A stretch of 64,000 nucleotides of DNA. Source: Nocardioidaceae bacterium. GTDB taxonomy: Bacteria > Actinomycetota > Actinomycetes > Propionibacteriales > Nocardioidaceae. Where the stretch lies: positions 62,001 through 126,000 of the forward strand of contig JAGIBL010000008.1 of the NCBI GenBank assembly GCA_017744365.1. Reading direction: 5' to 3'. A program made the translations under genes and the position numbers. Every line of letters starts with the position of its first letter. The first letter of the stretch is position 1. Below are positions 1-64,000 of this stretch, piece after piece. The notes beneath the pieces are model-generated. The model saw nothing but the letters and a program-made list of their open reading frames with translations. It did not search any database and was not told where the DNA came from.

Positions 1-1356
1 CGGGAACGTGGTGGTGACCTGGGCGGACTCGGGGTCGTCGACGACGGTGCCGCTCGGACCGGTGACGGTCAGCTGGATGTCGAGCGCCTGGCCCTCGCCG
101 ATCCCGGTCGCGCGGACGGTCATCGGTGCCGTGCAGGTGCGGTCGACCGTGAAGGCGTCCACGTCGGTCCGGTTCTCGATCACCCCGTCCTCGGCGTAGG
201 TGACCGCCTGGCCCAGCGGGCTCGGGGTGGCGGCGTCGCCCCAGTCGTCGGGACGCTGCGGCACGCCGTGGGACTCGATCACGGCCAGGTCGTCCTGGGT
301 CTCGTTGGCGTCGCCGTACTCGCCCTTGCTGAACTGGCCGACCGCGTAGTACCCGGCGCCCATGATCGGGAACCAGTTGCCGCTACCGCCGAAGTAGCTG
401 TCGTCGCCCGCGGTGAGGGTGCCGTCGTGGAGCAGGCCGAGGTTGTGGCCGACCTCGTGCGCGGCCACGTTGGCGGCGTACGACGGGATGTCGGTGAGCT
501 CGGCGGTGTAGACCCAGGCCGGCTCGGAGGTGCCGGTGGCGTCGGCCGGGTCGTCGTAGGAGCCGACGAAGGCCACGCCCAGGCAGCCCGACGGGCAGAG
601 CGCGGCGGGCTTGGCCCGGGAGTCGTTGGTGAAGACGATCCGGCTCCCGTACGTCGTGTCCAGGGCCCCGTCGCGGTTCAGCGCGGCGCTGCCGGGGTCC
701 TGGGTGGTGACGTCGACGTCGTAGGCGGAGTACTTCTCCGCGACGATCCGCCAGACCTCCTGGACGTAGGCCTGCTCGTCGGCGGTGAAGGTGCCGTACG
801 TGCCGTCGATGCTGAACCCGTTGAACGCCACCCCGGCCGGGTAGCCGTTCGGGACCCACTCGTTGCCGGCGGCCAGGGTGTGCCCGGTGAAGTCGAGGTA
901 CATCGTGTGCGCCGAGCCCGGCTTGCTGTGCAGGAGGAAGGTGCTCGCCAGCGGCTCCGTCGGGGGAGCGATGTCCTGGGCGACCGGCCGCGGCGCGGAG
1001 TCGGCGTCGGCTGCGGTCTCGGCGTAGAACAACCGGCCGTTCGGGGCGATCCACGCGGTCTTGTCCTCACGCAGGACGCCGGCCAGCTTGGTGGCGCTGA
1101 GGTGGTTGCGGCGCGCGGCGGTCTTCAGGTTATCGCCGAGAGCGGTGACCGCGGCGGCACCGCGCCGGGGACGGTCGAGCACCCGGTGCCCGTCGTCGCC
1201 CCCGACCGCACGCGCGCTCAGGGCCGGCCGGGTCGACCGGCTCGACCGCCCGGTCCCGTCGTCGTCCGCGTGCGCGGGGGCGAAGGCGAGGGCCGAGGTG
1301 AGGGGCAGCAGGAGGGCGAGCGGGAGCAGGAGCTTGCGGGAGGGCGTCAGACGCAT
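1..1356 (-). CDS. Secreted metzincin-like zinc metalloprotease, 3' end cut by window edge
   Basis: The frame is open from an ATG at 1356 to the window edge, about 452 codons, so the C-terminus lies outside. Residues 1-30 form a Sec signal peptide: MRLTPSRK, a leucine/alanine-rich core, then an A-H-A type cleavage site. Around residue 297 is HEVGHNLGLLHD, which fits the metzincin signature HExxHxxGxxHD (three zinc-binding His plus catalytic Glu). The sequence near residue 330, with FSKGEYGDANETQDD, is shared with the proteins at 1420-3240 and 50657-52660, so the three are paralogs. The region after it resembles a pre-peptidase C-terminal beta-sandwich. It is probably an exported protease; the substrate is unknown. 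It lies behind the paralog in the same orientation, 63 bases away, so the two may be cotranscribed. The zinc site and export are seen in the sequence; the proteolytic role is inferred from the family. Confidence 0.85.
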   Translation of the reverse strand, partial: MRLTPSRKLLLPLALLLPLTSALAFAPAHADDDGTGRSSRSTRPALSARAVGGDDGHRVLDRPRRGAAAVTALGDNLKTAARRNHLSATKLAGVLREDKTAWIAPNGRLFYAETAADADSAPRPVAQDIAPPTEPLASTFLLHSKPGSAHTMYLDFTGHTLAAGNEWVPNGYPAGVAFNGFSIDGTYGTFTADEQAYVQEVWRIVAEKYSAYDVDVTTQDPGSAALNRDGALDTTYGSRIVFTNDSRAKPAALCPSGCLGVAFVGSYDDPADATGTSEPAWVYTAELTDIPSYAANVAAHEVGHNLGLLHDGTLTAGDDSYFGGSGNWFPIMGAGYYAVGQFSKGEYGDANETQDDLAVIESHGVPQRPDDWGDAATPSPLGQAVTYAEDGVIENRTDVDAFTVDRTCTAPMTVRATGIGEGQALDIQLTVTGPSGTVVDDPESAQVTTTFP

Positions 1357-1419
1357 GGGCGAGATTCTGCAGTGCCGCGCCCGGTCGCGTGGCCGATTTT
1401 GCCGGAAATTTCCCATCGA

Positions 1420-3240
1420 TCAGCGTGCGGTCACGATGGCCGAGTACGTCGACAGCCGGGAGGAACCGACCCGGTTGATCGCGAGGACCCGGAACCGGTA
1501 GCGGCCCTTCGGGAGCCGCCAGACCAGGCTGCGTGCCGAGGCCGGCCGCAGCGCGGAGGTGTACCCGCGCACGACCCGGCCGTGGCTGTCGACCCGGAAG
1601 GCGCGCACCCGGTAGCCGCGGATCGCCGCGCCGCCGTTCGAGGCGGGGGCGGCCCAGCGGGCGATCGCGGTCACCGCGCCACCCCGCGCACCCGCGCTGG
1701 CGCGGCGGGTACGCGGGGCTGAGGGGCGGGTGACGCTGGTCGAGGTGGCCGAGAGCGAGGCGCCGCCGTCGCCCTCGCAGCCGGAGATGCTCAGCCGGTA
1801 GCCGCCGACGCTGCCGTAGCCGGAGTACCCGGTCGTGGCCGGGCTGCCGTGGCCGACGCCGGCGACCCGGACGTAGGCCGCGCCGGCGGGCAGGCTCTTG
1901 GCGGTGGCGGTCGCGTTCAGCCCGGTCGGCTTGTGCGGCTGGTTGTAGTCCTGGCCCGAGGCCGGGTCGGCGTTGGCGACGAGTGCTCCGGCGGCGTCGT
2001 ACACGCTGACCTGGAGGTCGACGGCCTGCCCCTCGCCGATGCCGTAGGCAGCCGCGGTCAGCCCGGTGGTACAGCCGCGGCGCACCGCGAAGACGTCGGC
2101 GTCGCGGTCCGAGGAGATCACGCCGCGCACGCCGTACGACGAGCGCGTGCCGAGGTCGGTGGCCGCGGCGATGCTGCTGCCGAAGTCGTCGGCCCGGAAC
2201 GGGGCGCCGTTCGCGGCGATGACGGCGAGGTCGTCCTCGGTGTTGCTGGCGCGGCTGTACTCGCCCTTGCTGAACTGGCCGACCGCGTTGAGGCTCGACC
2301 CCATCAGCGGGAACCAGTTGCCCTGGCCGGCGTAGTAGGTGGCGCCCCCGGAGATGCCGTCGTGGTGCAGCCCGAAGGTGTGCCCGATCTCGTGCGCGGC
2401 GGTGTGCGCGATCAGCGCCGGCAGGTCGTGGGTCTTGGAGGTGAACACCCAGGCCGGCTCGTAGCTGTCGGTGTTGTCCCCGGTGTAGTCGAAGCCGCCG
2501 AGGATTGCGATGCCCGAGCAGCTGCCGCCGCAGGCCTGGTTGACGGCGTCCGGGTCGTCGCTGAACACCACGTGGTCGCCGTACGTCGGATCGCCGGAGC
2601 CGTCCCGGTTGTACGCCGCGGCGCCCGGGTCCTGGGTGGTGACGTCGACGTCGAAGGGCGCGTACTTCTCCGCCACGATCTGCCAGACCTTCTGGACCAC
2701 GGCCCGCTCGGTGTCGCTGAAGGCGGGGCTGCCGTCCATGCTGAAGCCCTCGAAGGCGCCCGGGGTCATGTTGCCCTGGACGTCCCAGAAGCCGCCGGCG
2801 CGCAGGGTGAAGCCGTCGAAGTCGAGGTAGATGGTGTGGTTCGAGCCCGGCAGGCTGTGCAGCGCGAAGGTCTGCGAGACCGGGTAGATCGGGGCGACCG
2901 AGGCCTGCGCCGTCGTCGCCTGCGCCGTCGTCGCCTCGGCGGCGGTGGGCGCCTCCTCGATGTAGAACAAGCGGCCGTCGCGGCCCAGCCAGGCGCTGGT
3001 GTCCCGGTCGAGCACGCTGCGCAGGCCGGACGCGCTCATCCGGTTGAGCCGGGCGGCCTGGTCCAGCCGGGTGCCGAGCGCGGCGAGCGCGGCCCTACCG
3101 TGCTGGGGCCGGTCGATGAGGCGGCCGTGCCGGCCGGCGGACGTCCCTTCGGCGTGGGCGACGCCGAACGTCGCCACCGTGGTGACGGTGGCCAGGCCGA
3201 GGACGATGAGGCGTCGAGCGATCCGAGGGGAGGGGTTCAC
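1420..3240 (-). CDS. Secreted metzincin-like metalloprotease with C-terminal fibronectin III-like domain
   Basis: 606 residues. The GTG start is preceded by GAGGAG at about 3243-3248. Residues 1-30 are a Sec signal peptide ending V-A-H-A. The catalytic motif HEIGHTFGLHHD is at 283-294 and matches HExxHxxGxxHD. Cysteines near 237 and 241 lie ahead of it, as in metzincins. Residues about 350-490 look like a pre-peptidase C-terminal domain (D-x-D-x-F, G-Y-S-G-Y-G-S-V-G). After a Ser/Thr/Arg linker, residues about 525-605 form a fibronectin type III-like module (GGAAIRGYRVRAF, then YRFRVLAINRVGSS). It is clearly paralogous to its neighbour at 1-1356 and to 50657-52660; each paralog carries a different C-terminal module where that end is visible. 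It presumably acts outside the cell. A C-terminal wall-binding role is a guess. Confidence 0.88.
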   Translation of the reverse strand: MNPSPRIARRLIVLGLATVTTVATFGVAHAEGTSAGRHGRLIDRPQHGRAALAALGTRLDQAARLNRMSASGLRSVLDRDTSAWLGRDGRLFYIEEAPTAAEATTAQATTAQASVAPIYPVSQTFALHSLPGSNHTIYLDFDGFTLRAGGFWDVQGNMTPGAFEGFSMDGSPAFSDTERAVVQKVWQIVAEKYAPFDVDVTTQDPGAAAYNRDGSGDPTYGDHVVFSDDPDAVNQACGGSCSGIAILGGFDYTGDNTDSYEPAWVFTSKTHDLPALIAHTAAHEIGHTFGLHHDGISGGATYYAGQGNWFPLMGSSLNAVGQFSKGEYSRASNTEDDLAVIAANGAPFRADDFGSSIAAATDLGTRSSYGVRGVISSDRDADVFAVRRGCTTGLTAAAYGIGEGQAVDLQVSVYDAAGALVANADPASGQDYNQPHKPTGLNATATAKSLPAGAAYVRVAGVGHGSPATTGYSGYGSVGGYRLSISGCEGDGGASLSATSTSVTRPSAPRTRRASAGARGGAVTAIARWAAPASNGGAAIRGYRVRAFRVDSHGRVVRGYTSALRPASARSLVWRLPKGRYRFRVLAINRVGSSRLSTYSAIVTAR

Positions 3241-3249
3241 ACTCCTCGT

Positions 3250-3270
3250 ATCGGGCCCGGTTTGCCCGAT
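3250..3270. other. Perfect 7-bp inverted repeat in the leader of the metalloprotease gene
   Basis: The arms ATCGGGC (3250-3256) and GCCCGAT (3264-3270) flank a 7-base loop, between psuG and the start codon of the minus-strand protease gene at 3240. No T-run follows on the minus strand, so a simple terminator for psuG is not convincing. It could be an operator or an mRNA leader structure. The same two 7-mers, in the opposite order and also 7 bases apart, occur at 46573-46593 in front of another secreted-protein gene. Confidence 0.45.
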
Positions 3271-3282
3271 TTGAGTAAAAAG

Positions 3283-4215
3283 TCAGAAAATTGCCGAGAA
3301 CTCCCGCGCGATCTCCGCACCGAGGTGGGCGTTGTTCTTCACCAGGGCGATGTTCGCGGCCAGCGAGTCGCCCCCGGTCAGCTCCACGATCCGGCCGAGC
3401 AGGTACGGCGTGATGTCCTTGCCGGTGATCCCGAGCCGGTCCAGGTCGCCGAGCGCCTGCTCGATGATCGTGTCGATCCGGTCGTGGCTGATCTCGTCGG
3501 CCTCGGGGATCGGGTTCGCGACGCTGATCCCGCCGGCGATGGCGAGGTCGTCCTTGGCCTTCATCTGCGCGGCGATCTCCCCCGGGGAGTCGACCCGGAG
3601 GGGGACGGCGAAGCCCGACGTACGGGTGTAGAAGGCGGGGAAGTCGTCGGTGCGGTACCCGAGGACCGGCACGCCGAGGGTCTCCATCCGCTCGAGGGTC
3701 AGCCCGATGTCGAGGATCGACTTCACCCCGGCCGAGACCACCGTCACCGGGGTCAGCGACAGCTCGGTCAGGTCGGCGCTCTCGTCGAAGCTGTGCGCGG
3801 CGCCGCGGTGCACGCCACCGAGGCCCCCGGTGGTGAAGACCCGGATGCCGGCGAGGCTCGCCAGCCGCATGGTCGCGGCGACCGTCGTGGCGCCGTGCTC
3901 GCCGCGCGCGACGACGTACGGGAGGTCCCGGATGGAGACCTTGCGGATGCTGTGCTCGCTTCCGGGGGCCTCGCCGCTGCCCAGGAGCTCGAGGCCCTCG
4001 TCGTCCAGGCCGATCCGCGGCACTCCGTCGAGCACGGCGATCGTCGCCGGCACCACGTCGTGCTCACGGATGATGCCCTCGACCTCGCGGGCCATCGCCA
4101 CGTTGTCCGGGTAGGGCATCCCGTGGCTGATGATCGTGCTCTCCAGCGCGAGCACCGGGTGCCGCTCGGCCAGCGCGGTCCGGACCTCGTCGGTCATCCG
4201 CAGGTCCAGGGTCAT
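3283..4215 (-). CDS. psuG: Pseudouridine-5'-phosphate glycosidase
   Basis: 310 residues, the normal family length. It reversibly cleaves pseudouridine 5'-phosphate to uracil and ribose 5-phosphate in the cytoplasm, allowing reuse of RNA-derived pseudouridine. Visible family motifs are ALESTIISHGMPYP near residue 24 (catalytic Glu), VSIRDLPYVVARGEHGATTV (active-site Lys region just before), and SAGVKSILDIGLTLE near residue 160 (the lysine that forms the sugar adduct). AGGISVANPIP near residue 227 is also typical. The ATG overlaps the stop of the upstream kinase gene by four bases (ATGA, 4212-4215). The two genes therefore form a translationally coupled psuK-psuG operon read on the minus strand. 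Confidence 0.93.
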   Translation of the reverse strand: MTLDLRMTDEVRTALAERHPVLALESTIISHGMPYPDNVAMAREVEGIIREHDVVPATIAVLDGVPRIGLDDEGLELLGSGEAPGSEHSIRKVSIRDLPYVVARGEHGATTVAATMRLASLAGIRVFTTGGLGGVHRGAAHSFDESADLTELSLTPVTVVSAGVKSILDIGLTLERMETLGVPVLGYRTDDFPAFYTRTSGFAVPLRVDSPGEIAAQMKAKDDLAIAGGISVANPIPEADEISHDRIDTIIEQALGDLDRLGITGKDITPYLLGRIVELTGGDSLAANIALVKNNAHLGAEIAREFSAIF

Positions 4216-5117
4216 CGCAGCTCCTCCAGGGTTCGGTCCACCAGGATCTCGGTGAGGTCGGCGTGCACCGGGCTCGGCGAGCCGACGGTCAGCCAGGCCG
4301 CCGCGGCGCCGAACCAGGCGGCGGCCTCCAGGTCGGCGCCGGTGTTGAGGCGGTGCACGTACGCCGCCAGCATGGCGTCCCCGGCGCCGGTCACGTCGAC
4401 GACCTCGGCGGGCGGCAGGCTGACCCGGATCTCGGGCAGGCCGGCCCGGTGCAGCACGCTGCCGGCGGCGCCGTGGCGCAGCCAGACCACCTCGACGCCC
4501 TGCTCGTGCGCGTGCGCGATCGCCGCGTCCTGGTCGTCGACGCCGGCCCAGGCGGTGAGCTCGGCGGCGTTCGGGGTGAACGTGTGCACGCCCGGGATGG
4601 CGCCCAGCCGGCCCGCCTTCGCCACGCCCACCGGGTCCAGCACGACCGGGATCCCGCGCGCCGCCGCCAGCCGGAGGCCGTGCTCGATCGTGTCCGTACG
4701 CAGGTTGCCGTCGAGCACCAGCCAGCCGGCGTCGTCGAGCAGGCCGCCGCCCAGATCGGCCGGGACCACCGAGGCGGTCGCGGCCATGTCGGCCACCCCG
4801 ATGTCCAGGTCGCCGTCCCGGGTCAGGACGGCGGTGTAGGTGCCGGTGCGCAGGTTGTCGTGCCGCTTGACCCGGCTGGTGTCGACGTCGAGCAGACCGA
4901 GTCCGCTGAGCAGCAGGTCGCCGGCATGATCGCGCCCCACCGCGCCGGCCAGCCGGACCGTGCTACCCAGGCGGGCCAGGTTCTCCGCGATGTTGCGGCC
5001 CACCCCGCCCGGCGCCGCGATCGTGCGCCCCGGGTTGCTGCTCCCGCGCACGGTTTCCGTCTCGATCCGGGCCAGGGTGTCCAGGTTGATGCCACCGACC
5101 ACGACCACGGGCTTCAC
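4212..5117 (-). CDS. psuK: PfkB-family carbohydrate kinase, probable pseudouridine kinase
   Basis: 301 residues from a GTG at 5117. The N-terminal VVVVGGINLDT and early glycine motif GGVGRNIAENLARLG are PfkB/ribokinase signature 1. Near the C-terminus DVTGAGDAMLAAYVH is signature 2, with the catalytic base Asp in GAGD. Phosphorylation of pseudouridine to its 5'-phosphate is inferred from the four-base overlap with psuG, which uses that product. Other sugar or nucleoside kinases of the family cannot be excluded by sequence alone. No dedicated transporter gene lies next to the pair. Confidence 0.85.
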   Translation of the reverse strand: MKPVVVVGGINLDTLARIETETVRGSSNPGRTIAAPGGVGRNIAENLARLGSTVRLAGAVGRDHAGDLLLSGLGLLDVDTSRVKRHDNLRTGTYTAVLTRDGDLDIGVADMAATASVVPADLGGGLLDDAGWLVLDGNLRTDTIEHGLRLAAARGIPVVLDPVGVAKAGRLGAIPGVHTFTPNAAELTAWAGVDDQDAAIAHAHEQGVEVVWLRHGAAGSVLHRAGLPEIRVSLPPAEVVDVTGAGDAMLAAYVHRLNTGADLEAAAWFGAAAAWLTVGSPSPVHADLTEILVDRTLEELR

Positions 5118-5154
5118 GCCGCGACCCTAGCCGCCGCGCGTACGTAAACCAGCA

Positions 5155-5213
5155 TGCGAATGTCGCGCGTGGGGCTGGTGGTGTGCGCACGCGCCCCACC
5201 AGCGACATTCGCA
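5155..5213. repeat. Long imperfect inverted repeat between azlD and psuK
   Basis: The left arm (5155-5175) and right arm (5193-5213) are 21 bases each and pair with two mismatches. The outer 12 bases, TGCGAATGTCGC, pair perfectly with GCGACATTCGCA. The 17-base loop itself contains the palindrome GTGCGCAC. It sits in the 171-base gap downstream of azlD and upstream of psuK, both on the minus strand. It may terminate the azlCD transcript, but there is no T-run. The regular structure looks more like a dispersed palindromic element (REP-like). No second copy was noticed in this window. Confidence 0.6.
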
Positions 5214-5228
5214 GGCCCGGGTACGCAC

Positions 5229-5263
5229 GGCGGCGCTCCCGGCGGCGCTCCCGGCGGCGCCCC
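5229..5263. repeat. 12-bp tandem repeat, nearly three copies
   Basis: GGCGGCGCTCCC is repeated at 5229-5240 and 5241-5252, followed by a partial copy GGCGGCGCCCC at 5253-5263. It lies in the non-coding gap just after azlD. It is probably simple replication slippage in GC-rich DNA. Confidence 0.7.
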
Positions 5264-5288
5264 GGTCAAGCCCTGACCACGTCGTGGG

Positions 5289-5618
5289 TCACCAGGGCAG
5301 GAGGTTGCTCAGCAGGAGGCAGGCGGCCGTTCCCGCGACGATGCTGAGGACGGCGTTGCGGCGGAGGCGGTGCACCAGGACCGTGACCACGACCCCGGCG
5401 AGCGGACCGGCGCCGTGGTCCGGGGCGCCGAGGTCGATGCGCGAGAGGCAGTACAGCGCCAGGATCGTGAGCGCGCCCAGCGGCATCCACCGCCCCAGGT
5501 CGGCCAGCAGTGCCGAGCCCGCGAGCAGGCGCCGCATCGCGAACGGGAGCGCCCGCAGGCTGATCGTGATCGCGGCGGCGACGCCGATCGCGAGGGCGAC
5601 GTACGACGGGTCAGGCAT
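5289..5618 (-). CDS. azlD: AzlD small subunit of branched-chain amino-acid exporter
   Basis: 109 residues from the ATG at 5618, which overlaps the azlC stop by eight bases (ATGCCTGA). A GTG four codons upstream is less likely. The protein is three to four hydrophobic segments: YVALAIGVAAAITISLRALPF, a second around WMPLGALTILALYCL, then AGVVVTVLVHRL and VLSIVAGTAACLLLSNLLPW. It has the typical AzlD motif R-A-L-P-F near residue 24. AzlC and AzlD (BrnFE-like) together export branched-chain amino acids and sometimes methionine. Eight-base coupling with azlC supports co-assembly. Confidence 0.88.
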   Translation of the reverse strand: MPDPSYVALAIGVAAAITISLRALPFAMRRLLAGSALLADLGRWMPLGALTILALYCLSRIDLGAPDHGAGPLAGVVVTVLVHRLRRNAVLSIVAGTAACLLLSNLLPW

Positions 5619-6288
5619 GCTGCCGCCCACGACGGTGCCGGATCAGCAGGGTGGCCGCGAAGACGGACATCGCCACCAGGACCATCGACCCCGGCGCGAC
5701 CAGGAACGCCAGCCCGGCCGCCCCGGTGGCGAGCAGCAGCGTGACCCGGTCCGGGCGCTCGTCGTACGCGTCCAGGGCGAGGACCACGAAGAGCGCGGTG
5801 AGGACGAAGTCGAGTCCCTCCACGTCGCCGAGCAGTGACCCGGCCAGCGCGCCGAGCAGCGAGCCGCCCACCCAGGACAGGTGCAGCCCCGCCTGGGTCG
5901 CCAGGATCCGGCCGCTGCTCAGCATGGCCGGGTCCTTGCCGGCGGTCAGGGCGTAGGCCTCGTCGATGAGCGCGAAGACGCTGTACGCGCGCGGAAGCCG
6001 GCCCTCGACCCGGTGCAGCGGGAAGGTCAGCCCGTAGAAAAGGTGGCGGGAGTTGACCACGAAGGTGGTCAGCGCGATCGCGGCGATCGAGGCGCCGCCG
6101 GCGAGCATGCCGACCAGGATGAACTCGACCGAGCCGGCGAAGACCGTGAGCGAGATCAGCGGTGCCAGCCACCAGGGAAAGCCGTAGCCGGTGACGACCA
6201 CGCCGAAGCCGGTCCCGAGCGCGACCAGCCCGAGCCAGACCACACCGACCTCACGAGCGGCACTGCGAACGGCGACGGCGGCGGACAT
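5611..6288 (-). CDS. azlC: AzlC large subunit of branched-chain amino-acid exporter
   Basis: 225 residues from the ATG at 6288 (MSAAVAVRSAAREVG). An upstream in-frame start would run into the divergent lrp promoter. The protein has six to seven membrane segments. It carries the AzlC hallmarks SLTVFAGSVEFILVG (residues about 52-66) and TTFVVNSRHLFYGLTFPLH. It exports branched-chain amino acids with AzlD. It is divergent from an Lrp-type gene whose start lies 79 bases away, the standard arrangement for brnFE-lrp pairs, where Lrp senses leucine or methionine and activates the exporter. That control is inference from the layout. Confidence 0.9.
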   Translation of the reverse strand: MSAAVAVRSAAREVGVVWLGLVALGTGFGVVVTGYGFPWWLAPLISLTVFAGSVEFILVGMLAGGASIAAIALTTFVVNSRHLFYGLTFPLHRVEGRLPRAYSVFALIDEAYALTAGKDPAMLSSGRILATQAGLHLSWVGGSLLGALAGSLLGDVEGLDFVLTALFVVLALDAYDERPDRVTLLLATGAAGLAFLVAPGSMVLVAMSVFAATLLIRHRRGRQHA

Positions 6289-6367
6289 GTCGCAACGATA
6301 GGAAGAATCGTGCGCAAGGTGCTTGCTTGTTCTTGCTGTCAGGAGCCCTGCGCGCAACCATCGAGCC

Positions 6368-6808
6368 ATGGATGACCTCGATCGCGCAATTCTCGACCAG
6401 CTGCGTCAGGACGGACGGCTCACCAACCAGGAGCTGGCCGCCCGGGTCGGACTCACCCCGGCCCCCTGCCTGCGCCGGGTCCGCAGGCTCGAGGCCGACG
6501 GCGTGATCGCCGGGTACACCGCGCTGGTCAACCCCGAGATGGTCGGCCGCGCGTTCGAGGTGATGATCCACGCGGACCTGGTCGCCAAGGACCTGGCCAC
6601 CGTGGAGGCGTTCGAGGCCCGGGTCGCGGCGATGGACGAGGTGGTCGAGCTGCGCCGGATGTTCGGCGTGCCCGACTACATGATCCGGGTGCAGGTGGCC
6701 GACCTCGACGCCTACGAGCGCTGGGTCACCACGCAGCTGATGGGCGACCCGGCGCTGGCCCGTGTCGACTCCCGGATCACCATGAAGGTGCTGAAGAAGG
6801 CGGTCTAG
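6368..6808 (+). CDS. lrp: Lrp/AsnC-family transcriptional regulator of the divergent exporter
   Basis: 146 residues from ATG 6368 (MDDLDRAILDQLRQDGRLTN). Residues 2-60 are the AsnC-type helix-turn-helix (LTNQELAARVGLTPAPCLRRVRRLEADGVI). Residues about 65-140 are the RAM ligand-binding and oligomerisation domain (VPDYMIRVQVADLDAYERWV). The 79-base gap to azlC (6289-6367) is the only space for shared operators. It contains short GCGCAA/CTTGC elements but no clear long palindrome. The gene ends by overlapping the stop of the convergent MFS gene by three bases or so. Confidence 0.92.
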   Translation: MDDLDRAILDQLRQDGRLTNQELAARVGLTPAPCLRRVRRLEADGVIAGYTALVNPEMVGRAFEVMIHADLVAKDLATVEAFEARVAAMDEVVELRRMFGVPDYMIRVQVADLDAYERWVTTQLMGDPALARVDSRITMKVLKKAV

Positions 6809-8079
6809 CCGGACGCGGTCGCGGCGCCGTAGCGGGCGCGCGTGGCCAGTGCCCAGGCGCAGACCGGCTTCATCGCCGCGGCCGCACCGAGGATCAGGCC
6901 GCCCATCACGAACCAGCCCGGCCGGCCCCACTCGATGCACAGCAGCGTGATGAGCGTCGGTCCGGCCACGTTGGACAGGCTGAACCCGAGCCCGGCGAAA
7001 CCCTGGTACTGACCCTGGCGCTCCATCGGGGCCAGGCCCATCGAGACGCCCCACTGCCCGCCCGACGAGATCATCTCGCCGACCACGTGGATGGAGGCGC
7101 CGAGCAGCAGCAGCCCGATCGCGGCGACCCGGGAGGTCCCGTCGCTGAGCGCGATCACGGTGAACCCGGCCGCGATCCAGAGCCCGCCGCGCAGCATCGC
7201 GTCGGCCGCGTGCGTCACGGTGTCGGTGCCGCCGGCCATCCTCACCTGGAAGAGCGCGACGATCGCGGTGTTGAGGATGAGGATCACCGCGACCATCGAG
7301 GTCGGGGCGTCGGTGTGCTCGCTGACCCAGAGCGGGATGCCCACCTCCATCACGACGAAGTGCATCGCCACGATCCCGCACAGCGCGGTGACGACGACGT
7401 ACGGGACGTCGCGCAGCACCGCCAGCCGAGGCTCGCCGGCGGCGCGCGGGGGAGCGGGCTCGAGGTACGGCAGCCGGCCGAAGACGAGCGCGGTGCACAT
7501 CATGCAGACCGCGTCGAGCACGAACACGGCCAGATAGGCCCAGGACTCGTCGATGGTCAGCGCGATGCCGCCGAGCAGGGCGCCGAACCCGATCGCGACG
7601 TTGGTGATCGCGCGCAGGTAGGCCTTGAACCGGACGCCCTGGCCGCCAGTCGCGATCCGCGCGATGTAGCCGTTGCGAAGTGCGTTCGCGCCGGCCTCGT
7701 TGGTGGTCGCGAAGGCCATCACCAGGATCAGGGCCCACGGCGTCCGGGCGACGAGCAGGCCGAGCGAGCCGATGCCGGCCAGGATCGTGCACAGCCGCAT
7801 CACCTCACGCGGGCCGCGGACGTCACCGAGATGGCCGATCGGCACCTGCGCGACCATCGCGAGCAGGGCGCCGGTGCTGAGCGCGATGCCCACCGTCGAG
7901 GGACGCAGCCCGACCTCGCGCGTGAAGTACAGCGCGAACGTGGTCATCAGCGCGCCGGTGCCGGCCCGGCTGACCAGGGTGGCCAGAGCCAGGATGCGCA
8001 GGTTCGGGTCGAGCGGGATGCCTCGGCGGGTGAGCCGGTCGCTGGGTGACTTGTCGTGGGGGGTGGTCGCCGAGCTCAC
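6805..8079 (-). CDS. MFS transporter
   Basis: 424 residues from a GTG at 8079. About twelve hydrophobic segments are visible. The first half has the MFS loop 2-3 signature region GHLGDVRGPREVMRL (residues about 82-96, G-x-L-x-D-R-x-G-R-R type). The long central cytoplasmic loop contains YLEPAPPRAAGEPRLAVLRDVPYV. Substrate cannot be told from the sequence; drug or metabolite efflux is the usual role of such proteins. It lies 46 bases downstream of lexA on the same strand, with only a weak ribosome-binding site. It may be read from the lexA promoter, which would make it SOS-inducible (inference). Confidence 0.85.
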   Translation of the reverse strand: MSSATTPHDKSPSDRLTRRGIPLDPNLRILALATLVSRAGTGALMTTFALYFTREVGLRPSTVGIALSTGALLAMVAQVPIGHLGDVRGPREVMRLCTILAGIGSLGLLVARTPWALILVMAFATTNEAGANALRNGYIARIATGGQGVRFKAYLRAITNVAIGFGALLGGIALTIDESWAYLAVFVLDAVCMMCTALVFGRLPYLEPAPPRAAGEPRLAVLRDVPYVVVTALCGIVAMHFVVMEVGIPLWVSEHTDAPTSMVAVILILNTAIVALFQVRMAGGTDTVTHAADAMLRGGLWIAAGFTVIALSDGTSRVAAIGLLLLGASIHVVGEMISSGGQWGVSMGLAPMERQGQYQGFAGLGFSLSNVAGPTLITLLCIEWGRPGWFVMGGLILGAAAAMKPVCAWALATRARYGAATASG

Positions 8080-8125
8080 CGCCAGAACCTACGTCGCGAT
8101 CCCGGCGAGCCGCCTCCCATTAACG

Positions 8126-8866
8126 TCACATCCGGCGCAGGACCGCGGTGACCTTGCCCAGGATGGTCGCGTGGTTGCCGTCGATCGGCTCGTAGGCGGC
8201 GTTGTGCGGCATCAGCCACACCTGGTCGCCCTTCTTCTTGTACGTCTTCACGGTGGCCTCGCCGTCGAGCATCGCGGCCACGATGTCGCCGTTGTTCGCG
8301 GTCGGCTGCTGCCGGATCACCACGTAGTCGCCGTCGCAGATCGCCGCGTCCACCATCGAGTCACCGGCAACCTCGAGCAGGAACAGCGTGCCCTCGCCGA
8401 CCAGCGTCTTGGGCAGCGGGAAGACGTCCTCGACCCGCTCCTCGGCCAGGATCGGGCCACCGGCGGCGATCCGGCCGACCAGGGGCACGTGCGTGGCCGC
8501 GGGCAGCGCGTCGCCGATCCCGGTGAGGTCGGGCTCGGAGTCGTCGGCGCTGGAGATGGCCTTGCGGGCGGCCATCAGCTCGGGCAGGAACACCTCGAGC
8601 GCGCGCGGCCGGTTGGGGTCGCGCTTGATGTGGCCCTTCTGCTCCAGCACGCGCAGCTGGTGGGCGACGCTCGAGGAGCTGGCCAGCCCGACCGCCTCGC
8701 CGATCTCGCGGATGCTCGGCGGGTAGCCGCGCTGCTCGATGGCGTCGCGCAGGAACGCGAGGATCCGCTGCTGCCGCGGGGTGAGCCCGGTCGCGTCCGG
8801 GGGAGCGTCGGGGAGCTCGCTGACCGTGCCCCGGGTCTCGGCCGAGCGGTTGCTGTCAGTCGCCAT
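8126..8866 (-). CDS. lexA: SOS repressor LexA
   Basis: 246 residues from ATG 8866. Residues about 28-90 are the LexA winged helix ([20 protein letters not shown], then [23 protein letters not shown]). The self-cleavage site is Ala135-Gly136 in RIAAGGP. The catalytic dyad is Ser170 (AGDSMVDA) and Lys207 ([11 protein letters not shown]). With RecA filaments it cleaves itself and releases the SOS regulon. A near-consensus SOS box lies 33 bases upstream of the start, so lexA is autoregulated. The probable SOS-controlled LysM protein, adjacent to lexA in Mycobacterium, is here displaced to 12580 by a two-component system. Confidence 0.96.
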
Positions 8867-8898
8867 GGAGTGACGGTAGCCCCGAAGGACCGCCGAGT

Positions 8899-8914
8899 TC
8901 AAACACATGTTCGA
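8899..8914 (-). promoter_or_regulatory. LexA-binding SOS box of lexA
   Basis: Read on the minus strand it is TCGAACATGTGTTTGA, one mismatch from the actinobacterial SOS box TCGAAC-N4-GTTCGA. It lies 33 bases upstream of the lexA start codon and just past the end of the response-regulator gene. Autoregulation of lexA is the expected role. Confidence 0.88.
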
Positions 8915-8946
8915 ACGGGCGTGTCGTGCCGGGGCCCGTCCGGAAC

Positions 8947-9573
8947 CTAGAGTCCGCGCATCCGCAGCGCCGCCTGGGTCCGGTCCCGCACCTGCAGCTT
9001 GGTCAGCACGTTGGCGACGTGGTTCTGCACGGTCTTCAGGCTGAGCCCGAGCTCGCGGGCGATCTCGGCGTTGCTGCGCCCCGCGGCGACCAGGGCGAGC
9101 ACCTCGCTCTCCCGGGGGGTGAGGTCTCCGAGGCGCCACGGGCCGGAGGCCCTCGTATGCACTGCGCCGGACGCGACCCGCTGAGCCGCCCCCGCCCCGA
9201 AGACCGCCCCGCCCGCCGCGACCGTCCGCACCGCCGCGAGCACCTCCTCCTGGACGGCACCCTTGAGCAGGTACCCGCGCGCGCCGACGGCCAGCGCGGC
9301 GGTCACGGTCTCGTCGTCGTCGACCATCGTGAGCACCAGCACCGCCGGGCCGGACGGCAGCGCGACGATCCGCCGGATCGCCTCCAGGCCGGGCAGCCCG
9401 GGCATGTTCAGGTCCATCAGCACCACGTCCGGCGCGAGCTCCGCGGCACGCCGTACGGCGGACTCGCCCTCTCCCGCGGAGCCCACCACCTCGATGTCGG
9501 CGATCGTGCCGAGCAGGCCGGTGAGCCCGTCGCGGAACAGCGGGTGGTCGTCGACCACGAGCACGCGGATCAT
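8947..9573 (-). CDS. NarL/LuxR-type response regulator
   Basis: 208 residues. The N-terminal receiver has the acidic pocket [11 protein letters not shown], phosphoacceptor Asp in [11 protein letters not shown] (near residue 54), and the conserved Lys in GYLLKGA. Residues about 148-206 are the LuxR-type helix-turn-helix ([20 protein letters not shown], then [19 protein letters not shown]). The start codon overlaps the stop of the sensor-kinase gene by four bases, so it is the direct partner of that kinase. It lies between lexA and the SOS-controlled gene at 12580. Target genes are unknown; the membrane-protein gene at 11591-12265 upstream in the same orientation is one candidate. Confidence 0.92.
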
Positions 9574-11543
9574 GGCGTGACCCCGACGTCGAGGGGCAGC
9601 CGCGCGACCACCCGGGTCCCGCTCCCGGGCACCGCCTCCAGCGTGAACCGCCCGCCGATCTCCTCGGCCCGGCTGCGCATGCTGCCCAGCCCGACGCCGT
9701 CCGCGCGCGGCACCACCACGCCGGTGCCGTCGTCGGCGACCTCGACGACCAGGGCGGTGCCGTTGCGGTGGATCCGTACGCAGGCCGACCGCGCCCGGGC
9801 GTGCCGCGCCGCGTTGGCCAGCGCCTCCTGGACGATCCGGTACGCCGCGACCTCGGTCGCCGCGGGCAGCCGGGGCAGGTCGGCGGCCTCGAGGGTGACC
9901 GGCAGCGCGGCCTGCGTGCCCAGTGCGGCGACCGCCTCGACCAGGCCGAGGTCGTCCAGCGCGGCCGGGCGCAGGCCCTCGACGATCCGGCGCACGTCGA
10001 GCACGGTCGCCTGGATGCCGCTGCGCAGCCCGAGCAGCCCGGTGTCGTCGGCGCCGTCGGGCAGCCGGTTGCGCACGGTGTCGACCTGGAGGGTCAGCCC
10101 GGCCAGCGCCGGCCCGAGTCCGTCGTGCAGGTCGCGGCGCAGCCGGCGGCGCTCCTCCTCGCGCGCGACCACGAGGCGCTCGCGGGCGCCGCGCAGGCCG
10201 TCCAGCAGGGCCGCCGCGTGCACCACGGTGCCGAGCTGACGAGCCACGTCGGCGAGCAGGTCACGGTCGGTCTCGCGGAGCGGCCGCCGGTCCCAGGAGA
10301 GCACGCCCACGGTGTCGCCGTACGCGGTCATCGGCAGCTCGTCGACGGGACCCGCCACGGTGCCGCGGACGGCGAGGACCCGCCCGTCCGGGGCGGTGAT
10401 CGCGACGTGCGCGAGGCCGAGCGCCGCGCCCACCTCCTCGACCAGCTCGGCCAGCAGGCCGGGCACGTCGGCGGCGTCGCCGAGCCGGCGCGCGGTCGCG
10501 GCCAGGACCTCGGTGGGCTGGGACCACTGCCCGTAGGTGAGCCGGTTCGCGGTGCGCTGCAGGCCGTCTCGCAGCGGCGCGAAGCTGACCGCGACCACGC
10601 CGGCGGCGAGCCAGGCCAGCCAGCTCGCGCCGCGCTGCCCGGCCATCGCGCCGACCCCGCCGACGACCACCGCGTACAGCGCCGCGATCGCCAGCCACAG
10701 CGAGCCGTAGGTCAGCGACCGGTTGACCAGCAGCTGGATGTCGTAGAGCCGGCGCTGCAGCACCGCGATCCCGATGGCCGCGGGCAAGGGCACGGTGGCG
10801 AGCCCGAACAGCCACGGGTCGGCGGCGTCGCTCGCGCTCGCGGCCATCGCGGCGATGGGCGGCACGAACGCGAGCCCGAAGAGCAGCGTCTGCTGCCGGG
10901 TCAGCGCGCTGCCGTGCCGGTAGCGCTGCACCAGGACCGCGGTGGCCAGCCCGATCGCGATCACGCCGAGCAGCAGCGAGACGCCGGCCAGTCCGCCGGC
11001 CAGCAGCCCGAGGACCCCCGGGGCGCCCAGCGGGTTGTCGATCGAGTCCAGGCGGGTGTCGGTGAGGTCCCGCATGAACAGGCTCGCGGTGGTGAAGCAG
11101 GCGATGGTGACGAGCGACGTACGACGAGCAACGCGCTGCAGCCGGGTGGTGGCCGGAGCGCCGTCGGGGAACCGCAGCGGCAGCCAGAGCACGGCCACCA
11201 GCCAGGGGAGTCCGCGCAGCGAGCTGCCGAGCACCGAGGCCCAGGCGGCGCCGACGTCGCCGGGGTGCAGGTGCAGGGTCCCGTACGACGTGGCGACGAG
11301 CGCCTCGCCGATGCCCCACGCCGGCGTGATCGCGACGGCGATCCGGCCGACCGGGTGCCCGGGCCGGTGCCAGAGGATGAGCAGGCCGACGGCGGCGTAC
11401 GCGACGACGACGGCCGCGACCGCCGCCTCGTTGAGCCGGGCCGTGCCGGTCTCGGAGGCGGCGATCGCGACCGCTTCGCCGGTGACGGCGACGACGACCG
11501 CGAGCACGGCCAGCGTCCTGCTCACCAGGCCAGGGTGACTCAT
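9570..11543 (-). CDS. Membrane sensor histidine kinase, NarL-partner type (HisKA_3)
   Basis: 657 residues from ATG 11543 ([11 protein letters not shown]). The first 350 or so residues hold about ten hydrophobic segments. A GAF-like stretch follows (residues about 390-450), then a coiled coil [25 protein letters not shown] whose His is the phosphorylation site of the HisKA_3 family. The C-terminal HATPase has an N box ([12 protein letters not shown]), G1 (DDGTGV) and the [15 protein letters not shown]2 region. The overall plan matches the kinase at 30203-32296. It is coupled by ATGA overlap to its regulator. The signal is unknown. Confidence 0.92.
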
Positions 11544-11590
11544 CGCGGTGCCGGTGCGGGGCGGTTTCCGACAGTCCTGTCGCCGGTCCT

Positions 11591-12265
11591 TCAGCGGGTC
11601 CGGCGCCCGCCCGCGTCGCGCAGGCAGAGGACGGCCAGGCCGACCCACCAGAGCATCCGGACCATGTCGGTGGCGTTGTGCGCGAACGGGGTGATCGCCA
11701 GGCCGAGACCGCCGACCGCGACGCCGGCCCAGCCCCAGCGGACGTGGGTCCGCTCGGCCAGCGCGGCGATGCTCAGCGCCAGCACCATGGCCAGCCCGGT
11801 CGCCACCTGCAGCACGAAGCTGTAGTTGCGGATGTCGTTGACGGTCGCGATGGTCGTGATCGGGACGTGGTGGTGCGCGGCGTAGACGGCCGCGGCGCCC
11901 GGGGCGAACCCGACGGCCAGCGTGCTCGCCGCGTAGACCAGGCCCAGGCCGAGGAAGGTCTGCGAGGCCACCCGCCCCGTCTCGGTACGGCGGCCGAAGA
12001 GCCGGGCGAGCAGGACCAGGGCGGGCACGAGCACGACGAATGCGAGCGCCTCGACGTAGCCGCCGGCGAGGACGCGGTTCATGGCCGCGCCGCCGTACTT
12101 GTCCTGCAGGTCGGCGAGCGAGGTGCCGTGCGCGACCACGACCTCCTGGCTGAAGCCGGCGAAGAGCAGGACCACGTGGGCGAGGGCGAAGCCGCCGGCC
12201 CAGCGGGGCAGCGAGCTGCTCGTCTCCTGGTGGGTGGATGCGGGAGTGGTGTCGAGCTGGGTCAT
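11591..12265 (-). CDS. Multipass membrane protein, DUF4386-like
   Basis: 224 residues from ATG 12265, with a strong AGGAGG site (the sequence CCTCCTGGGAGG lies just upstream). About six membrane segments are visible, for example GGFALAHVVLLFAGFSQEVVV, AGGYVEALAFVVLVPALVLL and FVLQVATGLAMVLALSIAAL. The loop YGGAAMNRVLAGGYVEAL recalls DUF4386-type proteins. Function unknown. It precedes the sensor kinase by 47 bases in the same orientation. A similar membrane protein precedes the second kinase/regulator pair at 29442-32967, so a role in signal input to the kinase is possible. Its promoter faces the SOS promoter of the LysM gene. Confidence 0.75.
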   Translation of the reverse strand: MTQLDTTPASTHQETSSSLPRWAGGFALAHVVLLFAGFSQEVVVAHGTSLADLQDKYGGAAMNRVLAGGYVEALAFVVLVPALVLLARLFGRRTETGRVASQTFLGLGLVYAASTLAVGFAPGAAAVYAAHHHVPITTIATVNDIRNYSFVLQVATGLAMVLALSIAALAERTHVRWGWAGVAVGGLGLAITPFAHNATDMVRMLWWVGLAVLCLRDAGGRRTR

Positions 12266-12394
12266 GACGACCTCCTGGGAGGAGCGGGATCGGACTCCTC
12301 CGAGGCTCCGCCTCGGCGGCCGCCGGCGGATCGGGCCGGTTCCCGGGAGGGCCGGGAAGATCTCCCGGGTCGTGCTCCGTCTCCGGGGCCGCGT

Positions 12395-12469
12395 TCGAAC
12401 GTATGTTCTTGACACCGTTCGAACACCTGCTCTACCTTCGTACACGTGTTCGATCGAACGTCTGATCGA
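12395..12469 (+). promoter_or_regulatory. SOS-regulated promoter with clustered LexA boxes
   Basis: This is the key part of the 314-base gap 12266-12579. Three 16-mers fit TCGAAC-N4-GTTCGA: TCGAACGTATGTTCTT at 12395-12410 (two mismatches), TCGTACACGTGTTCGA at 12438-12453 (one) and TCGAACGTCTGATCGA at 12454-12469 (one). A weaker half-site, TCGAAC, starts at 12419. A -35 TTGACA (12409-12414) and a -10-like TACCTT (12433-12438, 18-base spacer) lie among them. The first box touches the -35, and the next two abut the -10 and cover the likely start point. This explains damage-inducible expression of the LysM gene at 12580. Confidence 0.85.
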
Positions 12470-12579
12470 GCGGCCGCCGGAGAAATGTCGGTGGTCCTCC
12501 GTAGAACTAGGTCCGACACAAGCAGGGGTCACCAGACCTACCGGCTCAACGGAGCCGGGCTTCCCCAGGAGGTAGACCG

Positions 12580-12930
12580 ATGAGCACGCTGAGCATCTCG
12601 CCCGCATTCGCGCCGGCCCGCGCCCGCGCCCGCCGCAGCACGGTGCGGCTGACCCGCCGTGGCCGGATCGTCGTGCTCGCCGTGTTCCTGCTCGCCGCGT
12701 TCGCCGTGATGATCGCCGCCGGTGGCTGGGCCACCGCGACCCGCGACGCCGGCACGCCCGAGCAGGTGCGGATCATCGAGGTGCAGCCCGGCGACACCCT
12801 GTACGACATCGCCGGCAAGCTGCCCGGGTCGGGCGACGTGCGCTCCAAGGTGCACCGCCTCCAGCAGCTGAACTCGCTGCCGAGCAGCGGGCTGCAGGTG
12901 GGCCAGAAGCTCGCCGTCCCGGTCGGCTGA
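12580..12930 (+). CDS. SOS-inducible LysM membrane protein, DivS/ChiZ-like cell-division suppressor
   Basis: 116 residues with an AGGAGG site at 12567-12572. The N-terminus is basic (residues 1-27), followed by one membrane segment (IVVLAVFLLAAFAVMIAAGG, about 28-48). A C-terminal LysM peptidoglycan-binding domain follows (QPGDTLYDIAGKLPGSGDVR ... GLQVGQKLAVPVG, about 68-116). In Mycobacterium (ChiZ, next to lexA) and Corynebacterium (DivS), similarly built SOS proteins delay septation after DNA damage. The LexA boxes directly upstream, and the lexA/nrdR neighbourhood, fit that role. A hydrolase activity cannot be read from the sequence. Assignment to DivS/ChiZ is by architecture and context. 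Confidence 0.85.
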   Translation: MSTLSISPAFAPARARARRSTVRLTRRGRIVVLAVFLLAAFAVMIAAGGWATATRDAGTPEQVRIIEVQPGDTLYDIAGKLPGSGDVRSKVHRLQQLNSLPSSGLQVGQKLAVPVG

Positions 12931-13041
12931 TCCAAGGCTGATCCACGAACGTGCCTGCCCGGCCCCCCGCCGAGCACGCCACAACTGAATAGATACTCCG
13001 CGCGGCCGCCTCGACCCCGGCTGCAAGGAGGGGAAGAGATG

Positions 13042-13067
13042 AGGGGCGAGACTTCGGTCTCGCCCCT
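13042..13067. terminator. Bidirectional hairpin terminator with TTCG loop
   Basis: A perfect 11-bp stem (AGGGGCGAGAC, 13042-13052, pairing with 13057-13067) is closed by a TTCG tetraloop. It lies between the convergent LysM gene (ends 12930) and lysoplasmalogenase gene (ends 13077), so it can end both transcripts. Confidence 0.85.
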
Positions 13068-13076
13068 TCGTCTTCC

Positions 13077-13748
13077 TCAGGCGTGCGCCGCGCCCTCGGC
13101 GAGCAGGAACTGCGCCGCCGTGTACGTCCCCATGACGGCCGACTCGAGCCGCGGCGGCGGGTTCTTCAGCAGGAACTTCCGGGTGCCGAGGATCGAGTCC
13201 GACACCATGAACAGCGCCGCGCCTAGGATGCTCGCCCGGCGCGCGGACTTCGGTAGGGCCGGGTCCAGCTGGGTGGCCGCGGCGACGGTCCCGGCCAGCA
13301 TCGCGGAGTACCCGGCGATCGTCGGGCCGAGCACCTTCTCCTGCCGGGCGGCTCCGAACACCATCCCCGGTGCCGTCGTCGCCCACAGCGCCGCGACCGC
13401 CTTGGGTCCGCGCCGGCGGGTTTGGCTGCGGTGGGCGAGGAAGCCGCCGATGTAGGCCGCGTGCCCGGCCGCGAACGACCCGCTGCCGAGCGCGAAGTTC
13501 TTGGTGCCGTCCCCGAGGAGGGCAAGGTCCCCGCCCCAGCCGGCCGCCTGGGCGACCAGGGTGCTGGTGCGCAGGGGAGAGCCGGCCGCGGCCGGGTTGG
13601 TCGCGAGCGAGGCCATCAGCGTCGGCATCAGCAGCGGCTTGGTGACCACGCGCGCCTGGTGGGCCCGCGGGTGCGCCGACCCGGAGAGCCAGGTGTCGGC
13701 GATCGCCAGTCCGACGTACGCGAGCTTGAGCTTGAGGTGGGTCCGCAC
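13077..13748 (-). CDS. Lysoplasmalogenase, YhhN/TMEM86 family
   Basis: 223 residues from a GTG at 13748. It has about eight short membrane segments with the YhhN pattern: KPLLMPTLMASLA near residue 37, GGDLALLGDG near 72, AAGHAAYIGGF near 93 and MVSDSILGTRKFL near 182. The acidic residues in GD and SDS are those thought to act in hydrolysis. Members cleave the vinyl-ether bond of lysoplasmalogens in membranes; whether this organism makes plasmalogens cannot be told here. It is convergent with the SOS gene and divergent from the DUF3052 gene. Confidence 0.85.
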   Translation of the reverse strand: MRTHLKLKLAYVGLAIADTWLSGSAHPRAHQARVVTKPLLMPTLMASLATNPAAAGSPLRTSTLVAQAAGWGGDLALLGDGTKNFALGSGSFAAGHAAYIGGFLAHRSQTRRRGPKAVAALWATTAPGMVFGAARQEKVLGPTIAGYSAMLAGTVAAATQLDPALPKSARRASILGAALFMVSDSILGTRKFLLKNPPPRLESAVMGTYTAAQFLLAEGAAHA

Positions 13749-13777
13749 AGGCTGAATCTAACCGCTACCTTCGGCCC

Positions 13778-14173
13778 ATGGCCGGGTACTCAGGAACGCC
13801 GCTCGAGAAGAAGCTCGGCGTCAAGGAGGGCCAGACGGTCTTCCTCGACAAGGCCCCCGGCGGCTTCGCCCTGGACGCCGCCACCACGACCCGGCTGCCG
13901 AAGGTGGCCGCGATCACGCTGACGTTCCACACGTCGCTCGACTCGTTGGCGAAGCGGATGCCGACGCTCATCGAGCACACCGAGCAGGCCGGGATGATCT
14001 GGGTCTGCTGGCCCAAGAAGGCCGCCCGCAAGCTCGGCTGGGAGACCGACCTCGACGAGAACGTCGTCAGGCAGATCGGCCTGGACGCCGGGGTCGTCGA
14101 CGTGAAGGTCTGCGCGGTCGACGAGGTCTGGTCCGGCCTCAAGTTCGTACGACGCCTCGCCGACCGTTCCTGA
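13778..14173 (+). CDS. DUF3052-like protein
   Basis: 131 residues. The pattern LEKKLGVKEGQTVFLDKAPG, TFHTSLDSLAKRMPTLIE, GMIWVCWPKKAARK and VGLxAGVVDVKVCAVDEVWS-type end match the actinobacterial DUF3052 family. That family is small, cytoplasmic and of unknown function. The gene starts 29 bases past the start of the divergent lysoplasmalogenase gene. It is followed 30 bases later by a DUF2630 gene, probably the same transcript. Confidence 0.85.
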   Translation: MAGYSGTPLEKKLGVKEGQTVFLDKAPGGFALDAATTTRLPKVAAITLTFHTSLDSLAKRMPTLIEHTEQAGMIWVCWPKKAARKLGWETDLDENVVRQIGLDAGVVDVKVCAVDEVWSGLKFVRRLADRS

Positions 14174-14203
14174 CGGTCACCCCCGCGGGGCATACTCGGC
14201 GAC

Positions 14204-14452
14204 ATGACCAGCGATCGCGGCATCCACGAGCAGATCTCCGACCTCGTCGCCCAGGAGCACGAGCTCCGGACCCAGCTGCAGGCGGGGGAGATCAAGCCGG
14301 ACGAGGAGCGAGCGCGGCTGCGTGACCTCGAGGTCCAGCTGGACCAGTGCTGGGACCTGCTCCGCCAGCGCCAGGCGCTCCGCGACGCGGGCGAGGACCC
14401 GTCCGCCGCCGCCGTCCGGCCGGCCAACGAGGTCGAGGGCTACCTCGGCTGA
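14204..14452 (+). CDS. DUF2630 family small coiled-coil protein
   Basis: 82 residues, strongly charged and helical. The motif IHEQISDLVAQEHELR is followed by DEERARLRDLEVQLDQCWDL and LLRQRQALRDAGEDP, then a short tail NEVEGYLG, all characteristic of DUF2630. Function unknown. It is convergent with the DUF6883-like gene, the two stop codons lying 12 bases apart. Confidence 0.88.
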   Translation: MTSDRGIHEQISDLVAQEHELRTQLQAGEIKPDEERARLRDLEVQLDQCWDLLRQRQALRDAGEDPSAAAVRPANEVEGYLG

Positions 14453-14464
14453 CGGGCCGCCGGT

Positions 14465-15985
14465 TCACGTCATCGAGGCGTGTACCTCGCACCCGATGCC
14501 GTGCCAGCTGAGCACCTCGACGAACGTCTCGGCCCACACCTTCGCGGGCTGGTAACCCCGGGGCGGCGCGAAGAGCCAGGACCCGGAGAGGTGTCCCGCA
14601 TGGCCCAGCCCTTCGTTGCGCAACCACTTCCCGAACCCGCGTCGCGCGTCGAAGACCCGGACGCTCGCCACGCCCTCCTCGCCGTTCGAAACCCAACTGG
14701 CAGTACCGGGTCCCACCACCTTCATGGGGATCGGCACGTGTAGGGCGGCCGCGTCGTCGGCTGCCTGACTCGCCAGCGCCCACAGGTCCTCGAACGCGAT
14801 CTCTTCGCCCGGTCGAGGCAGCGCCACGTCGAACACCTCGGTGTCCGGGGCAGTGCCCCGCTTGGCCAGGTACGCCGTCACCAGGCTAGGTGCCTCGCCA
14901 GGGCGGACGACCCAGGCCGCCAGCACCGGCTTGACCTCGCCGTTGCGTCCCTGGACGGCAACGATCGTGTGGAACTTGACGCCGTGGGCATCTCTGCGGG
15001 TCTCGTACAGGGGAGCGTTGAGGACTCCGCGCCTCAGCTGCTCGGCCAGGAACTGCCAGTCGTCGCGATCGATGCCCAGGGCTTCGGAGAAGAGCCGCGC
15101 CTTGGGTCCGCCCTTCTCGTGGTCGGGGTTCAGCAGGTAGCCCCGCAGCTTCGACTCGGCGACGACGGCGTCTTCCCGCCCGGGCACGCGTCGCGCGTCG
15201 ACGGTGAATTCGGCCGGCGCGTCCGGTGACTCTCGCGGCAGCGAGGCGAGAGCCCGCTGCACCGGGGTCGGCGCGGTCAGGCGCTCGTAGCCCTCGACGA
15301 ACCGGGCTCCGCGCTTGGACCGCGGCAGCGGCTCGACGCGGGTGGGGTGCTCGTGCTCGGTTTCCAGGCTGTTGGTCCAGCCGAGCGACTCGGCGCCGAC
15401 CTCCGACCACCAGTAGGCGGGCTCGTCCACCAGCTCGTACCGCTCTTCGTCCAAGCTCCCGGGGGTGTCCAGCAGCCAGATGCGCGTGTCCTTGATCTCG
15501 ACGATGGGGATCAGGCCGGCCCACAGCACGCGGTACAGGAGCGGGTGCGCCCGGTCGACCGTCACGGTGCCGAGGTAGCCGGGGGTCCCGCGCAGGAGAC
15601 CGTCGAGCCGAGCCGTCTGCTCCTCGGTCAGGTAGCCGAGCGACATCGCCTCCATCCCGAGCGTCCTGAGCACCTGCTCGACCTCCTCCGGGTCGGTGGT
15701 GTGCCGGCCGTCCTCGAGCGCCGCCCGGAGCTCGGCGAGTAGATACGCCCAGACCTCAGGGCGGCCGACCCGGGTCAGGCTGGAGCGGCGGCCTCCCTCG
15801 CTGACGGTGAGCTCGGCGTCGGTGTAGGCGAGGTTGTGAAGCAGTACGCCGCCCTCGCGGAGCGTTGCGGCGACCGCCTCGCCCTCGCGGCCGGCGATGA
15901 CCAGCTCCCGCAGCAGCGTGGCCCGGGTCGATTCCCACGAGGGGACCTGGTCCAGGTCGAAGAGGAAGGAGGCGACGATCGTCAA
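14465..15985 (-). CDS. Large protein with central DUF6883-like domain
   Basis: 506 residues. The most likely start is the TTG at 15985, inside the stop of the upstream membrane-protein gene (TTGA, four-base overlap); no ATG or GTG lies near. The N-terminal 240 residues are unrecognised. Residues about 280-390 (LRGYLLNPDHEKGGPKARLF, LAEQLRRGV, HTIVAVQGRNGE, PSLVTAYLA) resemble DUF6883, a small alpha/beta domain often found near toxin or secretion genes. The last 110 residues (FGKWLRNEGLGHAGHLSGSW) are unrecognised. It is probably cytoplasmic, with no signal peptide. Function unknown. The DUF6883 match is from memory of the pattern. Confidence 0.7.
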   Translation of the reverse strand: MTIVASFLFDLDQVPSWESTRATLLRELVIAGREGEAVAATLREGGVLLHNLAYTDAELTVSEGGRRSSLTRVGRPEVWAYLLAELRAALEDGRHTTDPEEVEQVLRTLGMEAMSLGYLTEEQTARLDGLLRGTPGYLGTVTVDRAHPLLYRVLWAGLIPIVEIKDTRIWLLDTPGSLDEERYELVDEPAYWWSEVGAESLGWTNSLETEHEHPTRVEPLPRSKRGARFVEGYERLTAPTPVQRALASLPRESPDAPAEFTVDARRVPGREDAVVAESKLRGYLLNPDHEKGGPKARLFSEALGIDRDDWQFLAEQLRRGVLNAPLYETRRDAHGVKFHTIVAVQGRNGEVKPVLAAWVVRPGEAPSLVTAYLAKRGTAPDTEVFDVALPRPGEEIAFEDLWALASQAADDAAALHVPIPMKVVGPGTASWVSNGEEGVASVRVFDARRGFGKWLRNEGLGHAGHLSGSWLFAPPRGYQPAKVWAETFVEVLSWHGIGCEVHASMT

Positions 15986-16314
15986 CGAGCCGCCCGCTTC
16001 CCGCCGCCCGGCACCCGCGGCGGGGGAGCCTGGCCACGCAGGGTGGCGAGCACCTTCCCGACCAGGACCAGCGTGACGAACAGGCACGTGGTCGCGCCCA
16101 GCGTGGCCAGCAGCAGGAACAGCCAGGCCGGCATGCCCTCGCCGTCGCGCGCCTTGCTGCCGAAGTCGATGGCCGCCCAGACCAGGTAGCCCCAGGCGAC
16201 GAGGGTCGCGGTGATCCCCAGGGCGAGCGCGAGCAGGCGCTGGCGCCGCGGCTGCGCGCCGTCCTCGCTCGCGGGCCCGCTCGTTGTCCCGCCGGGCCCC
16301 TGGTGCCTCCCCAT
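15982..16314 (-). CDS. Small two-pass membrane protein
   Basis: 110 residues from ATG 16314 (MGRHQGPGG); ATG 16323 three codons upstream is an alternative. Two membrane segments are visible, LLALALGITATLVAWGYLVW and LFLLLATLGATTCLFVTLVL, followed by a basic tail VPGGGKRAAR. It is translationally coupled to the DUF6883-like gene downstream by a TTGA overlap, so the pair likely works together. Function unknown. Confidence 0.65.
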   Translation of the reverse strand: MGRHQGPGGTTSGPASEDGAQPRRQRLLALALGITATLVAWGYLVWAAIDFGSKARDGEGMPAWLFLLLATLGATTCLFVTLVLVGKVLATLRGQAPPPRVPGGGKRAAR

Positions 16315-16537
16315 GGCGGCCATTCTGACCGAGCCATCCACGCCCCGGTGGGTAACGGCTCCAGGGACGGCCGAGAACTGTCGGTGGTCACCGTCAGACT
16401 GGACGCGACACCGGGACGACACGCCGGTCTTGGAACGTGCACATGCGCTCTGACCTGCGCGTTTGCCCCGGTCGCAAGGTCGCCGAAACTTTGTCGTGTT
16501 TGTTGTTGCGAAGCCTTGCGGCGCGGCGTAGGTTCTA

Positions 16538-16584
16538 CCACTACATCTAGTAGTTACAACGTTGTGGTTTTCCACATCTAGTTC
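16538..16584 (+). promoter_or_regulatory. Pair of NrdR boxes upstream of nrdR-nrdJ
   Basis: In the 358-base gap 16324-16681 two copies resemble the NrdR box core CwAtATaTwG: CTACATCTAG at 16541-16550 and CCACATCTAG at 16572-16581. Their spacing is 31 bases, three helical turns, as is standard for paired NrdR boxes. They lie 100-140 bases upstream of nrdR. No cobalamin riboswitch was recognised in the gap. The rest of the gap shows no gene. Confidence 0.8.
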
Positions 16585-16681
16585 CACAGAAACACCGACT
16601 TCTACACAGGCAAGGGCCGGTCATCCACCGGAATCCACAGCCTCAGCCACAGGTTGAACCCACGAGAGGAGGACCTCGACG

Positions 16682-17161
16682 ATGTACTGCCCGTTCTGCC
16701 GCGGCACCGACACCCGGGTCCTCGACTCGCGGGTGGCGGAGGACGGCTCGGCGATCCGGCGTCGCCGTACGTGCCCGACCTGCGAGAAGCGTTTCACCAC
16801 CGTGGAGCAGATGCAGCTGACCGTCCTCAAGCGCTGCGGTACCAGTGAGCCGTTCCAGCGCGAGAAGGCGATCGCCGGCGTACGGAAGGCCCTCAAGGGG
16901 CGCCCGGTCTCCGAGGACGACCTGGCCCGGCTGGGCCAGACCGTCGAGGACAGCCTCCGTGCGGGAGGGTGGGCCGAGGTGCCGGCCAACGAGATCGGCC
17001 TGGCCATCCTGAGCCCGCTCCGCGAGCTCGACGAGGTGGCCTACCTCCGGTTCGCCAGCGTGTACCGCAGCTTCGAGTCAGCCGACGACTTCGAGACCGA
17101 GATCGCGATGCTCCGAGCGGAGCGCCAGCCCGTTCCAGTCGGGCCTCAGCCCACGGGCTGA
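16682..17161 (+). CDS. nrdR: Transcriptional repressor NrdR
   Basis: 159 residues, family length, with GAGGAGG upstream. A zinc ribbon is formed by Cys3, Cys6, Cys31 and Cys34 (MYCPFCRG and TCPTCEKRF). The rest is an ATP-cone (residues about 48-138: [20 protein letters not shown] ... [11 protein letters not shown]) that senses ATP/dATP. When dATP-loaded it binds NrdR boxes and represses ribonucleotide reductase genes. The paired boxes at 16538-16584 point to autoregulation together with nrdJ, which starts 117 bases downstream. Confidence 0.97.
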
Positions 17162-17278
17162 CCAAGAGCCGCCCGGTGCGCAGTGGGGAAGCTGCGCGCC
17201 GGGCACCAGCATCGAACAACAGCAGCACCAGCAGGACCAGATCAGTTCAGTGTCGAACGAGGCAAAGGGGAACCAGGA

Positions 17279-20143
17279 ATGACGGAGACGGCGAGCGGGG
17301 CCAAGGCGGCACAGGGGAGCCGGCGTGCCAAGGGCCTGAAGATCGAGCGGGTCTTCAGCACCGAGGGCGTGCACCCGTACGACGAGATCACCTGGGAGCG
17401 ACGCGACGTCGTCCAGACGAACTGGAAGACCGGTGAGTCCGTCTTCGAGCAGCGCGGCGTCGAGTTCCCCGACTTCTGGAGCGTCAACGCCTCCACGATC
17501 GTCACCACCAAGTACTTCCGCGGCGCGCTCGGCACCGACGCCCGCGAGTGGAGCCTGCGCCAGCTGGTCGACCGAGTCGTGAAGACCTACCGCCAGGGCG
17601 GCGAGGACCACGGCTACTTCGCCTCGCCGAAGGACGCCGAGATCTTCGAGCACGAGATCACCTGGCTGCTCGTGCACCAGTACTTCTCGTTCAACTCCCC
17701 GGTCTGGTTCAACGTCGGCACCAGCTCTCCCCAGCAGGTCTCCGCGTGCTTCATCCTCTCCGTCGACGACTCGATGGACTCGATCCTGAACTGGTACAAG
17801 GAAGAGGGCTTCATCTTCAAGGGCGGCTCCGGCGCCGGCCTGAACCTCTCCCGGATCCGCTCGAGCAAGGAGCTGCTGACCTCGGGCGGCACCGCCAGCG
17901 GCCCGGTCTCCTTCATGCGCGGTGCGGATGCCTCCGCGGGCACCATCAAGTCCGGCGGCGCCACCCGGCGCGCGGCGAAGATGGTCGTCCTCGACGTCGA
18001 CCACCCCGACATCGAGGAGTTCGTCGAGACCAAGGCGCGCGAGGAGGACAAGATCCGCGCGCTGCGCGACGCCGGGTTCGACATGGACCTGGGCGGCGCC
18101 GACATCACCTCGGTGCAGTACCAGAACGCCAACAACTCGGTGCGCGTGAGCGACGAGTTCATGCGCGCGGTCGAGGACGGCACCGAGTTCGGGCTGCGCT
18201 CGCGGACCACCGGCGAGATCATCGAGACCGTCGACGCCCGCGACCTGTTCCACAAGATCAGCAAGGCCGCGTGGGAGTGCGCCGACCCGGGTCTGCAGTA
18301 CGACGACACCATCAACGACTGGCACACCAACCCCGAGACCGGCCGGATCACCGCGTCCAACCCGTGCTCGGAGTACATGAGCCTGGACAACTCCTCGTGC
18401 AACCTGGCGAGCCTGAACCTGCTCAAGTTCCTCAAGGAGGACGACACCTTCGACGCGCCGCTGTTCGCGAAGGCGGTCGAGCTGATCATCACCGCGATGG
18501 ACATCTCGATCTGCTTCGCGGACTTCCCGACCGAGGCAATCGGCAAGACCACCGTCGACTACCGCCAGCTCGGCATCGGCTACGCCAACCTGGGCGCGCT
18601 GCTGATGGCGATGGGCCTGGGCTACGACTCCGACGGCGGCCGGGCGATGGCGGCGGCGATCACCAGCCTGATGACCGGTACGTCGTACAAGCGCTCGGCC
18701 GAGCTGGCCGGCGTGGTCGGCCCGTACAACGGCTACGCCCGCAACGCCGAGGCGCACAAGCGGGTGATGCGCAAGCACCAGGCCGCCAACGACGTGGTCC
18801 GCACGCTGGCCGTGGCTGACAGCCAGGTGCACAAGCTGGCCACGAAGGCCTGGGCCGAGGTGCTCAAGACCGGGGAGAAGAACGGCTTCCGCAACGCGCA
18901 GGCCAGCGTGCTGGCCCCGACCGGGACCATCGGCTTCATGATGGACTGCGACACCACCGGCATCGAGCCGGACTTCTCGCTGGTCAAGTTCAAGAAGCTC
19001 GTCGGCGGTGGCTCGATGCAGATCGTCAACCAGACGATCCCGCGGGCGCTGAAGAAGCTCGGGTACGTCGAGGAGCAGATCGAGGCGATCGTCGAGTACA
19101 TCTCCGAGCACGGCCACGTCATCGACGCCCCCGGCCTGCGCCAGGAGCACTACGAGGTCTTCGACACCGCGATGGGTGCGCGGGCGCTCAAGCCGATGGG
19201 CCACGTCCGGATGATGGCCGCGACCCAGCCGTTCCTGTCCGGTGCGATCAGCAAGACGGTCAACCTGCCTGAGACGGCGACCGTCGAGGAGATCGAGGAC
19301 ATCTACCTGCAGTCCTGGAAGCTCGGGCTGAAGGCGACCGCGGTCTACCGCGACAACTGCAAGGTGGGCCAGCCGCTGGCCGACGCCAAGGCCAAGCCGG
19401 CCGCCTCGTCGGCGTCGCCCGAGGCCGCTGCCGAGGTCAAGGTCGTCGAGGTCGCCAAGCCGTTCCGAAAGCGCCTCCCGAAGAGCCGCGCCGCGAAGAC
19501 CACCAGCTTCACCGTGGGCGGCGCCGAGGGCTACATGACCTCGGGCGCGCACGCCGACGGCGAGCTCGGCGAGATCTTCCTCAAGCTCGGCAAGCAGGGC
19601 TCCACCCTGGCCGGCGTGATGGACGCCTTCTCGATCGCGGTCAGCATCGGCCTCCAGTACGGCGTGCCGCTGGAGACCTACGTCTCGAAGTTCACCAACC
19701 TGCGCTTCGAGCCGAGCGGCATGACCGACGACCCGGACGTCCGGATGGCCCAGTCGATCATGGACTACATCTTCCGCAGGCTGGCGCTGGACTACATGTC
19801 CTTCGAGGAGCGCTCGATGCTCGGCATCTACTCGGCCGAGGAGCGCCAGCGCCACCTCGAGACGGGTTCGTACGAGCCGGTCGAGGAGACCGGTGGGGCC
19901 GAGGAGCTGATCTCCCACGAGGCTGTCGCGGCTCCGGCTGTCGAGGAGGCCGCTGCTCCGGCTCCGAAGATCGAGCTCGCGAAGCCGGCCCCGGCCGAGG
20001 CGCACACGAGCGCCGAGCTCCTGGAGCAGATCACCGGGACGGCCGTGGACAGCCCGCTGTGCATGACCTGCGGGACGAAGATGCGGCCGGCTGGCTCTTG
20101 CTACGTGTGCGAGGGGTGTGGGAGTACCTCGGGCTGCAGCTGA
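17279..20143 (+). CDS. nrdJ: Vitamin B12-dependent (class II) ribonucleoside-diphosphate reductase
   Basis: 954 residues from ATG 17279. It reduces ribonucleotides to deoxyribonucleotides using adenosylcobalamin. Landmarks are FSFNSPVWFNVG and QVSACFILSVDDSMDSIL near residues 140-170 (first active-site Cys), GSGAGLNLSRIR, and ITASNPCSEYMSLDNSSCNL near 360 (the N-P-C-S-E catalytic loop). VLAPTGTIGFMMDCDTTGIE near 545 and a C-terminal cysteine-rich tail (CMTCGTKMRPAGSCYVCEGC) that re-reduces the active site are also present. The alanine/proline linker at about 870-915 is normal for actinobacteria. It is probably cotranscribed with nrdR. An IS30 element begins 25 bases after the stop. Confidence 0.96.
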   Translation: MTETASGAKAAQGSRRAKGLKIERVFSTEGVHPYDEITWERRDVVQTNWKTGESVFEQRGVEFPDFWSVNASTIVTTKYFRGALGTDAREWSLRQLVDRVVKTYRQGGEDHGYFASPKDAEIFEHEITWLLVHQYFSFNSPVWFNVGTSSPQQVSACFILSVDDSMDSILNWYKEEGFIFKGGSGAGLNLSRIRSSKELLTSGGTASGPVSFMRGADASAGTIKSGGATRRAAKMVVLDVDHPDIEEFVETKAREEDKIRALRDAGFDMDLGGADITSVQYQNANNSVRVSDEFMRAVEDGTEFGLRSRTTGEIIETVDARDLFHKISKAAWECADPGLQYDDTINDWHTNPETGRITASNPCSEYMSLDNSSCNLASLNLLKFLKEDDTFDAPLFAKAVELIITAMDISICFADFPTEAIGKTTVDYRQLGIGYANLGALLMAMGLGYDSDGGRAMAAAITSLMTGTSYKRSAELAGVVGPYNGYARNAEAHKRVMRKHQAANDVVRTLAVADSQVHKLATKAWAEVLKTGEKNGFRNAQASVLAPTGTIGFMMDCDTTGIEPDFSLVKFKKLVGGGSMQIVNQTIPRALKKLGYVEEQIEAIVEYISEHGHVIDAPGLRQEHYEVFDTAMGARALKPMGHVRMMAATQPFLSGAISKTVNLPETATVEEIEDIYLQSWKLGLKATAVYRDNCKVGQPLADAKAKPAASSASPEAAAEVKVVEVAKPFRKRLPKSRAAKTTSFTVGGAEGYMTSGAHADGELGEIFLKLGKQGSTLAGVMDAFSIAVSIGLQYGVPLETYVSKFTNLRFEPSGMTDDPDVRMAQSIMDYIFRRLALDYMSFEERSMLGIYSAEERQRHLETGSYEPVEETGGAEELISHEAVAAPAVEEAAAPAPKIELAKPAPAEAHTSAELLEQITGTAVDSPLCMTCGTKMRPAGSCYVCEGCGSTSGCS

Positions 20144-20221
20144 GCCGAGGCTCAAGGAGGCGCTCACCAAGGCAGGAGCCCCCGGGGATTGGCGGTTTCT
20201 AGGAATCGTCGCAACACGGGG

Positions 20222-21463
20222 TTAGAACTGAAGCAAGGTAGCAAGGCGCTCGGCTGGGGTTTCCCAGCCGAGCGTTTTGCGTGGTCGGCCGTTGAGCTCG
20301 ACGGCGACTTCGGCCAGGTCGAGGGCGGTGTGTCGGGAGAGGTCGGTTCCCTTCGGGAAGTACTGGCGCAGCAGGCCGTTGGTGTTCTCGTTGCTGCCGC
20401 GCTGCCAGGGACTGGCCGGGTCACAGAAGTAGACCGGCATGTCGGTGGCCATGGTGAACTGGTGGTGGGCGCTCATCTCGCCGCCCTGGTCCCAGGTCAG
20501 CGACCGACGCAGGTGGGTGGGCAGGGTCAGCATCGTGGCGACCAGGGCGTCGCGGACCTGTTCGGCAGCGTGGCCCTTGGGCAGGTGGGCGAGGAGGACG
20601 TAGCGGGTGTGGCGCTCGACCAGGGTCGCGATCGCCGACTGGTGCCCGGCACCGATGATCAGGTCGCCCTCCCAGTGGCCCGGGACCGCGCGGTCCTCGG
20701 CCTCGGCAGGGCGTTCGCTGATCATCAGCATCGGCGCCACGAAACGTGACTGACGCTGATCCGGGCGACGTTGGGGCCGGCGGACTGCTCGGCCGGTGCG
20801 CAGACACTTGGCCAGCTCGCGGCGCAGCTCTCCGCGGCCTTGGACGTAGAGCGATTGGTAGATCGTCTCGTGGACCACGTGCATCTCCGGCCGGTCGGGG
20901 AACTGGCGTCTGAGCCGGCGGCAGATCTGCTCGGGACTCCACCTGCGCCGCAGACCCTGGGCGATGAAGTCTCTCAACACCGGGTCAGCGGCGATCTTGG
21001 ACTGCTTGGGCCTGGCGCGACGTTTCGCGGACCGCTCCTGAGCCGCCCAGGGCCGATAGTCCCCGGAACCCGGATGGGCGTTGCGGCGCACCTCTCGACT
21101 GATCGTCGAGGGACTCCTGTCCAGGCGTCGCGCGATCTCGCGCACCGAGAGCCGCTGGCGGCGCAGGTCGGCGATCTCGATCCGCTCCTCGACCGAGAGG
21201 AATCGGGCAGAGATCACCTTCTCGCTCGGTGGCCTCGGCCGCTGCCGCGGAGAGGACCACACCAGATGCCCGTCGAAGGTGAACCACCGGCCATTGCTCT
21301 TGGTGATGCCCTTGGCCCAGTCCCGACCGGTGCGCTCATGCACGCCAGCCTCTATCGACGCCTGCTTGGAGGTCATGCCCTGATCCAACAGTTCAAGGAA
21401 CCGAATCCGGGCAGCAGAAGGGCGCCGCCCCCGATAGGGACGGCGCCCGTTCTCGTTCTGCAT
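20222..21463 (-). CDS. IS30-family DDE transposase
   Basis: 413 residues, intact. N-terminal helix-turn-helix regions are at about 20-50 and 90-130 (LSVEERIEIADLRRQRLSVR, then RRLDRSPSTISREVRRN, the IS30 signature). The catalytic DDE core follows: Asp in GHWEGDLIIGAG near 247, Asp in LTWDQGGEM near 325, and Glu in RGSNENTNGLLRQYFPKGTD near 363. The ending KTLGWETPAERL is typical. The frame is complete, so the element may be active. Confidence 0.95.
   Translation of the reverse strand: MQNENGRRPYRGRRPSAARIRFLELLDQGMTSKQASIEAGVHERTGRDWAKGITKSNGRWFTFDGHLVWSSPRQRPRPPSEKVISARFLSVEERIEIADLRRQRLSVREIARRLDRSPSTISREVRRNAHPGSGDYRPWAAQERSAKRRARPKQSKIAADPVLRDFIAQGLRRRWSPEQICRRLRRQFPDRPEMHVVHETIYQSLYVQGRGELRRELAKCLRTGRAVRRPQRRPDQRQSRFVAPMLMISERPAEAEDRAVPGHWEGDLIIGAGHQSAIATLVERHTRYVLLAHLPKGHAAEQVRDALVATMLTLPTHLRRSLTWDQGGEMSAHHQFTMATDMPVYFCDPASPWQRGSNENTNGLLRQYFPKGTDLSRHTALDLAEVAVELNGRPRKTLGWETPAERLATLLQF
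20247..20278 (+). terminator. Strong hairpin terminator inside the 3' end of the IS30 transposase gene
   Basis: A perfect 12-bp stem (20247-20258 with 20263-20274) with a GTTT loop is followed by TTTT on the plus strand. It therefore stops transcription entering the element from nrdJ. The same bases encode part of the conserved transposase end GWETPAE on the minus strand. No T-run follows on the minus strand. Confidence 0.85.
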
Positions 21464-21617
21464 CGCAACTCCTGGATCACTCAGGTGTTGCTTCGACCCC
21501 TAGAACCCAAGATCACCCGAGGGCTCCTGCCTTTGTGTCAAGTACATGCGAGACACGTAACCGCTGAATGGCGCCTTCCGCAGATAATCTTCGGGATCCT
21601 TGTGATCCAAAACGGCT

Positions 21618-21636
21618 CTACATATTGCATATGTAG
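21618..21636. promoter_or_regulatory. 19-bp perfect palindrome upstream of the island operon
   Basis: CTACATAT and ATATGTAG (8-base arms) are separated by TGC. It is AT-rich in an otherwise GC-rich genome. It lies 50 bases upstream of the ATG at 21686, the first gene of the putative defence operon. It looks like a dimeric repressor operator covering the promoter region. The cognate regulator is not evident in the window. The rest of the 152-base gap 21534-21685 shows nothing else. Confidence 0.65.
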
Positions 21637-21685
21637 GACCATGATGCTCTACTTGGTCGACGCCCTACGACGCCGGGAGGTGGAC

Positions 21686-21913
21686 ATGGCACGGGACAGA
21701 CGCGAGCGCTTCGTAGCCCTGGCAGAGGCGCGAACTGACAAAGCGATACATGCCATACGACTTGTCGGCAATCTCGCGAACAAGTCAAACTATGAGTACG
21801 ACGAAGGTGACGCCAATCAGATCGTGCGGGCCCTCGAGCAGGAACTTCGCGCAGTCAAGTCTCGCTTCAGGGATGCGGCAGCAGGCAGAGAGACGGTCTT
21901 CAAGCTTCAGTAG
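21686..21913 (+). CDS. Small charged protein at head of putative defence operon
   Basis: 75 residues from ATG 21686, with GGGAGGTGG just upstream; an in-frame ATG at 21641 lacks a comparable site. The sequence is helical and charged: RERFVALAEARTDKAIHAI, then RLVGNLANKSNYEYDEGDAN and IVRALEQELRAVKSRFRD. The motif R-L-[IV]-G-N-L-[SA]-N-[KR]-S-N-Y-E-Y recalls a short protein I associate with mobile and defence islands in many bacteria; it has no assigned function. It ends 53 bases before the ATPase gene and is probably in the same operon. Confidence 0.75.
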   Translation: MARDRRERFVALAEARTDKAIHAIRLVGNLANKSNYEYDEGDANQIVRALEQELRAVKSRFRDAAAGRETVFKLQ

Positions 21914-21966
21914 TGAGTCGCTTGCAACATCGGCCGACTCGAAACATTCTCTAGTTAGGTGCAATC

Positions 21967-23901
21967 GTGATGGATCCTCGGTGGCAGTGGCAAAGAGCCA
22001 ATCGGGCCTACGGCAACTACGGCAACGCCAACCAATGGACTGTAGGTTCTGGCTTCGAGTCCCTTGCCCGCGAGAGCGCCCAGAACTCGAATGATGCACG
22101 CCTTTCGCGTGACGAGACTTCGGAGCTCGTCTACACCTTCATCCGCCTAGGGCCAGAAGCGCGTTCGAGGTTCGAGGCTGCGGTCGGCTGGCCCATTCTG
22201 GTTGAGCATCTCGGCGCAATGGCCGACGTCGCAACGAGTGCAGTGGCTGCGGGTCAGATCAAGGCGGGCGTCGAAGCTCTTGGCGAAAGCCACGACTTGC
22301 TCTTGCTACAGGTCTCCGACTACGGCTGCAAAGGCTTGACGGGACCAGAGTTCCCCGATGACGAGACTCCTGAGGATGAGTTCGGCAACTTCATCAAGCT
22401 TTGCAGGCTCGATCTGTTCTCGGGAAAGGACAAGGCTGCGGGAGGATCCTTCGGGCTCGGGAAGGCGGTCTACTGGCGATTCTCCTGGCTTCAGACCGTG
22501 CTGTTCAACTCGAGACTTAGGGCCGAGGACGCAGTTCAAGGCAAAGTGGCGAACCGCGTCTTCGGCGTAAATCAAGGCGTACGACACAAGGTCAATGGAA
22601 AGACCTTCGAGGGAAGGGGCTTCTTCGGCGCTTGCCAAGCAGAGGAAGCCGATGTCGAGTCCCTCTGGGCAAGCGACGAGCTTGTTGAGGCCCTACATCT
22701 CGACCGTAAAGACTCTCGTCCGGGGACAACTGCCCTGCTGATCGGCTTTTACGATCCTGATCAGCCTGATCGGGGTCAGGCAGGTGGCGATGGTCTATTG
22801 GAGGTCGCTCGCGCGTTGCGGTCCGGTATCGAGGAGAACTTTTGGCCCCTTCTCACGCGCGGGCGCATGAAGGTTTCTGTCGTGGTCGTCGATGATGGCG
22901 AAGTGCTGATGGACGAGATCGTCGACCCCGAGGACCAATACACAGAACTGGTGAAGGCGCTGAGACGCTTCGATGCTGGCGATGTAGATGACAAACTCGA
23001 AGGCGAATACTCGATGGTGGTTCGCGACATCCCGATCCAGGTATCTCAGCGGGTCGACGGATTGCAGGATCACCCTCCATTCGAACATCGCGCCAAGTTG
23101 GTCGTGACGTTGTCTGACGGTGTTGCGGACTCCTTGGAGAATCAAGTGTGCTTGTTGCGGCAGCCAGAGATGGTAGTGCAGCGCATCCACCGAGAGTACG
23201 AATCGACGTTTCACGCTTTCCTTTTGGCAGGGGCATCGATCAATCCCGCGTCAGCTACCGAGAACGATTTGAGAGCCGATGATTTTCTCCGTTTTGCTGA
23301 GCCGCCCGCGCATGATCAATGGATACCCGCTGGGTCGTCCCAAGCTAACCTGAACGGCAGATACCGCGCTCCGTGGATTCCGAACCTGAAGGCCATCGAG
23401 GACGAGGTTGCGAAGGCGTTGTTCGAGCTCCTTGGAAGTCCTGTGAATGTTGCGGACAAGGGCCCCGAAGCAATACTCAAACATCTCCGCTTCCTCCCGG
23501 GCGATCCCGGGGATCGTGGAGTCGGAGTCGGCCCGAAGGCGGGGCCATCGATCACCCTGACCGATTGGAAGGTCGTCGATGGATGCTGGGATGTGGTGTT
23601 CTCCGTCAACGCTCCCAACAGGGCGGAAGGATGGAAACTCGATCCGAGGCTGAAGTTCGTAGGCCTCGACGGCAAGGGACAGACCGTCGAATGGCAGAAG
23701 ATCGAAGTCGTGAGCGACGGAGAGGTTGTTGATGAACGCTCGACAGTATTCGTGAAGCCGAAGCCCAGGAAACGCAGAGTGACGTCGGTGTTCAAGGGGC
23801 GATCCGTGGTCGACCTTCCGATCCCCGCTGAGGAAGCAGCGATCGACGTGCTTGTTGGGAAGGTGCATCCACTACCTGCGGTGAGGGAGGACGGACAGTG
23901 A
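21967..23901 (+). CDS. GHKL-type (Hsp90/MORC-like) ATPase of putative defence island
   Basis: 644 residues from GTG 21967 (an ATG follows immediately). The N-terminal 170 residues carry all the nucleotide-binding boxes of the GHKL fold. The N box is ESAQNSNDA (Glu36, Asn40, Asp43). The G1 box is SDYGCKGLTG (Asp118, Gly120, Gly123). The G2 lid is AGGSFGLGKAVYW (159-165). There is no histidine-kinase dimerisation segment and no MutL-type C-terminus. Residues about 200-330 may be the S5-like transducer that follows in Hsp90/topoisomerase-type proteins. The final 150 residues are beta-rich and unrecognised. Similar stand-alone GHKL ATPases are known beside restriction-modification genes. It is coupled by GTGA overlap to the next gene. 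The base composition is lower in GC than the flanks. Confidence 0.82.
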   Translation: MMDPRWQWQRANRAYGNYGNANQWTVGSGFESLARESAQNSNDARLSRDETSELVYTFIRLGPEARSRFEAAVGWPILVEHLGAMADVATSAVAAGQIKAGVEALGESHDLLLLQVSDYGCKGLTGPEFPDDETPEDEFGNFIKLCRLDLFSGKDKAAGGSFGLGKAVYWRFSWLQTVLFNSRLRAEDAVQGKVANRVFGVNQGVRHKVNGKTFEGRGFFGACQAEEADVESLWASDELVEALHLDRKDSRPGTTALLIGFYDPDQPDRGQAGGDGLLEVARALRSGIEENFWPLLTRGRMKVSVVVVDDGEVLMDEIVDPEDQYTELVKALRRFDAGDVDDKLEGEYSMVVRDIPIQVSQRVDGLQDHPPFEHRAKLVVTLSDGVADSLENQVCLLRQPEMVVQRIHREYESTFHAFLLAGASINPASATENDLRADDFLRFAEPPAHDQWIPAGSSQANLNGRYRAPWIPNLKAIEDEVAKALFELLGSPVNVADKGPEAILKHLRFLPGDPGDRGVGVGPKAGPSITLTDWKVVDGCWDVVFSVNAPNRAEGWKLDPRLKFVGLDGKGQTVEWQKIEVVSDGEVVDERSTVFVKPKPRKRRVTSVFKGRSVVDLPIPAEEAAIDVLVGKVHPLPAVREDGQ

Positions 23902-24839
23902 CGGCGCGCTTTGCGTGGCCTCAATTTCGCTCGCCATGGATGCTCCAAGTATCGGTTGGGTCGGTCGACGGGGATGCAAGCGTTCCTTCCGGAATAGTCG
24001 ACGAGGCAGCTCGCCGTGTTCGCCTGGATCTGCTCAGTGACTGGACCGAAGCATCCCTCAGCCTCGACTTGCGAACTACAGAAGGCTCACCGAGTGGGGT
24101 GCAGGTGGATTCGGCGACCGTTGTGATCTCGGCGCCGCGAGCGAATTTCCGTTCGCCAGTTCGTCTCGATAGGGATGAGGATGGATTTGTAGCAACTACT
24201 GCAGTTCGCAGGGAGTGGCTTGCGGGTGTTGCAAGTGTCGAAGCGCTGGTCCTCGATGGCCCGCCGAAGATGCACGTCATCGGTCAAGCAGACCCGTGGA
24301 CGATGGTGATCGATCCTGTAGACGCGCCCCGCCCGCCCGGCGCGCCCCCGATTGAGATCCGCTGGGTGGATTTCACGGCTCCCGAGGCCAAGCATCTTAA
24401 CGCCACCTACGGCTCTTATGCGCTCGTCGACTTCCGCGAGCCGAAGCCTGTCCTATTTCTGAATCGGGGGATCAGGGGACTGCAAGAGATCCTCGAGGGA
24501 AGTGGCCATAAAGAGAAGCGGAGGTTGCGTGAGCTTCTGGGCAGCAGCATCGCGAAATACACAACTGAAGCATTGTTTCGAGAGGCATGCGCGCAGGCGG
24601 AGGGCCTCATGGATGATGATGGCGGAGTGAACTTGCCGAGTGATCGCGTGCTTGCGGATATCTTGCGCGCTGTAGCCGGCGAGGTGCCGTCAGTCGAGAC
24701 GGTGGATGAGCTGCTGACCTCACTGCAGAGCGAGGTCGAAAGACGGAAACTGTGGTCGGAGATAGACCATGCGATCGACAGACTTAGCGGCAACGCCGGG
24801 GTTGTTGCCGGCGTCCTTGGGGAGGTCTGGAGTGTCTGA
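23898..24839 (+). CDS. Unrecognised partner of the GHKL ATPase
   Basis: 313 residues from a GTG overlapping the ATPase stop by four bases. No known domain is recognised. The first half (residues 1-150) is predicted beta-rich (VRLDLLSDWTEASLSLDLRT, VQVDSATVVISAPRANF). The second half contains YALVDFREPKPVLFLNRGIR followed by helical, charged segments (GSGHKEKRRLRELLGSSIAK). There is no signal peptide or membrane segment, and no P-loop or PD-(D/E)XK motif seen. Tight coupling on both sides implies a complex with the ATPase and the DUF6339-like protein. Confidence 0.72.
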   Translation: MTARFAWPQFRSPWMLQVSVGSVDGDASVPSGIVDEAARRVRLDLLSDWTEASLSLDLRTTEGSPSGVQVDSATVVISAPRANFRSPVRLDRDEDGFVATTAVRREWLAGVASVEALVLDGPPKMHVIGQADPWTMVIDPVDAPRPPGAPPIEIRWVDFTAPEAKHLNATYGSYALVDFREPKPVLFLNRGIRGLQEILEGSGHKEKRRLRELLGSSIAKYTTEALFREACAQAEGLMDDDGGVNLPSDRVLADILRAVAGEVPSVETVDELLTSLQSEVERRKLWSEIDHAIDRLSGNAGVVAGVLGEVWSV

Positions 24840-25698
24840 GACCGAGGTGTTGATGCGCGCCACTCATGTTTTCGACGCTGGCGATCATTCGAAGCTATCC
24901 GACGGCCAATCACTTTCAGAAGAGTCGACAGAGAAGGTCGTGCGCGAGGGAGGTAAGACTGTCGATTTGACGGCGTTCCGCGATCTGATGCGCGACTTCA
25001 CGACTCGTGTCGCCAAGGGGGAGTGGTCGAGCGATCGATCGGAAAGTGATCGCTGGCTGGCGCCACGGCTTCATTACGCGCTACGACTGACGCGCGCTGA
25101 GGCAGCGGATCGATTCCTTTGGCACTGGCTCGCCTGCGTTCCCTCCCGGCAATACGTCGTGTGGCGCTGGGACGGAGCTAAAGGTGTGACCGACGATCGC
25201 TGGTTCGGCCCGGTCCACAAGCAGGCTCTGGCCAGGCTGTGGTGGGGAGCGGAACTATTCAGGGATGGTGCAGACTACAACCCGGTCGAGCGGGCCTTCA
25301 TCAGGCAGGACTTCATCAACAGCTATCTTCACCGCCCTATCGCGCGATGTCGCTCCTTCGGGTTGGGCATCCTGGACGTTCTGACGACCTCAGAAGGTAG
25401 TGCGCTCAAGGCTGCCGAGGTGAATAACGTTGCGAGGGTCCTCAACCTGATTACAGCTGGAAGCCCCCCGGAAGCCCGTGTCGGGTTCCAGGCGGATGAC
25501 CTAGTCGCATACGGCGATTGGGCCACCTCTAAGGCGCGGCCGCAGGTTGATTGGAGTGATCTGCCGCTTGGGCCCTCCGCATTTGATACGACCGAAGGAT
25601 CGATTCGAGGAGGGCGCGCCCTGGCACAACATGGACTCGAGGTCGCGCGGGAGCGTTATGGGACGAAGAGAGCTACCCAGGCCCGTGAGAACGCCTAG
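24832..25698 (+). CDS. DUF6339-like protein of the putative defence operon
   Basis: 288 residues from GTG 24832. The start overlaps the previous stop by eight bases (GTGTCTGA) and has a GGGGAGG site. Recognisable blocks are SDRWLAPRLHYALRLTRAEA, DRFLWHWLACVPSRQYVVWR, HKQALARLWWGAELFRDGAD and RPIARCRSFGLGILDVLTT. They resemble proteins annotated DUF6339, which has no assigned function; this match is from memory. The protein is tryptophan-rich, helical and probably cytoplasmic. It is the last plus-strand gene of the operon and is convergent with the methyltransferase gene, the stops overlapping. Confidence 0.7.
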   Translation: MSETEVLMRATHVFDAGDHSKLSDGQSLSEESTEKVVREGGKTVDLTAFRDLMRDFTTRVAKGEWSSDRSESDRWLAPRLHYALRLTRAEAADRFLWHWLACVPSRQYVVWRWDGAKGVTDDRWFGPVHKQALARLWWGAELFRDGADYNPVERAFIRQDFINSYLHRPIARCRSFGLGILDVLTTSEGSALKAAEVNNVARVLNLITAGSPPEARVGFQADDLVAYGDWATSKARPQVDWSDLPLGPSAFDTTEGSIRGGRALAQHGLEVARERYGTKRATQARENA

Positions 25699-26798
25699 GC
25701 GCGCAACGCGTCGGTGAGTAGTCGGCCAATCGCAGCTCCAAGGGCTATGGGCACTGCGTTGCCGATTTGGCGCGCGATCTGGACTTTAGAACCGACCCAT
25801 CGATAATCATCGGGAAACCCTTGAATCCGCGCGGCCTCGCGATGAGTGATTGCCCGATGCTCGGACGGATGAAGGTAGCGGCCCTTCTCTGGCTTGAAGA
25901 ACTCGGTCCGTATTGTGACTGAAGGGCGATCCCATCGGAGCCTACCCATGACGTCTCCGGCTCCTGATTGGTGCTTTCGCCAGCAGGGAGCAAGCAGCTG
26001 ATCGGGGATATCGAACCGATTTCCGCCCGCAGGGATGTGCGCAAACCGGCGGAGAGATGTGTCTTCGTAATGGCGTGTCACGTGCAGTTCGGTCGAGCGG
26101 AAGCGCCCCGGATGCATCCTGCCCTCATGCTTCGTCCACCGGTCCGGCAGGTCGATGACGTGTGTTGGTGCCCGCAACCTGCCGATGACCTGACGCACCG
26201 TAACCCATTGTGGTTCGGAGTGGGTCGGCGCGGGGAATCCGGGAAACTCCAAATCGCGGTGATGCCCGATTACGATCACTCGTTTACGTATCTGAGCAGC
26301 CCCGAAGTTGGCTGAGTTCAGGACCTTTGCCTGGAATGCATAGTCCTCGAGCAGTCCACCTGATTCACACTGGCGCGCAAATTCGACTCGCTGTTGAGAC
26401 GATAGAAACTGGGGGACGTTCTCAAGAACGAAATACTTGGGAGCGGCGCGTTGTACGGTTTCGGCGTATTGCCACCATAGGCTGTTCCGCTTGTCGTTGA
26501 CGTCTTGCTTGCCGAGAGCGGAGAACCCTTGGCATGGCGGTCCGCCGATCACTACGTCGGCCTCCGGAACTTCCTCGCTGGTGAGCCATTTCTCGATCGG
26601 TCCGGTAAATACGGAGCCTGCGCCGTGATTCGCGCTATACGTGGCGGCCGCCGCAGGATCTGACTCGACTGCCCGTATTGTGGTGAAGTCAGCGGTGTGA
26701 GAAGAAGTGCGCAGACCTTCAGAAAGTCCGCCAGCTCCGGAGAAGAGATCGAGCACTCGCACAGCTGGCCTGGTGCCGCCAGTCTGCTCCCGCTCCAT
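25695..26798 (-). CDS. dcm: DNA (cytosine-5) methyltransferase, Dcm type
   Basis: 367 residues from ATG 26798. All C5-methyltransferase motifs are visible: I (LDLFSGAGGLSEGL, near 16, SAM binding), IV (GGPPCQGFS with catalytic Cys89), VI (ENV, 126-128), VIII (QIRKR, 169-173) and X (ARQIGNAVP near the end). The target-recognition region lies at about 200-300 and does not reveal the site. It is divergent from vsr and convergent with the DUF6339-like gene. It may protect host DNA from a nuclease of the same island or serve as an epigenetic mark for it. Confidence 0.95.
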   Translation of the reverse strand: MEREQTGGTRPAVRVLDLFSGAGGLSEGLRTSSHTADFTTIRAVESDPAAAATYSANHGAGSVFTGPIEKWLTSEEVPEADVVIGGPPCQGFSALGKQDVNDKRNSLWWQYAETVQRAAPKYFVLENVPQFLSSQQRVEFARQCESGGLLEDYAFQAKVLNSANFGAAQIRKRVIVIGHHRDLEFPGFPAPTHSEPQWVTVRQVIGRLRAPTHVIDLPDRWTKHEGRMHPGRFRSTELHVTRHYEDTSLRRFAHIPAGGNRFDIPDQLLAPCWRKHQSGAGDVMGRLRWDRPSVTIRTEFFKPEKGRYLHPSEHRAITHREAARIQGFPDDYRWVGSKVQIARQIGNAVPIALGAAIGRLLTDALRA

Positions 26799-26849
26799 GG
26801 TAGCGAGAGTAGCCACCGCAACCCTCAAGGATTGGCATCTTCTTGCAGA

Positions 26850-27293
26850 ATGGTCGGCGTGTCGCAGAAGGCCCGTTCACGCAGCCTCGCCACCGACGAG
26901 GCAACGTCGCTGCGGATGTCCAGTCAACGAAGCCTCGGAACTAAACCGGAGCTCGAGCTTCGTCGGCTTCTCCACGCCCGAGGGCTACGCTACCGCGTCA
27001 ATGTCGCGCAACCCGGGATGCCGCGCCGCCGAGTCGATGTGGTGTTCTCTCGGGTCAAAGTCGCTGTCTTCGTCGACGGCTGCTTTTGGCACGGTTGTCC
27101 TCAGCATGCGACGTGGCCGAAACGAAACAGCGACTGGTGGGCGGAGAAGCTCACGCGGAACGCTCAGCGTGATCGCGAGACGACTGAAGCGCTGGAAGTG
27201 CAGGGATGGACGGTCGTGCGTGTCTGGGAGCACGAGGACCCCAAAGAAGCTGCCGATCGCATCGAGTCGGTGGTGAGAGGGAAGAGCCTCTGA
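26850..27293 (+). CDS. vsr: Very short patch repair (Vsr) mismatch endonuclease
   Basis: 147 residues from ATG 26850; the longer open frame upstream is antisense to dcm. It has the Vsr pattern SLGTKPELELRRLLHARGLR, VDVVFSRVKVAVFVDGCFWH (with catalytic Asp63), GCPQHATWPKRN (zinc-binding Cys/His and active-site His) and VVRVWEHED at the end. It nicks beside T:G mismatches produced by deamination of 5-methylcytosine. This is why it sits 51 bases from the methyltransferase gene, divergently. Confidence 0.94.
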   Translation: MVGVSQKARSRSLATDEATSLRMSSQRSLGTKPELELRRLLHARGLRYRVNVAQPGMPRRRVDVVFSRVKVAVFVDGCFWHGCPQHATWPKRNSDWWAEKLTRNAQRDRETTEALEVQGWTVVRVWEHEDPKEAADRIESVVRGKSL

Positions 27294-27331
27294 TTTCCAA
27301 AGTCGCGTCAGCCTCTAGCCGGTGGCGTCCC

Positions 27332-29053
27332 TCAGGTCCAACCAGCAGACCTTCGCCGCTCTGGCGGGGGCACCGGAGGCTTTCCGTGCATCTCGATCGC
27401 GTCGAAATGGAGAACATAACGGCCGGCTTCGACTTGACGTGGAACTAGATCAAAGTCAGCACCCTGCTGGGGCATCGGGAAGGAAACGAGCGCGTCGATG
27501 AACGCGCGGAGGTTCGGCTGCGGTAGAACTTGCTCGACGAGGCGTAGCGACGTTGTACGAATGTCGCTGTCGGATCCGGCGGCAGTGCTGTCGAGCTGTT
27601 GGGCGGATCCGACCCACCAGCTGAACGCTGTTGACTCGGGTAGGTCCCAACCACGGGGCCAATCCGGAGTTGCGTTTCGCGACGCCAGGGCGTCACGGAC
27701 TTGGCCGAGCTGCTTGCGACCAGAGGCGAAGTGCGCATCAACCTTTGCACCCTCGACGAGAGTGGCGGCGTCGATGGGCCATTTTGTCTCGAATACCACC
27801 GCAAAAGCACGCGTGCGGTCCCACGCGACAACGTCGAGATCGCCGAGAGTCCGCCCAGTTGCGTCCTTCACGCGAACACGCTCCGCCACTTCACACTCCG
27901 GTATTGACCTAAGCCGTTGCCCCCAGCGGCGCGCACGGTCACCGAGGACCCTGCCCAGGCCGCCGGTCCGACCAGGATCCGCGCTGGCGGCTCTGAGTAG
28001 CGTGCGTTCGAATCCCACCGGAGACACCAGAGGTGCCGGGATCATCAGCAGATCTCGATGAGGGATCAGGGGAGCAGAAACCGGGCTGCGTCCCTTCGCG
28101 TATCGCGTCAGATCCACGAAAGCTCTAGCGACCGGCGCATCGACGTAGCGTTGGAGCAGTCGCTGGAGATTATGCGGCTTGATCCCCCAGACAAGAGATG
28201 CCTCGCTCTCCAGATGGATGGCACAGAGCTCGTTGATGAATAGCTGTGCGATCAGGACGGCATAACAGGCCCGAGCCTCATCGAGAGTCAGTCCGCCGAG
28301 GTCCGTGTCGCTGGGGACGGACGTTCCTTGTTCTTCCAGCATTGCGTGCGCATCCCGCCAAGCCGATCGGCGCAGGGACTCGGGGAGGTCATGGACCCTA
28401 TGGGGATGACCGCGGTTCGCAACGAACCAGGCTCTGATTTGGCTCAGGTCTTGGGGTGCGCTCTGCGGATTGAGGATCGTCACCTGCTCCAAAAGTATGT
28501 CAAGTACCTCTACGTCGGCGCGGCGATGGTTACGGATCCAGATATGCCGTCCTCGCGCATCTCGAATGCTGACGTCCCCTGTGACTAGGCCGAAGCGAAT
28601 CGCGTCGAGCGCCTCCCAATCCGCAGCAAGATCGCAGGCAATCTCGATGTCCTTGAAGCCAATCCCTCGTGCGATCGTTCGGCGGCCCCTCCGTCGCTGA
28701 CGCCCACGTTGGGGGTTGGATGGGTGTGATGGGGGGACAGGAGACGGCCGATTGGTGCCGTGATCCGCATTCCATCTGACCATCGATTGTGCGGCGTGGG
28801 TGAAGCGTTCGACGGACCGAGTGGACTCCCGCAAGTGATCGGGTGCCCTGAGCGCAGGATGAAGGCCCTCGCGTGCTAGCTGTTCGATCCGTCGCATCGC
28901 AAGCAACTTGAGCATCGTTGGAAGCGCGTCTGTACCGGAGTGCCAGATTGCAAGATCCGCAGGCATACGTGCAATCAGCTCGGCCAGTTCTGCTTCTTGC
29001 ACGAGGCAAGTGTGGCGCACCCGCTCGCGTTGATACATGAGATCGTGGGTCAC
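27332..29053 (-). CDS. Large PD-(D/E)XK nuclease-like protein of the island
   Basis: 573 residues from GTG 29053; ATG 29038 (MYQRERVRH) is an equally possible start. The first 390 residues are helical and unrecognised. Residues about 385-430 carry a PD-(D/E)XK-type core: VRVKDATGRTLGDLDVVAWD followed by AFAVVFETKWPID, giving Asp405/Asp407 and Glu422-x-Lys424. This is the arrangement of restriction-type nucleases and NERD-like proteins. It faces the rest of the island from the other strand. Its upstream region is the helicase fragment at 29056, so its promoter must lie in or be shared with that fragment. A restriction role beside dcm is inference. Confidence 0.75.
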   Translation of the reverse strand: MTHDLMYQRERVRHTCLVQEAELAELIARMPADLAIWHSGTDALPTMLKLLAMRRIEQLAREGLHPALRAPDHLRESTRSVERFTHAAQSMVRWNADHGTNRPSPVPPSHPSNPQRGRQRRRGRRTIARGIGFKDIEIACDLAADWEALDAIRFGLVTGDVSIRDARGRHIWIRNHRRADVEVLDILLEQVTILNPQSAPQDLSQIRAWFVANRGHPHRVHDLPESLRRSAWRDAHAMLEEQGTSVPSDTDLGGLTLDEARACYAVLIAQLFINELCAIHLESEASLVWGIKPHNLQRLLQRYVDAPVARAFVDLTRYAKGRSPVSAPLIPHRDLLMIPAPLVSPVGFERTLLRAASADPGRTGGLGRVLGDRARRWGQRLRSIPECEVAERVRVKDATGRTLGDLDVVAWDRTRAFAVVFETKWPIDAATLVEGAKVDAHFASGRKQLGQVRDALASRNATPDWPRGWDLPESTAFSWWVGSAQQLDSTAAGSDSDIRTTSLRLVEQVLPQPNLRAFIDALVSFPMPQQGADFDLVPRQVEAGRYVLHFDAIEMHGKPPVPPPERRRSAGWT

Positions 29054-29055
29054 TG

Positions 29056-29322
29056 ATGACCCGGGAGGCTTGGGACGCCGCCCTCGAGGAGTACTACGCC
29101 GAGCACGACAGGGTGGGCACTGACGCGGACGCGCGCGGACCGGCCCTGCTAGTGATCGACCGCGGCGTCATCGAGGGCGGCGGCCGCCGCTGGCGGGTCC
29201 GGCAGGCCCTCGCCGACCCGGAAGGTCACCACGACTGGGTGATCGAGGCCGAGGTGGACGCCGACGCCTCCGACGAGCTGGGCGACCTGGTCCTGACGAC
29301 CACGGCGATGCGGCGCCTCTGA
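29056..29322 (+). pseudogene. Orphan 3' fragment of a Ski2-like helicase (DUF3516 end)
   Basis: 88 codons whose translation matches the last 83 residues of the helicase at 36203-38728 at about 67 aligned positions by my count (AWDAALEEYYAEHD, GHHDWVIEAEV, DASDELG, LVLTTTAMR). A five-residue insertion (around RGVIEGGG) is the only gap. Similarity begins at the ATG (29056). No ribosome-binding site precedes it, and the start lies two bases from the divergent nuclease gene. It looks like the surviving 3' end of a second helicase copy cut off at the island's right border. It has drifted but kept an open frame, so a small functional protein cannot be excluded. Confidence 0.7.
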
Positions 29323-29354
29323 CGGGCGAGACCCCGGGACAAACCCTTGCCCCC

Positions 29355-29376
29355 GTGTCCCTGGGCCCCGGGACAC
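29355..29376. promoter_or_regulatory. Inverted repeat upstream of membrane protein/kinase/regulator operon
   Basis: GTGTCCC (29355-29361) and GGGACAC (29370-29376) flank TGGGCCCC. A further GGGACA lies at 29336. It is in the 119-base gap between the helicase fragment and the gene at 29442. It could be an operator of the NarL-type regulator encoded downstream, or a terminator. No T-run. Confidence 0.4.
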
Positions 29377-29441
29377 CGGGCCCGGCACTGTCTGGTCACT
29401 GCCGGAGGCGACGTGCCCCGGCCGACCAGAAAGGAAACACC

Positions 29442-30173
29442 GTGTCCACTCATGTCGCCACCAGCAACCCGGTCCGCTCCGACGTCCGAACCGTCGCAGG
29501 CGAGCCCACCGCGACCACCCGCAGCAGCTCCCGCCTCTGGGCCCTGGCCGGGCTCGGCGCCGGTGTCCTGGGCGCCGCCACGATCGTGACCTCCTCGATG
29601 GTGGACGTCGTCTACCGCGAGGAGTTCAAGGGGACCACCGACGGCATCTCGAAGGCCCTGGAGGACAAGGCCGGCGTGATGTTCGCCTTCCACAGCGTCA
29701 CCACTCTCGGCGCGATCCTCATGGTCGTGTTCGCGGCCGGTCTGTTCCGTCGGCTGCGCCGCGGCGCGGGGGACTCGATCGCCCCGACGGTCGCGTTCTC
29801 GGGCCTGCTCGGCACCGCGGTCGTCTCCGTGCTCGGCGCCGGCCTCGACACCGAGTTCATGATGGCCTACGCCACCGGGGACAACGACACCGTGCCGGAC
29901 TCCTCGGCCGCGATCTACAACAACTGGATCGGCACCATCCCGTGGGTCTGGGTGCTCGCCGGCCTGGCGGGTGTGGCGATCTACGCCACCAGCCGCCTCG
30001 CGGTGGTGCCGCGCTGGATCGGTCGCGTCGGCCTGATCATGGGCGGTCTGGCGATGCTGCTCGGCATCTCCCCGCTGGAGTACATGGCCGGTCCGATCGC
30101 CGCGCTGTGGCTGATCGTCACCTCGATCGGCTTCCTGGCCGGGGACCGGGCGCACCGTTCCGCTCACGCCTGA
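29442..30173 (+). CDS. Multipass membrane protein preceding a two-component system
   Basis: 243 residues from GTG 29442, with AAAGGAAA upstream. About six membrane segments are visible, for example LWALAGLGAGVLGAATIVTS, VTTLGAILMVVFAAGLF, VAFSGLLGTAVVSVLGAGL, WVWVLAGLAGVAIY and the pair near the C-terminus. Function unknown. It sits 29 bases ahead of a sensor kinase, as the similar protein at 11591-12265 does in the first two-component locus, so it may be a signal-input partner or a target of that system. Confidence 0.75.
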   Translation: MSTHVATSNPVRSDVRTVAGEPTATTRSSSRLWALAGLGAGVLGAATIVTSSMVDVVYREEFKGTTDGISKALEDKAGVMFAFHSVTTLGAILMVVFAAGLFRRLRRGAGDSIAPTVAFSGLLGTAVVSVLGAGLDTEFMMAYATGDNDTVPDSSAAIYNNWIGTIPWVWVLAGLAGVAIYATSRLAVVPRWIGRVGLIMGGLAMLLGISPLEYMAGPIAALWLIVTSIGFLAGDRAHRSAHA

Positions 30174-30202
30174 TCGGCGGGCGAACTACGGTACGACCAC
30201 CG

Positions 30203-32296
30203 ATGAGTATCACCATCACCTCCGGAGGCCCGGCATCCACGATGCCGGGCCTTCGGCGCGCGCCGAGAACGGCCCTGGTCGCGGCCTGGACGACGACCCT
30301 CGCGTCCTTCGTGCTGGTCGTCGCTTCCTTCGTCCTCGACATCGCCGCGCCGGACAGCGGCCCCGGGATCGAGCTCGGTCCGGGCTTCGGGGCGACGTAC
30401 ACGATCGCCGGCTTCGCGTTCGCGCTCTGCGCCCTGGTCATCGCTCGCGAGGACCCGCGGCAGCGCTTCGGCTGGGCGATCCTGCCGATCGCCGCGGTCT
30501 GGGCGCTCGACGGCTTCTCCCAGTCCTACGTCCGCTTCGCGATCACCGCTGACGGCGCCGACCCTGGCTCGAACCTCGCGCTGTGGTTCCTCAACCGGTT
30601 CGGCGCGGTCCTCCCGCTCGGGATCGCCGCCCTGCTGCTGATCTTCCCGACCGGCCGGTTCGTCTCCGGCTGGCTCGGCCGGCTCGGCATCGGCGCGCTC
30701 GCCGGCATGGTCGCCGGCATCCTCATCGTGATCCTCGCGCCGGTCACCTCAGCGCCCGACGTCGAGCACCTGCCGGCTGTCGTCGACTACAACTACCTCG
30801 CGCTCTCGGCCCTCGACGGCGCCGCCGACGTGCTGCACCCGCTGAGCGGGATCCTCACCTTCGCCGGCGTCTTCGTCGCCCTGCTCACCGCGCTGCTGCG
30901 GTACCGGCGCTCGAGCGGCGCGGACCGCGACCAGATGCGCTGGCTGGTCTGGGCCGTCCTGGTCGTCGTGCTCACCATCGCCGTCGTCTCCGTCGCCGAC
31001 ATCGGCTCCGCGGTCGACCCGGTCATCGTGGTCGTCGCCGTCCTCCCGGTCGCGGCGATGACCGTGGGCGTGGTCCGCCCGGCCGTCGTCCCCGTCGAGG
31101 ACCTGCTGGTCCGCACCCTGGTGCTCGGCGCCGTCGCGCTGAGCCTCCTCGCCGTCGACCTGCTCGTCGTCGCCCTCCTCTCCGACGCCCTCGGCGGGCT
31201 CGATGACCGCCAGCTGGTCACGGTCGTGCTGCTGGTCACCGCGCTCGGCTACGGGCCGCTGCGGCAGCGGCTCGTCCGCCTCGTCCAGGGGTGGGTCCTC
31301 GGCACCCGCGGCAACCGGTACGACGTGATGGCCGGCCTCGCCGCGAGCCTCGAGTCGATCGACGACGGGCCCGCCCAGCTCGCCGCCGTGGCCCGTGCCG
31401 TCGCGGACGCCTTCGGGGTCCGGTACGTCGCGGTCGAGGTCGACCGCTCCGGAGGAGAACGGCTCACGGCGACGTACGGCGACCGCCCGGCCGAGGTCCG
31501 CACCCTGCCGATCACCTACCGCGACGAGGAGGTCGGCCGGCTCGTGCTGCCCGCCCGCGGCCTGCGCAGCCGGCTCTCGGCCCGCGACGAGAAGCTCCTC
31601 GGCGACCTGGTCCGCCAGGCCGCCACCGCCGCCCGCACCGGCCGGCTCGCCGACGAGCTGCAGCTGTCCCGCGAGCGCCTGGTCAGCACCCGCGAGGAGG
31701 AACGCCGGCGGATCCGCCGCGACCTCCACGACGGCCTCGGCCCGGCGATGGCGGGCGTCGTCTACCAGCTGGAGACCGCGCGGCTGCTGGTCGACGCCGA
31801 CCCCGGTGGCGCGGCGGCGCAGATCGACTCGGTCCGCGCGCACGTGCAGGAGATCGTCGCCGACGTACGACGTCTGGTGCACGAGCTGCGCCCGCCCGCG
31901 CTCGACGACCGGGGACTCGTCGGCGCGATCCGCCAGCTCGCCGAGCACCAGCCGCTGCCGGTCCAGGTGGAGGCGGCCGACCTCGGTGCGCTGTCCGCGG
32001 CCGTCGAGGTGGCGGCGTACCGGATCGTCGCGGAGTCGCTGACCAACGTCGTACGGCATGCCGGCGCCGGCTCCGCGCTGGTGCGCCTGGAGCGCTCGGG
32101 CTCCGAGCTGGTCGCCGAGGTCGCCGACGACGGCATCGGGATCGGCGAGGACGTCCAGGCCGGGGTCGGCCTGCTCTCGGTGCGCGAGCGCGCGGCCGAG
32201 CTCGGCGGCCGGACCGACGTCAGCTGCCCGCCCACTGGCGGAACGATCGTCCGCGCCGTGCTGCCGCTCGGCGCCCATGGGAAGGAACAGCAGTGA
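30203..32296 (+). CDS. Membrane sensor histidine kinase (HisKA_3)
   Basis: 697 residues from ATG 30203. About ten membrane segments lie in residues 25-370, with a GAF-like region at about 385-460. The phosphorylation segment [20 protein letters not shown] (His near 508) belongs to the HisKA_3 family. The HATPase has N box ESLTNVVRHAGAG, G1 DDGIGIG and G2 GVGLLSVRERAAELGG. The architecture matches the kinase at 9570-11543. It is coupled by GTGA overlap to its NarL-type regulator. The ligand is unknown. Confidence 0.92.
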   Translation: MSITITSGGPASTMPGLRRAPRTALVAAWTTTLASFVLVVASFVLDIAAPDSGPGIELGPGFGATYTIAGFAFALCALVIAREDPRQRFGWAILPIAAVWALDGFSQSYVRFAITADGADPGSNLALWFLNRFGAVLPLGIAALLLIFPTGRFVSGWLGRLGIGALAGMVAGILIVILAPVTSAPDVEHLPAVVDYNYLALSALDGAADVLHPLSGILTFAGVFVALLTALLRYRRSSGADRDQMRWLVWAVLVVVLTIAVVSVADIGSAVDPVIVVVAVLPVAAMTVGVVRPAVVPVEDLLVRTLVLGAVALSLLAVDLLVVALLSDALGGLDDRQLVTVVLLVTALGYGPLRQRLVRLVQGWVLGTRGNRYDVMAGLAASLESIDDGPAQLAAVARAVADAFGVRYVAVEVDRSGGERLTATYGDRPAEVRTLPITYRDEEVGRLVLPARGLRSRLSARDEKLLGDLVRQAATAARTGRLADELQLSRERLVSTREEERRRIRRDLHDGLGPAMAGVVYQLETARLLVDADPGGAAAQIDSVRAHVQEIVADVRRLVHELRPPALDDRGLVGAIRQLAEHQPLPVQVEAADLGALSAAVEVAAYRIVAESLTNVVRHAGAGSALVRLERSGSELVAEVADDGIGIGEDVQAGVGLLSVRERAAELGGRTDVSCPPTGGTIVRAVLPLGAHGKEQQ

Positions 32297-32967
32297 ACGA
32301 CAGCAGCGGGACCGACAGCATCGGAGTGGTCGTCGTCGACGACCACGCCATCGTCCGGGACGGACTCGTCGCGCTGCTCTCCGCGATGGAGGGCACGCAC
32401 GTGGTCGGGCAGGCCGCGGATGCCGCCGAGGCACTCACGCTGGTCGCGGCCGAGCAGCCTGACGTCGTGGTGATGGACATCCAGATGCCCGGCGAGCTCG
32501 ACGGCATCGAGGCCACCCGGCGGATCACCGCCGAGCACGAGGGCGTCCGCGTCGTCATGCTCACCATGAACGAGGACGACGACACCGTGGTCAGCGCGAT
32601 CCGCGCCGGCGCCTCGGGCTACCTGCTCAAGGGGTCCGGCGCGTCGGAGGTGCTGTCCGCGGTCCGGGCCGCGCACGAGGGCGGCATGGTCTTCGGGGCC
32701 CGGCTCGCGAGCCGGGTGGCCGGGCTGTTCCAGGCGCCCGCCGCGGCGCCCGCCGCGCTGCCGGCGCTGGCCGACCTGACCGAGCGGGAGCGCGAGGTGC
32801 TCGACCTGCTCGCCGCCGGCGCGAGCAACGACGCCATCGCGCGCAAGCTGTTCGTCTCCAACAAGACGGTGCGCAACACCGTCTCCGGGATCTACGCCAA
32901 GCTGCACGCCAACGGCCGCGCCGAGGCGATCGTGAAGGCGCGCGAGGCGGGCTTCGGAAGGGGCTAG
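32293..32967 (+). CDS. NarL/LuxR-type response regulator
   Basis: 224 residues from GTG 32293, overlapping the kinase stop by four bases. The receiver domain has VVVDDHAIVRDG, phosphoacceptor Asp in DVVVMDIQMPGELDG, the Thr in MLTMNED and Lys in GYLLKGSG. An alanine/proline linker (APAAAPAALPALA) leads to a LuxR-type HTH (LTEREREVLDLLAAGASNDA, then FVSNKTVRNTVSGIYAKL). It is the cognate partner of the kinase before it. Regulated genes are not visible. Confidence 0.93.
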   Translation: MNDSSGTDSIGVVVVDDHAIVRDGLVALLSAMEGTHVVGQAADAAEALTLVAAEQPDVVVMDIQMPGELDGIEATRRITAEHEGVRVVMLTMNEDDDTVVSAIRAGASGYLLKGSGASEVLSAVRAAHEGGMVFGARLASRVAGLFQAPAAAPAALPALADLTEREREVLDLLAAGASNDAIARKLFVSNKTVRNTVSGIYAKLHANGRAEAIVKAREAGFGRG

Positions 32968-32990
32968 CGCTCCCGAGTACCTTCGAGCCC

Positions 32991-33959
32991 ATGGAGTACA
33001 CACGACTGGGCAGCTCGGGTCTCAAGGTCAGCCGCGTGGCGCTGGGGTGCATGAGCTTCGGTGATCCCGCGCGCGGCGTGGAGTGGGCGCTGGACGAGGA
33101 CGCCGCCGCGCCGATCTTTCAGAAGGCCGTCGAGCTCGGCATCACCTTCTGGGACACCGCGAACATCTACTCCGCGGGCAGCTCGGAGGAGATCGTCGGC
33201 CGCGCGATCCGGAAGTACAGCCGCCGCGAGGACGTCGTCTTGGCCACCAAGGTCTTCTTCCCGATGGGCGAGGGGCCGGGCAGCTCGGGGCTCTCGCGGC
33301 GGGCGATCATGGAGCAGATCGACGCCTCGCTGGCCCGGCTCGGCACCGACTACGTGGACCTCTACCAGATCCACCGCTTCGACCCCGCGGTCCCGGTCGA
33401 GGAGACCATGGAGGCGCTGCACGACGTGGTCAAGGCGGGGAAGGCCCGTTACCTCGGCGCCTCGTCGATGTGGGCGTGGCAGTTCGCCTCGATGCAGCAC
33501 GCCGCCGACCTGAACGGCTGGACCCGGTTCGTCTCGATGCAGAACCAGTACTCGCTGCTGCAGCGCGAGGAGGAGCGGGAGATGTTCGGCCTGCTCGCCG
33601 ACCAGGGCGTGGGCAGCATCCCGTGGAGCCCGCTGGCGAAGGGCCGGCTGGCGCGGCCGTGGGGCGAGGCCACCAAGCGCGCCGACACGGACTCCCTGCA
33701 GCAGCGGTACGTCGGGGAGGAGAACGAGCCGATCGTCGCGGCCGTCCAGAAGGTCGCCGAGGCCCGCGGCATCCCGATGGCGCAGGTGGGGCTGGCCTGG
33801 GTGATGAAGAACCCCTCGGTCGTCGCGCCGATCGTCGGCCCCACCAAGGAGCTGCACCTGGTCGACGCGGTCGCGGCCCTGGACGTCGAGCTCACCGAGG
33901 ACGAGATCGCCGCGCTCGAGGCGCCGTACACGCCGCGGCTGCCCAGCGGCTTCCAGTGA
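32991..33959 (+). CDS. Aldo/keto reductase
   Basis: 322 residues. The N-terminus MEYTRLGSSGLKVSRVALGC is typical. The catalytic tetrad is visible: Asp and Tyr in FWDTANIYSAGSSEE, Lys in VVLATKVFFP, and His in DLYQIHRFDP. The C-terminal IVGPTKELHLVDAV region binds NADPH. It resembles the YajO/YghZ-like oxidoreductase branch. Substrate unknown. It starts 23 bases after the regulator gene, so it could be read with it. Confidence 0.9.
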   Translation: MEYTRLGSSGLKVSRVALGCMSFGDPARGVEWALDEDAAAPIFQKAVELGITFWDTANIYSAGSSEEIVGRAIRKYSRREDVVLATKVFFPMGEGPGSSGLSRRAIMEQIDASLARLGTDYVDLYQIHRFDPAVPVEETMEALHDVVKAGKARYLGASSMWAWQFASMQHAADLNGWTRFVSMQNQYSLLQREEEREMFGLLADQGVGSIPWSPLAKGRLARPWGEATKRADTDSLQQRYVGEENEPIVAAVQKVAEARGIPMAQVGLAWVMKNPSVVAPIVGPTKELHLVDAVAALDVELTEDEIAALEAPYTPRLPSGFQ

Positions 33960-34091
33960 GCTCGGCTCGGACCGTCTCCGAGCGCACCTGATCGCATCCA
34001 AGAAACTCGCACCTCTTCGATACTTCGCTGGACGACGCTGGGAATTCCTGGGAATTTCGACGCAACGACGTCGAGTCACCCGGGAGGGGTT

Positions 34092-34682
34092 GTGCGAGTT
34101 CGAACAGGTTGGTTCGCCGTTGTGGCGCTCCTGGTGACGGCGTGCGGCGCAACGACGCCGGAAAGCGGAAGCGCCCCGCCGGCGATGCCTGACCACCCCG
34201 AGCGTTCCGCCGAGGCCAAGGAACGGCACAGCTTCACGACGCTCGACGCCATGGTGACCACGAGCCCGGTGGTCGTCCGGGGGACTGTGGTCAAGGTCGC
34301 TCCCGGCCGGTCCGCGGGCGAGAGCGATGCGGACCGCATCTACTTCCGCAACGTGACGCTGCAACCCGACGAGGTGGTGAAGGGAGTTGCTGCCAGCGAG
34401 CCGGTGACCTTCGAGGAAGAGGGGTATGAAGCCGACGGAACGGGATACGTCGTCAACGGCCTGCGTTGGAGCAACGTGGGCGACCAAGGCTGGTACTTCC
34501 TAGATCGCGGCGAGGATGGCGTGCTCTTTCCTATCTCGTCGTACGGCAAGTTCGTGCTGCGCGGTGACATGCGAGGGCCGACGGGCCACGACCCGGCGCA
34601 TGAAGGGCCCTGGATCGGACAGCCGATCGGGCGACCGGACACCGTCTCGGCACACGTCCGCCAGTCAGGAGCCCGCAAGTGA
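34092..34682 (+). CDS. Lipoprotein of the G-D-x-G-W-[YF]-F-L family (copy A)
   Basis: 196 residues from GTG 34092, with GGGAGGGG upstream. It has a lipoprotein signal peptide ending LLVTAC, with the lipidated Cys near residue 18. The mature part (residues about 55-150) has the pattern VVVRGTVVKVAPG, VTLQPDEVVKG, GYEADGTGYVVNGLRWSNVG and DQGWYFLDRG. The same pattern occurs in the proteins at 44799-45362 and 48492-49064. The 'V-x-G-x-V ... V-K-G ... G-x-x-Y-F-L' layout recalls NTR/TIMP-like OB-fold proteins, which is only an impression. It is coupled by GTGA overlap to a small metalloprotease gene. Confidence 0.75.
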   Translation: MRVRTGWFAVVALLVTACGATTPESGSAPPAMPDHPERSAEAKERHSFTTLDAMVTTSPVVVRGTVVKVAPGRSAGESDADRIYFRNVTLQPDEVVKGVAASEPVTFEEEGYEADGTGYVVNGLRWSNVGDQGWYFLDRGEDGVLFPISSYGKFVLRGDMRGPTGHDPAHEGPWIGQPIGRPDTVSAHVRQSGARK

Positions 34683-35206
34683 GGCCCGGGGTCGTCGCAC
34701 TGGTGGTGGTGCTGCTCACGGCTGTCGCTCCGCCTGCTCAGGCCGGTCACGGAAGCAAGGCCAGCTCCGGTGACCCGGACAACGGCATCCACCGGATGGA
34801 CCGGCACAGCCTGACTTCACTCGGTGACTCTGCCGCGGTGCGAGGACGCGACCAGCTCAATCGAGCAGACGACATGACGGCAACGTTCGAAGGAAGCGGA
34901 GACGTCGACATCTACGACGCTGACTACGGGAACACTTCTTGGTTCGGCCGGACCAGCTGCCCCGACGGGGTCAACTGGTTGACCGGCAATTGTGACGTCT
35001 TCAAGGTCCAGTTCAACACCCGCACCATGACCGGGCGGTCGGCCGGCGACTGGCTTTCGCTCGGCTGCCACGAGCTCGGCCACACTGCGGGTCTCGGGCA
35101 TCGGGCGGCGTCCAACGATGTGGATGACAACTCGTGCATGCGATCGGAAATCTGGCCCCGATCGTTCGATGGCCACGACATCGATGCCATCAACGCCGCG
35201 GTTTGA
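34679..35206 (+). CDS. Small secreted matrixin-like metalloprotease
   Basis: 175 residues from GTG 34679. Residues 1-22 are a signal peptide (VVALVVVLLTAVAPPAQA). The motif CHELGHTAGLGHR near residue 128 gives HExxHxxGxxH, the metzincin zinc site. NDVDDNSCMR follows, with the Met of the expected Met-turn close behind. At about 150 mature residues it is a minimal catalytic domain with no propeptide evident. It overlaps the preceding lipoprotein gene by four bases, so the two are made together; the lipoprotein could anchor or inhibit it. Substrate unknown. Confidence 0.8.
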   Translation: MRPGVVALVVVLLTAVAPPAQAGHGSKASSGDPDNGIHRMDRHSLTSLGDSAAVRGRDQLNRADDMTATFEGSGDVDIYDADYGNTSWFGRTSCPDGVNWLTGNCDVFKVQFNTRTMTGRSAGDWLSLGCHELGHTAGLGHRAASNDVDDNSCMRSEIWPRSFDGHDIDAINAAV

Positions 35207-35242
35207 GGTTCGCCGGGGGCTGGTCGCCGTGCTCGTCGTGCT

Positions 35243-35416
35243 GTGCTCACGGTGCTTCAGGGGACCGCGCCCGCGCGTTGGCGTCCAGTCATCGCGGCAG
35301 CGCGGGCGGCCGTTGAGACTGGTCGTGACGTGCCCGATGAGCTCCACGACGAGTTCCATCGGCTCACCGACGCCGTCGAAGCCGAGTGCGCTGTGAACCT
35401 CCCTGCGCCTGACTGA
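35243..35416 (+). other. Possible small ORF or gene remnant
   Basis: The 258-base gap 35207-35464 contains one open stretch of 57 codons from GTG 35243. It ends in GRDVPDELHDEFHRLTDAVE and then AECAVNLPAPD, which reads like a genuine charged C-terminus with suitable codon use. No ribosome-binding site precedes it and no homolog is recognised, so it may be the tail of a decayed gene. Confidence 0.3.
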
Positions 35417-35446
35417 CCGGACAGCGTCCACGGGTGTCCTCCAGTG

Positions 35447-35466
35447 ATGTAGTAACGTTTCTACAT
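35447..35466. promoter_or_regulatory. Palindrome at the antitoxin start, likely autoregulatory operator
   Basis: ATGTAG (35447-35452) and CTACAT (35461-35466) flank an AT-rich 8-base centre TAACGTTT. It overlaps the first ATG of the HTH antitoxin at 35465, so binding there would block both the promoter and the start. Toxin-antitoxin operons are usually repressed by their antitoxin at such a site. Confidence 0.6.
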
Positions 35467-35791
35467 GCATGTGGTCGATGGCGTCGAGATGGTCGACGTA
35501 CGCGAGGCCGCGCGTCTGGCCTCCCGATCTCCCGAGACCATCCGCCGATGGGTGTGGTCCGGCAAGGTGCACGCCGTCAAGGACGGGACCAAGCTGCTCA
35601 TCCCGCGGCGCGAGGTCGAGCTGCAGGCGGTGCCGGAGGGCGGCGAGAGCCGCTCGACCATGACTCTCGCCGAGTGGATCGCCGTGAGGGACGAACGGGT
35701 GGCCCGCAGGCCGGCCGCCACGCCCGGTGCGAGCGCGCGGGACATCCTTCTCGAGGAGCGGTACGAGCGGGGATACGGTGCCGGTTCTTGA
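35465..35791 (+). CDS. HTH-domain antitoxin (excisionase/MerR-like)
   Basis: 108 residues from ATG 35465; a second in-frame ATG at 35489 (MVDVREAARLASRSPETIRR) is possible. Neither has a clear Shine-Dalgarno site, so the mRNA may be leaderless. Residues about 10-60 form an excisionase/MerR-type winged helix (RWVWSGKVHAVKDGTKLLIP). The C-terminal 45 residues are charged and probably bind the toxin. It overlaps the PIN-domain toxin gene by 14 bases, the normal antitoxin-toxin order. Confidence 0.82.
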   Translation: MHVVDGVEMVDVREAARLASRSPETIRRWVWSGKVHAVKDGTKLLIPRREVELQAVPEGGESRSTMTLAEWIAVRDERVARRPAATPGASARDILLEERYERGYGAGS

Positions 35792-36206
35792 CGCGAGCAT
35801 CGTCGTCGAGTGGGTGATGCCGCTCCCCGGGGGCGAAGCCGAGGAGCGTCTGCTCGCGCGGCTCGAGTCGGCCGGGGCCGAGCTGCACGCGCCGCACCTG
35901 CTCATCCAGGAAGTGGCCAACGCCCTGCTGACGGGAGTGCGGCGGGGGCGCTGGACGCCGGTGGCGGCGGACGACGCGTTCACGACCCTGGATCAGCTCC
36001 CGCTGATCCGGTACTCGGTGAACAACGATCTGGAGCGTGCCTGGGACCTGGCTCGCCGCTACGACGAGCACCCGTTCTACGACATGGTGTACGTCGCCGC
36101 CGCCGAGCGGTTGGGGACCGTCCTGATCACGTCCGATCAACGTCTCAGAGATCGCATCCGGCGCCCCGAGCTCGTGGTCGGTCCCGACGAGTGGGTGCCT
36201 GCGTGA
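35778..36206 (+). CDS. vapC: PIN-domain toxin, VapC-like ribonuclease
   Basis: 142 residues from GTG 35778 (VPVLDASIVVEW). The PIN active-site acidic residues are visible: Asp in LDASIVVEW (residue 5), Glu in LIQEVANAL (near 47), Asp in FYDMVYVAAAERLG (near 101) and Asp in LITSDQRL (near 119). Such toxins cut tRNA or other RNA and are held by the antitoxin encoded just before. Its stop overlaps the helicase start by four bases (GTGA), an unusual coupling of a toxin with a housekeeping-type helicase. Confidence 0.88.
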   Translation: MPVLDASIVVEWVMPLPGGEAEERLLARLESAGAELHAPHLLIQEVANALLTGVRRGRWTPVAADDAFTTLDQLPLIRYSVNNDLERAWDLARRYDEHPFYDMVYVAAAERLGTVLITSDQRLRDRIRRPELVVGPDEWVPA

Positions 36207-38728
36207 GTGACGCGGCGTACGAGCGGGTCCTGGGCTGGACCGCCCAGCAGGGGCTGGAGCTCTACCCGCACCAGGACGAGGCAATCCTCGAGGTCCTTGC
36301 CGGCAGCAATGTCGTCCTCGCTACTCCCACCGGATCCGGCAAGTCCCTGGTCGCGACCGGGGCGCACATGGCGGCGCTGGCGGAGGACCGGGTGTCGTTC
36401 TACACCGCGCCGATCAAGGCGCTGGTGAGCGAGAAGTTCTTCGCGCTGTGCGCGATCTTCGGGGCGAAGGACGTCGGGTTGCTGACCGGGGACGCCTCGG
36501 TGAACCCGGACGCGCCGATCATCTGCTGCACCGCGGAGGTGCTGGCCAACATCGCGCTGCGCGAAGGTGCGCAGGCCGATGTCGGCCTGGTGGTCATGGA
36601 CGAGTTCCACTACTACGCCGACCCGCAGCGCGGCTGGGCGTGGCAGGTTCCTCTGCTGGAGCTCCCGCAGGCGCAGTTCGTGCTGATGTCCGCCACCCTG
36701 GGCGACACCAGCGAGCTCGCGAAGGACCTCACCCGGCGCAACGGACGCGAGACCGCGATCGTCGACCAGGCGGAGCGGCCGGTGCCGCTGCACTTCAGCT
36801 GGTCGCTGGAACCGCTCGGCGACACCCTGGAGGAGCTGGTCGCGACCGGGCAGGCGCCGGTCTACGTCGTGCACTTCACGCAGGCGGCCGCGGTGGAGCA
36901 CGCGACGTCGCTGCTGAAGGCGGCCAAAGCCAAGCCGGACGAACGACTCGCCGAGCGGCTGGCCGGCGTACGGTTTGCGGCGGGGTTCGGGAAGACGCTC
37001 TCGAAGCTGCTGCGCCGGGGGATCGGCGTGCACCATGCCGGGATGCTGCCGCGGTACCGGCGGCTGGTCGAGCAGCTCGCGCAGGAGGGCCTGCTCACGG
37101 TGATCTGCGGGACCGACACCCTCGGCGTCGGCATCAACGTGCCGATCCGCACGGTGCTGTTCACCTCGCTGGCGAAGTTCGACGGGCAGAAGCAGCGGGT
37201 GCTGCGGACGCGGGAGTTCCTGCAGATCGCGGGCCGCGCCGGCCGTCCGGGCTTCGACACCTCCGGGTACGTCGTCGTCCAGGCACCCGAGCACGTCATC
37301 GAGAACGCCAAGGCGCAGGCCAAGGCGGACGCGAAGAACGCCGCGATGAGCGAGGCCAAGCTGGCCAAGCGGAAGTCGAAGGCGCAGCTGAAGAAGGCGC
37401 CGGAAGGCACGGTGGTGTGGACCCGGGCGACGTTCGACAAGCTCGTCGCCGGTGCCCCGGAGCAGCTGCGGTCGCGGATGAAGGTCGACAACGCGATGCT
37501 GGTCAACGTCGTCGCGCGCGAGGAGGACGCGTTCGCGGTGATGCGCCGCCTGCTGATGGACAACCACGAGGACCGTCGTACGCAGCTGAAGCTGGCCCGG
37601 CGCGCACTCCGGCTGGCGCGCGGACTGGTCCGCAACGGTGTGCTGCAGCGCCTCGACGAGCCGGACGAGTTCGGACGCCGGTACGTCCTCACCGTCGAGC
37701 TGCCCGAGGACTTCGCGCTCAACCAGCCGCTGGCGCTGTTCGCGATCGCGGCGCTCGATCTGCTCGACACCGACGCACCGGCGTACGTCCTGGACGTGGT
37801 CTCGGTGATCGAGGCGGTGCTGGACCAGCCGCGACAGATCCTGTTCGCGCAGCAGCACGAGGCCCGCGGCGAGGCCATCGCGGAGATGAAGGCCGACGGC
37901 CTGGAGTACGACGAGCGGATGGCGCTGCTCGAGCAGGTCGCCTGGCCCAAGCCGCTGGCGGATCTGCTCGAGCCGGCGTTCGAGACGTACCGGCAGAGCC
38001 ACCCGTGGCTGCCGGTCGACGCGCTGGACCCGAAGTCGGTGGTGCGGGAGATGTACGAGCAGGGCATGGGCTTCACCGACTTCGTGAGCCGCTACAAGAT
38101 CGCCCGCTCGGAGGGCCTGGTGCTGCGCTACCTCTCCGACGCCTATCGCACGCTGCGGCAGACGGTGCCCGACGCGCACCGGACCCCTGAGCTCGACGAG
38201 CTCGTCGAGTGGCTGGGGGAGACCGTACGGCAGACGGACTCCTCGCTCCTCGACGAGTGGGAGGCGCTGGCCGACCCCGACCACGTGCCACGCACCGTCG
38301 TCGAGGGGGCACCGCCGCCGCCACGGCCGCTGTCGCAGCAGGAGCGCCCGTTCCGGGTGATGATCCGCAACGCGATGTGGCGCCGGGTGCAGCTGGTGGC
38401 GCGCGACGATATCCCCGGGCTGGCGGCGCTGGAGGATCTCGATGCGGCGAGGTTCGAGCCGCCGCGCGAGGTCGCGATGACGCGCCAGGCATGGGACGCC
38501 GCCCTCGAGGAGTACTACGCCGAGCACGACACCGTGGGCACCGACGCCGATGCACACGGACCGGACCTGCTGATGATCGAGCGGACCGGTCACCTCTGGC
38601 TGGTACGGCAGACCCTCGCCGACCCGGCTGGTCATCACGACTGGGTCATCGAGGCCGAGGTGGACACGGACGCCTCCGACGAGCTGGGGGAGCTGGTGCT
38701 CACGACGACCGCGATGCGGCAGCTGTAG
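36203..38728 (+). CDS. Ski2-like DExH-box RNA helicase with DUF3516 C-terminus
   Basis: 841 residues from GTG 36203. Motif I is TPTGSGKS (41-48), Ia YTAPIKALVSEKF, II DEFH (VVMDEFHYY), III LMSATLGD. The second RecA domain has GVHHAGMLPRYRR, ICGTDTLGVGINVPI and motif VI QIAGRAGRPG. These are Ski2/Mtr4-family features. A lysine-rich helical insertion follows (about 370-400, KLAKRKSKAQLKKAPEG). The last 300 residues are the DUF3516 domain of actinobacterial helicases. It is likely an RNA-processing or surveillance helicase. A diverged copy of its last 83 codons stands alone at 29056-29322. Confidence 0.9.
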   Translation: MSDAAYERVLGWTAQQGLELYPHQDEAILEVLAGSNVVLATPTGSGKSLVATGAHMAALAEDRVSFYTAPIKALVSEKFFALCAIFGAKDVGLLTGDASVNPDAPIICCTAEVLANIALREGAQADVGLVVMDEFHYYADPQRGWAWQVPLLELPQAQFVLMSATLGDTSELAKDLTRRNGRETAIVDQAERPVPLHFSWSLEPLGDTLEELVATGQAPVYVVHFTQAAAVEHATSLLKAAKAKPDERLAERLAGVRFAAGFGKTLSKLLRRGIGVHHAGMLPRYRRLVEQLAQEGLLTVICGTDTLGVGINVPIRTVLFTSLAKFDGQKQRVLRTREFLQIAGRAGRPGFDTSGYVVVQAPEHVIENAKAQAKADAKNAAMSEAKLAKRKSKAQLKKAPEGTVVWTRATFDKLVAGAPEQLRSRMKVDNAMLVNVVAREEDAFAVMRRLLMDNHEDRRTQLKLARRALRLARGLVRNGVLQRLDEPDEFGRRYVLTVELPEDFALNQPLALFAIAALDLLDTDAPAYVLDVVSVIEAVLDQPRQILFAQQHEARGEAIAEMKADGLEYDERMALLEQVAWPKPLADLLEPAFETYRQSHPWLPVDALDPKSVVREMYEQGMGFTDFVSRYKIARSEGLVLRYLSDAYRTLRQTVPDAHRTPELDELVEWLGETVRQTDSSLLDEWEALADPDHVPRTVVEGAPPPPRPLSQQERPFRVMIRNAMWRRVQLVARDDIPGLAALEDLDAARFEPPREVAMTRQAWDAALEEYYAEHDTVGTDADAHGPDLLMIERTGHLWLVRQTLADPAGHHDWVIEAEVDTDASDELGELVLTTTAMRQL

Positions 38729-38738
38729 GGCCCGTGCC

Positions 38739-40028
38739 TCAGTTCCAGATCCGCACGTAGTCCACGCGCGTGCTCGACGCGTGCGGTGCCACCGCGGGGT
38801 CGTACTCGTTGCCCGAGGCCCCGAAGGCTTGGGTCAGCGCCAGGTAGAACGGGCTGTCGAAGGGCGCGTTCGGGTGGTCGGCCGGCGCGTTGGTGGCGAT
38901 GTAGTTGTCGACGAGGCAGAGGGTGCCGTTGACCTGGATCGTCAGCCGCCCGGGCTCCCAGAGCAGCGTGTAGGTGTTGTACTCGCCGGCCCGGATGAAG
39001 CACTTGTGCGCGGTGTAGATGTTGGTGTTCGTGGCGTAGCTGATCGTGTACGGGTCGAACAGGTAGTGGATCACCGGGACGTTGAGGTAGGCGTAGTTGC
39101 TGTAGAACTCGCCGAAGTCGATCTCGCCGGACGCCGGGTGCTGCACGCCGTACTTCAGCTGGTCGACAGGCCAGAGCCAGAAGGTCTCCTGCAGGCCCTT
39201 GCCGCTCCACGAGGGCACCTTCGCGCGCACCTCGAACCGGCCGTAGGTCTGGGCGAACGTGCCGAGGTGGCTGACCATCCCGGAGACCAGGCTCGCCTGG
39301 CCGCCGCCGCAGGACACCGGCGTGTCGAGCGCCAGCGCGCTGAGCACCAGGTCGCCGTCGCGGACCGCGATGGTGTCGGGGGAGTCGGTGAAGCAGGACG
39401 GCTGCGTGCTGGTGCCGGTCGCGAGCTTGGCCGCGCTGCTGCGTTGCGGGACCCAGTACCGCCGGTCCAGCGTGGTCCCGTCGAACTCGTCGTCGTACGT
39501 GCACACCCAGCGGCGGCCGTCGGGTCGCTGGGGGTCGTCGTCGCCGCCGCACAGGCCACGGGCCGGGGCGGCCGTGAGCGGAGCCGGTCCGGTCGCCGCC
39601 GTCACCCGAACGGCGAAGGGCTCGCTGCTCGCGGCGCGGTGCCGCGTGGTCGCCGGCAGCCGGACCCGGAAGGTGTACGACTCGGGCTCCTCCGGCGTGG
39701 TCGTGAACGACGCCGTCTCGTCCGCGGCGACCCGGTCGGAGTCGGTCGCGGTCCAGGTCTCGCCGTCGAGCACCTCGAGGATCGCGATCTCCCCGGTCGT
39801 CTCGGCACCGTCGACGGTGAGCCGGATCCGCGCCTGCTCGCCGAGGGCGATGGTCTCCGGTGCCTCGGTCACCAGCGCCGGCAGCGGAAGCCCCGACGCC
39901 GTGGGCGTGCTGGGGTCGGGCACCTGGGCCTGTGCTGGAGCCGACAGCGGGCCGGCGCCGGCGAGCAGGCAGGCGACACCGAGGGCGATGGCCGTCACGC
40001 CCTGGGCCCGAGAACCGGTGCGCGCCAC
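38739..40028 (-). CDS. Secreted glycoside hydrolase family 16 protein
   Basis: 429 residues from GTG 40028. A Sec signal peptide is followed by a mature start near APAQAQVPDP. Residues about 50-150 form a beta-sandwich, Ig-like (IALGEQARIRLTVDGAETTG). The catalytic domain (about 175-429) carries the GH16 motif E-I-D-F-G-E in SGEIDFGEFYS near residue 300. DDEFDGTTLDRRYWVPQ precedes it, and VDYVRIWN, the usual GH16 ending, closes it. It probably cleaves beta-1,3- or mixed glucans outside the cell. It is convergent with the helicase gene (10-base gap) and divergent from the DUF1326 gene. Confidence 0.92.
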   Translation of the reverse strand: MARTGSRAQGVTAIALGVACLLAGAGPLSAPAQAQVPDPSTPTASGLPLPALVTEAPETIALGEQARIRLTVDGAETTGEIAILEVLDGETWTATDSDRVAADETASFTTTPEEPESYTFRVRLPATTRHRAASSEPFAVRVTAATGPAPLTAAPARGLCGGDDDPQRPDGRRWVCTYDDEFDGTTLDRRYWVPQRSSAAKLATGTSTQPSCFTDSPDTIAVRDGDLVLSALALDTPVSCGGGQASLVSGMVSHLGTFAQTYGRFEVRAKVPSWSGKGLQETFWLWPVDQLKYGVQHPASGEIDFGEFYSNYAYLNVPVIHYLFDPYTISYATNTNIYTAHKCFIRAGEYNTYTLLWEPGRLTIQVNGTLCLVDNYIATNAPADHPNAPFDSPFYLALTQAFGASGNEYDPAVAPHASSTRVDYVRIWN

Positions 40029-40208
40029 GGACCCCTAGTGCCCGCGACGGCCGCCGGGCATGCCAGATAGTCAGGTCGGGTCTCCCGCACGACCCTGTCC
40101 CAGGCATACGCTCGCCCCAGAGCCGACCGCGCCGGCCGGCGAGACACCCCACGACGGGCCTCGGGTCCCGCCTGCACCAGATCTTCGCCCGATCTGAAGG
40201 GAATCCCC

Positions 40209-40814
40209 ATGACGTGGGAGATCCAGGGAACCTACTTCGAGAACTGCAGCTGCGACATGATCTGCCCCTGCTCGACGTCGGGACTGACCGTCGCCGCCGA
40301 CACTGACCGGTGCACGGTGGCACTCGCGTTCCACATCGACGAGGGCACCTCCGACGGTGTCGACCTGGCCGGCCGTACCGTCTGCATGCTCGCCGACGCC
40401 CCGGCGATGATGACCGACGGCAACTGGAAGGCCGCCCTGCTCATCGACGACCAGGCGTCGGAGGACCAGGTGAACGCGCTCAACGCCATCTTCGGCGGGC
40501 AGGTCGGCGGACCGCTGGCGGACCTCGCCCCGCTGATCGGCGAGATGGTCGGCGGTGGCCCGGCGCCGATCGAGTACACGAACGACGGCTTCCAGCACAG
40601 CGTGAAGATCGGTGACCTGGTCGACGTCACGGTGGTCGACTTCGTCTCGCCGATGGACTCCACCGGCAAGGGCATCCGCGTCAGCGGCGTCGGCTTCCCG
40701 GCCGACACCCTCGCCGCCGGCACCGCGACCACGGCGACGGTGAACGCGTTCGGCCTGACCTGGGACACCAGCGGGAAGAACTCCTTCTCCGCGCCGTTCG
40801 CCTGGTCGGCCTGA
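40209..40814 (+). CDS. DUF1326 family protein
   Basis: 201 residues. The N-terminal MTWEIQGTYFENCSCDMICP with a Cys-rich C-S-C-D-x-x-C-P motif is diagnostic of DUF1326. VALAFHIDEGTSDGVDLAGR follows and a GDLVDV core lies near residue 140. Function unknown; the cysteines may bind metal. It is followed three bases later by a DUF2182 membrane protein. These two families commonly occur together, so they likely form one metal- or redox-related unit. Confidence 0.9.
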   Translation: MTWEIQGTYFENCSCDMICPCSTSGLTVAADTDRCTVALAFHIDEGTSDGVDLAGRTVCMLADAPAMMTDGNWKAALLIDDQASEDQVNALNAIFGGQVGGPLADLAPLIGEMVGGGPAPIEYTNDGFQHSVKIGDLVDVTVVDFVSPMDSTGKGIRVSGVGFPADTLAAGTATTATVNAFGLTWDTSGKNSFSAPFAWSA

Positions 40815-40817
40815 CAC

Positions 40818-41591
40818 ATGGCGGACACGGTTCGTGGAGCGGCCACCCGCTCCACGAGCACCGTCGTTCTCCTCGGCTGCTCGCTGGCCGCCTGGATCGT
40901 GACGGTCTGGTACGCCCTCGACATGCCGGCGGCCCCGGGAACCATGGGGCTCGGCGTGCTCGGGTTCGTGGCGCTGTGGACCGTGATGATGGCCGCGATG
41001 ATGCTGCCCTCGATCCACCCGGTGGTCTCGCTCTACCTGCAGCGGTTGCGCAGCGAGCCCTCGCGCCGGGTGCGCGACCTGAGGACCGGTGCCCTCGTGG
41101 CCGGCTACCTCACCACCTGGAGCGTGTTCGGCGTGGTCGCGTTCGGGCTCGCCCGAGCCGGCGGGACCCTCGCCGAGCGGGAACCCACCGCTGCCACGTG
41201 GGTCGGAGCCGGGGCGCTGGTGGCAGCGGGCCTCTACCAGTTCTCGCCGGTCAAGAACCTCTGCCTGCGCCACTGCCGGTCGCCGATCACGCTGCTGCTG
41301 CACTACGCCAACGTGAAGGGCCGGACCCGGGACCTGCAGGTCGGCGTCCGCCATGGCGCCTTCTGTGTCGGCTGCTGCTGGGGGCTGATGGTCGTACTCC
41401 TCGTCGTCGGGGTGATGAACCTCGCCTGGATGGCCGCGATCGCGGCGGTCGTGCTCGTCGAGAAGACCTGGCGGTACGGCCCTGTCTTCGCCAAGGTGCT
41501 CGGCGTCGCGATCGTGGCCTTCGCCCTGTTCGTGCCGAGCCACCCGGAGCTGCTGCCGGGACTGCACCAGTCCATGGCGATGTCGATGTGA
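40818..41591 (+). CDS. DUF2182 integral membrane protein
   Basis: 257 residues with about seven membrane segments. Family features are MMAAMMLPSIHPVV near residue 57, YQFSPVKNLCLRHCRSP near 142 (paired Cys) and AFCVGCCWGLMVVLLVVGVM near 180 (a second Cys cluster). The protein ends in a Met/His-rich tail (PELLPGLHQSMAMSM). The Cys/Met/His positions suggest metal handling, as this family is often annotated. It is coupled to the DUF1326 gene. Confidence 0.9.
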   Translation: MADTVRGAATRSTSTVVLLGCSLAAWIVTVWYALDMPAAPGTMGLGVLGFVALWTVMMAAMMLPSIHPVVSLYLQRLRSEPSRRVRDLRTGALVAGYLTTWSVFGVVAFGLARAGGTLAEREPTAATWVGAGALVAAGLYQFSPVKNLCLRHCRSPITLLLHYANVKGRTRDLQVGVRHGAFCVGCCWGLMVVLLVVGVMNLAWMAAIAAVVLVEKTWRYGPVFAKVLGVAIVAFALFVPSHPELLPGLHQSMAMSM

Positions 41592-41676
41592 GTCGCGCGT
41601 CTGGGAAAAAGTGAGGGCTTCACCAGGCTTATCAGTGGAAATCATCAGCGGCAACACCGAAGATCGAACCCATCCG

Positions 41677-41691
41677 CCGGGACCGTCCCGG
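41677..41691 (+). promoter_or_regulatory. Palindrome next to the ribosome-binding site of the secreted-protein operon
   Basis: CCGGGA and TCCCGG flank CCG, seven bases before AAGGAGGG (from 41698) of the gene starting at GTG 41712. As RNA it would form a short hairpin beside the Shine-Dalgarno; as DNA it could be an operator. The rest of the 120-base leader shows nothing else. Confidence 0.35.
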
Positions 41692-41711
41692 TGTGAGAAG
41701 GAGGGATCTCG

Positions 41712-42191
41712 GTGCAGAGGATCTATCGGGCGCGCAAGCGCCTTCTCGGGCTGCTGGCCCTGGTCGTCGCGAGCGTGCTCGTCGCGCCGCCGGTGATGGC
41801 TGCCACCTGGTACAGCGCCAGCTCGCCGCTCAAGGTGTACGACAACCAGGTCGCCCAGGGCTACGCCTACGGTGACTTCAAGAACAACAGCGACGTCAGC
41901 GCGCGCAGCTACAGCTGGCAGAAGGACCCGCGTCCGGGCGGCAGCGGCATCTACGTCGAGACCAGCTTCTACTTCTACGAGCCCTGCGGCACCGGGGCCG
42001 GCACCGAGTGGTGCTACTCGGCGAAGAAGTCGACCGAGAACACCACCTCGGGCTCCTGGATCGCCGACTACACCGCGCGCTACCTGTCGTCGGCCGGCAG
42101 TCAGGCCCGCGGCACCATGAAGGTCTGCGAGAACCACAGCTGGGCCTCGGATCCGTGTTCCGCCAAGGTCACCAAGAGCTTCAGCTACTGA
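41712..42191 (+). CDS. Secreted protein heading an ABC-transporter operon
   Basis: 159 residues from GTG 41712, with AAGGAGGG upstream. A Sec signal peptide (LLGLLALVVASVLVAPPVMA) is cleaved before ATWYSASSPL. The mature 128 residues are rich in Ser, Tyr and aromatic residues (YVETSFYFYEP). They have four cysteines in two pairs (CGTGAGTEWC and CENHSWASDPC), suggesting two disulfides outside the cell. No family is recognised. The stop overlaps the ATPase start (TGATG). The context resembles small exported peptides or proteins with dedicated transporters, but bacteriocin identity is not shown. Confidence 0.72.
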   Translation: MQRIYRARKRLLGLLALVVASVLVAPPVMAATWYSASSPLKVYDNQVAQGYAYGDFKNNSDVSARSYSWQKDPRPGGSGIYVETSFYFYEPCGTGAGTEWCYSAKKSTENTTSGSWIADYTARYLSSAGSQARGTMKVCENHSWASDPCSAKVTKSFSY

Positions 42192-42976
42192 TGACCACCC
42201 CGGTCCGGGTGCAGCCCGGCGCCGTCCCGTGGGTCGCCGTCACCGGACTGAGCCACCGGTACGACGACCGGCTGGTCCTCGACGACCTCACCCTCAGGTT
42301 GTCCTCCGGCGTCACCGGCCTGGTCGGCGTCAACGGAGCCGGCAAGACCACGCTCCTGCACGCGATGGCGACGGTGCTGCGCCCGGACGCCGGCGACCTC
42401 GTCGTCGATGGCCAGGACTACCGGCGCGACCTCCTCGGCGTACGACGACGGGTGGCGCTGGCCCCGCAGGTCTTCGCGCCGCCCGCAGGCATGCGGGTCG
42501 AGGAGTTCCTGACCTACCTGGCCTGGATGCGCGGCGTTCCTCGTCGCGAGCGTGCCGCCGCGGTGGCACGTGTCCTGGACGTGGTCGAGCTGACCGATCG
42601 TGCGGACAGCAGGCTCGCCTCGCTCTCCGGCGGGATGGTGCAGCGGGTCAACATCGCCCAGGCGCTGCTGGCCGACCCGGCGCTGCTGCTGCTCGACGAG
42701 CCGATGGACGGCCTCGACCCGGAGCAGCGCGTCCGGATCCGCAAGCTCGTCGACCATCTCGGCGACACCACCTGCGTGGTACTGAGCAGTCACGTGATGG
42801 ACGACATCGTGCCCATCGCGGACCGGGTGCTGATGCTCGACGCCGGACGGATCGTCTTCGACGACACCCCGTCCGCTCTCGGTGAGCTCGGCGCCGGCCT
42901 GGTCGCCGCGGGCGCGGGGTTGTCGCCGCACGAGGCCGCGTTCCTGGCCCTGCGGACCACGATCGGCGCGCGGTGA
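42191..42976 (+). CDS. ABC transporter ATP-binding protein
   Basis: 261 residues. Walker A is GVNGAGKTT (near residue 49), the Q-loop is LAPQVFAPPAGM, the signature is LSGGMVQRVNIAQALL, Walker B is LLLLDEPMDGLD, and the switch His lies in VLSSHVMDD. It is of the CcmA/BcrA type that works with ABC-2-like membrane partners. It is coupled to the secreted-protein gene before it and, by GTGA overlap, to a large membrane protein after it. Confidence 0.95.
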   Translation: MTTPVRVQPGAVPWVAVTGLSHRYDDRLVLDDLTLRLSSGVTGLVGVNGAGKTTLLHAMATVLRPDAGDLVVDGQDYRRDLLGVRRRVALAPQVFAPPAGMRVEEFLTYLAWMRGVPRRERAAAVARVLDVVELTDRADSRLASLSGGMVQRVNIAQALLADPALLLLDEPMDGLDPEQRVRIRKLVDHLGDTTCVVLSSHVMDDIVPIADRVLMLDAGRIVFDDTPSALGELGAGLVAAGAGLSPHEAAFLALRTTIGAR

Positions 42977-44220
42977 CCACGACGGTCCGGCGTGCCGCGG
43001 CTGTGCTGGTCGTCGTGGTCGGGCTGGAGGTCCTGGTCGTCGCCGGGCACGGGACGCCCTGGCGCGGCGAGTGGAACTGGACGCTCGACCACCTCGTCGG
43101 CACCACGGTCCTGACCGGACCCGCGGTCGGTGCGTTCGCGGCCTGGCTGGCGGCCGGCGAACGTTCCCGGGCGACGCTCAACGACGGTGCCTTCCGCGGA
43201 TGGATGGTGCCGGCCAGGATGGCCGCCGTCGCCGCGCTGACCGGGCTCGCCGGGTTCGCTCTCGGGCTGGTCGCCGGCCTGCTCGCGACGGCGACGGTCC
43301 CGCACGGCGGACCGTTCGCAGGCTGGTTCCTCGCGATCGTCCCGTTGCTGCTCGCCTGCTACGCCGCGCTCGGTGCGATCGCGGGGCACCTGTGGCCTCA
43401 GCGGATCGTCGTCGTGCTGGTCGCGCCCGCGCTGTTCCTGCTCGGCACGGCGGCGGCACTCGGCATCGGGCCGAACGTGCTCCGCCAGGGCCCGACGACC
43501 GGCAGCCTGGCGGGGACGACCTGGGACGCCGGGGTGGTCGCCTTCCAGGAGCTCTGCCTGCTCGGAGTCACCCTCGCCGCGCTGGTCGTTCCCGCGGTGC
43601 TGCTCGGAGTCGCCCCGAAGGTTGCGCGCGGGGTCCTGGCCGGGGCACTCGCCCTGGCGGTCGTCGGCGTCGCCGGTCTCGAGGTCGGGGGCGACTACAG
43701 CTTCGTGAGCTCGGGCGAGCGGCCGAGCGCGTGCGCCGAGCGAGCGCCGCGGGTGTGCCTCGCGCCGTCGCACCGGCGCTCGCTCGGCCCGGTCGCCGGC
43801 CAGCTCCAGCGGGTCGGTGCCGTGCTCGCGGACGCGGGAGCCGCGGTGCCGGCGACGTACGTCGAAGAGATCCCCGGCTACCGCGGCAGTCCCGGCAGCG
43901 GCCTGGTCATCCTGCCGGCGCACGCGAACGTCGACCGCTACCCCTTGTTCGCGGCCAGCCACGCCATCGCACTTCCGGCGCCCTGCCCGGCGTGGTCGGC
44001 CGAGAAGCCACCACCGGAGAGCGCCTTCGCGGCGCGCGAGCTGATCGCGTCCTGGGTGCAGACCCGGCTCGGCAACGACCAGCCGCCGGTGTTCAGCCCG
44101 GAGGCCGGCGCATGGCTGCGGTCGGCGCCGGCGGCGACGCAGCAGGACTGGGTGGTGGCCGCGTTCGATGCCCTGCGCAGCTGCCGCCTCGACCAGATCC
44201 GGCTGCCCTGGGATGAGTGA
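42973..44220 (+). CDS. Membrane protein, probable ABC-2-like partner with extracellular C-terminal domain
   Basis: 415 residues from GTG 42973. Six hydrophobic segments lie in residues 5-235, for example VGAFAAWLAAG, LTGLAGFALGLVAGLLATA, FLAIVPLLLACYAALGAIAG and LAGALALAVVGVAGLEV. A C-terminal soluble domain (about 240-415) follows, starting near SFVSSGERPSACAERAPRVC, with paired cysteines. This fits a permease half with an outside domain. I do not recognise the domain family. It is coupled on both sides. Confidence 0.75.
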   Translation: MTTTVRRAAAVLVVVVGLEVLVVAGHGTPWRGEWNWTLDHLVGTTVLTGPAVGAFAAWLAAGERSRATLNDGAFRGWMVPARMAAVAALTGLAGFALGLVAGLLATATVPHGGPFAGWFLAIVPLLLACYAALGAIAGHLWPQRIVVVLVAPALFLLGTAAALGIGPNVLRQGPTTGSLAGTTWDAGVVAFQELCLLGVTLAALVVPAVLLGVAPKVARGVLAGALALAVVGVAGLEVGGDYSFVSSGERPSACAERAPRVCLAPSHRRSLGPVAGQLQRVGAVLADAGAAVPATYVEEIPGYRGSPGSGLVILPAHANVDRYPLFAASHAIALPAPCPAWSAEKPPPESAFAARELIASWVQTRLGNDQPPVFSPEAGAWLRSAPAATQQDWVVAAFDALRSCRLDQIRLPWDE

Positions 44221-44806
44221 TACCACCCTCGTCCGCGCCTGGCTGGTCGCGCACCGCGCCCTGCCGGCCGGGTACGTCGCGGTCCTGGTCGCAATCCTGT
44301 TCGCGGTCTGGGGTGCGGTCTCGATCCAGGTCTGGGGCGCCGAGCGCGAGGTGCCGCTGTGGGCGCTGGCGCCGGGAACCCTGGCGATGATCGTCGGCAC
44401 CACGTTCGACGACCAGGTGCAGCACCCGCCGCCGGCGGCGCCGACCTGGCTCGGCCGGGCCCGCCTCGTCTGGGCGGTGACCTTGATCGGCGGCGTCACC
44501 CTGCTCGCCGTACCGGTCGCCTGGGCACTCGGCGATCCCGCGATCGCCCGGGCATCGGGCGTCCTCGTCGCCGCGTCCTTCGTGCCCGCGGTCATCGACC
44601 TCCGCCTCGGGCCGGTTCTCGGGGCGGCGCTCGACGTCCTCGCGCTCGTGTACGGCGGCAAAGTGGCCGCCGATCGCGGGATGAGCAGCGTGCTCGCCCA
44701 GGTGCCGGGCCCGGCCTGGGTGCTGGTCGGCTCGCTGTCGGCGTTCGGGGTCCTGGTCTACGTCGTGGGCCGGCCGGGCCCGCGGAAGTGGAGGACACAT
44801 GGATGA
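44213..44806 (+). CDS. Six-pass membrane protein of the ABC operon
   Basis: 197 residues from ATG 44213, overlapping the previous stop by eight bases (ATGAGTGA). Hydrophobic segments include YVAVLVAILFAVWGAVSIQV, LAPGTLAMIVGTTF, LVWAVTLIGGVTLLAVPVAW, GVLVAASFVPAVIDL and WVLVGSLSAFGVLVYVVG. It is probably the second membrane subunit of the transporter. It overlaps the next gene by eight bases as well. Confidence 0.75.
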   Translation: MSDTTLVRAWLVAHRALPAGYVAVLVAILFAVWGAVSIQVWGAEREVPLWALAPGTLAMIVGTTFDDQVQHPPPAAPTWLGRARLVWAVTLIGGVTLLAVPVAWALGDPAIARASGVLVAASFVPAVIDLRLGPVLGAALDVLALVYGGKVAADRGMSSVLAQVPGPAWVLVGSLSAFGVLVYVVGRPGPRKWRTHG

Positions 44807-45362
44807 GTTCTGGAAGTACGTCGGCGGTTCTGTTCACTTCCCGGTCCACGCCGGCGGGTCGCGCTCGGCGCCGAGGTTCCCGACGGCGCCGACCAGGCAC
44901 ATCGACGCCGAGGAGCCGGAGTCGTTCGGCAGCCTCGCGACGATGGGGGCCGCCAGCGCCGTCGTCCTCCGGGCCGTCGTCGTCGCGATCGGGCCCGGGC
45001 CGGAGGCCGGTGGCGGCCGGTTCCTGCTGCGGTCGGTGACGCTGCGCCCGGTGGAGCTGGTGAAGGGCGAGGTCGCGACCGCGCTGGTCCGGTTCGCCGA
45101 GGCCGGCTACACCCGTGACGGCACCGGGTTCACCCTCAACGGGGTCGGCTGGAGCCGGGTCGGCGACGAGGGCTGGTACTTCCTGGCTCGCTCCGGCGAC
45201 GGCTGGATGCGCCTGGCCTCGTCGGACGGGCGGTTCCTGGTGGCCGGGGCCAGCACCGGGCCGAGTGGTCGTCAGTCCGCAGAGGACGGACCGTGGCGCG
45301 GCTTGGATGCCGGGGAGGTGGACGCGGTCGCCGAGGCCGTGCGCGGGTCCGTCACGACGTAG
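44799..45362 (+). CDS. G-D-x-G-W-[YF]-F-L family protein (copy B), end of ABC operon
   Basis: 187 residues from ATG 44799, overlapping the previous stop (ATGGATGA). There is no signal peptide and no membrane segment, so it is probably cytoplasmic. It matches copies A (34092) and C (48492): VVLRAVVVAIGPGPEAGGG, VTLRPVELVKGE, GYTRDGTGFTLNGVGWSRVG and DEGWYFLARS. The N-terminus (MDEFWKYVGGSVHF, later AEEPESFGSLA) is closest to copy C. As the last gene of a secretion-type operon it could be a chaperone, immunity or regulatory factor; none is shown. Confidence 0.75.
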   Translation: MDEFWKYVGGSVHFPVHAGGSRSAPRFPTAPTRHIDAEEPESFGSLATMGAASAVVLRAVVVAIGPGPEAGGGRFLLRSVTLRPVELVKGEVATALVRFAEAGYTRDGTGFTLNGVGWSRVGDEGWYFLARSGDGWMRLASSDGRFLVAGASTGPSGRQSAEDGPWRGLDAGEVDAVAEAVRGSVTT

Positions 45363-45392
45363 GACCGACCGGGGCGTGGCATCCTCCTGCGC

Positions 45393-46565
45393 ATGACCTC
45401 TCCCAGGATTCCGCGCGACCCCGACGACAACTATGCGCCGGGCGCGATCACGGCGCGGCAGGAGTTCGTGCGCGAGCACACCGAGTCCAAGGCCGAGCAC
45501 GTCGCGCGGTACTCGCTGGACCCGGCCACGCTGCCCGGGAACATCGAGAACTTCTTCGGCGTCGCGCAGGTGCCGCTGGGGCTGGCCGGCCCGCTGCTGG
45601 TCAACGGCGAGCACGCGCAGGGTGAGTTCTTCGTGCCGCTGGCCACCACTGAGGGCACCCTGGTGGCGTCGTACAACCGGGGGATGAAGCTGTGCCGGGA
45701 GGCCGGCGGGATCACCACGACCGTGCTCGACGACCGGATGCAGCGGGCGCCGGTGTTCTCGTTCGGCAACGCACGCGAGGCGCGCGCGTTCGGGGAGTGG
45801 CTCGACGAGCACGTCGAGGAGATCGCGGCTGCCGCGCAGACCACGACCACCTCCGGACGGCTCGTCGAGATCCAGAAGTTCTCGGTCTCCAAGCTGCTCT
45901 ACACCCGGTTCAACTACACCACCGGCGACGCGGCCGGGCAGAACCTGACCGGCAAGGCCACCTTCGCCGCCTGCGCGTGGATCAAGCAGAACTACCCGGG
46001 TGAGCTGCACTTCCTGCTCGAGGGCCAGTTCGCCACCGACAAGAAGACCTCGGTGGTGAACATGCTGCACACCCGCGGCAAGCGCGTCGTCGCCGAGATC
46101 ACGCTGCCCGCCGCGCTCGTCGAGGAGCACATGAACGTCTCCACCGACAAGCTCTGGGCGGCGCGGCTCAAGGGCCAGCTCGGCTCGATCATGTCGGTCA
46201 CCAACAACAACGGGAACCACTCCGCGAACGGACTCACCGCGATGTTCATCGCCACCGGCCAGGACGTCGCGAACATCGCCGAGTCCTCGGCGCTCTACGG
46301 CTTCTCCGAGCTGCTCCCGAACGGCGACTTCTACGCCTCGGTCACGCTGCCGTCGCTGATCGTCGCCACGTACGGCGGCGGCACCGGTCTCGCCACCCAG
46401 CGCGAAGGCCTGGAGATGCTCGGCTGCTACGGCGCCGGGAAGGTCCGCAAGCTCGCCGAGATCATGGCCGCCACCGTGCTCGCCGGCGAGCTCTCGCTGG
46501 GCTCGGCCGTGGTCGCCGAGGAGTGGGTGCAGGCGCACGACGACCTGGGACGCAACCGGCCGTAG
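45393..46565 (+). CDS. Hydroxymethylglutaryl-CoA reductase, class I type
   Basis: 390 residues. It converts HMG-CoA to mevalonate with NADPH. Motifs include NIENFFGVAQVPLGLAGPLL (near 50), ATTEGTLVASYNRGMKLC with the catalytic Glu (near 86), a Lys-rich FATDKKTSVVNMLHTRGKRV and TNNNGNHSANGL (near 270). YGGGTGLATQREGLEMLGCYGAG lies near the end. It lacks an N-terminal membrane anchor, so it is the soluble archaeal/bacterial form of class I. No other mevalonate gene is in the window. Most actinobacteria use the MEP route, so this may have been acquired for isoprenoid natural products or an extra pathway. Confidence 0.9.
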   Translation: MTSPRIPRDPDDNYAPGAITARQEFVREHTESKAEHVARYSLDPATLPGNIENFFGVAQVPLGLAGPLLVNGEHAQGEFFVPLATTEGTLVASYNRGMKLCREAGGITTTVLDDRMQRAPVFSFGNAREARAFGEWLDEHVEEIAAAAQTTTTSGRLVEIQKFSVSKLLYTRFNYTTGDAAGQNLTGKATFAACAWIKQNYPGELHFLLEGQFATDKKTSVVNMLHTRGKRVVAEITLPAALVEEHMNVSTDKLWAARLKGQLGSIMSVTNNNGNHSANGLTAMFIATGQDVANIAESSALYGFSELLPNGDFYASVTLPSLIVATYGGGTGLATQREGLEMLGCYGAGKVRKLAEIMAATVLAGELSLGSAVVAEEWVQAHDDLGRNRP

Positions 46566-46572
46566 CCTTCTT

Positions 46573-46601
46573 GCCCGATGTTTACAATCGGGCCAAGTTT
46601 T
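46573..46601 (+). terminator. Hairpin after the HMG-CoA reductase gene
   Basis: GCCCGAT (46573-46579) and ATCGGGC (46587-46593) form a perfect 7-bp stem with a 7-base loop, followed by CAAGTTTT. It lies seven bases past the stop, so termination is likely. The same arms occur at 3250-3270 in reverse order. Confidence 0.55.
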
Positions 46602-46688
46602 GGTGCCCGAATCGCACTCTTGCGTGGACTTCGCCCGGTTGGTCCGGGAGGGTCGGTGACCTTGTCGCATCGCTCTCGGGAGGTCCCC

Positions 46689-47849
46689 ATGAAGCTGTTC
46701 GCCATCCTCGTCGTGAGCCTGGCGCTGCCGTTCGCGGTGGTCGCGCCGGCCCGTGCCTCATCAGATCCGGTCGCGTTCACGGCGCCGGTGCCGGCGGGTG
46801 TCGCGCTGTCCGGCGTGAGCGTGAACCTGGAGCCGAGCGCGGCCACGGTGAAGAGGCTGGGCAACGGAGAGTCGGCGGCGCTGCGCCGGCTGCCGGCCTC
46901 GGCGCTGTCGCTGTCCGGTTCGTCGCTGTCCGGCGGGACCTTGCGGGTGCGGCTGGCGCCGTCGGTCGTGCCTCCTGCGTACGTCGACCCCGGCGGTGTC
47001 GTGACCTTCGAGGTGGTGGCGCTCGGCAGTGGCGGGACCGCGACCTGGGCCACGACGACCTCAGCCCGCGCGGTCCGGACCGGGGCCGGGGTGCGGTGGG
47101 TCGACGCGGAGGCGGCGGTGCGGGTGGAGCGCGGCGCGCGGGGGATCCCGGCGTACGACGGGCGCACGCGTCCGGCGAGGGCGGGGGAGATGGCCCTGCT
47201 GAGCCGGCGCGCGGGGTCGGAGCGAGGGGCGGCCGGGAACTGCGTGGGGGTGAATCCGCGGAAGAAGCAGGTCGACGAGAAGCTGGTGTGGACCACGATC
47301 GGAACCACGTATGCCGTCGGGCAGTCGTCGGCGTGGATGTACGTCGACTCCTCCAAGGGCGCGACCTACGGGCTGGCCGCCAGCGGGTCCGGCAAGTACG
47401 GGACCTGGCAGCTCTCCGGCACCCGAAAGATCAGTGGTGGGTGGGGCTTCGAGTGGGATCCCGCGCGGGGCTCGCGGAGCTACCAGAAGCAGATCGAGTA
47501 CCGGAAGTATCGCTACCAGTTCCTCGATTCGCGATGCGATCACTACGCCTGGGAGCCGCTCGTGGAGACTGGCGGCGTCGGAGCGAAGACGGACATCGCC
47601 AGGCCCGACTTCAAGAACTGTGTGCCCGTGCTGCCCGGCAAGTGGTGGCGCGATCGCAGCGACGGATTTGCGTACTCCTACGGGGGCGCGGTGAAACTCC
47701 ACGCACTCCTGGGCATCGACCTGAGCATCGAGCGCCAGTACTCGAGCTCGCAGCTTCTCAAGTACAAAATCGTCGGTCACCAGCTGATGTGCGGCAAGGA
47801 GAGGCACCCCTCGTACTCCAGCAAGGTGATGGAGAAGAAGCGTGGCTGA
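46689..47849 (+). CDS. Secreted protein of unknown function
   Basis: 386 residues from ATG 46689, with GGGAGG at about 46678. Signal peptide residues 1-25 (FAILVVSLALPFAVVAPARA). The first 180 residues are beta-rich (VSVNLEPSAATVKRLGNGES, VTFEVVALGSGGTATWATTT). The rest contains Trp/Tyr-rich stretches and about five cysteines (GNCVGVNPRKK, DSRCDHYAWEP, KNCVPVLPGKWW, HQLMCGKERHP). No known domain. Its start of transcription is separated from HMGR by the terminator at 46573. The next gene overlaps it by eight bases. Confidence 0.72.
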   Translation: MKLFAILVVSLALPFAVVAPARASSDPVAFTAPVPAGVALSGVSVNLEPSAATVKRLGNGESAALRRLPASALSLSGSSLSGGTLRVRLAPSVVPPAYVDPGGVVTFEVVALGSGGTATWATTTSARAVRTGAGVRWVDAEAAVRVERGARGIPAYDGRTRPARAGEMALLSRRAGSERGAAGNCVGVNPRKKQVDEKLVWTTIGTTYAVGQSSAWMYVDSSKGATYGLAASGSGKYGTWQLSGTRKISGGWGFEWDPARGSRSYQKQIEYRKYRYQFLDSRCDHYAWEPLVETGGVGAKTDIARPDFKNCVPVLPGKWWRDRSDGFAYSYGGAVKLHALLGIDLSIERQYSSSQLLKYKIVGHQLMCGKERHPSYSSKVMEKKRG

Positions 47850-48489
47850 GTCAGCGCGACGCCTCGCCGTCGTGCTGGCTCTGGTCGTTGGCGTTGCGGC
47901 GGTCTGGATCGTGCGCCACCCGCCCGCGGACGCACGGGTCGTTCACGACGACGGGCAGGGCGTGCTCTCGGCGACCAGCGCGACCGGTGGTGTCTCCGCC
48001 GACGCCCCAACAGGCGAGCGAACGTGGCCGGTCACCTTCGGCGCTCTCGCGCTCTGCGTGACCAAGGCCGGTGCGCGAGCTCGGCTTGTTCGTGTCCGGA
48101 CCTCGGGAGAGCCGCAACCGTTGGGAGTGCGATACCAGCTGCGGCGCGTTCCCCCTCTCAGCGAGCGGTCGGGGGCCGGCCTGACCTGGACACTGATCTA
48201 CTCCGGAGGCGGGTTCCCGCCGAACCTGAGCAACGCGAGGCTGGGCGGAACGTTCGGCCTTGTCGACGGAACGATCAGCCAACGGTGCAACGGCGGTGAG
48301 ACGACCAACCACGGATTCACCGAGCTGCTCCTGGAGATGATCGTCGGCCCCGCCGGGGCTCGCGTGGCCCGCACGTACGTCGACTACACCTACGACGGCA
48401 AGCCGCACACGCTGGTGATCCGGTGGCAGATGGTCGCGTGCGGCTCCCAGACCAGGAAGTACTGCAGCACTCCCGAGGGAACGGAGTAG
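47842..48489 (+). CDS. Membrane-anchored or secreted protein of unknown function
   Basis: 215 residues from GTG 47842, overlapping the previous stop by eight bases. One hydrophobic segment (LAVVLALVVGVAAVWIV) at residues 8-25 is a signal anchor or signal peptide. The outside part has four cysteines (ALCVTKAG, SQRCNGG, MVACGSQTRKYCST). Unrecognised. It ends two bases before a GDxGW-family gene, making a three-gene unit with the protein before it. Confidence 0.72.
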   Translation: MAESARRLAVVLALVVGVAAVWIVRHPPADARVVHDDGQGVLSATSATGGVSADAPTGERTWPVTFGALALCVTKAGARARLVRVRTSGEPQPLGVRYQLRRVPPLSERSGAGLTWTLIYSGGGFPPNLSNARLGGTFGLVDGTISQRCNGGETTNHGFTELLLEMIVGPAGARVARTYVDYTYDGKPHTLVIRWQMVACGSQTRKYCSTPEGTE

Positions 48490-48491
48490 CC

Positions 48492-49064
48492 ATGTCCGCC
48501 TGGTCCCACATCCTCGGCTCGCTGGACGACCTCCCCGCCGGCGGCCCCGATCGACCACGGTTCCCCGCGCGGCCGGCGGCGCGGATCGAGGCCGAGGAGC
48601 CGGTCTCCTTCGGGAGCCTCTCCGACCTCGTCCTCGCCAGCGACATGGTCCTCCGGGCCGAGGTCGTCGCGGTCGGGCCGGGGCCGCAGACCGGCGACCG
48701 GACCCACCGCTTCCGGCTGCGCTTCGTCGCCCTGCGACCGATCGAGATGCCGAAGGGCGTGCTGACCACCGAGCTCGTCCGCGTCGCCGAACCGGGCTAC
48801 ACCCTCGACGGGATCGGGTTCGAGGTCAACGGGTTCACCTGGAGCCAGGTCGGCGACGAGGGCTGGTTCTTCCTCGAGCGCGCCACGAGCGAGTACTTCC
48901 GGCCGGTGTCCTCGTACGGGAAGTTCCGGCTGGCCACCACATCGCGGGGTTCGACGGCGTCCGCAGGCCCGACGGGCCTGCCGCAGGAGGGGCGCGGGCC
49001 GTGGCACGCCGAGCCGATCCCGTTGCCGGCGCAGCTCGGAGCCGTCTTGCGGTCGCTGGTGTGA
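48492..49064 (+). CDS. G-D-x-G-W-[YF]-F-L family protein (copy C)
   Basis: 190 residues from ATG 48492, two bases after the preceding gene. No signal peptide. It aligns with copy B along its length: IEAEEPVSFGSL, MVLRAEVVAVGPGPQTGD, FVALRPIEMPKG, GYTLDGIGFEVNGFTWSQVG and DEGWFFLERA. SSYGKFRL near residue 138 matches copy A. Again it closes an operon of secreted proteins. Function unknown. Confidence 0.75.
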   Translation: MSAWSHILGSLDDLPAGGPDRPRFPARPAARIEAEEPVSFGSLSDLVLASDMVLRAEVVAVGPGPQTGDRTHRFRLRFVALRPIEMPKGVLTTELVRVAEPGYTLDGIGFEVNGFTWSQVGDEGWFFLERATSEYFRPVSSYGKFRLATTSRGSTASAGPTGLPQEGRGPWHAEPIPLPAQLGAVLRSLV

Positions 49065-49070
49065 AATCCC

Positions 49071-49100
49071 TTGACCAAAAACGAACGGTCGTGCGATTCT
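49071..49100 (+). promoter_or_regulatory. tetR promoter with operator between -35 and -10
   Basis: A -35 TTGACC (49071-49076) and a -10-like GATTCT (49095-49100) are separated by 18 bases. The spacer holds the 16-mer AAACGAACGGTCGTGC (49079-49094). Its reverse complement recurs with one mismatch at 49740-49755, inside the start of the hydrolase gene. The likely start point is close to the GTG at 49108, so the tetR mRNA may be leaderless. It fits self-repression by the TetR protein. Confidence 0.65.
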
Positions 49101-49101
49101 C

Positions 49102-49695
49102 GTGCGCGTGAGCAAAGGGCAGGCCACCAAGGCGGCGATCCTCGACGAGGCCGTGGGCATCGCGTCCCGGGTCGGGTTCAACGCGCTCACGATCGGCCAG
49201 CTCGCCGAGCAGACCGGGATGAGCAAGTCCGGGCTGTTCGCGCACTTCCGGTCCAAGGAGGCCCTCCAGCTGGAGACCCTCGAGCGTGGCCGCGAGCGGT
49301 TCACCGACCTGGTCATCCGGCCCACCCTGTCCCGCCCGCGCGGCATCGAGCGCGTCCGCGCCCTGCTCGACAACTGGCTGGTCTGGGAGACCGAAGCCCT
49401 GCAGGGCGGTTGCATCTTCGTCACCGGCTCGATCGAGTACGACGACCAGCCCGGTCCGATGCGCGACGCCCTGGTCCGCAACCAGCGCGACTGGGCCGAG
49501 TTCATCGCCACGGTCGCCGGCACCGCCGTCTCCGAGGGTGACTTCCGCGCCGATCTGGACACCGAGCAGTTCGCGTTCACCCTGCAGGGCCTGATGTACG
49601 CCTACCACCACACCGCACGCCTGCTGCACGACCCGAAGGCGCTGGACCACACCCGCGCCGCCGTCGACCAGCTCATCGCCGCCGCGAGCGCCTGA
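49102..49695 (+). CDS. TetR-family transcriptional regulator
   Basis: 197 residues from GTG 49102; GTG 49108 is an equally good start. The N-terminal HTH is KAAILDEAVGIASRVGFNAL ... AEQTGMSKSGLFAHFRSKEA. The C-terminal ligand domain (about 80-190) resembles the YcdC/TetR_C_6-like group (GGCIFVTGSIEYDDQPGPMR). It probably represses itself and the alpha/beta hydrolase 25 bases downstream through the shared 16-base operator. The inducer is unknown. Confidence 0.9.
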   Translation: MRVSKGQATKAAILDEAVGIASRVGFNALTIGQLAEQTGMSKSGLFAHFRSKEALQLETLERGRERFTDLVIRPTLSRPRGIERVRALLDNWLVWETEALQGGCIFVTGSIEYDDQPGPMRDALVRNQRDWAEFIATVAGTAVSEGDFRADLDTEQFAFTLQGLMYAYHHTARLLHDPKALDHTRAAVDQLIAAASA

Positions 49696-49720
49696 GCCAC
49701 GAGAACGAAGGAGCCTCCTC

Positions 49721-50614
49721 GTGAAGCACCCCAAGAAAAGCACGATCGTTCGTTTCCGCAATGGCGCCACTCGGCTGTTCTTCACCTATGGCGAGTACCT
49801 GGTCCCGCGGCTGGCCGGCCGGCTGGCCCGCGACCTCTGGTTCGCCGCGCCGCCGCGGATGGCCGACCTGCCGGTGCCGCCGGGTGGCGAGTCGTTCACG
49901 GTGACGAGCCAGGGGGCGACGATTGGGGGGCAGGCGTGGGGATCCGGCGACCGGACCGTCTACCTGATGCACGGCTGGGGCGGTCGCGGGTCCCAGTTCG
50001 GGGCGCTCGTCGAGCCGCTGACCCGGGCCGGCTACCGGGCCGTCCTCTTCGACGCCCCCGCGCACGGCGCCTCGGACCCCGGTCCGGGCGGACGCCGGAC
50101 GAACGGGGTGGAGTTCGCCCGCGCGCTCGACGACGTGTTCGCCCGCTTCGGGCCGGCCGACGCGGTGATCGCCCACTCGATGGGCACGATCTCGACCTAC
50201 CTGGCCCTCAACGACGGCTGGCTCGGAACGAGACGTCTCGTCTTCGTCGCGCCGATGGTCGAGGCCGTCTCGCTGTTCAACGCCTTCCAGCAGGCGCTCG
50301 GCTTCGGGCACCGGACGCGGCGGGCCTTCGACCGTGCGGTCGACGAGTTCATCGGCCTCCCGATCACCGAGTTCGACGCCCGGATCCAGGCCGCCCGCAC
50401 CGAGGCGCGACCCACGCTGGTGCTCACCGACCGCGGCGACCGGCAGACGCCGTACGACGACGTCGTCGACTTCGCGCAGAGCATCGGCGCTCCGCTGGTC
50501 ACCACCGAGGGCCTCGGCCACCGCAAGATCCTGCGCGACCCGGCGGTGGTGCAGCGGATCGTCGAGTTCGTCGGCGGGACCCGCGACGGCGGCGAGCTGG
50601 AGGAAATCGCCTGA
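49721..50614 (+). CDS. Alpha/beta hydrolase under TetR control
   Basis: 297 residues from GTG 49721, with GAAGGAG upstream. The oxyanion motif is YLMHGWGGRGSQF (near 86). The nucleophile Ser lies in IAHSMGTIST (near 150), the acid is probably Asp in VLTDRGDRQTPYDDV and His is in TEGLGHRKIL (near 267). No signal peptide. Substrate unknown. Codons 7-12 contain a second copy of the operator found in the tetR promoter (49740-49755), so the regulator could also block elongation here. Confidence 0.88.
   Translation: MKHPKKSTIVRFRNGATRLFFTYGEYLVPRLAGRLARDLWFAAPPRMADLPVPPGGESFTVTSQGATIGGQAWGSGDRTVYLMHGWGGRGSQFGALVEPLTRAGYRAVLFDAPAHGASDPGPGGRRTNGVEFARALDDVFARFGPADAVIAHSMGTISTYLALNDGWLGTRRLVFVAPMVEAVSLFNAFQQALGFGHRTRRAFDRAVDEFIGLPITEFDARIQAARTEARPTLVLTDRGDRQTPYDDVVDFAQSIGAPLVTTEGLGHRKILRDPAVVQRIVEFVGGTRDGGELEEIA
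49740..49755 (+). promoter_or_regulatory. Second copy of the presumed TetR operator, inside the hydrolase gene
   Basis: GCACGATCGTTCGTTT is the reverse complement of the tetR-promoter site at 49079-49094 with a single mismatch. It lies 19 bases after the GTG start of the hydrolase gene. A 15 of 16 match at this distance from a TetR gene is unlikely by chance. Confidence 0.6.
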
Positions 50615-50656
50615 TTTCGCCCACGCGAGGGCGCCGGACCCGCTTCACTTCTGGTC

Positions 50657-52660
50657 ATGGCTCTTCGCACCCGTGCCGCCCTCGGGATCGCTGGACTGCT
50701 CGCCGTGGCCGGTGGCGCCCTGGTCACCGGACCGGCGAACGCCGTGGCTCCCGGTCGCTGTGACAAGCCCGCGCTGTCCCAGCCCGCGCGCGCCGGCGAC
50801 CTGCAGCGGTCGAACCCGGGCGCGTTCCGCAGCGCCGAGGCGCGCAACGCGGGCTCGGTGCCGGGCCTGGCCAGCAAGGCGGCCGACAAGGCGCTCTGGG
50901 TGGACCGCTGCCTGACGGCGTTCTACGTCGACGCGACGGCCGGACCCGCGGACAAGAGCGCAGCGGCCGCAGGCATGGGAGCTGCGGCCGCGAGCGCCAC
51001 GGACCTGCCCCTGACGGTCGGCCCGCTCAGCGAGACCTTCACGCTGCAGTCCAAGCCGGGCTCGTCGAAGACGATCTACCTCGACTTCAAGGGCGGCACC
51101 ATCACCGGGACCGCGTGGAACGCCTCCTATGGCGCCACCCTGGTCGCCGAGCCCTACTCGATCGACACGACGGTCGACACGAGCTTCTCCGATGCCGAGC
51201 TCACCGAGATCCAGAAGGTGTGGCAGGTCGTCGCCGAGGACTACGCGCCGTACGACGTCAACGTCACCACCCAGGACCCGGGCTCGGCCGCGATCGACCG
51301 CACCTCCTCGACCGACACCGTCTACGGCACCCGGGCGCTGATCACCAACGGCGGCACCATCTACACCCAGTGCAGCTGTGGCGGCATCGCCTACGTCAAC
51401 GTCTTCAACACCAGCGGCACCAACCACGGCTACTACCAGCCGGCGTGGATCTTCTCCAACGGCACCACCAAGAACGGCAAGTACATCGGTGAGGCGGTCA
51501 GCCACGAGGTCGGGCACAACTTCGGGCTCAACCACGACGGCACCGCGACCTCCGGCTACTACTCCGGCGCGAACGGGTGGGCGCCGATCATGGGCGCCAG
51601 CTACTCCCAGCCGATCTCGCAGTGGTCGAAGGGCGAGTACCCGGGCGCGAACAACACCACCCAGGACGATGTCGCCCAGATCGCGACCGGCGCCGCGTAC
51701 CGAACCGACGAGGACGCCGCCGGTCCGGTCGCGCTGGGCAACGGTGGTGCGGTCAACGGCATCGTCGCCAAGGCGACCGACGTGGACTCCTACGCGTTCA
51801 CGGCGGCCGGCAGCACGACCGTCGCGGTCGCGAACGCGTCCGGCTTCCCCGACCTCGACGTGCTGCTGACCATCCGCGACGCGAGCGGCGCCGTGGTCGC
51901 GACGGCCAACCCGGCCAGCGCGCGCGTGAGCGCGTTCGTCGCCTCCGGGCTCGGTGCCAGCGCCACCTTCACGGCGCCCGCGGGCGGGGCGAGCTACACC
52001 GCGCAGGTCCAGGGCACCGGCCAGGGCGACCCGGCCACGCCCGGCGGCTACTCGTCGTACGGGTCCCTCGGCAACTACCAGGTCAGCCTGGCCACCCAGA
52101 CCCCGTCGAGCCCGACGCCGCTGAGCGTGAGCGTGGCCGCGATGCCCTCGGGCACCGTCGGCACGCCGTACGGCGCCAGCCCGGTGAGCGCCTCCGGCGG
52201 CACCGCGCCGTACTCCTACGGCGCCACCGGCCTGCCCACCGGGATCAGCATCGACCCGAGCACCGGTGCGGTCAGCGGCACGCCGACCGCCGCAGGCACC
52301 TGGACACCGGTCTTCACCGTCACCGACAGCCTCGGCGCCTCCGCGTCGCGGTCGGGCTCGGTCACGATCAACCCGGCCGCCGCGCCGCCACCGAGCTTCG
52401 TCACCGGGGCGACGCTGCCGACCGGCAAGCTGCGCACCGCGTACACGACGACGATCCAGGTGACCGGCGGGACGCCCGGCTACACCTGGGCACGGACCGC
52501 GGGCTCGCTGCCGGCGGGCCTGACCCTGACCGGCAACGGCGCGACCGCGACGATCAGCGGGACGCCGACCAAGCAGGGGAGCAGCACGTTCACCGTGAAG
52601 GTCACCGATGCTGCCGGCGCGAGCGTGACGAAGTCCTTCACGCTGCAGATCCGGAAGTAG
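50657..52660 (+). CDS. Secreted metzincin-like metalloprotease with Ig-like C-terminal repeats
   Basis: 667 residues from ATG 50657. Signal peptide of about 31 residues (GIAGLLAVAGGALVTGPANA). The zinc motif HEVGHNFGLNHD begins at residue 283 and fits HExxHxxGxxHD. A QWSKGEYPGANNTTQDD block follows, as in the two paralogs at 1-3240. Then comes a pre-peptidase C-terminal-like domain (about 360-480). Two putative-Ig (He_PIG) repeats follow (APYSYGATGLPTGISIDPST and TPGYTWARTAGSLPAGLTLT). The Ig repeats may bind a surface polymer. Substrate unknown. Confidence 0.88.
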   Translation: MALRTRAALGIAGLLAVAGGALVTGPANAVAPGRCDKPALSQPARAGDLQRSNPGAFRSAEARNAGSVPGLASKAADKALWVDRCLTAFYVDATAGPADKSAAAAGMGAAAASATDLPLTVGPLSETFTLQSKPGSSKTIYLDFKGGTITGTAWNASYGATLVAEPYSIDTTVDTSFSDAELTEIQKVWQVVAEDYAPYDVNVTTQDPGSAAIDRTSSTDTVYGTRALITNGGTIYTQCSCGGIAYVNVFNTSGTNHGYYQPAWIFSNGTTKNGKYIGEAVSHEVGHNFGLNHDGTATSGYYSGANGWAPIMGASYSQPISQWSKGEYPGANNTTQDDVAQIATGAAYRTDEDAAGPVALGNGGAVNGIVAKATDVDSYAFTAAGSTTVAVANASGFPDLDVLLTIRDASGAVVATANPASARVSAFVASGLGASATFTAPAGGASYTAQVQGTGQGDPATPGGYSSYGSLGNYQVSLATQTPSSPTPLSVSVAAMPSGTVGTPYGASPVSASGGTAPYSYGATGLPTGISIDPSTGAVSGTPTAAGTWTPVFTVTDSLGASASRSGSVTINPAAAPPPSFVTGATLPTGKLRTAYTTTIQVTGGTPGYTWARTAGSLPAGLTLTGNGATATISGTPTKQGSSTFTVKVTDAAGASVTKSFTLQIRK

Positions 52661-52677
52661 CCAGATCCGGAGGTGGT

Positions 52678-53442
52678 TCAGCGGGCGAAGCCCGGCTTCT
52701 CCTTGGCCAGGAACGCCCGCACGCCCTCGGCGAAGTCGGGTCCGCCGTACACCTCGGTGAGCAGCGCGGGATCGGAGTCGGGCTCGGCCTCGAGCAACGC
52801 GGCCCGGGCCGCCAGCTGGGACTTGGTCGCGCGCAGCGTCACGCCCGAGGCCTGCAGCAGCCCGTCCACCAGGTCGTCGATCTCGGCATCGAGGTCCTCG
52901 ACGACGCCGAGCACCGCGCCGACGCCGTACGCCCGGTCGGCGGAGACCAGCCGTGAGGTCATGAGCATCTCCCGGGTCAGGGACTCCCCGAACACGCTCG
53001 CGCAGCGGTAGACGATCGAGGCCGACAGCGCGTTGCCCAGGGTGCGCGCGATCGGGTAGCCGAAGCGCGCGTTCGCGGTGCACACCCGCAGGTCGCAGTG
53101 GGTCGCGACGGCGAGGCCGCCGCCGACGCAGGCGCCCTCGACGGCGGCGATGGTGACCTGGGGGAGCTCGAACAGCGCGACCAGCAGCTCGCGGATGCTC
53201 TCCTCGTAGGCGACCACGTCACGGTCGAGGAAGTCGGAGATCTCGTTGCCGGCCGCGAACGCCTTGCCCCCGGAGCCGCGCAGCACGAGCACCCGGGTGG
53301 CGGTGTCCTCGCGCAACTCCTCGCACAGGTCGCGCATCGCGGCGTACATCGCGCTGGTGAACGCGTTGCGGCGCTCGGGACGGTGGAAGACGACCTGGAC
53401 GACGCCGTCGCGGCGGGTCACCTGCAGCTCGGGGGAGTTCAC
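52678..53442 (-). CDS. Enoyl-CoA hydratase/isomerase family protein
   Basis: 254 residues from GTG 53442 (VNSPELQVTRRDGVVQVVFH); the open frame extends upstream but not with plausible sequence. Crotonase-fold motifs are HRPERRNAFTSAMYAAM, GKAFAAGNEISDF (first oxyanion hole) and AAVEGACVGGGLAVATHCDL (second). ARTLGNALS follows. It acts on acyl-CoA thioesters; the exact reaction is not decidable since the usual catalytic Glu positions are not clear. It is convergent with the protease gene and divergent from the NERD-like gene. Confidence 0.9.
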   Translation of the reverse strand: MNSPELQVTRRDGVVQVVFHRPERRNAFTSAMYAAMRDLCEELREDTATRVLVLRGSGGKAFAAGNEISDFLDRDVVAYEESIRELLVALFELPQVTIAAVEGACVGGGLAVATHCDLRVCTANARFGYPIARTLGNALSASIVYRCASVFGESLTREMLMTSRLVSADRAYGVGAVLGVVEDLDAEIDDLVDGLLQASGVTLRATKSQLAARAALLEAEPDSDPALLTEVYGGPDFAEGVRAFLAKEKPGFAR

Positions 53443-53567
53443 GCCGGTCAGCGTAGAGAGTGGCGTCCGCGCGCCGGTTCCCGGGACCAAGGTCTCAGGT
53501 GAACCACCCCTCTGGACGATGGGATAGATGTCCGATATGCACCTAAAATCCCAGTTAGGAGGGTGAC

Positions 53568-55550
53568 ATGGGGGGAGCACGCGCCGAGGCTGCCGAGCGG
53601 CGGGCGCTGCCGGGCAGCCGCAAGGTGAGGTCCGGCAAGGCCAGCGACGAGCAGCAGGCCGCGCAGGCGGGTCTCGACCTGCTCCGCGTCCTCGGCTGGC
53701 TGGTCCTGCACGACGTCGCCGTCCAGGGTGACCCCGACGCCGCGGCCGACCACGTCGTGGTGGGTCCCTCGGGGGTCTTCGTCGTCAACAACACCCCCTG
53801 GCCCGGTGCGGTCACCTTCCGGGACGGCCGGATGGTCGCCGGCGGCGCCCCGCGCACCGCCGAGGTCGACCAGGTGGCCGCGGTCGCCGAGTCCGTGCGC
53901 GGGCTGCTCGGCTCGCACCCGGTCGCCGGTGTGCTCTGCCTGGTGCACGGCGAGCCGGTCACCGGCGTCGCCGGCGAGGTGGCGGTCTGCTCGACCGAGA
54001 ACATCCTCGACCTGCTGACGCAGCTGCCGGCCGTGTTCGACACCCCCACCCAGCAGCAGGTCGGCCGTCTGGTCGGCGCCGCGATGGCGCCCGCCGGGCC
54101 GCGGACGGTCCCGGTCGAGTCGGCCGAGGTTCCGGCCGTTCCGGCCCGGCACCGCAGCAAGGTGCGCCGCAAGCTTCGTCGTACGGCGGAGGAGCCGGAT
54201 GCCTCGGTGGAGACCATCGAGGCGATCGTCCAGGAGCTGGTGGTGCCGCCGCCTCCGCCACCACCGCCGGTCCCCGTCGTCGACGAGCCCGTCGACGAGT
54301 CCGTCGAAGAGAACGCCGACGAGGTCGTCGAAGAAGCCCTCGAGCCGCCGCGTCCCGTGCGCGCGCCGGCCGCACCGCCCCGAGCGCCGGAGGAGAACCG
54401 GGTCGCCGAGGAGAACCGGGCAGCCGAGGAGAACCGGGCAGCCGAGGAGAACCGGGCAGTCGAGGAGCAGCGCGCTCGTGAGGCCGAGGCGCGCGCCGAG
54501 GCCGCCGAAGAGCGCGTCCGGCTCGCCCAGGAGCGCCGGCTCGCCGAGGAGCGCGAGCACCAGGCCGCCCAGCACCAGGCCGCCCAGCAGCGTGCTCGCC
54601 AGGAGGCCGAGGAGCGTGAGCACCGCGCGGCCGAGGAGCAGCGAGCCGCCGAGGAGCAGGAACGGGTCGCCGCCGAGCGCGCCCGGGTCGCCGAGGAGCG
54701 TCGCCAGGCCGAGGAGGCCCAGGCCCGCGCGGTCGCCGAGCGCAAGCGCGCCATCGAGGAGCGCAAGCAGGCCGAGGAGGCCCAGGCCCGGGCCGAGCGC
54801 GAGGCGCGTCGCGCCGCCCGCGAGCGGATCGCGGCCGAGAAGGCCGCCGCCAAGCGGATCGCCGCGGACCGTGCCGCCGCGGCCCGGATCGAGGCGGCCC
54901 GTCAGGCCGAGGCGTCGGCGAAGAGCGTCGCGAGGGCGGCCGCGGCTCCCGCGCATCCGGTCGCTGCTCCAGCGCCGGCACCGGCTCCCGCCGCCCCGGC
55001 ACCTCCCCGCACGACCTCGCGGATGCGTGGGCTGACCCCGGCACTGCTCTCCGCGCTCGTCGTCGTGCTGCTGGTCTCGGTGGTACCGCGGGTCCCGCAC
55101 CTCGTCGAGTGGGGCAAGGGCCTGTTCGTCGCGGACCCCGCCCCCGCCTTCGGCACCACCGTCTCGGTCGGCGCGAGCACGTTCCACCCGGCGCTGCGGG
55201 TCGGCGCCGACGCACCGGTCGCGACCCGGCCGTCTGGCGGGACGGTCGCCGCCGGGACCCATCTCGTCGCGGTCCGGCTGACCGTGCACAACGACGGCGT
55301 CAGCCGCTGGACGCTCCCGCTGAGCGCGCGGATCGTCGCCGTCGACGCACTCGGGGTCGAGCACCGGCCTGCTCGGGTGGCCGGTGTTCGGGCCGGCAAG
55401 CTGCTGCCCGGCACCGTCGCGATCGCCGGCCAGCGGGAGGTCTCCGGGCTGGTCGCCTTCACGCTGCAGAACGGGCGGGAGATCGCCGAGCTCAAGGTGC
55501 TGCTCTCCGCCGACGGGGACGAGAAGGTCAGCTGGGAGAGCGGTTCCTGA
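53568..55550 (+). CDS. NERD-like, coiled-coil membrane protein
   Basis: 660 residues from ATG 53568. Residues about 25-140 resemble a NERD domain (AADHVVVGPSGVFVVNNTPW). However, the position of the catalytic E-x-K after the strand reads N-N-T, so nuclease activity is probably lost. A polyproline segment lies near 230. A very long Ala/Glu/Arg coiled coil follows (about 270-455), with four 6-residue repeats A-E-E-N-R-A at its start. Then come one membrane segment (ALLSALVVVLLVSVVP, near 490) and an outside C-terminal domain like DUF4352 (VSVGASTFHPALRVG ... EVSGLVAFTLQNG). It may sense envelope or DNA state; function unknown. Confidence 0.75.
   Translation: MGGARAEAAERRALPGSRKVRSGKASDEQQAAQAGLDLLRVLGWLVLHDVAVQGDPDAAADHVVVGPSGVFVVNNTPWPGAVTFRDGRMVAGGAPRTAEVDQVAAVAESVRGLLGSHPVAGVLCLVHGEPVTGVAGEVAVCSTENILDLLTQLPAVFDTPTQQQVGRLVGAAMAPAGPRTVPVESAEVPAVPARHRSKVRRKLRRTAEEPDASVETIEAIVQELVVPPPPPPPPVPVVDEPVDESVEENADEVVEEALEPPRPVRAPAAPPRAPEENRVAEENRAAEENRAAEENRAVEEQRAREAEARAEAAEERVRLAQERRLAEEREHQAAQHQAAQQRARQEAEEREHRAAEEQRAAEEQERVAAERARVAEERRQAEEAQARAVAERKRAIEERKQAEEAQARAEREARRAARERIAAEKAAAKRIAADRAAAARIEAARQAEASAKSVARAAAAPAHPVAAPAPAPAPAAPAPPRTTSRMRGLTPALLSALVVVLLVSVVPRVPHLVEWGKGLFVADPAPAFGTTVSVGASTFHPALRVGADAPVATRPSGGTVAAGTHLVAVRLTVHNDGVSRWTLPLSARIVAVDALGVEHRPARVAGVRAGKLLPGTVAIAGQREVSGLVAFTLQNGREIAELKVLLSADGDEKVSWESGS
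54390..54461 (+). repeat. 18-bp tandem repeat, four units, within the coiled-coil gene
   Basis: Units of GAGGAGAACCGGGCAGCC start at 54390, 54408, 54426 and 54444, with one or two base differences in the first and last. Each codes for E-E-N-R-[AV]-[AV]. The repeat keeps the frame and probably arose by slippage in the coiled-coil coding region. Confidence 0.9.
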
Positions 55551-55576
55551 GCCTCGAAGGCTCTAGCGTCGGGGCC

Positions 55577-55819
55577 ATGGGTGACTCTCGCTGGTCCTAC
55601 CGCTCCGAGGACTCGATCCTCTCGATCCGGTCGAAGGGCTCGATCCTGTCCATCGGCAGCACCGGATCGTTCCTCTCGATCGGGTCCATCGGCTCGTTCG
55701 GATCGGCGTTCTCGGTCGGTTCGTTCCTGAGCGCCTTCTCGGTCATGTCCGCGCGCTCACTGGGCTCGGTGATGTCCTGGCGCAGCCGTGGCGGGCTGAT
55801 GGCGGCGCCCGAGGACTGA
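55577..55819 (+). CDS. Small Ser/Gly/Ile repeat protein
   Basis: 80 residues from ATG 55577. The body is a run of S-[IF]-x-S-x-G-S units (SILSIRSKGSILSIGSTGSF and on), framed by MGDSRWSYRSEDS and SWRSRGGLMAAPED. Every fifth or so residue is hydrophobic, so a repeated beta-coil like a pentapeptide-type solenoid is possible. I recall similar small proteins in Nocardioides-type genomes, with no assigned function. It starts 26 bases after the coiled-coil gene. The intact frame and repeat periodicity support a real gene. Confidence 0.7.
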   Translation: MGDSRWSYRSEDSILSIRSKGSILSIGSTGSFLSIGSIGSFGSAFSVGSFLSAFSVMSARSLGSVMSWRSRGGLMAAPED

Positions 55820-55882
55820 ACCGCCCGGTTTGCCTCGGGGCGCCGGGGTTGAGACCCTGGCGGCAGAGTCCGCGCTCGGGCT

Positions 55883-55924
55883 CCCGGACGAGGGGTACCC
55901 GTACCCGGACAGCGACAAGACGGG
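55883..55924 (+). ncRNA. Guanidine-III riboswitch
   Basis: CCCGGACGAGG ... GTACCCGGACAG ... GACAAGACGGG, in this order over 42 bases, matches the compact guanidine-III (ykkC-III) pseudoknot: CCGGACGAGG, then CCGUACCCGG, then ACAAGACGG. It ends 15 bases before the ATG of an SMR exporter gene, so ligand binding would expose or form the ribosome-binding site (GGAAGG at 55928). Guanidine-III riboswitches are known in Actinobacteria before such exporter genes. Confidence 0.88.
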
Positions 55925-55939
55925 ACCGGAAGGCTCGTC

Positions 55940-56254
55940 ATGTCCTGGTTCCTGCTGGTCGTCTCCGGTCTCCTCGAAGCGGTCTGGGCGACCGCCCTCG
56001 ACCGATCCGCCGGCTTCACCCGCCTCGTCCCGACCCTGGTCTTCGCCGTTGCGACCACGGCCAGCCTGGCCGGTCTCGCCTACGCCCTGAAGGACCTGCC
56101 GGTCGGCACCGCGTACGCCGTCTGGGTCGGCATCGGCGCCGGCACCACGGTGGCCTGGGCGATGGCCACCGGCGCCGAGCCGTTCTCCGTGGTCCGGCTG
56201 CTGCTCATCCTCGGCCTGCTCGGCTGCGTCGTCGGGCTCAAGCTGACGCACTGA
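55940..56254 (+). CDS. SMR-family guanidinium exporter (Gdx/SugE type)
   Basis: 104 residues, four membrane segments. The essential Glu lies in LLVVSGLLEAVWATALDRSA (residue 13). The Gdx/SugE-type signature is in the first helix (G-L-L-E-A-V-W-A-T) and LKDLPVGTAYAVWVGIGAGT (near 50). It works as an antiparallel dimer that exchanges guanidinium for protons. The guanidine-III riboswitch directly upstream points to guanidinium, not quaternary-ammonium drugs, as substrate. Confidence 0.92.
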   Translation: MSWFLLVVSGLLEAVWATALDRSAGFTRLVPTLVFAVATTASLAGLAYALKDLPVGTAYAVWVGIGAGTTVAWAMATGAEPFSVVRLLLILGLLGCVVGLKLTH

Positions 56255-56297
56255 GCGGGGCAGCATGGCCGTGCCGGGCGCGGGGTAACGCGATCCC

Positions 56298-56834
56298 ATG
56301 ACCGATCTCGACCTGACCCTCCCCGAAGCCGGCGACGTCGTCGAGCTGATCCTGGACGACCACCACCGGTTCGAGGAGCTGCTGCGCGACCTGCGCGACA
56401 GCACCAGCGACCGGGCCGCGGTCCGTGCGGTCTTCGCCACCCTGCACGTCGCCCACGCCGAGGCCGAGGAGCACGAGGTGTACCCGACCCTGCGCAACGA
56501 CGACGCGATCACCAAGGGCGAGGAGCAGCACGGCGAGAAGGAGCACGCCGAGGGCAACCAGGCGCTGCTGGCCGTCCTCGAGGCCGACGACCTGCAGAGC
56601 GAGGAGTTCGACGACCTCGTCGAGAAGCTCGCCGAGAAGGTCAACCACCACCTCACCGAAGAGGAGCTGACCATCCTCAACCCGGCCCGCGAGGAAGTCG
56701 ACGAGGACGAGCGCAAGCGCCTCGGCGCCGCCTTCGTCAAGGCCCGAAACGCCCTCATCGAGGACGACTGCGGTGCGGTCGAGAACGTGCGCGCCATCGT
56801 CGCCGAGGCCCAGGAGAAGGGCCTTCTCGACTAG
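56298..56834 (+). CDS. Hemerythrin (HHE cation-binding) domain protein
   Basis: 178 residues. His/Glu ligands of a di-iron four-helix bundle are visible: LILDDHHRFEELL (near 20), HVAHAEAEEHEVYP (near 50-60), EEQHGEKEHAEGN (near 75-85) and KVNHHLTEEELTIL (near 115). It probably senses or buffers oxygen, nitric oxide or peroxide in the cytoplasm. It lies 43 bases after the SMR gene, but no functional link is apparent. Confidence 0.9.
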   Translation: MTDLDLTLPEAGDVVELILDDHHRFEELLRDLRDSTSDRAAVRAVFATLHVAHAEAEEHEVYPTLRNDDAITKGEEQHGEKEHAEGNQALLAVLEADDLQSEEFDDLVEKLAEKVNHHLTEEELTILNPAREEVDEDERKRLGAAFVKARNALIEDDCGAVENVRAIVAEAQEKGLLD

Positions 56835-56895
56835 CCCTTGCGGCGCGCCGACGCGACGGAGCAGGCTGGGCGAAGACCCTCAGGGAGGTGGCGCG

Positions 56896-57078
56896 ATGGA
56901 GGCCAAGGTGGGAGACCGGCTCGTCGTGGAGAGCCGGCACGTCGGCGAGGCGCGCAAGGTGGGCGAGGTGATCGAGGTCCACGGCGAGCACGGCACGCCG
57001 CCGTACCTGGTCCGGTGGAGCGACGGGCACGAGGGACTGATGTTCCCCGGCGCCGACGCCCACGTCGAGCACGGCTGA
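56896..57078 (+). CDS. DUF1918 small protein
   Basis: 60 residues from ATG 56896, with AGGGAGG upstream. The pattern VGDRLVVESRHVGEARKVGE followed by GTPPYLVRWSDGHEGLMFPG and ADAHVEH is DUF1918, an SH3-like small barrel common in actinobacteria. Function unknown. Confidence 0.92.
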   Translation: MEAKVGDRLVVESRHVGEARKVGEVIEVHGEHGTPPYLVRWSDGHEGLMFPGADAHVEHG

Positions 57079-57093
57079 CCGCGGTTCGGTCCT

Positions 57094-57249
57094 TCACTCG
57101 CGCGCGGCGAGCACCACCACTGCGCCCAGCACGAGGAGGGACCAGATCAGCATGTCGAGATCACGCGTGCTCTGACTGAATGCTTGAACGAGCGCGAGCA
57201 CGGTGCCGATTCCGAGCACGAAGTAGCCAGTGCTCCTAGGTGGGTTCAC
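57094..57249 (-). CDS. Small two-pass membrane protein
   Basis: 51 residues from GTG 57249, with GAGGGGAC upstream. Segments GYFVLGIGTVLALVQAF and LIWSLLVLGAVVVLAA flank a short loop with STRDLD. It begins 12 bases after the stop of the secreted-protein gene and is probably in its operon. Unknown function. Confidence 0.6.
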   Translation of the reverse strand: MNPPRSTGYFVLGIGTVLALVQAFSQSTRDLDMLIWSLLVLGAVVVLAARE

Positions 57250-57260
57250 TGCGGGTCCCC

Positions 57261-58041
57261 TCAGTTGTAGTAGCTGATCGGAGTGGCCTTCTGGAGGCGC
57301 TGGCCGCCACTTCCGCTGTAGCTGATCGAGAGGACCTTGATCGTGACAGACGCCGACCAGCCACCCGTGCCTCCCTCGTTGTGCTCGTAGTAGAACTTTC
57401 CTGTCTTGCGCCCGGTGCAGGTCGTGCCACTTCGATCGCGTCGCATGACGATCCACACCATGCCCATGTCGTTGTACAGGCGGAATGCCTTGGTTCGATC
57501 CTGAATGCCGAAGACCGAGGTCTGGTGGCCGGAGTTCTTCAGCCAGCCCAGGTCGTGCCTGTAGCCACGATCGTCCTGAACGATGATTCCGGTGTCGATG
57601 TTGGTCCAGCACGTCGACGAGAAGCCGCTGATTGCCATGGCCGAGGCGTCGTACGCTGACCCGCTCCCGATGAAGGAGTTGCGGAAGTTCCAATTGCCGT
57701 AGAACGCGACGTGTTTCTTGCCGTTCTGGTACCAGTCCGCCCAGGACGTCCGCACCGCGAAGATGTCCGGAGACAGGCCTCCGATGCGCTGGCGGGCGAC
57801 CTCTGGGCGCGGCGTACCCGGGTGGACATGGATGTGGGTTGCGCCTCGTCGGCGGAGTGCGCGCTCGATCGCGGCGTCAGGATCCCCGGACCCGACCGCT
57901 GCGCTGGCTGCCGCGCGCTGTCGACGCGCTCGGTGAAAGCGTCGCGCCGGCTGCCGATGTCGCCTGGACCCGTGAGGGAGTGAGGGCGGGTAGGAGGAAC
58001 ATGATCGCCGTCGTTGCTACGCCGAGAGTTCGTCGCATCAT
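57261..58041 (-). pseudogene. Secreted protein gene with an apparent frameshift after the signal peptide
   Basis: An ATG at 58041 opens a clear signal peptide (RTLGVATTAIMFLLPALTPS, then RVQA) but that frame ends at 57877. A second frame, open from 58016, carries on through RRRGATHIHVHPGTPRPEVA and a mature domain (DWYQNGKKHVAFYGNWNFRN ... SISYSGSGGQRLQ), with paired cysteines, to the stop at 57261. The mature part reads as real exported protein but has no start with an export signal of its own. A one- or two-base indel between about 57880 and 57960 would join them. It is either a decayed gene, a sequencing error, or programmed frameshifting (least likely). Confidence 0.6.
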
Positions 58042-58100
58042 CCGTCCTGTCTTCTTCGGCCACACTGGTGACCCCGTAGACGGTCGAACTGCGCCGCTTA

Positions 58101-58922
58101 TTACGCGTCCTGGGCGAACGCCTCGCGCAGCACCGGGGCGGTCGCCTTCGCGCGGATCATGTGCGTCTGGCCCGGCAGCGTGACCAGGCGCCCGTGCGGC
58201 AGCTGGTCGGCGATCGCGGCCTGGGCGTTGCGCAGGTACGCCGGGCTCTTCCCGCCGGCGATCACCACCGTCGGCACCTCGACCGTCGCGTAGTGCCCGG
58301 CCGGCAGCGGCCGTCCCTGCTCGAAGTCGATGCAGATCCGGAAGTCGTTCGGCAGCGTGTGCGCCACTGCCTTGAGCGACTTCCAGACCGGGAAGAGCGG
58401 CATCAGCGCCACCATCGGCGCGGGAGCGCCGACCGTCTTCATGAACAGCTTGACCGCCTCGCCCCGGCGTCCCTCCTCGGCGAGCGCGGCGAACCGTTCC
58501 GGGAGGGCGGGGTCGTTCGGCGCGTGGGTGTCGTCGACGATGAACGGCGCCTCGTAGCAGACCAGGCCGCGGATCGGCACACCCTGGCGAGCGGCCTCCA
58601 GGGCGAGCGCGGCACCGCTGCTGGCCGCGAACACGAAGGGCGTCTCGCCGGTCGCGGCGAGCACGGCGGCCAGGTCCTCGACCTCCCGCTGCACGTCGTA
58701 CGGGCTGGCCCCAGGACCGCTCTCGCCGCGGCCACGCCGGTCGTAGCCGTAGACGGTGAAGTCGTCCTTCAGTGCATCGGTGAGGATCTTCGCGCCGCCC
58801 ATCGCGCGATGGCAGAGCGCGCCCTCGACGCAGACGATCGCGGGGCCGGTGCCCTGCCGGGAGTAGGCGATCCGGGTGCCGTCCGCCGAGGCGGTGAACT
58901 GAGTGTCGGTGGTCGTCGTCAT
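58101..58922 (-). CDS. Alpha/beta hydrolase
   Basis: 273 residues. Near residue 60, VYGYDRRGRGESG is the strand-helix typical of the fold. The nucleophile elbow is FAASSGAALALEAA (near 100, a variant of G-x-S-x-G). The His lies in LPGQTHMIRAKA (near 255). No signal peptide. Substrate unknown. It is 18 bases downstream of the ECF sigma gene on the same strand, so it belongs to the ECF42-YCII set. Confidence 0.88.
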   Translation of the reverse strand: MTTTTDTQFTASADGTRIAYSRQGTGPAIVCVEGALCHRAMGGAKILTDALKDDFTVYGYDRRGRGESGPGASPYDVQREVEDLAAVLAATGETPFVFAASSGAALALEAARQGVPIRGLVCYEAPFIVDDTHAPNDPALPERFAALAEEGRRGEAVKLFMKTVGAPAPMVALMPLFPVWKSLKAVAHTLPNDFRICIDFEQGRPLPAGHYATVEVPTVVIAGGKSPAYLRNAQAAIADQLPHGRLVTLPGQTHMIRAKATAPVLREAFAQDA

Positions 58923-58940
58923 GGTCGTACGTCGAACGGC

Positions 58941-60233
58941 TCAGCCGTCCTTCGACACCGCCCGCTCGGTCTTCTCGGCTTCCTCGGCGCGCCCCAGCAG
59001 GATCGCCTGCTCGCGCTCGTTGCGGGTCAGCCCGGCGGCCTCCCGGAACGACGCCGCGGCCTCGGCGTGCTTCCCGGCCCGGGCCAGCAGGTCGCCGCGC
59101 ACGCTGGGCAGCAGGTGCGATCCGGCGAGCGCGCCGGCCGGCAGCTCCTCGAGCACGGCCAGCCCGGCGCCCGGGTCGAAGGCCCGGCCGTGCGCGACCG
59201 CGCGGTTGATCTCGACGATGGGCCCGGGTGCGGCGGTGGCGAGCACGTCGTACAGGGTCGCGATCGCCCGCCAGTCGGTCTCGGCCGGCGTGCTCGCCCG
59301 CGCGTGCCGGGCCGCGATCGCCGCCTGCAGGTAGTACTTGCCGACCGCCTTGCCGCGCACCGCGAGCAGCTCGGCCGCTTCCAGCGCGGCCAGCCCGCGG
59401 CGGATCAGGAGCTGGTCCCACCGAGTCCGGTCCTGGTCCTCGAGCAGGACCGGGTTGCCCTCGGCGTCGGTGCGCGCGTGCGTGCGCGACGCCTGCAGCT
59501 CCAGCAGCGCCTGCAGCCCGTGCGTCTCGGGTTCCTCGGGCATCAGCTCGGCCAGCATCCGGGCCAGCCTGATCGCCTCGGTGGCCAGCTCGGGCCGCAT
59601 CCAGTCGTCGCCGGCGGTCGCGGTGTAGCCCTCGTTGAAGATCAGGTAGATCACCGCCATCACGTCGTCGAGGCGCTGCTCGCGCTCGGCGCCGACGGGA
59701 AGCTCGAACTCGGCCTTCGCCTCGGACAGCGCCTTCTTGGCCCGGGAGATCCGCTGGCCCATGGTGGACTCGGTGGCCAGGAACCCGCGCGCGATCTCGG
59801 CGGTGGTCAGCCCGCCGACCAGGCGCAGTGTCAGCGCGGCCCGGGACTCGGCGGTCAGGGCGGGGTGGCAGGAGAGGAAGACGAGCCGGAGCACGTCGTC
59901 CTCGATGAAGTCGACCTGGGAGGAGAGGTCCGGCATCGGGTCCTCCTCCTGCAGGTCGTGGCCGAGCAGCTCGGTCTTGCGGCGCAGCGTGTCGGCGCGC
60001 CGGAAGTGGTCGACGGCGCGGCGCTTGGCGGTGGTCATCAGCCAGGCCGCGGGGTTGTCGGGAACGCCCACGTCGGGCCACTGCTCGAGGGCGGCGACGA
60101 GCGCGTCCTGGGCGAGGTCCTCGGCGAGCGAGACGTCCCGGGTCATCCGGGTGAGCGCACCGACCAGGCGCGCGGACTCCGCACGCCAGGTGGTGGTGAT
60201 CGACTCTGCTGCCCGCTCGTGTTCCAGCCTCAC
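58941..60233 (-). CDS. ECF42-type RNA polymerase sigma factor
   Basis: 430 residues from GTG 60233. Sigma region 2 is SARLVGALTRMTRDVSLAED, then WPDVGVPDNPAAWLMTTAKR. Region 4 is LTTAEIARGFLATESTMGQR followed by ISRAKKAL. A 230-residue C-terminal TPR-like domain (DUF6596: YLIFNEGYTATAGDDW ... EINRAVAHGRAFDPGAGLAV) identifies the ECF41/ECF42-like long group. ECF42 sigmas lack a classic anti-sigma factor and are encoded next to a YCII (DGPF) protein, as here. The C-terminal domain is needed for activity in studied members. Confidence 0.92.
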   Translation of the reverse strand: MRLEHERAAESITTTWRAESARLVGALTRMTRDVSLAEDLAQDALVAALEQWPDVGVPDNPAAWLMTTAKRRAVDHFRRADTLRRKTELLGHDLQEEDPMPDLSSQVDFIEDDVLRLVFLSCHPALTAESRAALTLRLVGGLTTAEIARGFLATESTMGQRISRAKKALSEAKAEFELPVGAEREQRLDDVMAVIYLIFNEGYTATAGDDWMRPELATEAIRLARMLAELMPEEPETHGLQALLELQASRTHARTDAEGNPVLLEDQDRTRWDQLLIRRGLAALEAAELLAVRGKAVGKYYLQAAIAARHARASTPAETDWRAIATLYDVLATAAPGPIVEINRAVAHGRAFDPGAGLAVLEELPAGALAGSHLLPSVRGDLLARAGKHAEAAASFREAAGLTRNEREQAILLGRAEEAEKTERAVSKDG

Positions 60234-60270
60234 CCGGGCAGGCTAGCCGCCCGGGTGAGCACGAGCAGAC

Positions 60271-60648
60271 TCAGGCGTCCGCGGCCTCCGGCGGCTCGTC
60301 CGAGACCTGCCGCAGCGTGGCCACCATCGAGCACTCGGGCCAGTACTTGGCGTGCAGGTCGGCGAACTCCTGCTGGCCGGCGATCGCGTCCTCGAGGCTG
60401 TCGTACTGGAGCAGCGCCCAGCCACCGACGACCTCCTTGGCCTCGGCGTACGGCCCGTCGACCCGGGTCACCTCGCCCTGGCGGACCAGGAAGTTCACCG
60501 CGTCGTTCACGCCGAACAGACCGCCACCGTCGAGGAAGGTGCCCGCGGCCGCCTCCTTGCCGATGTACTCGTCCATCGCGTCGAACAGGGCCTGCGGCGG
60601 GTTGCCCTGTCCCTCTTCCATCTTCACGAAGCCCATGAATCGCGGCAT
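60271..60648 (-). CDS. YCII (DGPF-type) partner protein of the sigma factor
   Basis: 125 residues from ATG 60648, with AAGGAGAGAG upstream; it begins MPRFMGFVKMEEGQGNP. The motif VTRVDGPYAEAKEVVGGWALL is the D-G-P-[FY] signature, with YCII-fold His/Asp positions. Genes of this type lie beside ECF42 sigma factors and are among their targets. Biochemical function unknown. Confidence 0.9.
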   Translation of the reverse strand: MPRFMGFVKMEEGQGNPPQALFDAMDEYIGKEAAAGTFLDGGGLFGVNDAVNFLVRQGEVTRVDGPYAEAKEVVGGWALLQYDSLEDAIAGQQEFADLHAKYWPECSMVATLRQVSDEPPEAADA

Positions 60649-60749
60649 TGCTCTCTCCTTGTCCTGCGGGGAGCCACCGCTCCCCGGTGGCCTGCTTGCC
60701 CGTACGTCGTACGGGGACCGGGCCTTTCGACACGACCCGAGAAAAACTT

Positions 60750-61391
60750 CTAACGGGTCCAGGAGTACCGGCTCGTGGGCACCAGGTCCAGGCCTTTGTC
60801 GGCGCCGAACCGGGCCACCGACTCCATCAGCTCGGCGAACCGGCGCTGCAGCTCGGCCTCGTCGCCGCCGCTGCCGTAGAACGCGTGCGGGTCGGTCATC
60901 GCCGCCATCGGGAAGTGCTCCTCGACGATCGCGGAGATCTCCGGCGAGGCCGGGGTGAGCGCGTCCTCGACGATGTTCTGCACGTAGCCCGAGGTGGCCT
61001 GGGTGCGGATCGCGATGGGCGTGTGCTGGACCATCCAGTACTCCAGGTACTCCTCGCGGCTCATGTCCGCGGGCCGCCGCAGGATCGCGACGTTGGCGAG
61101 CACGTCGAGGCGCTCGCCGTCCGGGACGGGCGCGGGGTCGAGCCGGACCCGCTCGGTGACGCGGTACGCGTGCAGGCCGGGGTCGGTCTCGCCCAGCACG
61201 TCGAGCACCCGGGCGGGGTCGGCGTCCCAGGTGCTCACCAGCGCGACGATCGGCTCGCCCGGGCCGAAGCGCATCGCCGGGGCCACGTCGGCGTCGTCGA
61301 GGTTCACCTGCAGGCGGCTCGCGCCGAGGCGCTCGCGCAGGGTGGGGGAGACGTCCAGCGGGGCGTGCAGGGCGGCGATCAGCTTGGTCAC
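60750..61391 (-). CDS. EthD-domain protein
   Basis: 213 residues from GTG 61391. It has two ferredoxin-like halves. The second has AILRRPADMSREEYLEYWMV followed by QHTPIAIRTQATSGYVQNI, the EthD pattern, and HAFYGSGGDEAELQRRFAEL. Function unknown; EthD-like proteins are dimeric alpha-beta barrels sometimes assisting oxidations. It is divergent from the methyltransferase gene with a 41-base gap. Confidence 0.82.
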   Translation of the reverse strand: MTKLIAALHAPLDVSPTLRERLGASRLQVNLDDADVAPAMRFGPGEPIVALVSTWDADPARVLDVLGETDPGLHAYRVTERVRLDPAPVPDGERLDVLANVAILRRPADMSREEYLEYWMVQHTPIAIRTQATSGYVQNIVEDALTPASPEISAIVEEHFPMAAMTDPHAFYGSGGDEAELQRRFAELMESVARFGADKGLDLVPTSRYSWTR

Positions 61392-61432
61392 GTGAGCAAA
61401 TGTAGAGCGCGTCGTCGTCGTACGCTCCCGGC

Positions 61433-62191
61433 ATGACGTTCGACGTCGCCGCCGACTCCTACGGGCGGTTCATGGGGCGCTTCTCCGAGCCGCTCGCCGA
61501 GGTGTTCCTCGAGCAGGTCGGCCTCGACGGCGTCGAGGGCGTCCTCGACGTCGGCTGCGGTCCCGGCATCCTCACCGAGCGGCTGGTCGCCGCGTTCGGG
61601 CCGGACCGGGTGGCCGCCGTGGATCCGTCCCCGTCCTTCGTCGAGGCGGCGCGGGCCCGGTGCCCGGGCGTCGAGGTGCGTCGGGCGAGCGCCGAGGACC
61701 TCCCGTACGACGACGCCGCCTTCGACGCCGCGCTGGCCCAGCTGGTGGTGCACTTCATGACCGATCCGGTGGCCGGCCTGCGCGAGATGGGCCGCGTGGT
61801 CAGGCCGGGCGGCATCGTGGCCGCGAACGTCTGGGACTTCGCCGGCGACGCCGCGCCGCTGTCGCTGTACTGGCGGACCGTCCTCGAGCTGGACCCGCAG
61901 GCGCGGACCGAGTCGCACTTCGCCGGCGTACGACGGGGGCACCTGGTCGAGCTGGCCGAAGAGGCCGGGCTCGGCGACGCCATCGAGGGCTACCTGACCG
62001 TCGTGGTCCCGTTCGCCTCCTTCGACGACTGGTGGGAGCCCTACACCCTGGGGGTCGGGCCGGCCGGGGCGTACGTGGCCGGCCTGGAGGAGGACGCCCG
62101 CGACCGGCTGCGGGACCGGCTGCGCGAGCAGCTGCCCGAGGGCCCCTTCGAGATCAGCGCCTCGGCGTGGTCGATGGTCGCGCGCGCCTGA
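61433..62191 (+). CDS. Class I SAM-dependent methyltransferase
   Basis: 252 residues. Motif I is GVLDVGCGPGILTERL (near 37), the acidic loop is VAAVDPSPSFVEAAR (near 60), motif II is ASAEDLPYDDAAFDAALAQL, and motif III is MGRVVRPGGIVAANVWDFAG. It belongs to the UbiE/type-11 group. Substrate unknown. Confidence 0.92.
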   Translation: MTFDVAADSYGRFMGRFSEPLAEVFLEQVGLDGVEGVLDVGCGPGILTERLVAAFGPDRVAAVDPSPSFVEAARARCPGVEVRRASAEDLPYDDAAFDAALAQLVVHFMTDPVAGLREMGRVVRPGGIVAANVWDFAGDAAPLSLYWRTVLELDPQARTESHFAGVRRGHLVELAEEAGLGDAIEGYLTVVVPFASFDDWWEPYTLGVGPAGAYVAGLEEDARDRLRDRLREQLPEGPFEISASAWSMVARA

Positions 62192-62197
62192 GGCGGG

Positions 62198-62842
62198 TCA
62201 CGGGGTCCGCTCGGCCCAGAGCAGGATCCGCTCGGTCCACTGCAGCCGGTGGTCCTGGCCGACCCGGAGCCGGCCGCCGCAGGTGACCAGGACCAGCTGC
62301 CGGGGGCCGGTCCGGCGCATCATGCTCGCGGGCAGCGCGTCCGCGCCGACGTGCTGGACCCGGACGACGCGGTAGCGGTGGTCGCGCCCGTGCCAGGTGA
62401 CGGTGAGCGTCGCTCCGGGCCGGAGCCGCTCGATGCCCGCGAACGGGGAGAGCAGACCGCGTCCACCGCCGCCGGTGTCGCGATGGGTCGCGTAGACCGA
62501 GACCCCGTGCGCGGCGTCCGGACCGGCCGAGGTGGTCAGCCAGCCGACCCGGGTGACGCCACCGGGCACCTGCATCCGGCCGTGGCGCACGGGCGCGGGG
62601 ACGACCGGCAGCGCGGCGCCGAGAGCGGGGATCGTGATCCGGTCCGGCCCGGCCTCGCGCTGCTGGGTCCGCACGGGAGCGAGCCGCGGGGCGCGCGGGC
62701 TGCCGGTCGTCCGGTACAGGACCTCGGGCCGCACGGTCTCGCCGGGCCGCAACGCCGCCGGGCCCGCGGCACTCGGCCACAGCGCCGCCGCGGCGAGCAG
62801 GCAGGCGCCCGTGCTCACCACCAGGGCGGCGACGTACCTCAC
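62198..62842 (-). CDS. Class F-type sortase
   Basis: 214 residues from GTG 62842. One N-terminal membrane segment (ALVVSTGACLLAAAALWP) is followed by a sortase barrel from about 70. Catalytic His lies in VSVYATHRDTGG (near 120), Cys in QLVLVTCGGRL (near 189) and Arg probably in HRLQWTERILLWAE. It overlaps the preceding surface-protein gene by four bases (GTGA). Class F sortases of actinobacteria attach proteins to the wall, so the coupled gene is the obvious substrate. Confidence 0.9.
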   Translation of the reverse strand: MRYVAALVVSTGACLLAAAALWPSAAGPAALRPGETVRPEVLYRTTGSPRAPRLAPVRTQQREAGPDRITIPALGAALPVVPAPVRHGRMQVPGGVTRVGWLTTSAGPDAAHGVSVYATHRDTGGGGRGLLSPFAGIERLRPGATLTVTWHGRDHRYRVVRVQHVGADALPASMMRRTGPRQLVLVTCGGRLRVGQDHRLQWTERILLWAERTP

Positions 62843-63855
62843 GAGGTCCGGCGGCGCCGGAGCAGGAGTGCGCCCCCGAGCACGGTCACCAGACCAGCGA
62901 CGCCGAGACCGAGCGCGATCGGTGACCGCCGCGACGACGACGGCACCGTCTCGGCGTAGCCGGTCGTGATGGCCGGTGGGCGGTGGTGCTTCACCGGCTT
63001 CACGACGGCCGTCGGCGGCCGCGCCGGGACCGGCGGGTCGGTGGGCGGATCGGTCGGCGGATCGACCGGGTCTTCCGGGTCGTCCGGCGGCGCGACGATG
63101 GTGACGTCCGCGGTGCCGGGCTCGCTCACGTTGGTCGCGAGGTCCACCTGGTAGGCGGTGATGGTGGTGGTGCCGACCGGGAACAGGTGCGGATAGTCCA
63201 CCGACCAGGTGCCGTCCGCGGCCACGGTGGCGGTCACCTCGCCCCAGGCACCCGCCTTGACGTGCACGGTGGCACCCGGCTCACCGGTCCCGGTGATGAT
63301 CGTGGAGTCCTGGTCGGCGGTCACGCTCGAGGAGACCACCGGGGGGAGCACCTGGGTGTCCAGCGTGTACGTGACCAGGGTGCCGTAGTAGACGCCGTTG
63401 CAGTACTGGACGAACTGGAGGTCGTAGGTGCCGTCCTGGTACGCCAGGTTCGGGAACGGCACGTGGAGCTGCCAGGTGCCGCCCTGGATCTGCACGCTGT
63501 AGGGCTGGTACCAGTCGTAGTCCGGGTTGCCACCCGAGTGGACCATGCCGCTGAGGAGCGGCTGCGGGCCCGGGTTGCGCAGGCCGACCGCCACGACACC
63601 GCCGCAGCCGCGACCGACCACGGCCGTGCCCGTGAACGTCATCGTCTCCAGCTTCTGGTTGGAGATGTAGGCGCCGGGTCCGAGCGGGATCAGGGTGCTC
63701 GGCCAGGAGGTGACGATCGCGGCGTAGGGTCCGGGCTCGCCGGTGCCACCGGCGGCCTGGGCCGCGGGGGTCAGCAGCGTGCTGGCGAGGACGAGGGTGG
63801 CAGCGGCCAGGGCCTGGAGGGCGTGGAGCGCGCGGCGACGGTGAGGCAGTTGCAT
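62839..63855 (-). CDS. Probable sortase-anchored surface protein
   Basis: 338 residues from ATG 63855. Signal peptide (LQALAAATLVLASTLLTPAA). Residues about 40-185 are an unrecognised beta domain with two cysteines. Residues about 190-265 are a bacterial Ig-like domain (VHVKAGAWGEVTATVAADGT). Then comes a proline/aspartate spacer (DPPTDPPTDPPVPARPP) and a C-terminal membrane helix (ALGLGVAGLVTVLGGALLL) plus RRRRTS tail. The sorting-signal region before the helix reads ITTGYAETVPSSSRRSP, with no L-P-x-T-G, so the sortase may use another motif or the helix alone anchors it. Confidence 0.8.
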   Translation of the reverse strand: MQLPHRRRALHALQALAAATLVLASTLLTPAAQAAGGTGEPGPYAAIVTSWPSTLIPLGPGAYISNQKLETMTFTGTAVVGRGCGGVVAVGLRNPGPQPLLSGMVHSGGNPDYDWYQPYSVQIQGGTWQLHVPFPNLAYQDGTYDLQFVQYCNGVYYGTLVTYTLDTQVLPPVVSSSVTADQDSTIITGTGEPGATVHVKAGAWGEVTATVAADGTWSVDYPHLFPVGTTTITAYQVDLATNVSEPGTADVTIVAPPDDPEDPVDPPTDPPTDPPVPARPPTAVVKPVKHHRPPAITTGYAETVPSSSRRSPIALGLGVAGLVTVLGGALLLRRRRTS

Positions 63856-63909
63856 GCACGCAAAGACGGAACTGGAGACTCTCGTATTACGCCGGATCGC
63901 GGGTTTTCT

Positions 63910-64000
63910 TCACAGGCTGCTGAGGTCGTCCGGGACGTCGACCGCGTGCTCGCGCAGCGCGTCGAGCGGGACGATCTCGAGGACCTGCTCGCTGGTCGCG
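63910..64000 (-). CDS. 3' end of a gene continuing beyond the window
   Basis: The frame is open from the window edge to a TGA at 63910-63912. The last 29 codons end ATSEQVLEIVPLDALREHAV then DVPDDLSSL. GC-rich codon use and a plausible C-terminus suggest a real gene, but too little is visible to name it. The 54 bases to the next start (63855) hold the promoter of the surface-protein/sortase pair. Confidence 0.5.
   Translation of the reverse strand, partial: ATSEQVLEIVPLDALREHAVDVPDDLSSL

Follow-up and report, generated by a model that had tools for sequence, protein, structure and literature searches.

The 7.5-kb island directly 3' of nrdJ in this 4.76-Mb host genome is a defense-type DNA restriction-modification (R-M) locus, of a general kind that is already catalogued but here represented by a compact form that includes an unnamed nuclease. 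We examined the island within a window, by which we mean the whole stretch of DNA analyzed (64,000 nucleotides; coordinates given without a locus handle refer to it). A preliminary description had proposed an undescribed defense system at this position. While the defense-type character was borne out and all of the genes described were confirmed at their coordinates, the system is not undescribed: its ATPase and DUF6339 protein match the candidate system PDC-M33 in PADLOC, and related systems appear in earlier papers (PMC2292703, PMC9523054). The reading that we favor, with a probability of about 0.55, is an acquired Type II-like R-M system, with a Dcm-type methyltransferase as M, Vsr as V, and a 573-residue protein (NUC) as R, joined to a constant helper cassette, S75-GHKL-B-DUF6339. 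This reading is based on the constant order of the cassette, its linkage to Dcm and Vsr, the varying R slot, and protein B and DUF6339 lacking a nuclease fold, together with the NUC motif, the absence of Z1 and presence of a single C5-methyltransferase genome-wide, and the likeness of Dcm to NgoMIV- and NaeI-linked enzymes. The features of the locus are listed below.

20165..21537, minus strand: IS30-family element between nrdJ and the island (transposase 20222-21463; NCBIfam IS30, E=5e-89)
21618..21636, no strand: perfect palindrome and putative operator, lying 50 bases before the first cassette gene
21686..21913, plus strand: S75, small first cassette gene, with homologs directly upstream of GHKL ATPase genes
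21967..23901, plus strand: GHKL ATPase, PDC-M33A-like and paraMORC-like (PADLOC PDC-M33A, E=1.9e-18), ATPase motifs intact
23898..24839, plus strand: protein B, predicted to form an Ig-like beta-sandwich followed by a helical C-terminal domain, with no catalytic fold recognized
24832..25698, plus strand: protein C, DUF6339, PDC-M33C-like (Pfam PF19866, E=1e-13; PADLOC PDC-M33C, E=3.5e-8)
25695..26828, minus strand: Dcm-type cytosine-5 DNA methyltransferase (PF00145, E=1.7e-62)
26850..27293, plus strand: Vsr mismatch endonuclease (TIGR00632, E=8.5e-34, above cut-off; start approximate, with an ATG at 26850)
27332..29053, minus strand: NUC, putative PD-(D/E)XK nuclease of 573 residues, assigned by motif; start codon uncertain
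29055..29314, plus strand: right island edge, fragment from the 3' end of a DUF3516 helicase gene (81% identity with that end of the intact copy, 38476-38720)

The lower GC content noted earlier for this region was confirmed, with values of 58 to 63% in the island versus 65 to 78% in the flanks. The GC3 of the island genes (0.63 to 0.67) is likewise below that of most flanking genes (about 0.9), and the block is therefore probably foreign. The IS30 element previously placed on the left side was verified both by NCBIfam and by the 53-base terminal inverted repeats that enclose the transposase (20165-20217/21485-21537). On the right, the low-GC DNA ends at 29054, and the 260-base DUF3516 fragment starts right there. 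The intact DUF3516 helicase gene lies 9 kb away (35810-38728), and the fragment may be a truncated paralog or a trace left by the insertion.

We compared the DNA 3' of nrdJ across 14 congeneric genomes. Several of these relatives have other defense genes at the site: a type IV methyl-directed restriction enzyme in G350, an Orf5/HEC-06-type protein in G358, a type I R-M system in G341, a Dcm in G346, and Dpd proteins in G355. Further, G328, from another genus of the same family, carries a distant version of the ATPase cassette directly 3' of an nrdJ-like gene, itself assigned by its length and matching N terminus. Given this variety of defense genes, the 3' side of nrdJ is a recurrent defense landing site in this genus and in at least one other of the family. 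The landing-site loci are window positions 20143-29054, L045, L087, L090, L093, L096, and L097.

The cassette has the structure first attributed to it. The ATPase retains intact N, G1, and G2 boxes, and all of the motif residues are invariant (N box, R35, E36, Q39, N40, and D43; G1, D118, G123, and G126; G2, G160, G163, and G165). Two partner genes are coupled to it by overlaps of 4 bases (GHKL/B, 23898-23901) and 8 bases (B/DUF6339, 24832-24839), the second partner being DUF6339 by its Pfam match (PF19866). No match to the ATPase was found in viral contigs or phage records. An XRE helix-turn-helix is present at the N terminus of many GHKL relatives, and two have a region made up of sigma-70 plus helix-turn-helix. 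At L020 (9155-12748) and L022 (9030-12626), the GHKL ATPase reads as a single long frame whose N terminus holds a sigma-70-like region and an XRE helix-turn-helix; in L020, the sigma-70-like region spans r2-r3-r4 (Pfam). This N terminus echoes mzaA of the Mza system, which is a sigma factor (PMC9523054).

Upstream of these genes, the palindrome CTACATATTGCATATGTAG was confirmed at 21618-21636 and is unique in the window. It consists of 8-base arms around a 3-base spacer, and simulations of the same intergenic stretch gave a P value of about 0.009. A search upstream of homologous operons did not find the palindrome conserved. The 75-residue protein reported next to it is real: its ORF has a GGGAGG ribosome-binding site, and homologs with 35 to 44% identity are encoded immediately before GHKL ATPase genes in Deinococcus, Arthrobacter, Priestia, Planococcus, and Alphaproteobacteria, and so also outside the phylum of the host. 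In Agrobacterium and Dinoroseobacter, the gene that follows S75 codes for a different HATPase-like protein, and next to it lie genes for an ATP-binding protein (in Agrobacterium, AAA_21 by Pfam) and a UvrD helicase. Because S75 lies upstream of differing GHKL-type ATPases, it seems to be tied to GHKL-type ATPases in defense operons generally. The runs of S75, different HATPase-like protein, ATP-binding protein, and UvrD at L199 (6025-11297) and L201 (5986-12213) are possible GHKL-extended Gabija-like operons.

Protein B is conserved between the ATPase and DUF6339 genes. Its AlphaFold2 model (pLDDT, 84.5; pTM, 0.57) combines an Ig-like sandwich with a helical C-terminal domain, and Foldseek returned weak PDB matches, mostly to Ig/FN3-like sandwiches. 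No PADLOC model matched protein B, whether from the window or from five relatives. The structural model of DUF6339 (pLDDT, 89; pTM, 0.89) is mainly or entirely helical and had no significant match in the PDB or among BFVD viral models, making it a fold without a solved relative. We also considered each of the two proteins as a nuclease and rejected both, as neither a nuclease fold nor a nuclease motif was found. Since the modeled folds of B and DUF6339 are not nuclease-like, NUC and Vsr would be left as the only nucleases predicted for the island. A search of the openly accessible literature found no paper naming DUF6339 or PDC-M33.

These proteins could also be read as a guard or abortive-infection module, triggered by inhibition of the linked R-M system, instead of as a cleavage helper. 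The cassette stays constant while the R-M types change, and S75 is also found ahead of another HATPase that adjoins a Gabija-like pair of AAA_21 ATPase and UvrD helicase, which would mean that GHKL-S75 modules serve other defenses. We nevertheless consider a guard function quite unlikely, since no toxin-like effector was found in S75, B, or DUF6339, and the strong association of the cassette is with Dcm, not with other systems.

To describe how the cassette recurs, we used 63 loci found through similarity to the ATPase. These loci are non-independent, with many from one genus, and they were picked by ATPase similarity; the counts that follow are thus tallies and not probabilities. DUF6339 was present in 60/63 loci, Dcm in 57/63, Vsr in 48/63, and NUC in 0/63. 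Protein B was detected in 42/63 by the model used, and the gene in its position in Z1-type loci is a B homolog by profile comparison (probability, 96%). The linkage of Dcm and Vsr to the ATPase, which had been suggested from the window, holds across phyla. The preliminary description had asked whether the ATPase occurs mostly without the methyltransferase and nuclease genes: its association with the methyltransferase stood (57/63), and its association with this nuclease did not (0/63). The idea that the 573-residue nuclease belongs to a fixed six-gene set was consequently abandoned, as NUC is missing from all 63 loci and occurs elsewhere with other systems.

The order S75-GHKL-B-DUF6339 is identical in Deinococcus, Arthrobacter, Priestia, and Planococcus, where B was assigned mainly by its position and size and the profile match is weak. 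Synechococcus has a compact four-gene run, GHKL-B-DUF6339-Dcm, and in haloarchaea GHKL-B-DUF6339 is found near Dcm. One haloarchaeal plasmid (L052; 1749-5489 and 11884-15513) carries two opposite GHKL-B-DUF6339 cassettes ∼6 kb apart with one Dcm between them.

The module beside the cassette varies across the 63 loci: a TmtA-like helicase plus UvrD in 23, Z1 plus DUF4420 in 22, a DrmA-like protein in 6, and none of these in 12. That relatives have Z1 and DUF4420 (22/63) or TmtA and UvrD (23/63), and that an IS30 element sits at the island edge, might suggest a decayed, inactive remnant from which a Z1/DUF4420 or helicase module was lost. This is barely plausible to us, because every reading frame and motif is intact and helicase-free forms recur in Deinococcus, Arthrobacter, Priestia, Planococcus, and Synechococcus.

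The nuclease beside Dcm/Vsr also differs among relatives of the cassette. In this slot we found two NgoMIV-family proteins (L019), NaeI-family proteins (L045, L175, and L177), an EcoRII-C protein (Arthrobacter), a MutH/Sau3AI protein (Priestia), a NOV_C protein (Deinococcus), and an AlwI-like protein (Planococcus; by annotation, with the Pfam score just under the cut-off). NUC occupies the slot in the window and appears to be one of a set of nucleases that can replace one another, with its position and motif suggesting that it may serve as R. In L050 and L168, no restriction enzyme was identified near the cassette; the Dcm of L050 has an unassigned extension.

The presence of Dcm, Vsr, and the 573-residue protein was confirmed, the first two through Pfam and NCBIfam. 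Dcm carries GGPPCQGFS, ENV, and QIGNAVP, including the catalytic PCQ and ENV motifs, and gave the single C5-methyltransferase match in the whole genome. Its identity is 47% with the Dcm linked to NgoMIV and 40 to 44% with those linked to NaeI. The enzyme NaeI recognizes GCCGGC. The NgoMIV site is GCCGGC as well, according to a review in which the NaeI site is printed differently (PMC4081073). From these sequence likenesses, we give GCCGGC about an even chance of being the Dcm target; confidence in this prediction is only moderate because the target-region core of L177, one of the three NaeI-linked Dcms, shares only 26% identity with that of the window Dcm. No avoidance of GCCGGC was seen in the window or the island, which is uninformative. 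At L045 (2246-3616), an AspBHI-like modification-dependent restriction enzyme adjoins the Dcm/Vsr/NaeI set.

The D..D..E-x-K nuclease core ascribed to NUC held at the level of motif, as an invariant GDLD...ExK: G404-D-L-D407 and E422-x-K424 are the same in 5/5 aligned members (NUC and four homologs, 26 to 45% identity). The homologs begin about 20 to 25 residues after the annotated NUC start. No family match was found in Pfam, NCBIfam, or PADLOC. Kinship to DUF4420 or Vsr was rejected by profile comparison, and there was no Pfam match to DUF4420 either. By sequence, NUC would thus fall outside the described restriction-enzyme families in the libraries searched. It is rare (about 1% of class genomes), and none was found in plasmid records or viral contigs. 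NUC follows directly after Dcm-Vsr in L033, in the same Vsr>/<NUC arrangement as in the window, and adjoins Dcm genes in L032, where the gene beside it was considered as a Vsr and rejected, as it looks like a nucleotidyltransferase. In two Streptomyces loci (L036 and L038), it lies beside DrmAB, Mza, Vsr, and Dcm. There is no Dcm nearby in L039, where NUC is beside PglW, or in Nocardia L037, which has none of the named systems. At L195 (9687-10461), stop codons interrupt the NUC gene, which has Z1, DUF4420, AIPR, Vsr, and Dcm genes (Mza-type) as neighbors.

The broken NUC gene beside an Mza-type system and the two loci without an identified restriction enzyme count against an R-M system with a helper cassette. 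Moreover, NUC was seen with this cassette once and also occurs without Dcm (L037 and L039), so it may be an unrelated neighbor. The island would then hold two independent neighbors: a PDC-M33/paraMORC system (cassette, Dcm, and Vsr) that works without NUC and a separate defense nuclease. Such independence would account for the 0/63 tally, for NUC elsewhere with other systems or alone, and for the L050 and L168 cassettes without a recognized nuclease. We judge it somewhat unlikely, however, given that the cassette proteins have no predicted catalytic nuclease, that most helicase-free relatives have a nuclease beside Dcm/Vsr, and that the layout of NUC in the window is repeated in L033.

Under the favored reading of an R-M system with a helper cassette, Dcm would methylate host sites and thereby protect them, and Vsr would repair the T:G mismatches that arise from deamination of 5mC. 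NUC would cut unmarked DNA, filling the slot of the NaeI, NgoMIV, EcoRII-, MutH/Sau3AI-, and AlwI-type enzymes. The GHKL protein may act as a clamp gated by ATP; working with B and DUF6339, it would engage unmodified DNA or bridge it, and would license or boost cleavage by any nuclease present. A role of this kind was proposed in general form for paraMORCs by Iyer et al. 2008 (PMC2292703).

EcoRII and NaeI loop DNA. Both are Type IIE enzymes, NgoMIV is Type IIF, and all three act on two sites at once (PMC4081073). This fits a bridging helper, in what is a small pattern. By extension, S75-GHKL-B-DUF6339 could be a portable restriction-enzyme activator, a methylation-gated, ATP-driven clamp joining distant sites, and NUC a new restriction-enzyme family with the same mode. 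This extension is speculative and in our view unlikely; because the cases are few and two-site enzymes are common, the pattern may be a coincidence.

A constant cassette beside changing restriction enzymes makes the helper role directly testable. With one C5-methyltransferase and one candidate nuclease, this compact, helicase-free locus is a small and clean system for studying the role of a GHKL ATPase in restriction, and the pairing of the cassette elsewhere with the well-studied NaeI, NgoMIV, and EcoRII families aids in asking what bacterial MORC-like ATPases do.

Among known systems, PADLOC assigns the ATPase as PDC-M33A and DUF6339 as PDC-M33C. PDC stands for "phage defence candidate" (PMC11514479), and the pair is therefore catalogued, as a candidate only. 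The window shares both proteins with PDC-M33, while its protein B has no PADLOC match. The locus also resembles paraMORC as given in the excerpted text of Iyer et al. 2008 (PMC2292703), where a GHKL ATPase lies beside Dcm, Vsr, and restriction-fold nucleases: the window has an intact GHKL ATPase, Dcm, Vsr, and a nuclease whose fold is assigned by motif. According to that text, an SFII helicase is found in about 70% of MORC neighborhoods and is not obligatory. None was found at 20.2 to 29.05 kb, which makes the locus a helicase-free minority form, and DUF6339, B, and S75 are unnamed in the excerpted text. The earlier statement that the locus has neither Z1 nor a helicase was correct, and Z1 is absent from the whole genome as well as the window.

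The putative Type I defense systems of Miller et al. 2022 comprise a C5-methyltransferase, three uncharacterized genes, and DNA-repair endonucleases (PMC9523054). The window shares the C5-methyltransferase but has neither the Z1 nor the DUF4420-type PD-(D/E)XK core proteins (printed as DUF4220); the Z1, DUF4420, and Dcm relatives of the cassette do fit this type (PMC9523054). Like Mza (mzaABCDE), the window has a GHKL ATPase with Dcm/Vsr neighbors, and NUC lies beside Mza in Streptomyces (L036 and L038) and, broken, in L195. However, Mza has a GHKL ATPase of another family (HATPase_c_3), and the window is without Z1, DUF4420, and AIPR. Membership in Mza was rejected because MzaC (Z1), MzaD, and MzaE (AIPR) had no match, and membership in DISARM because the DrmA helicase and DrmB had no match in the window. 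Although the R candidate of the window is NUC rather than a described enzyme family, the locus is like Type II R-M systems with Vsr (NaeI, NgoMIV, and EcoRII types), in which M lies beside V and R and which, in several relatives, have the same cassette.
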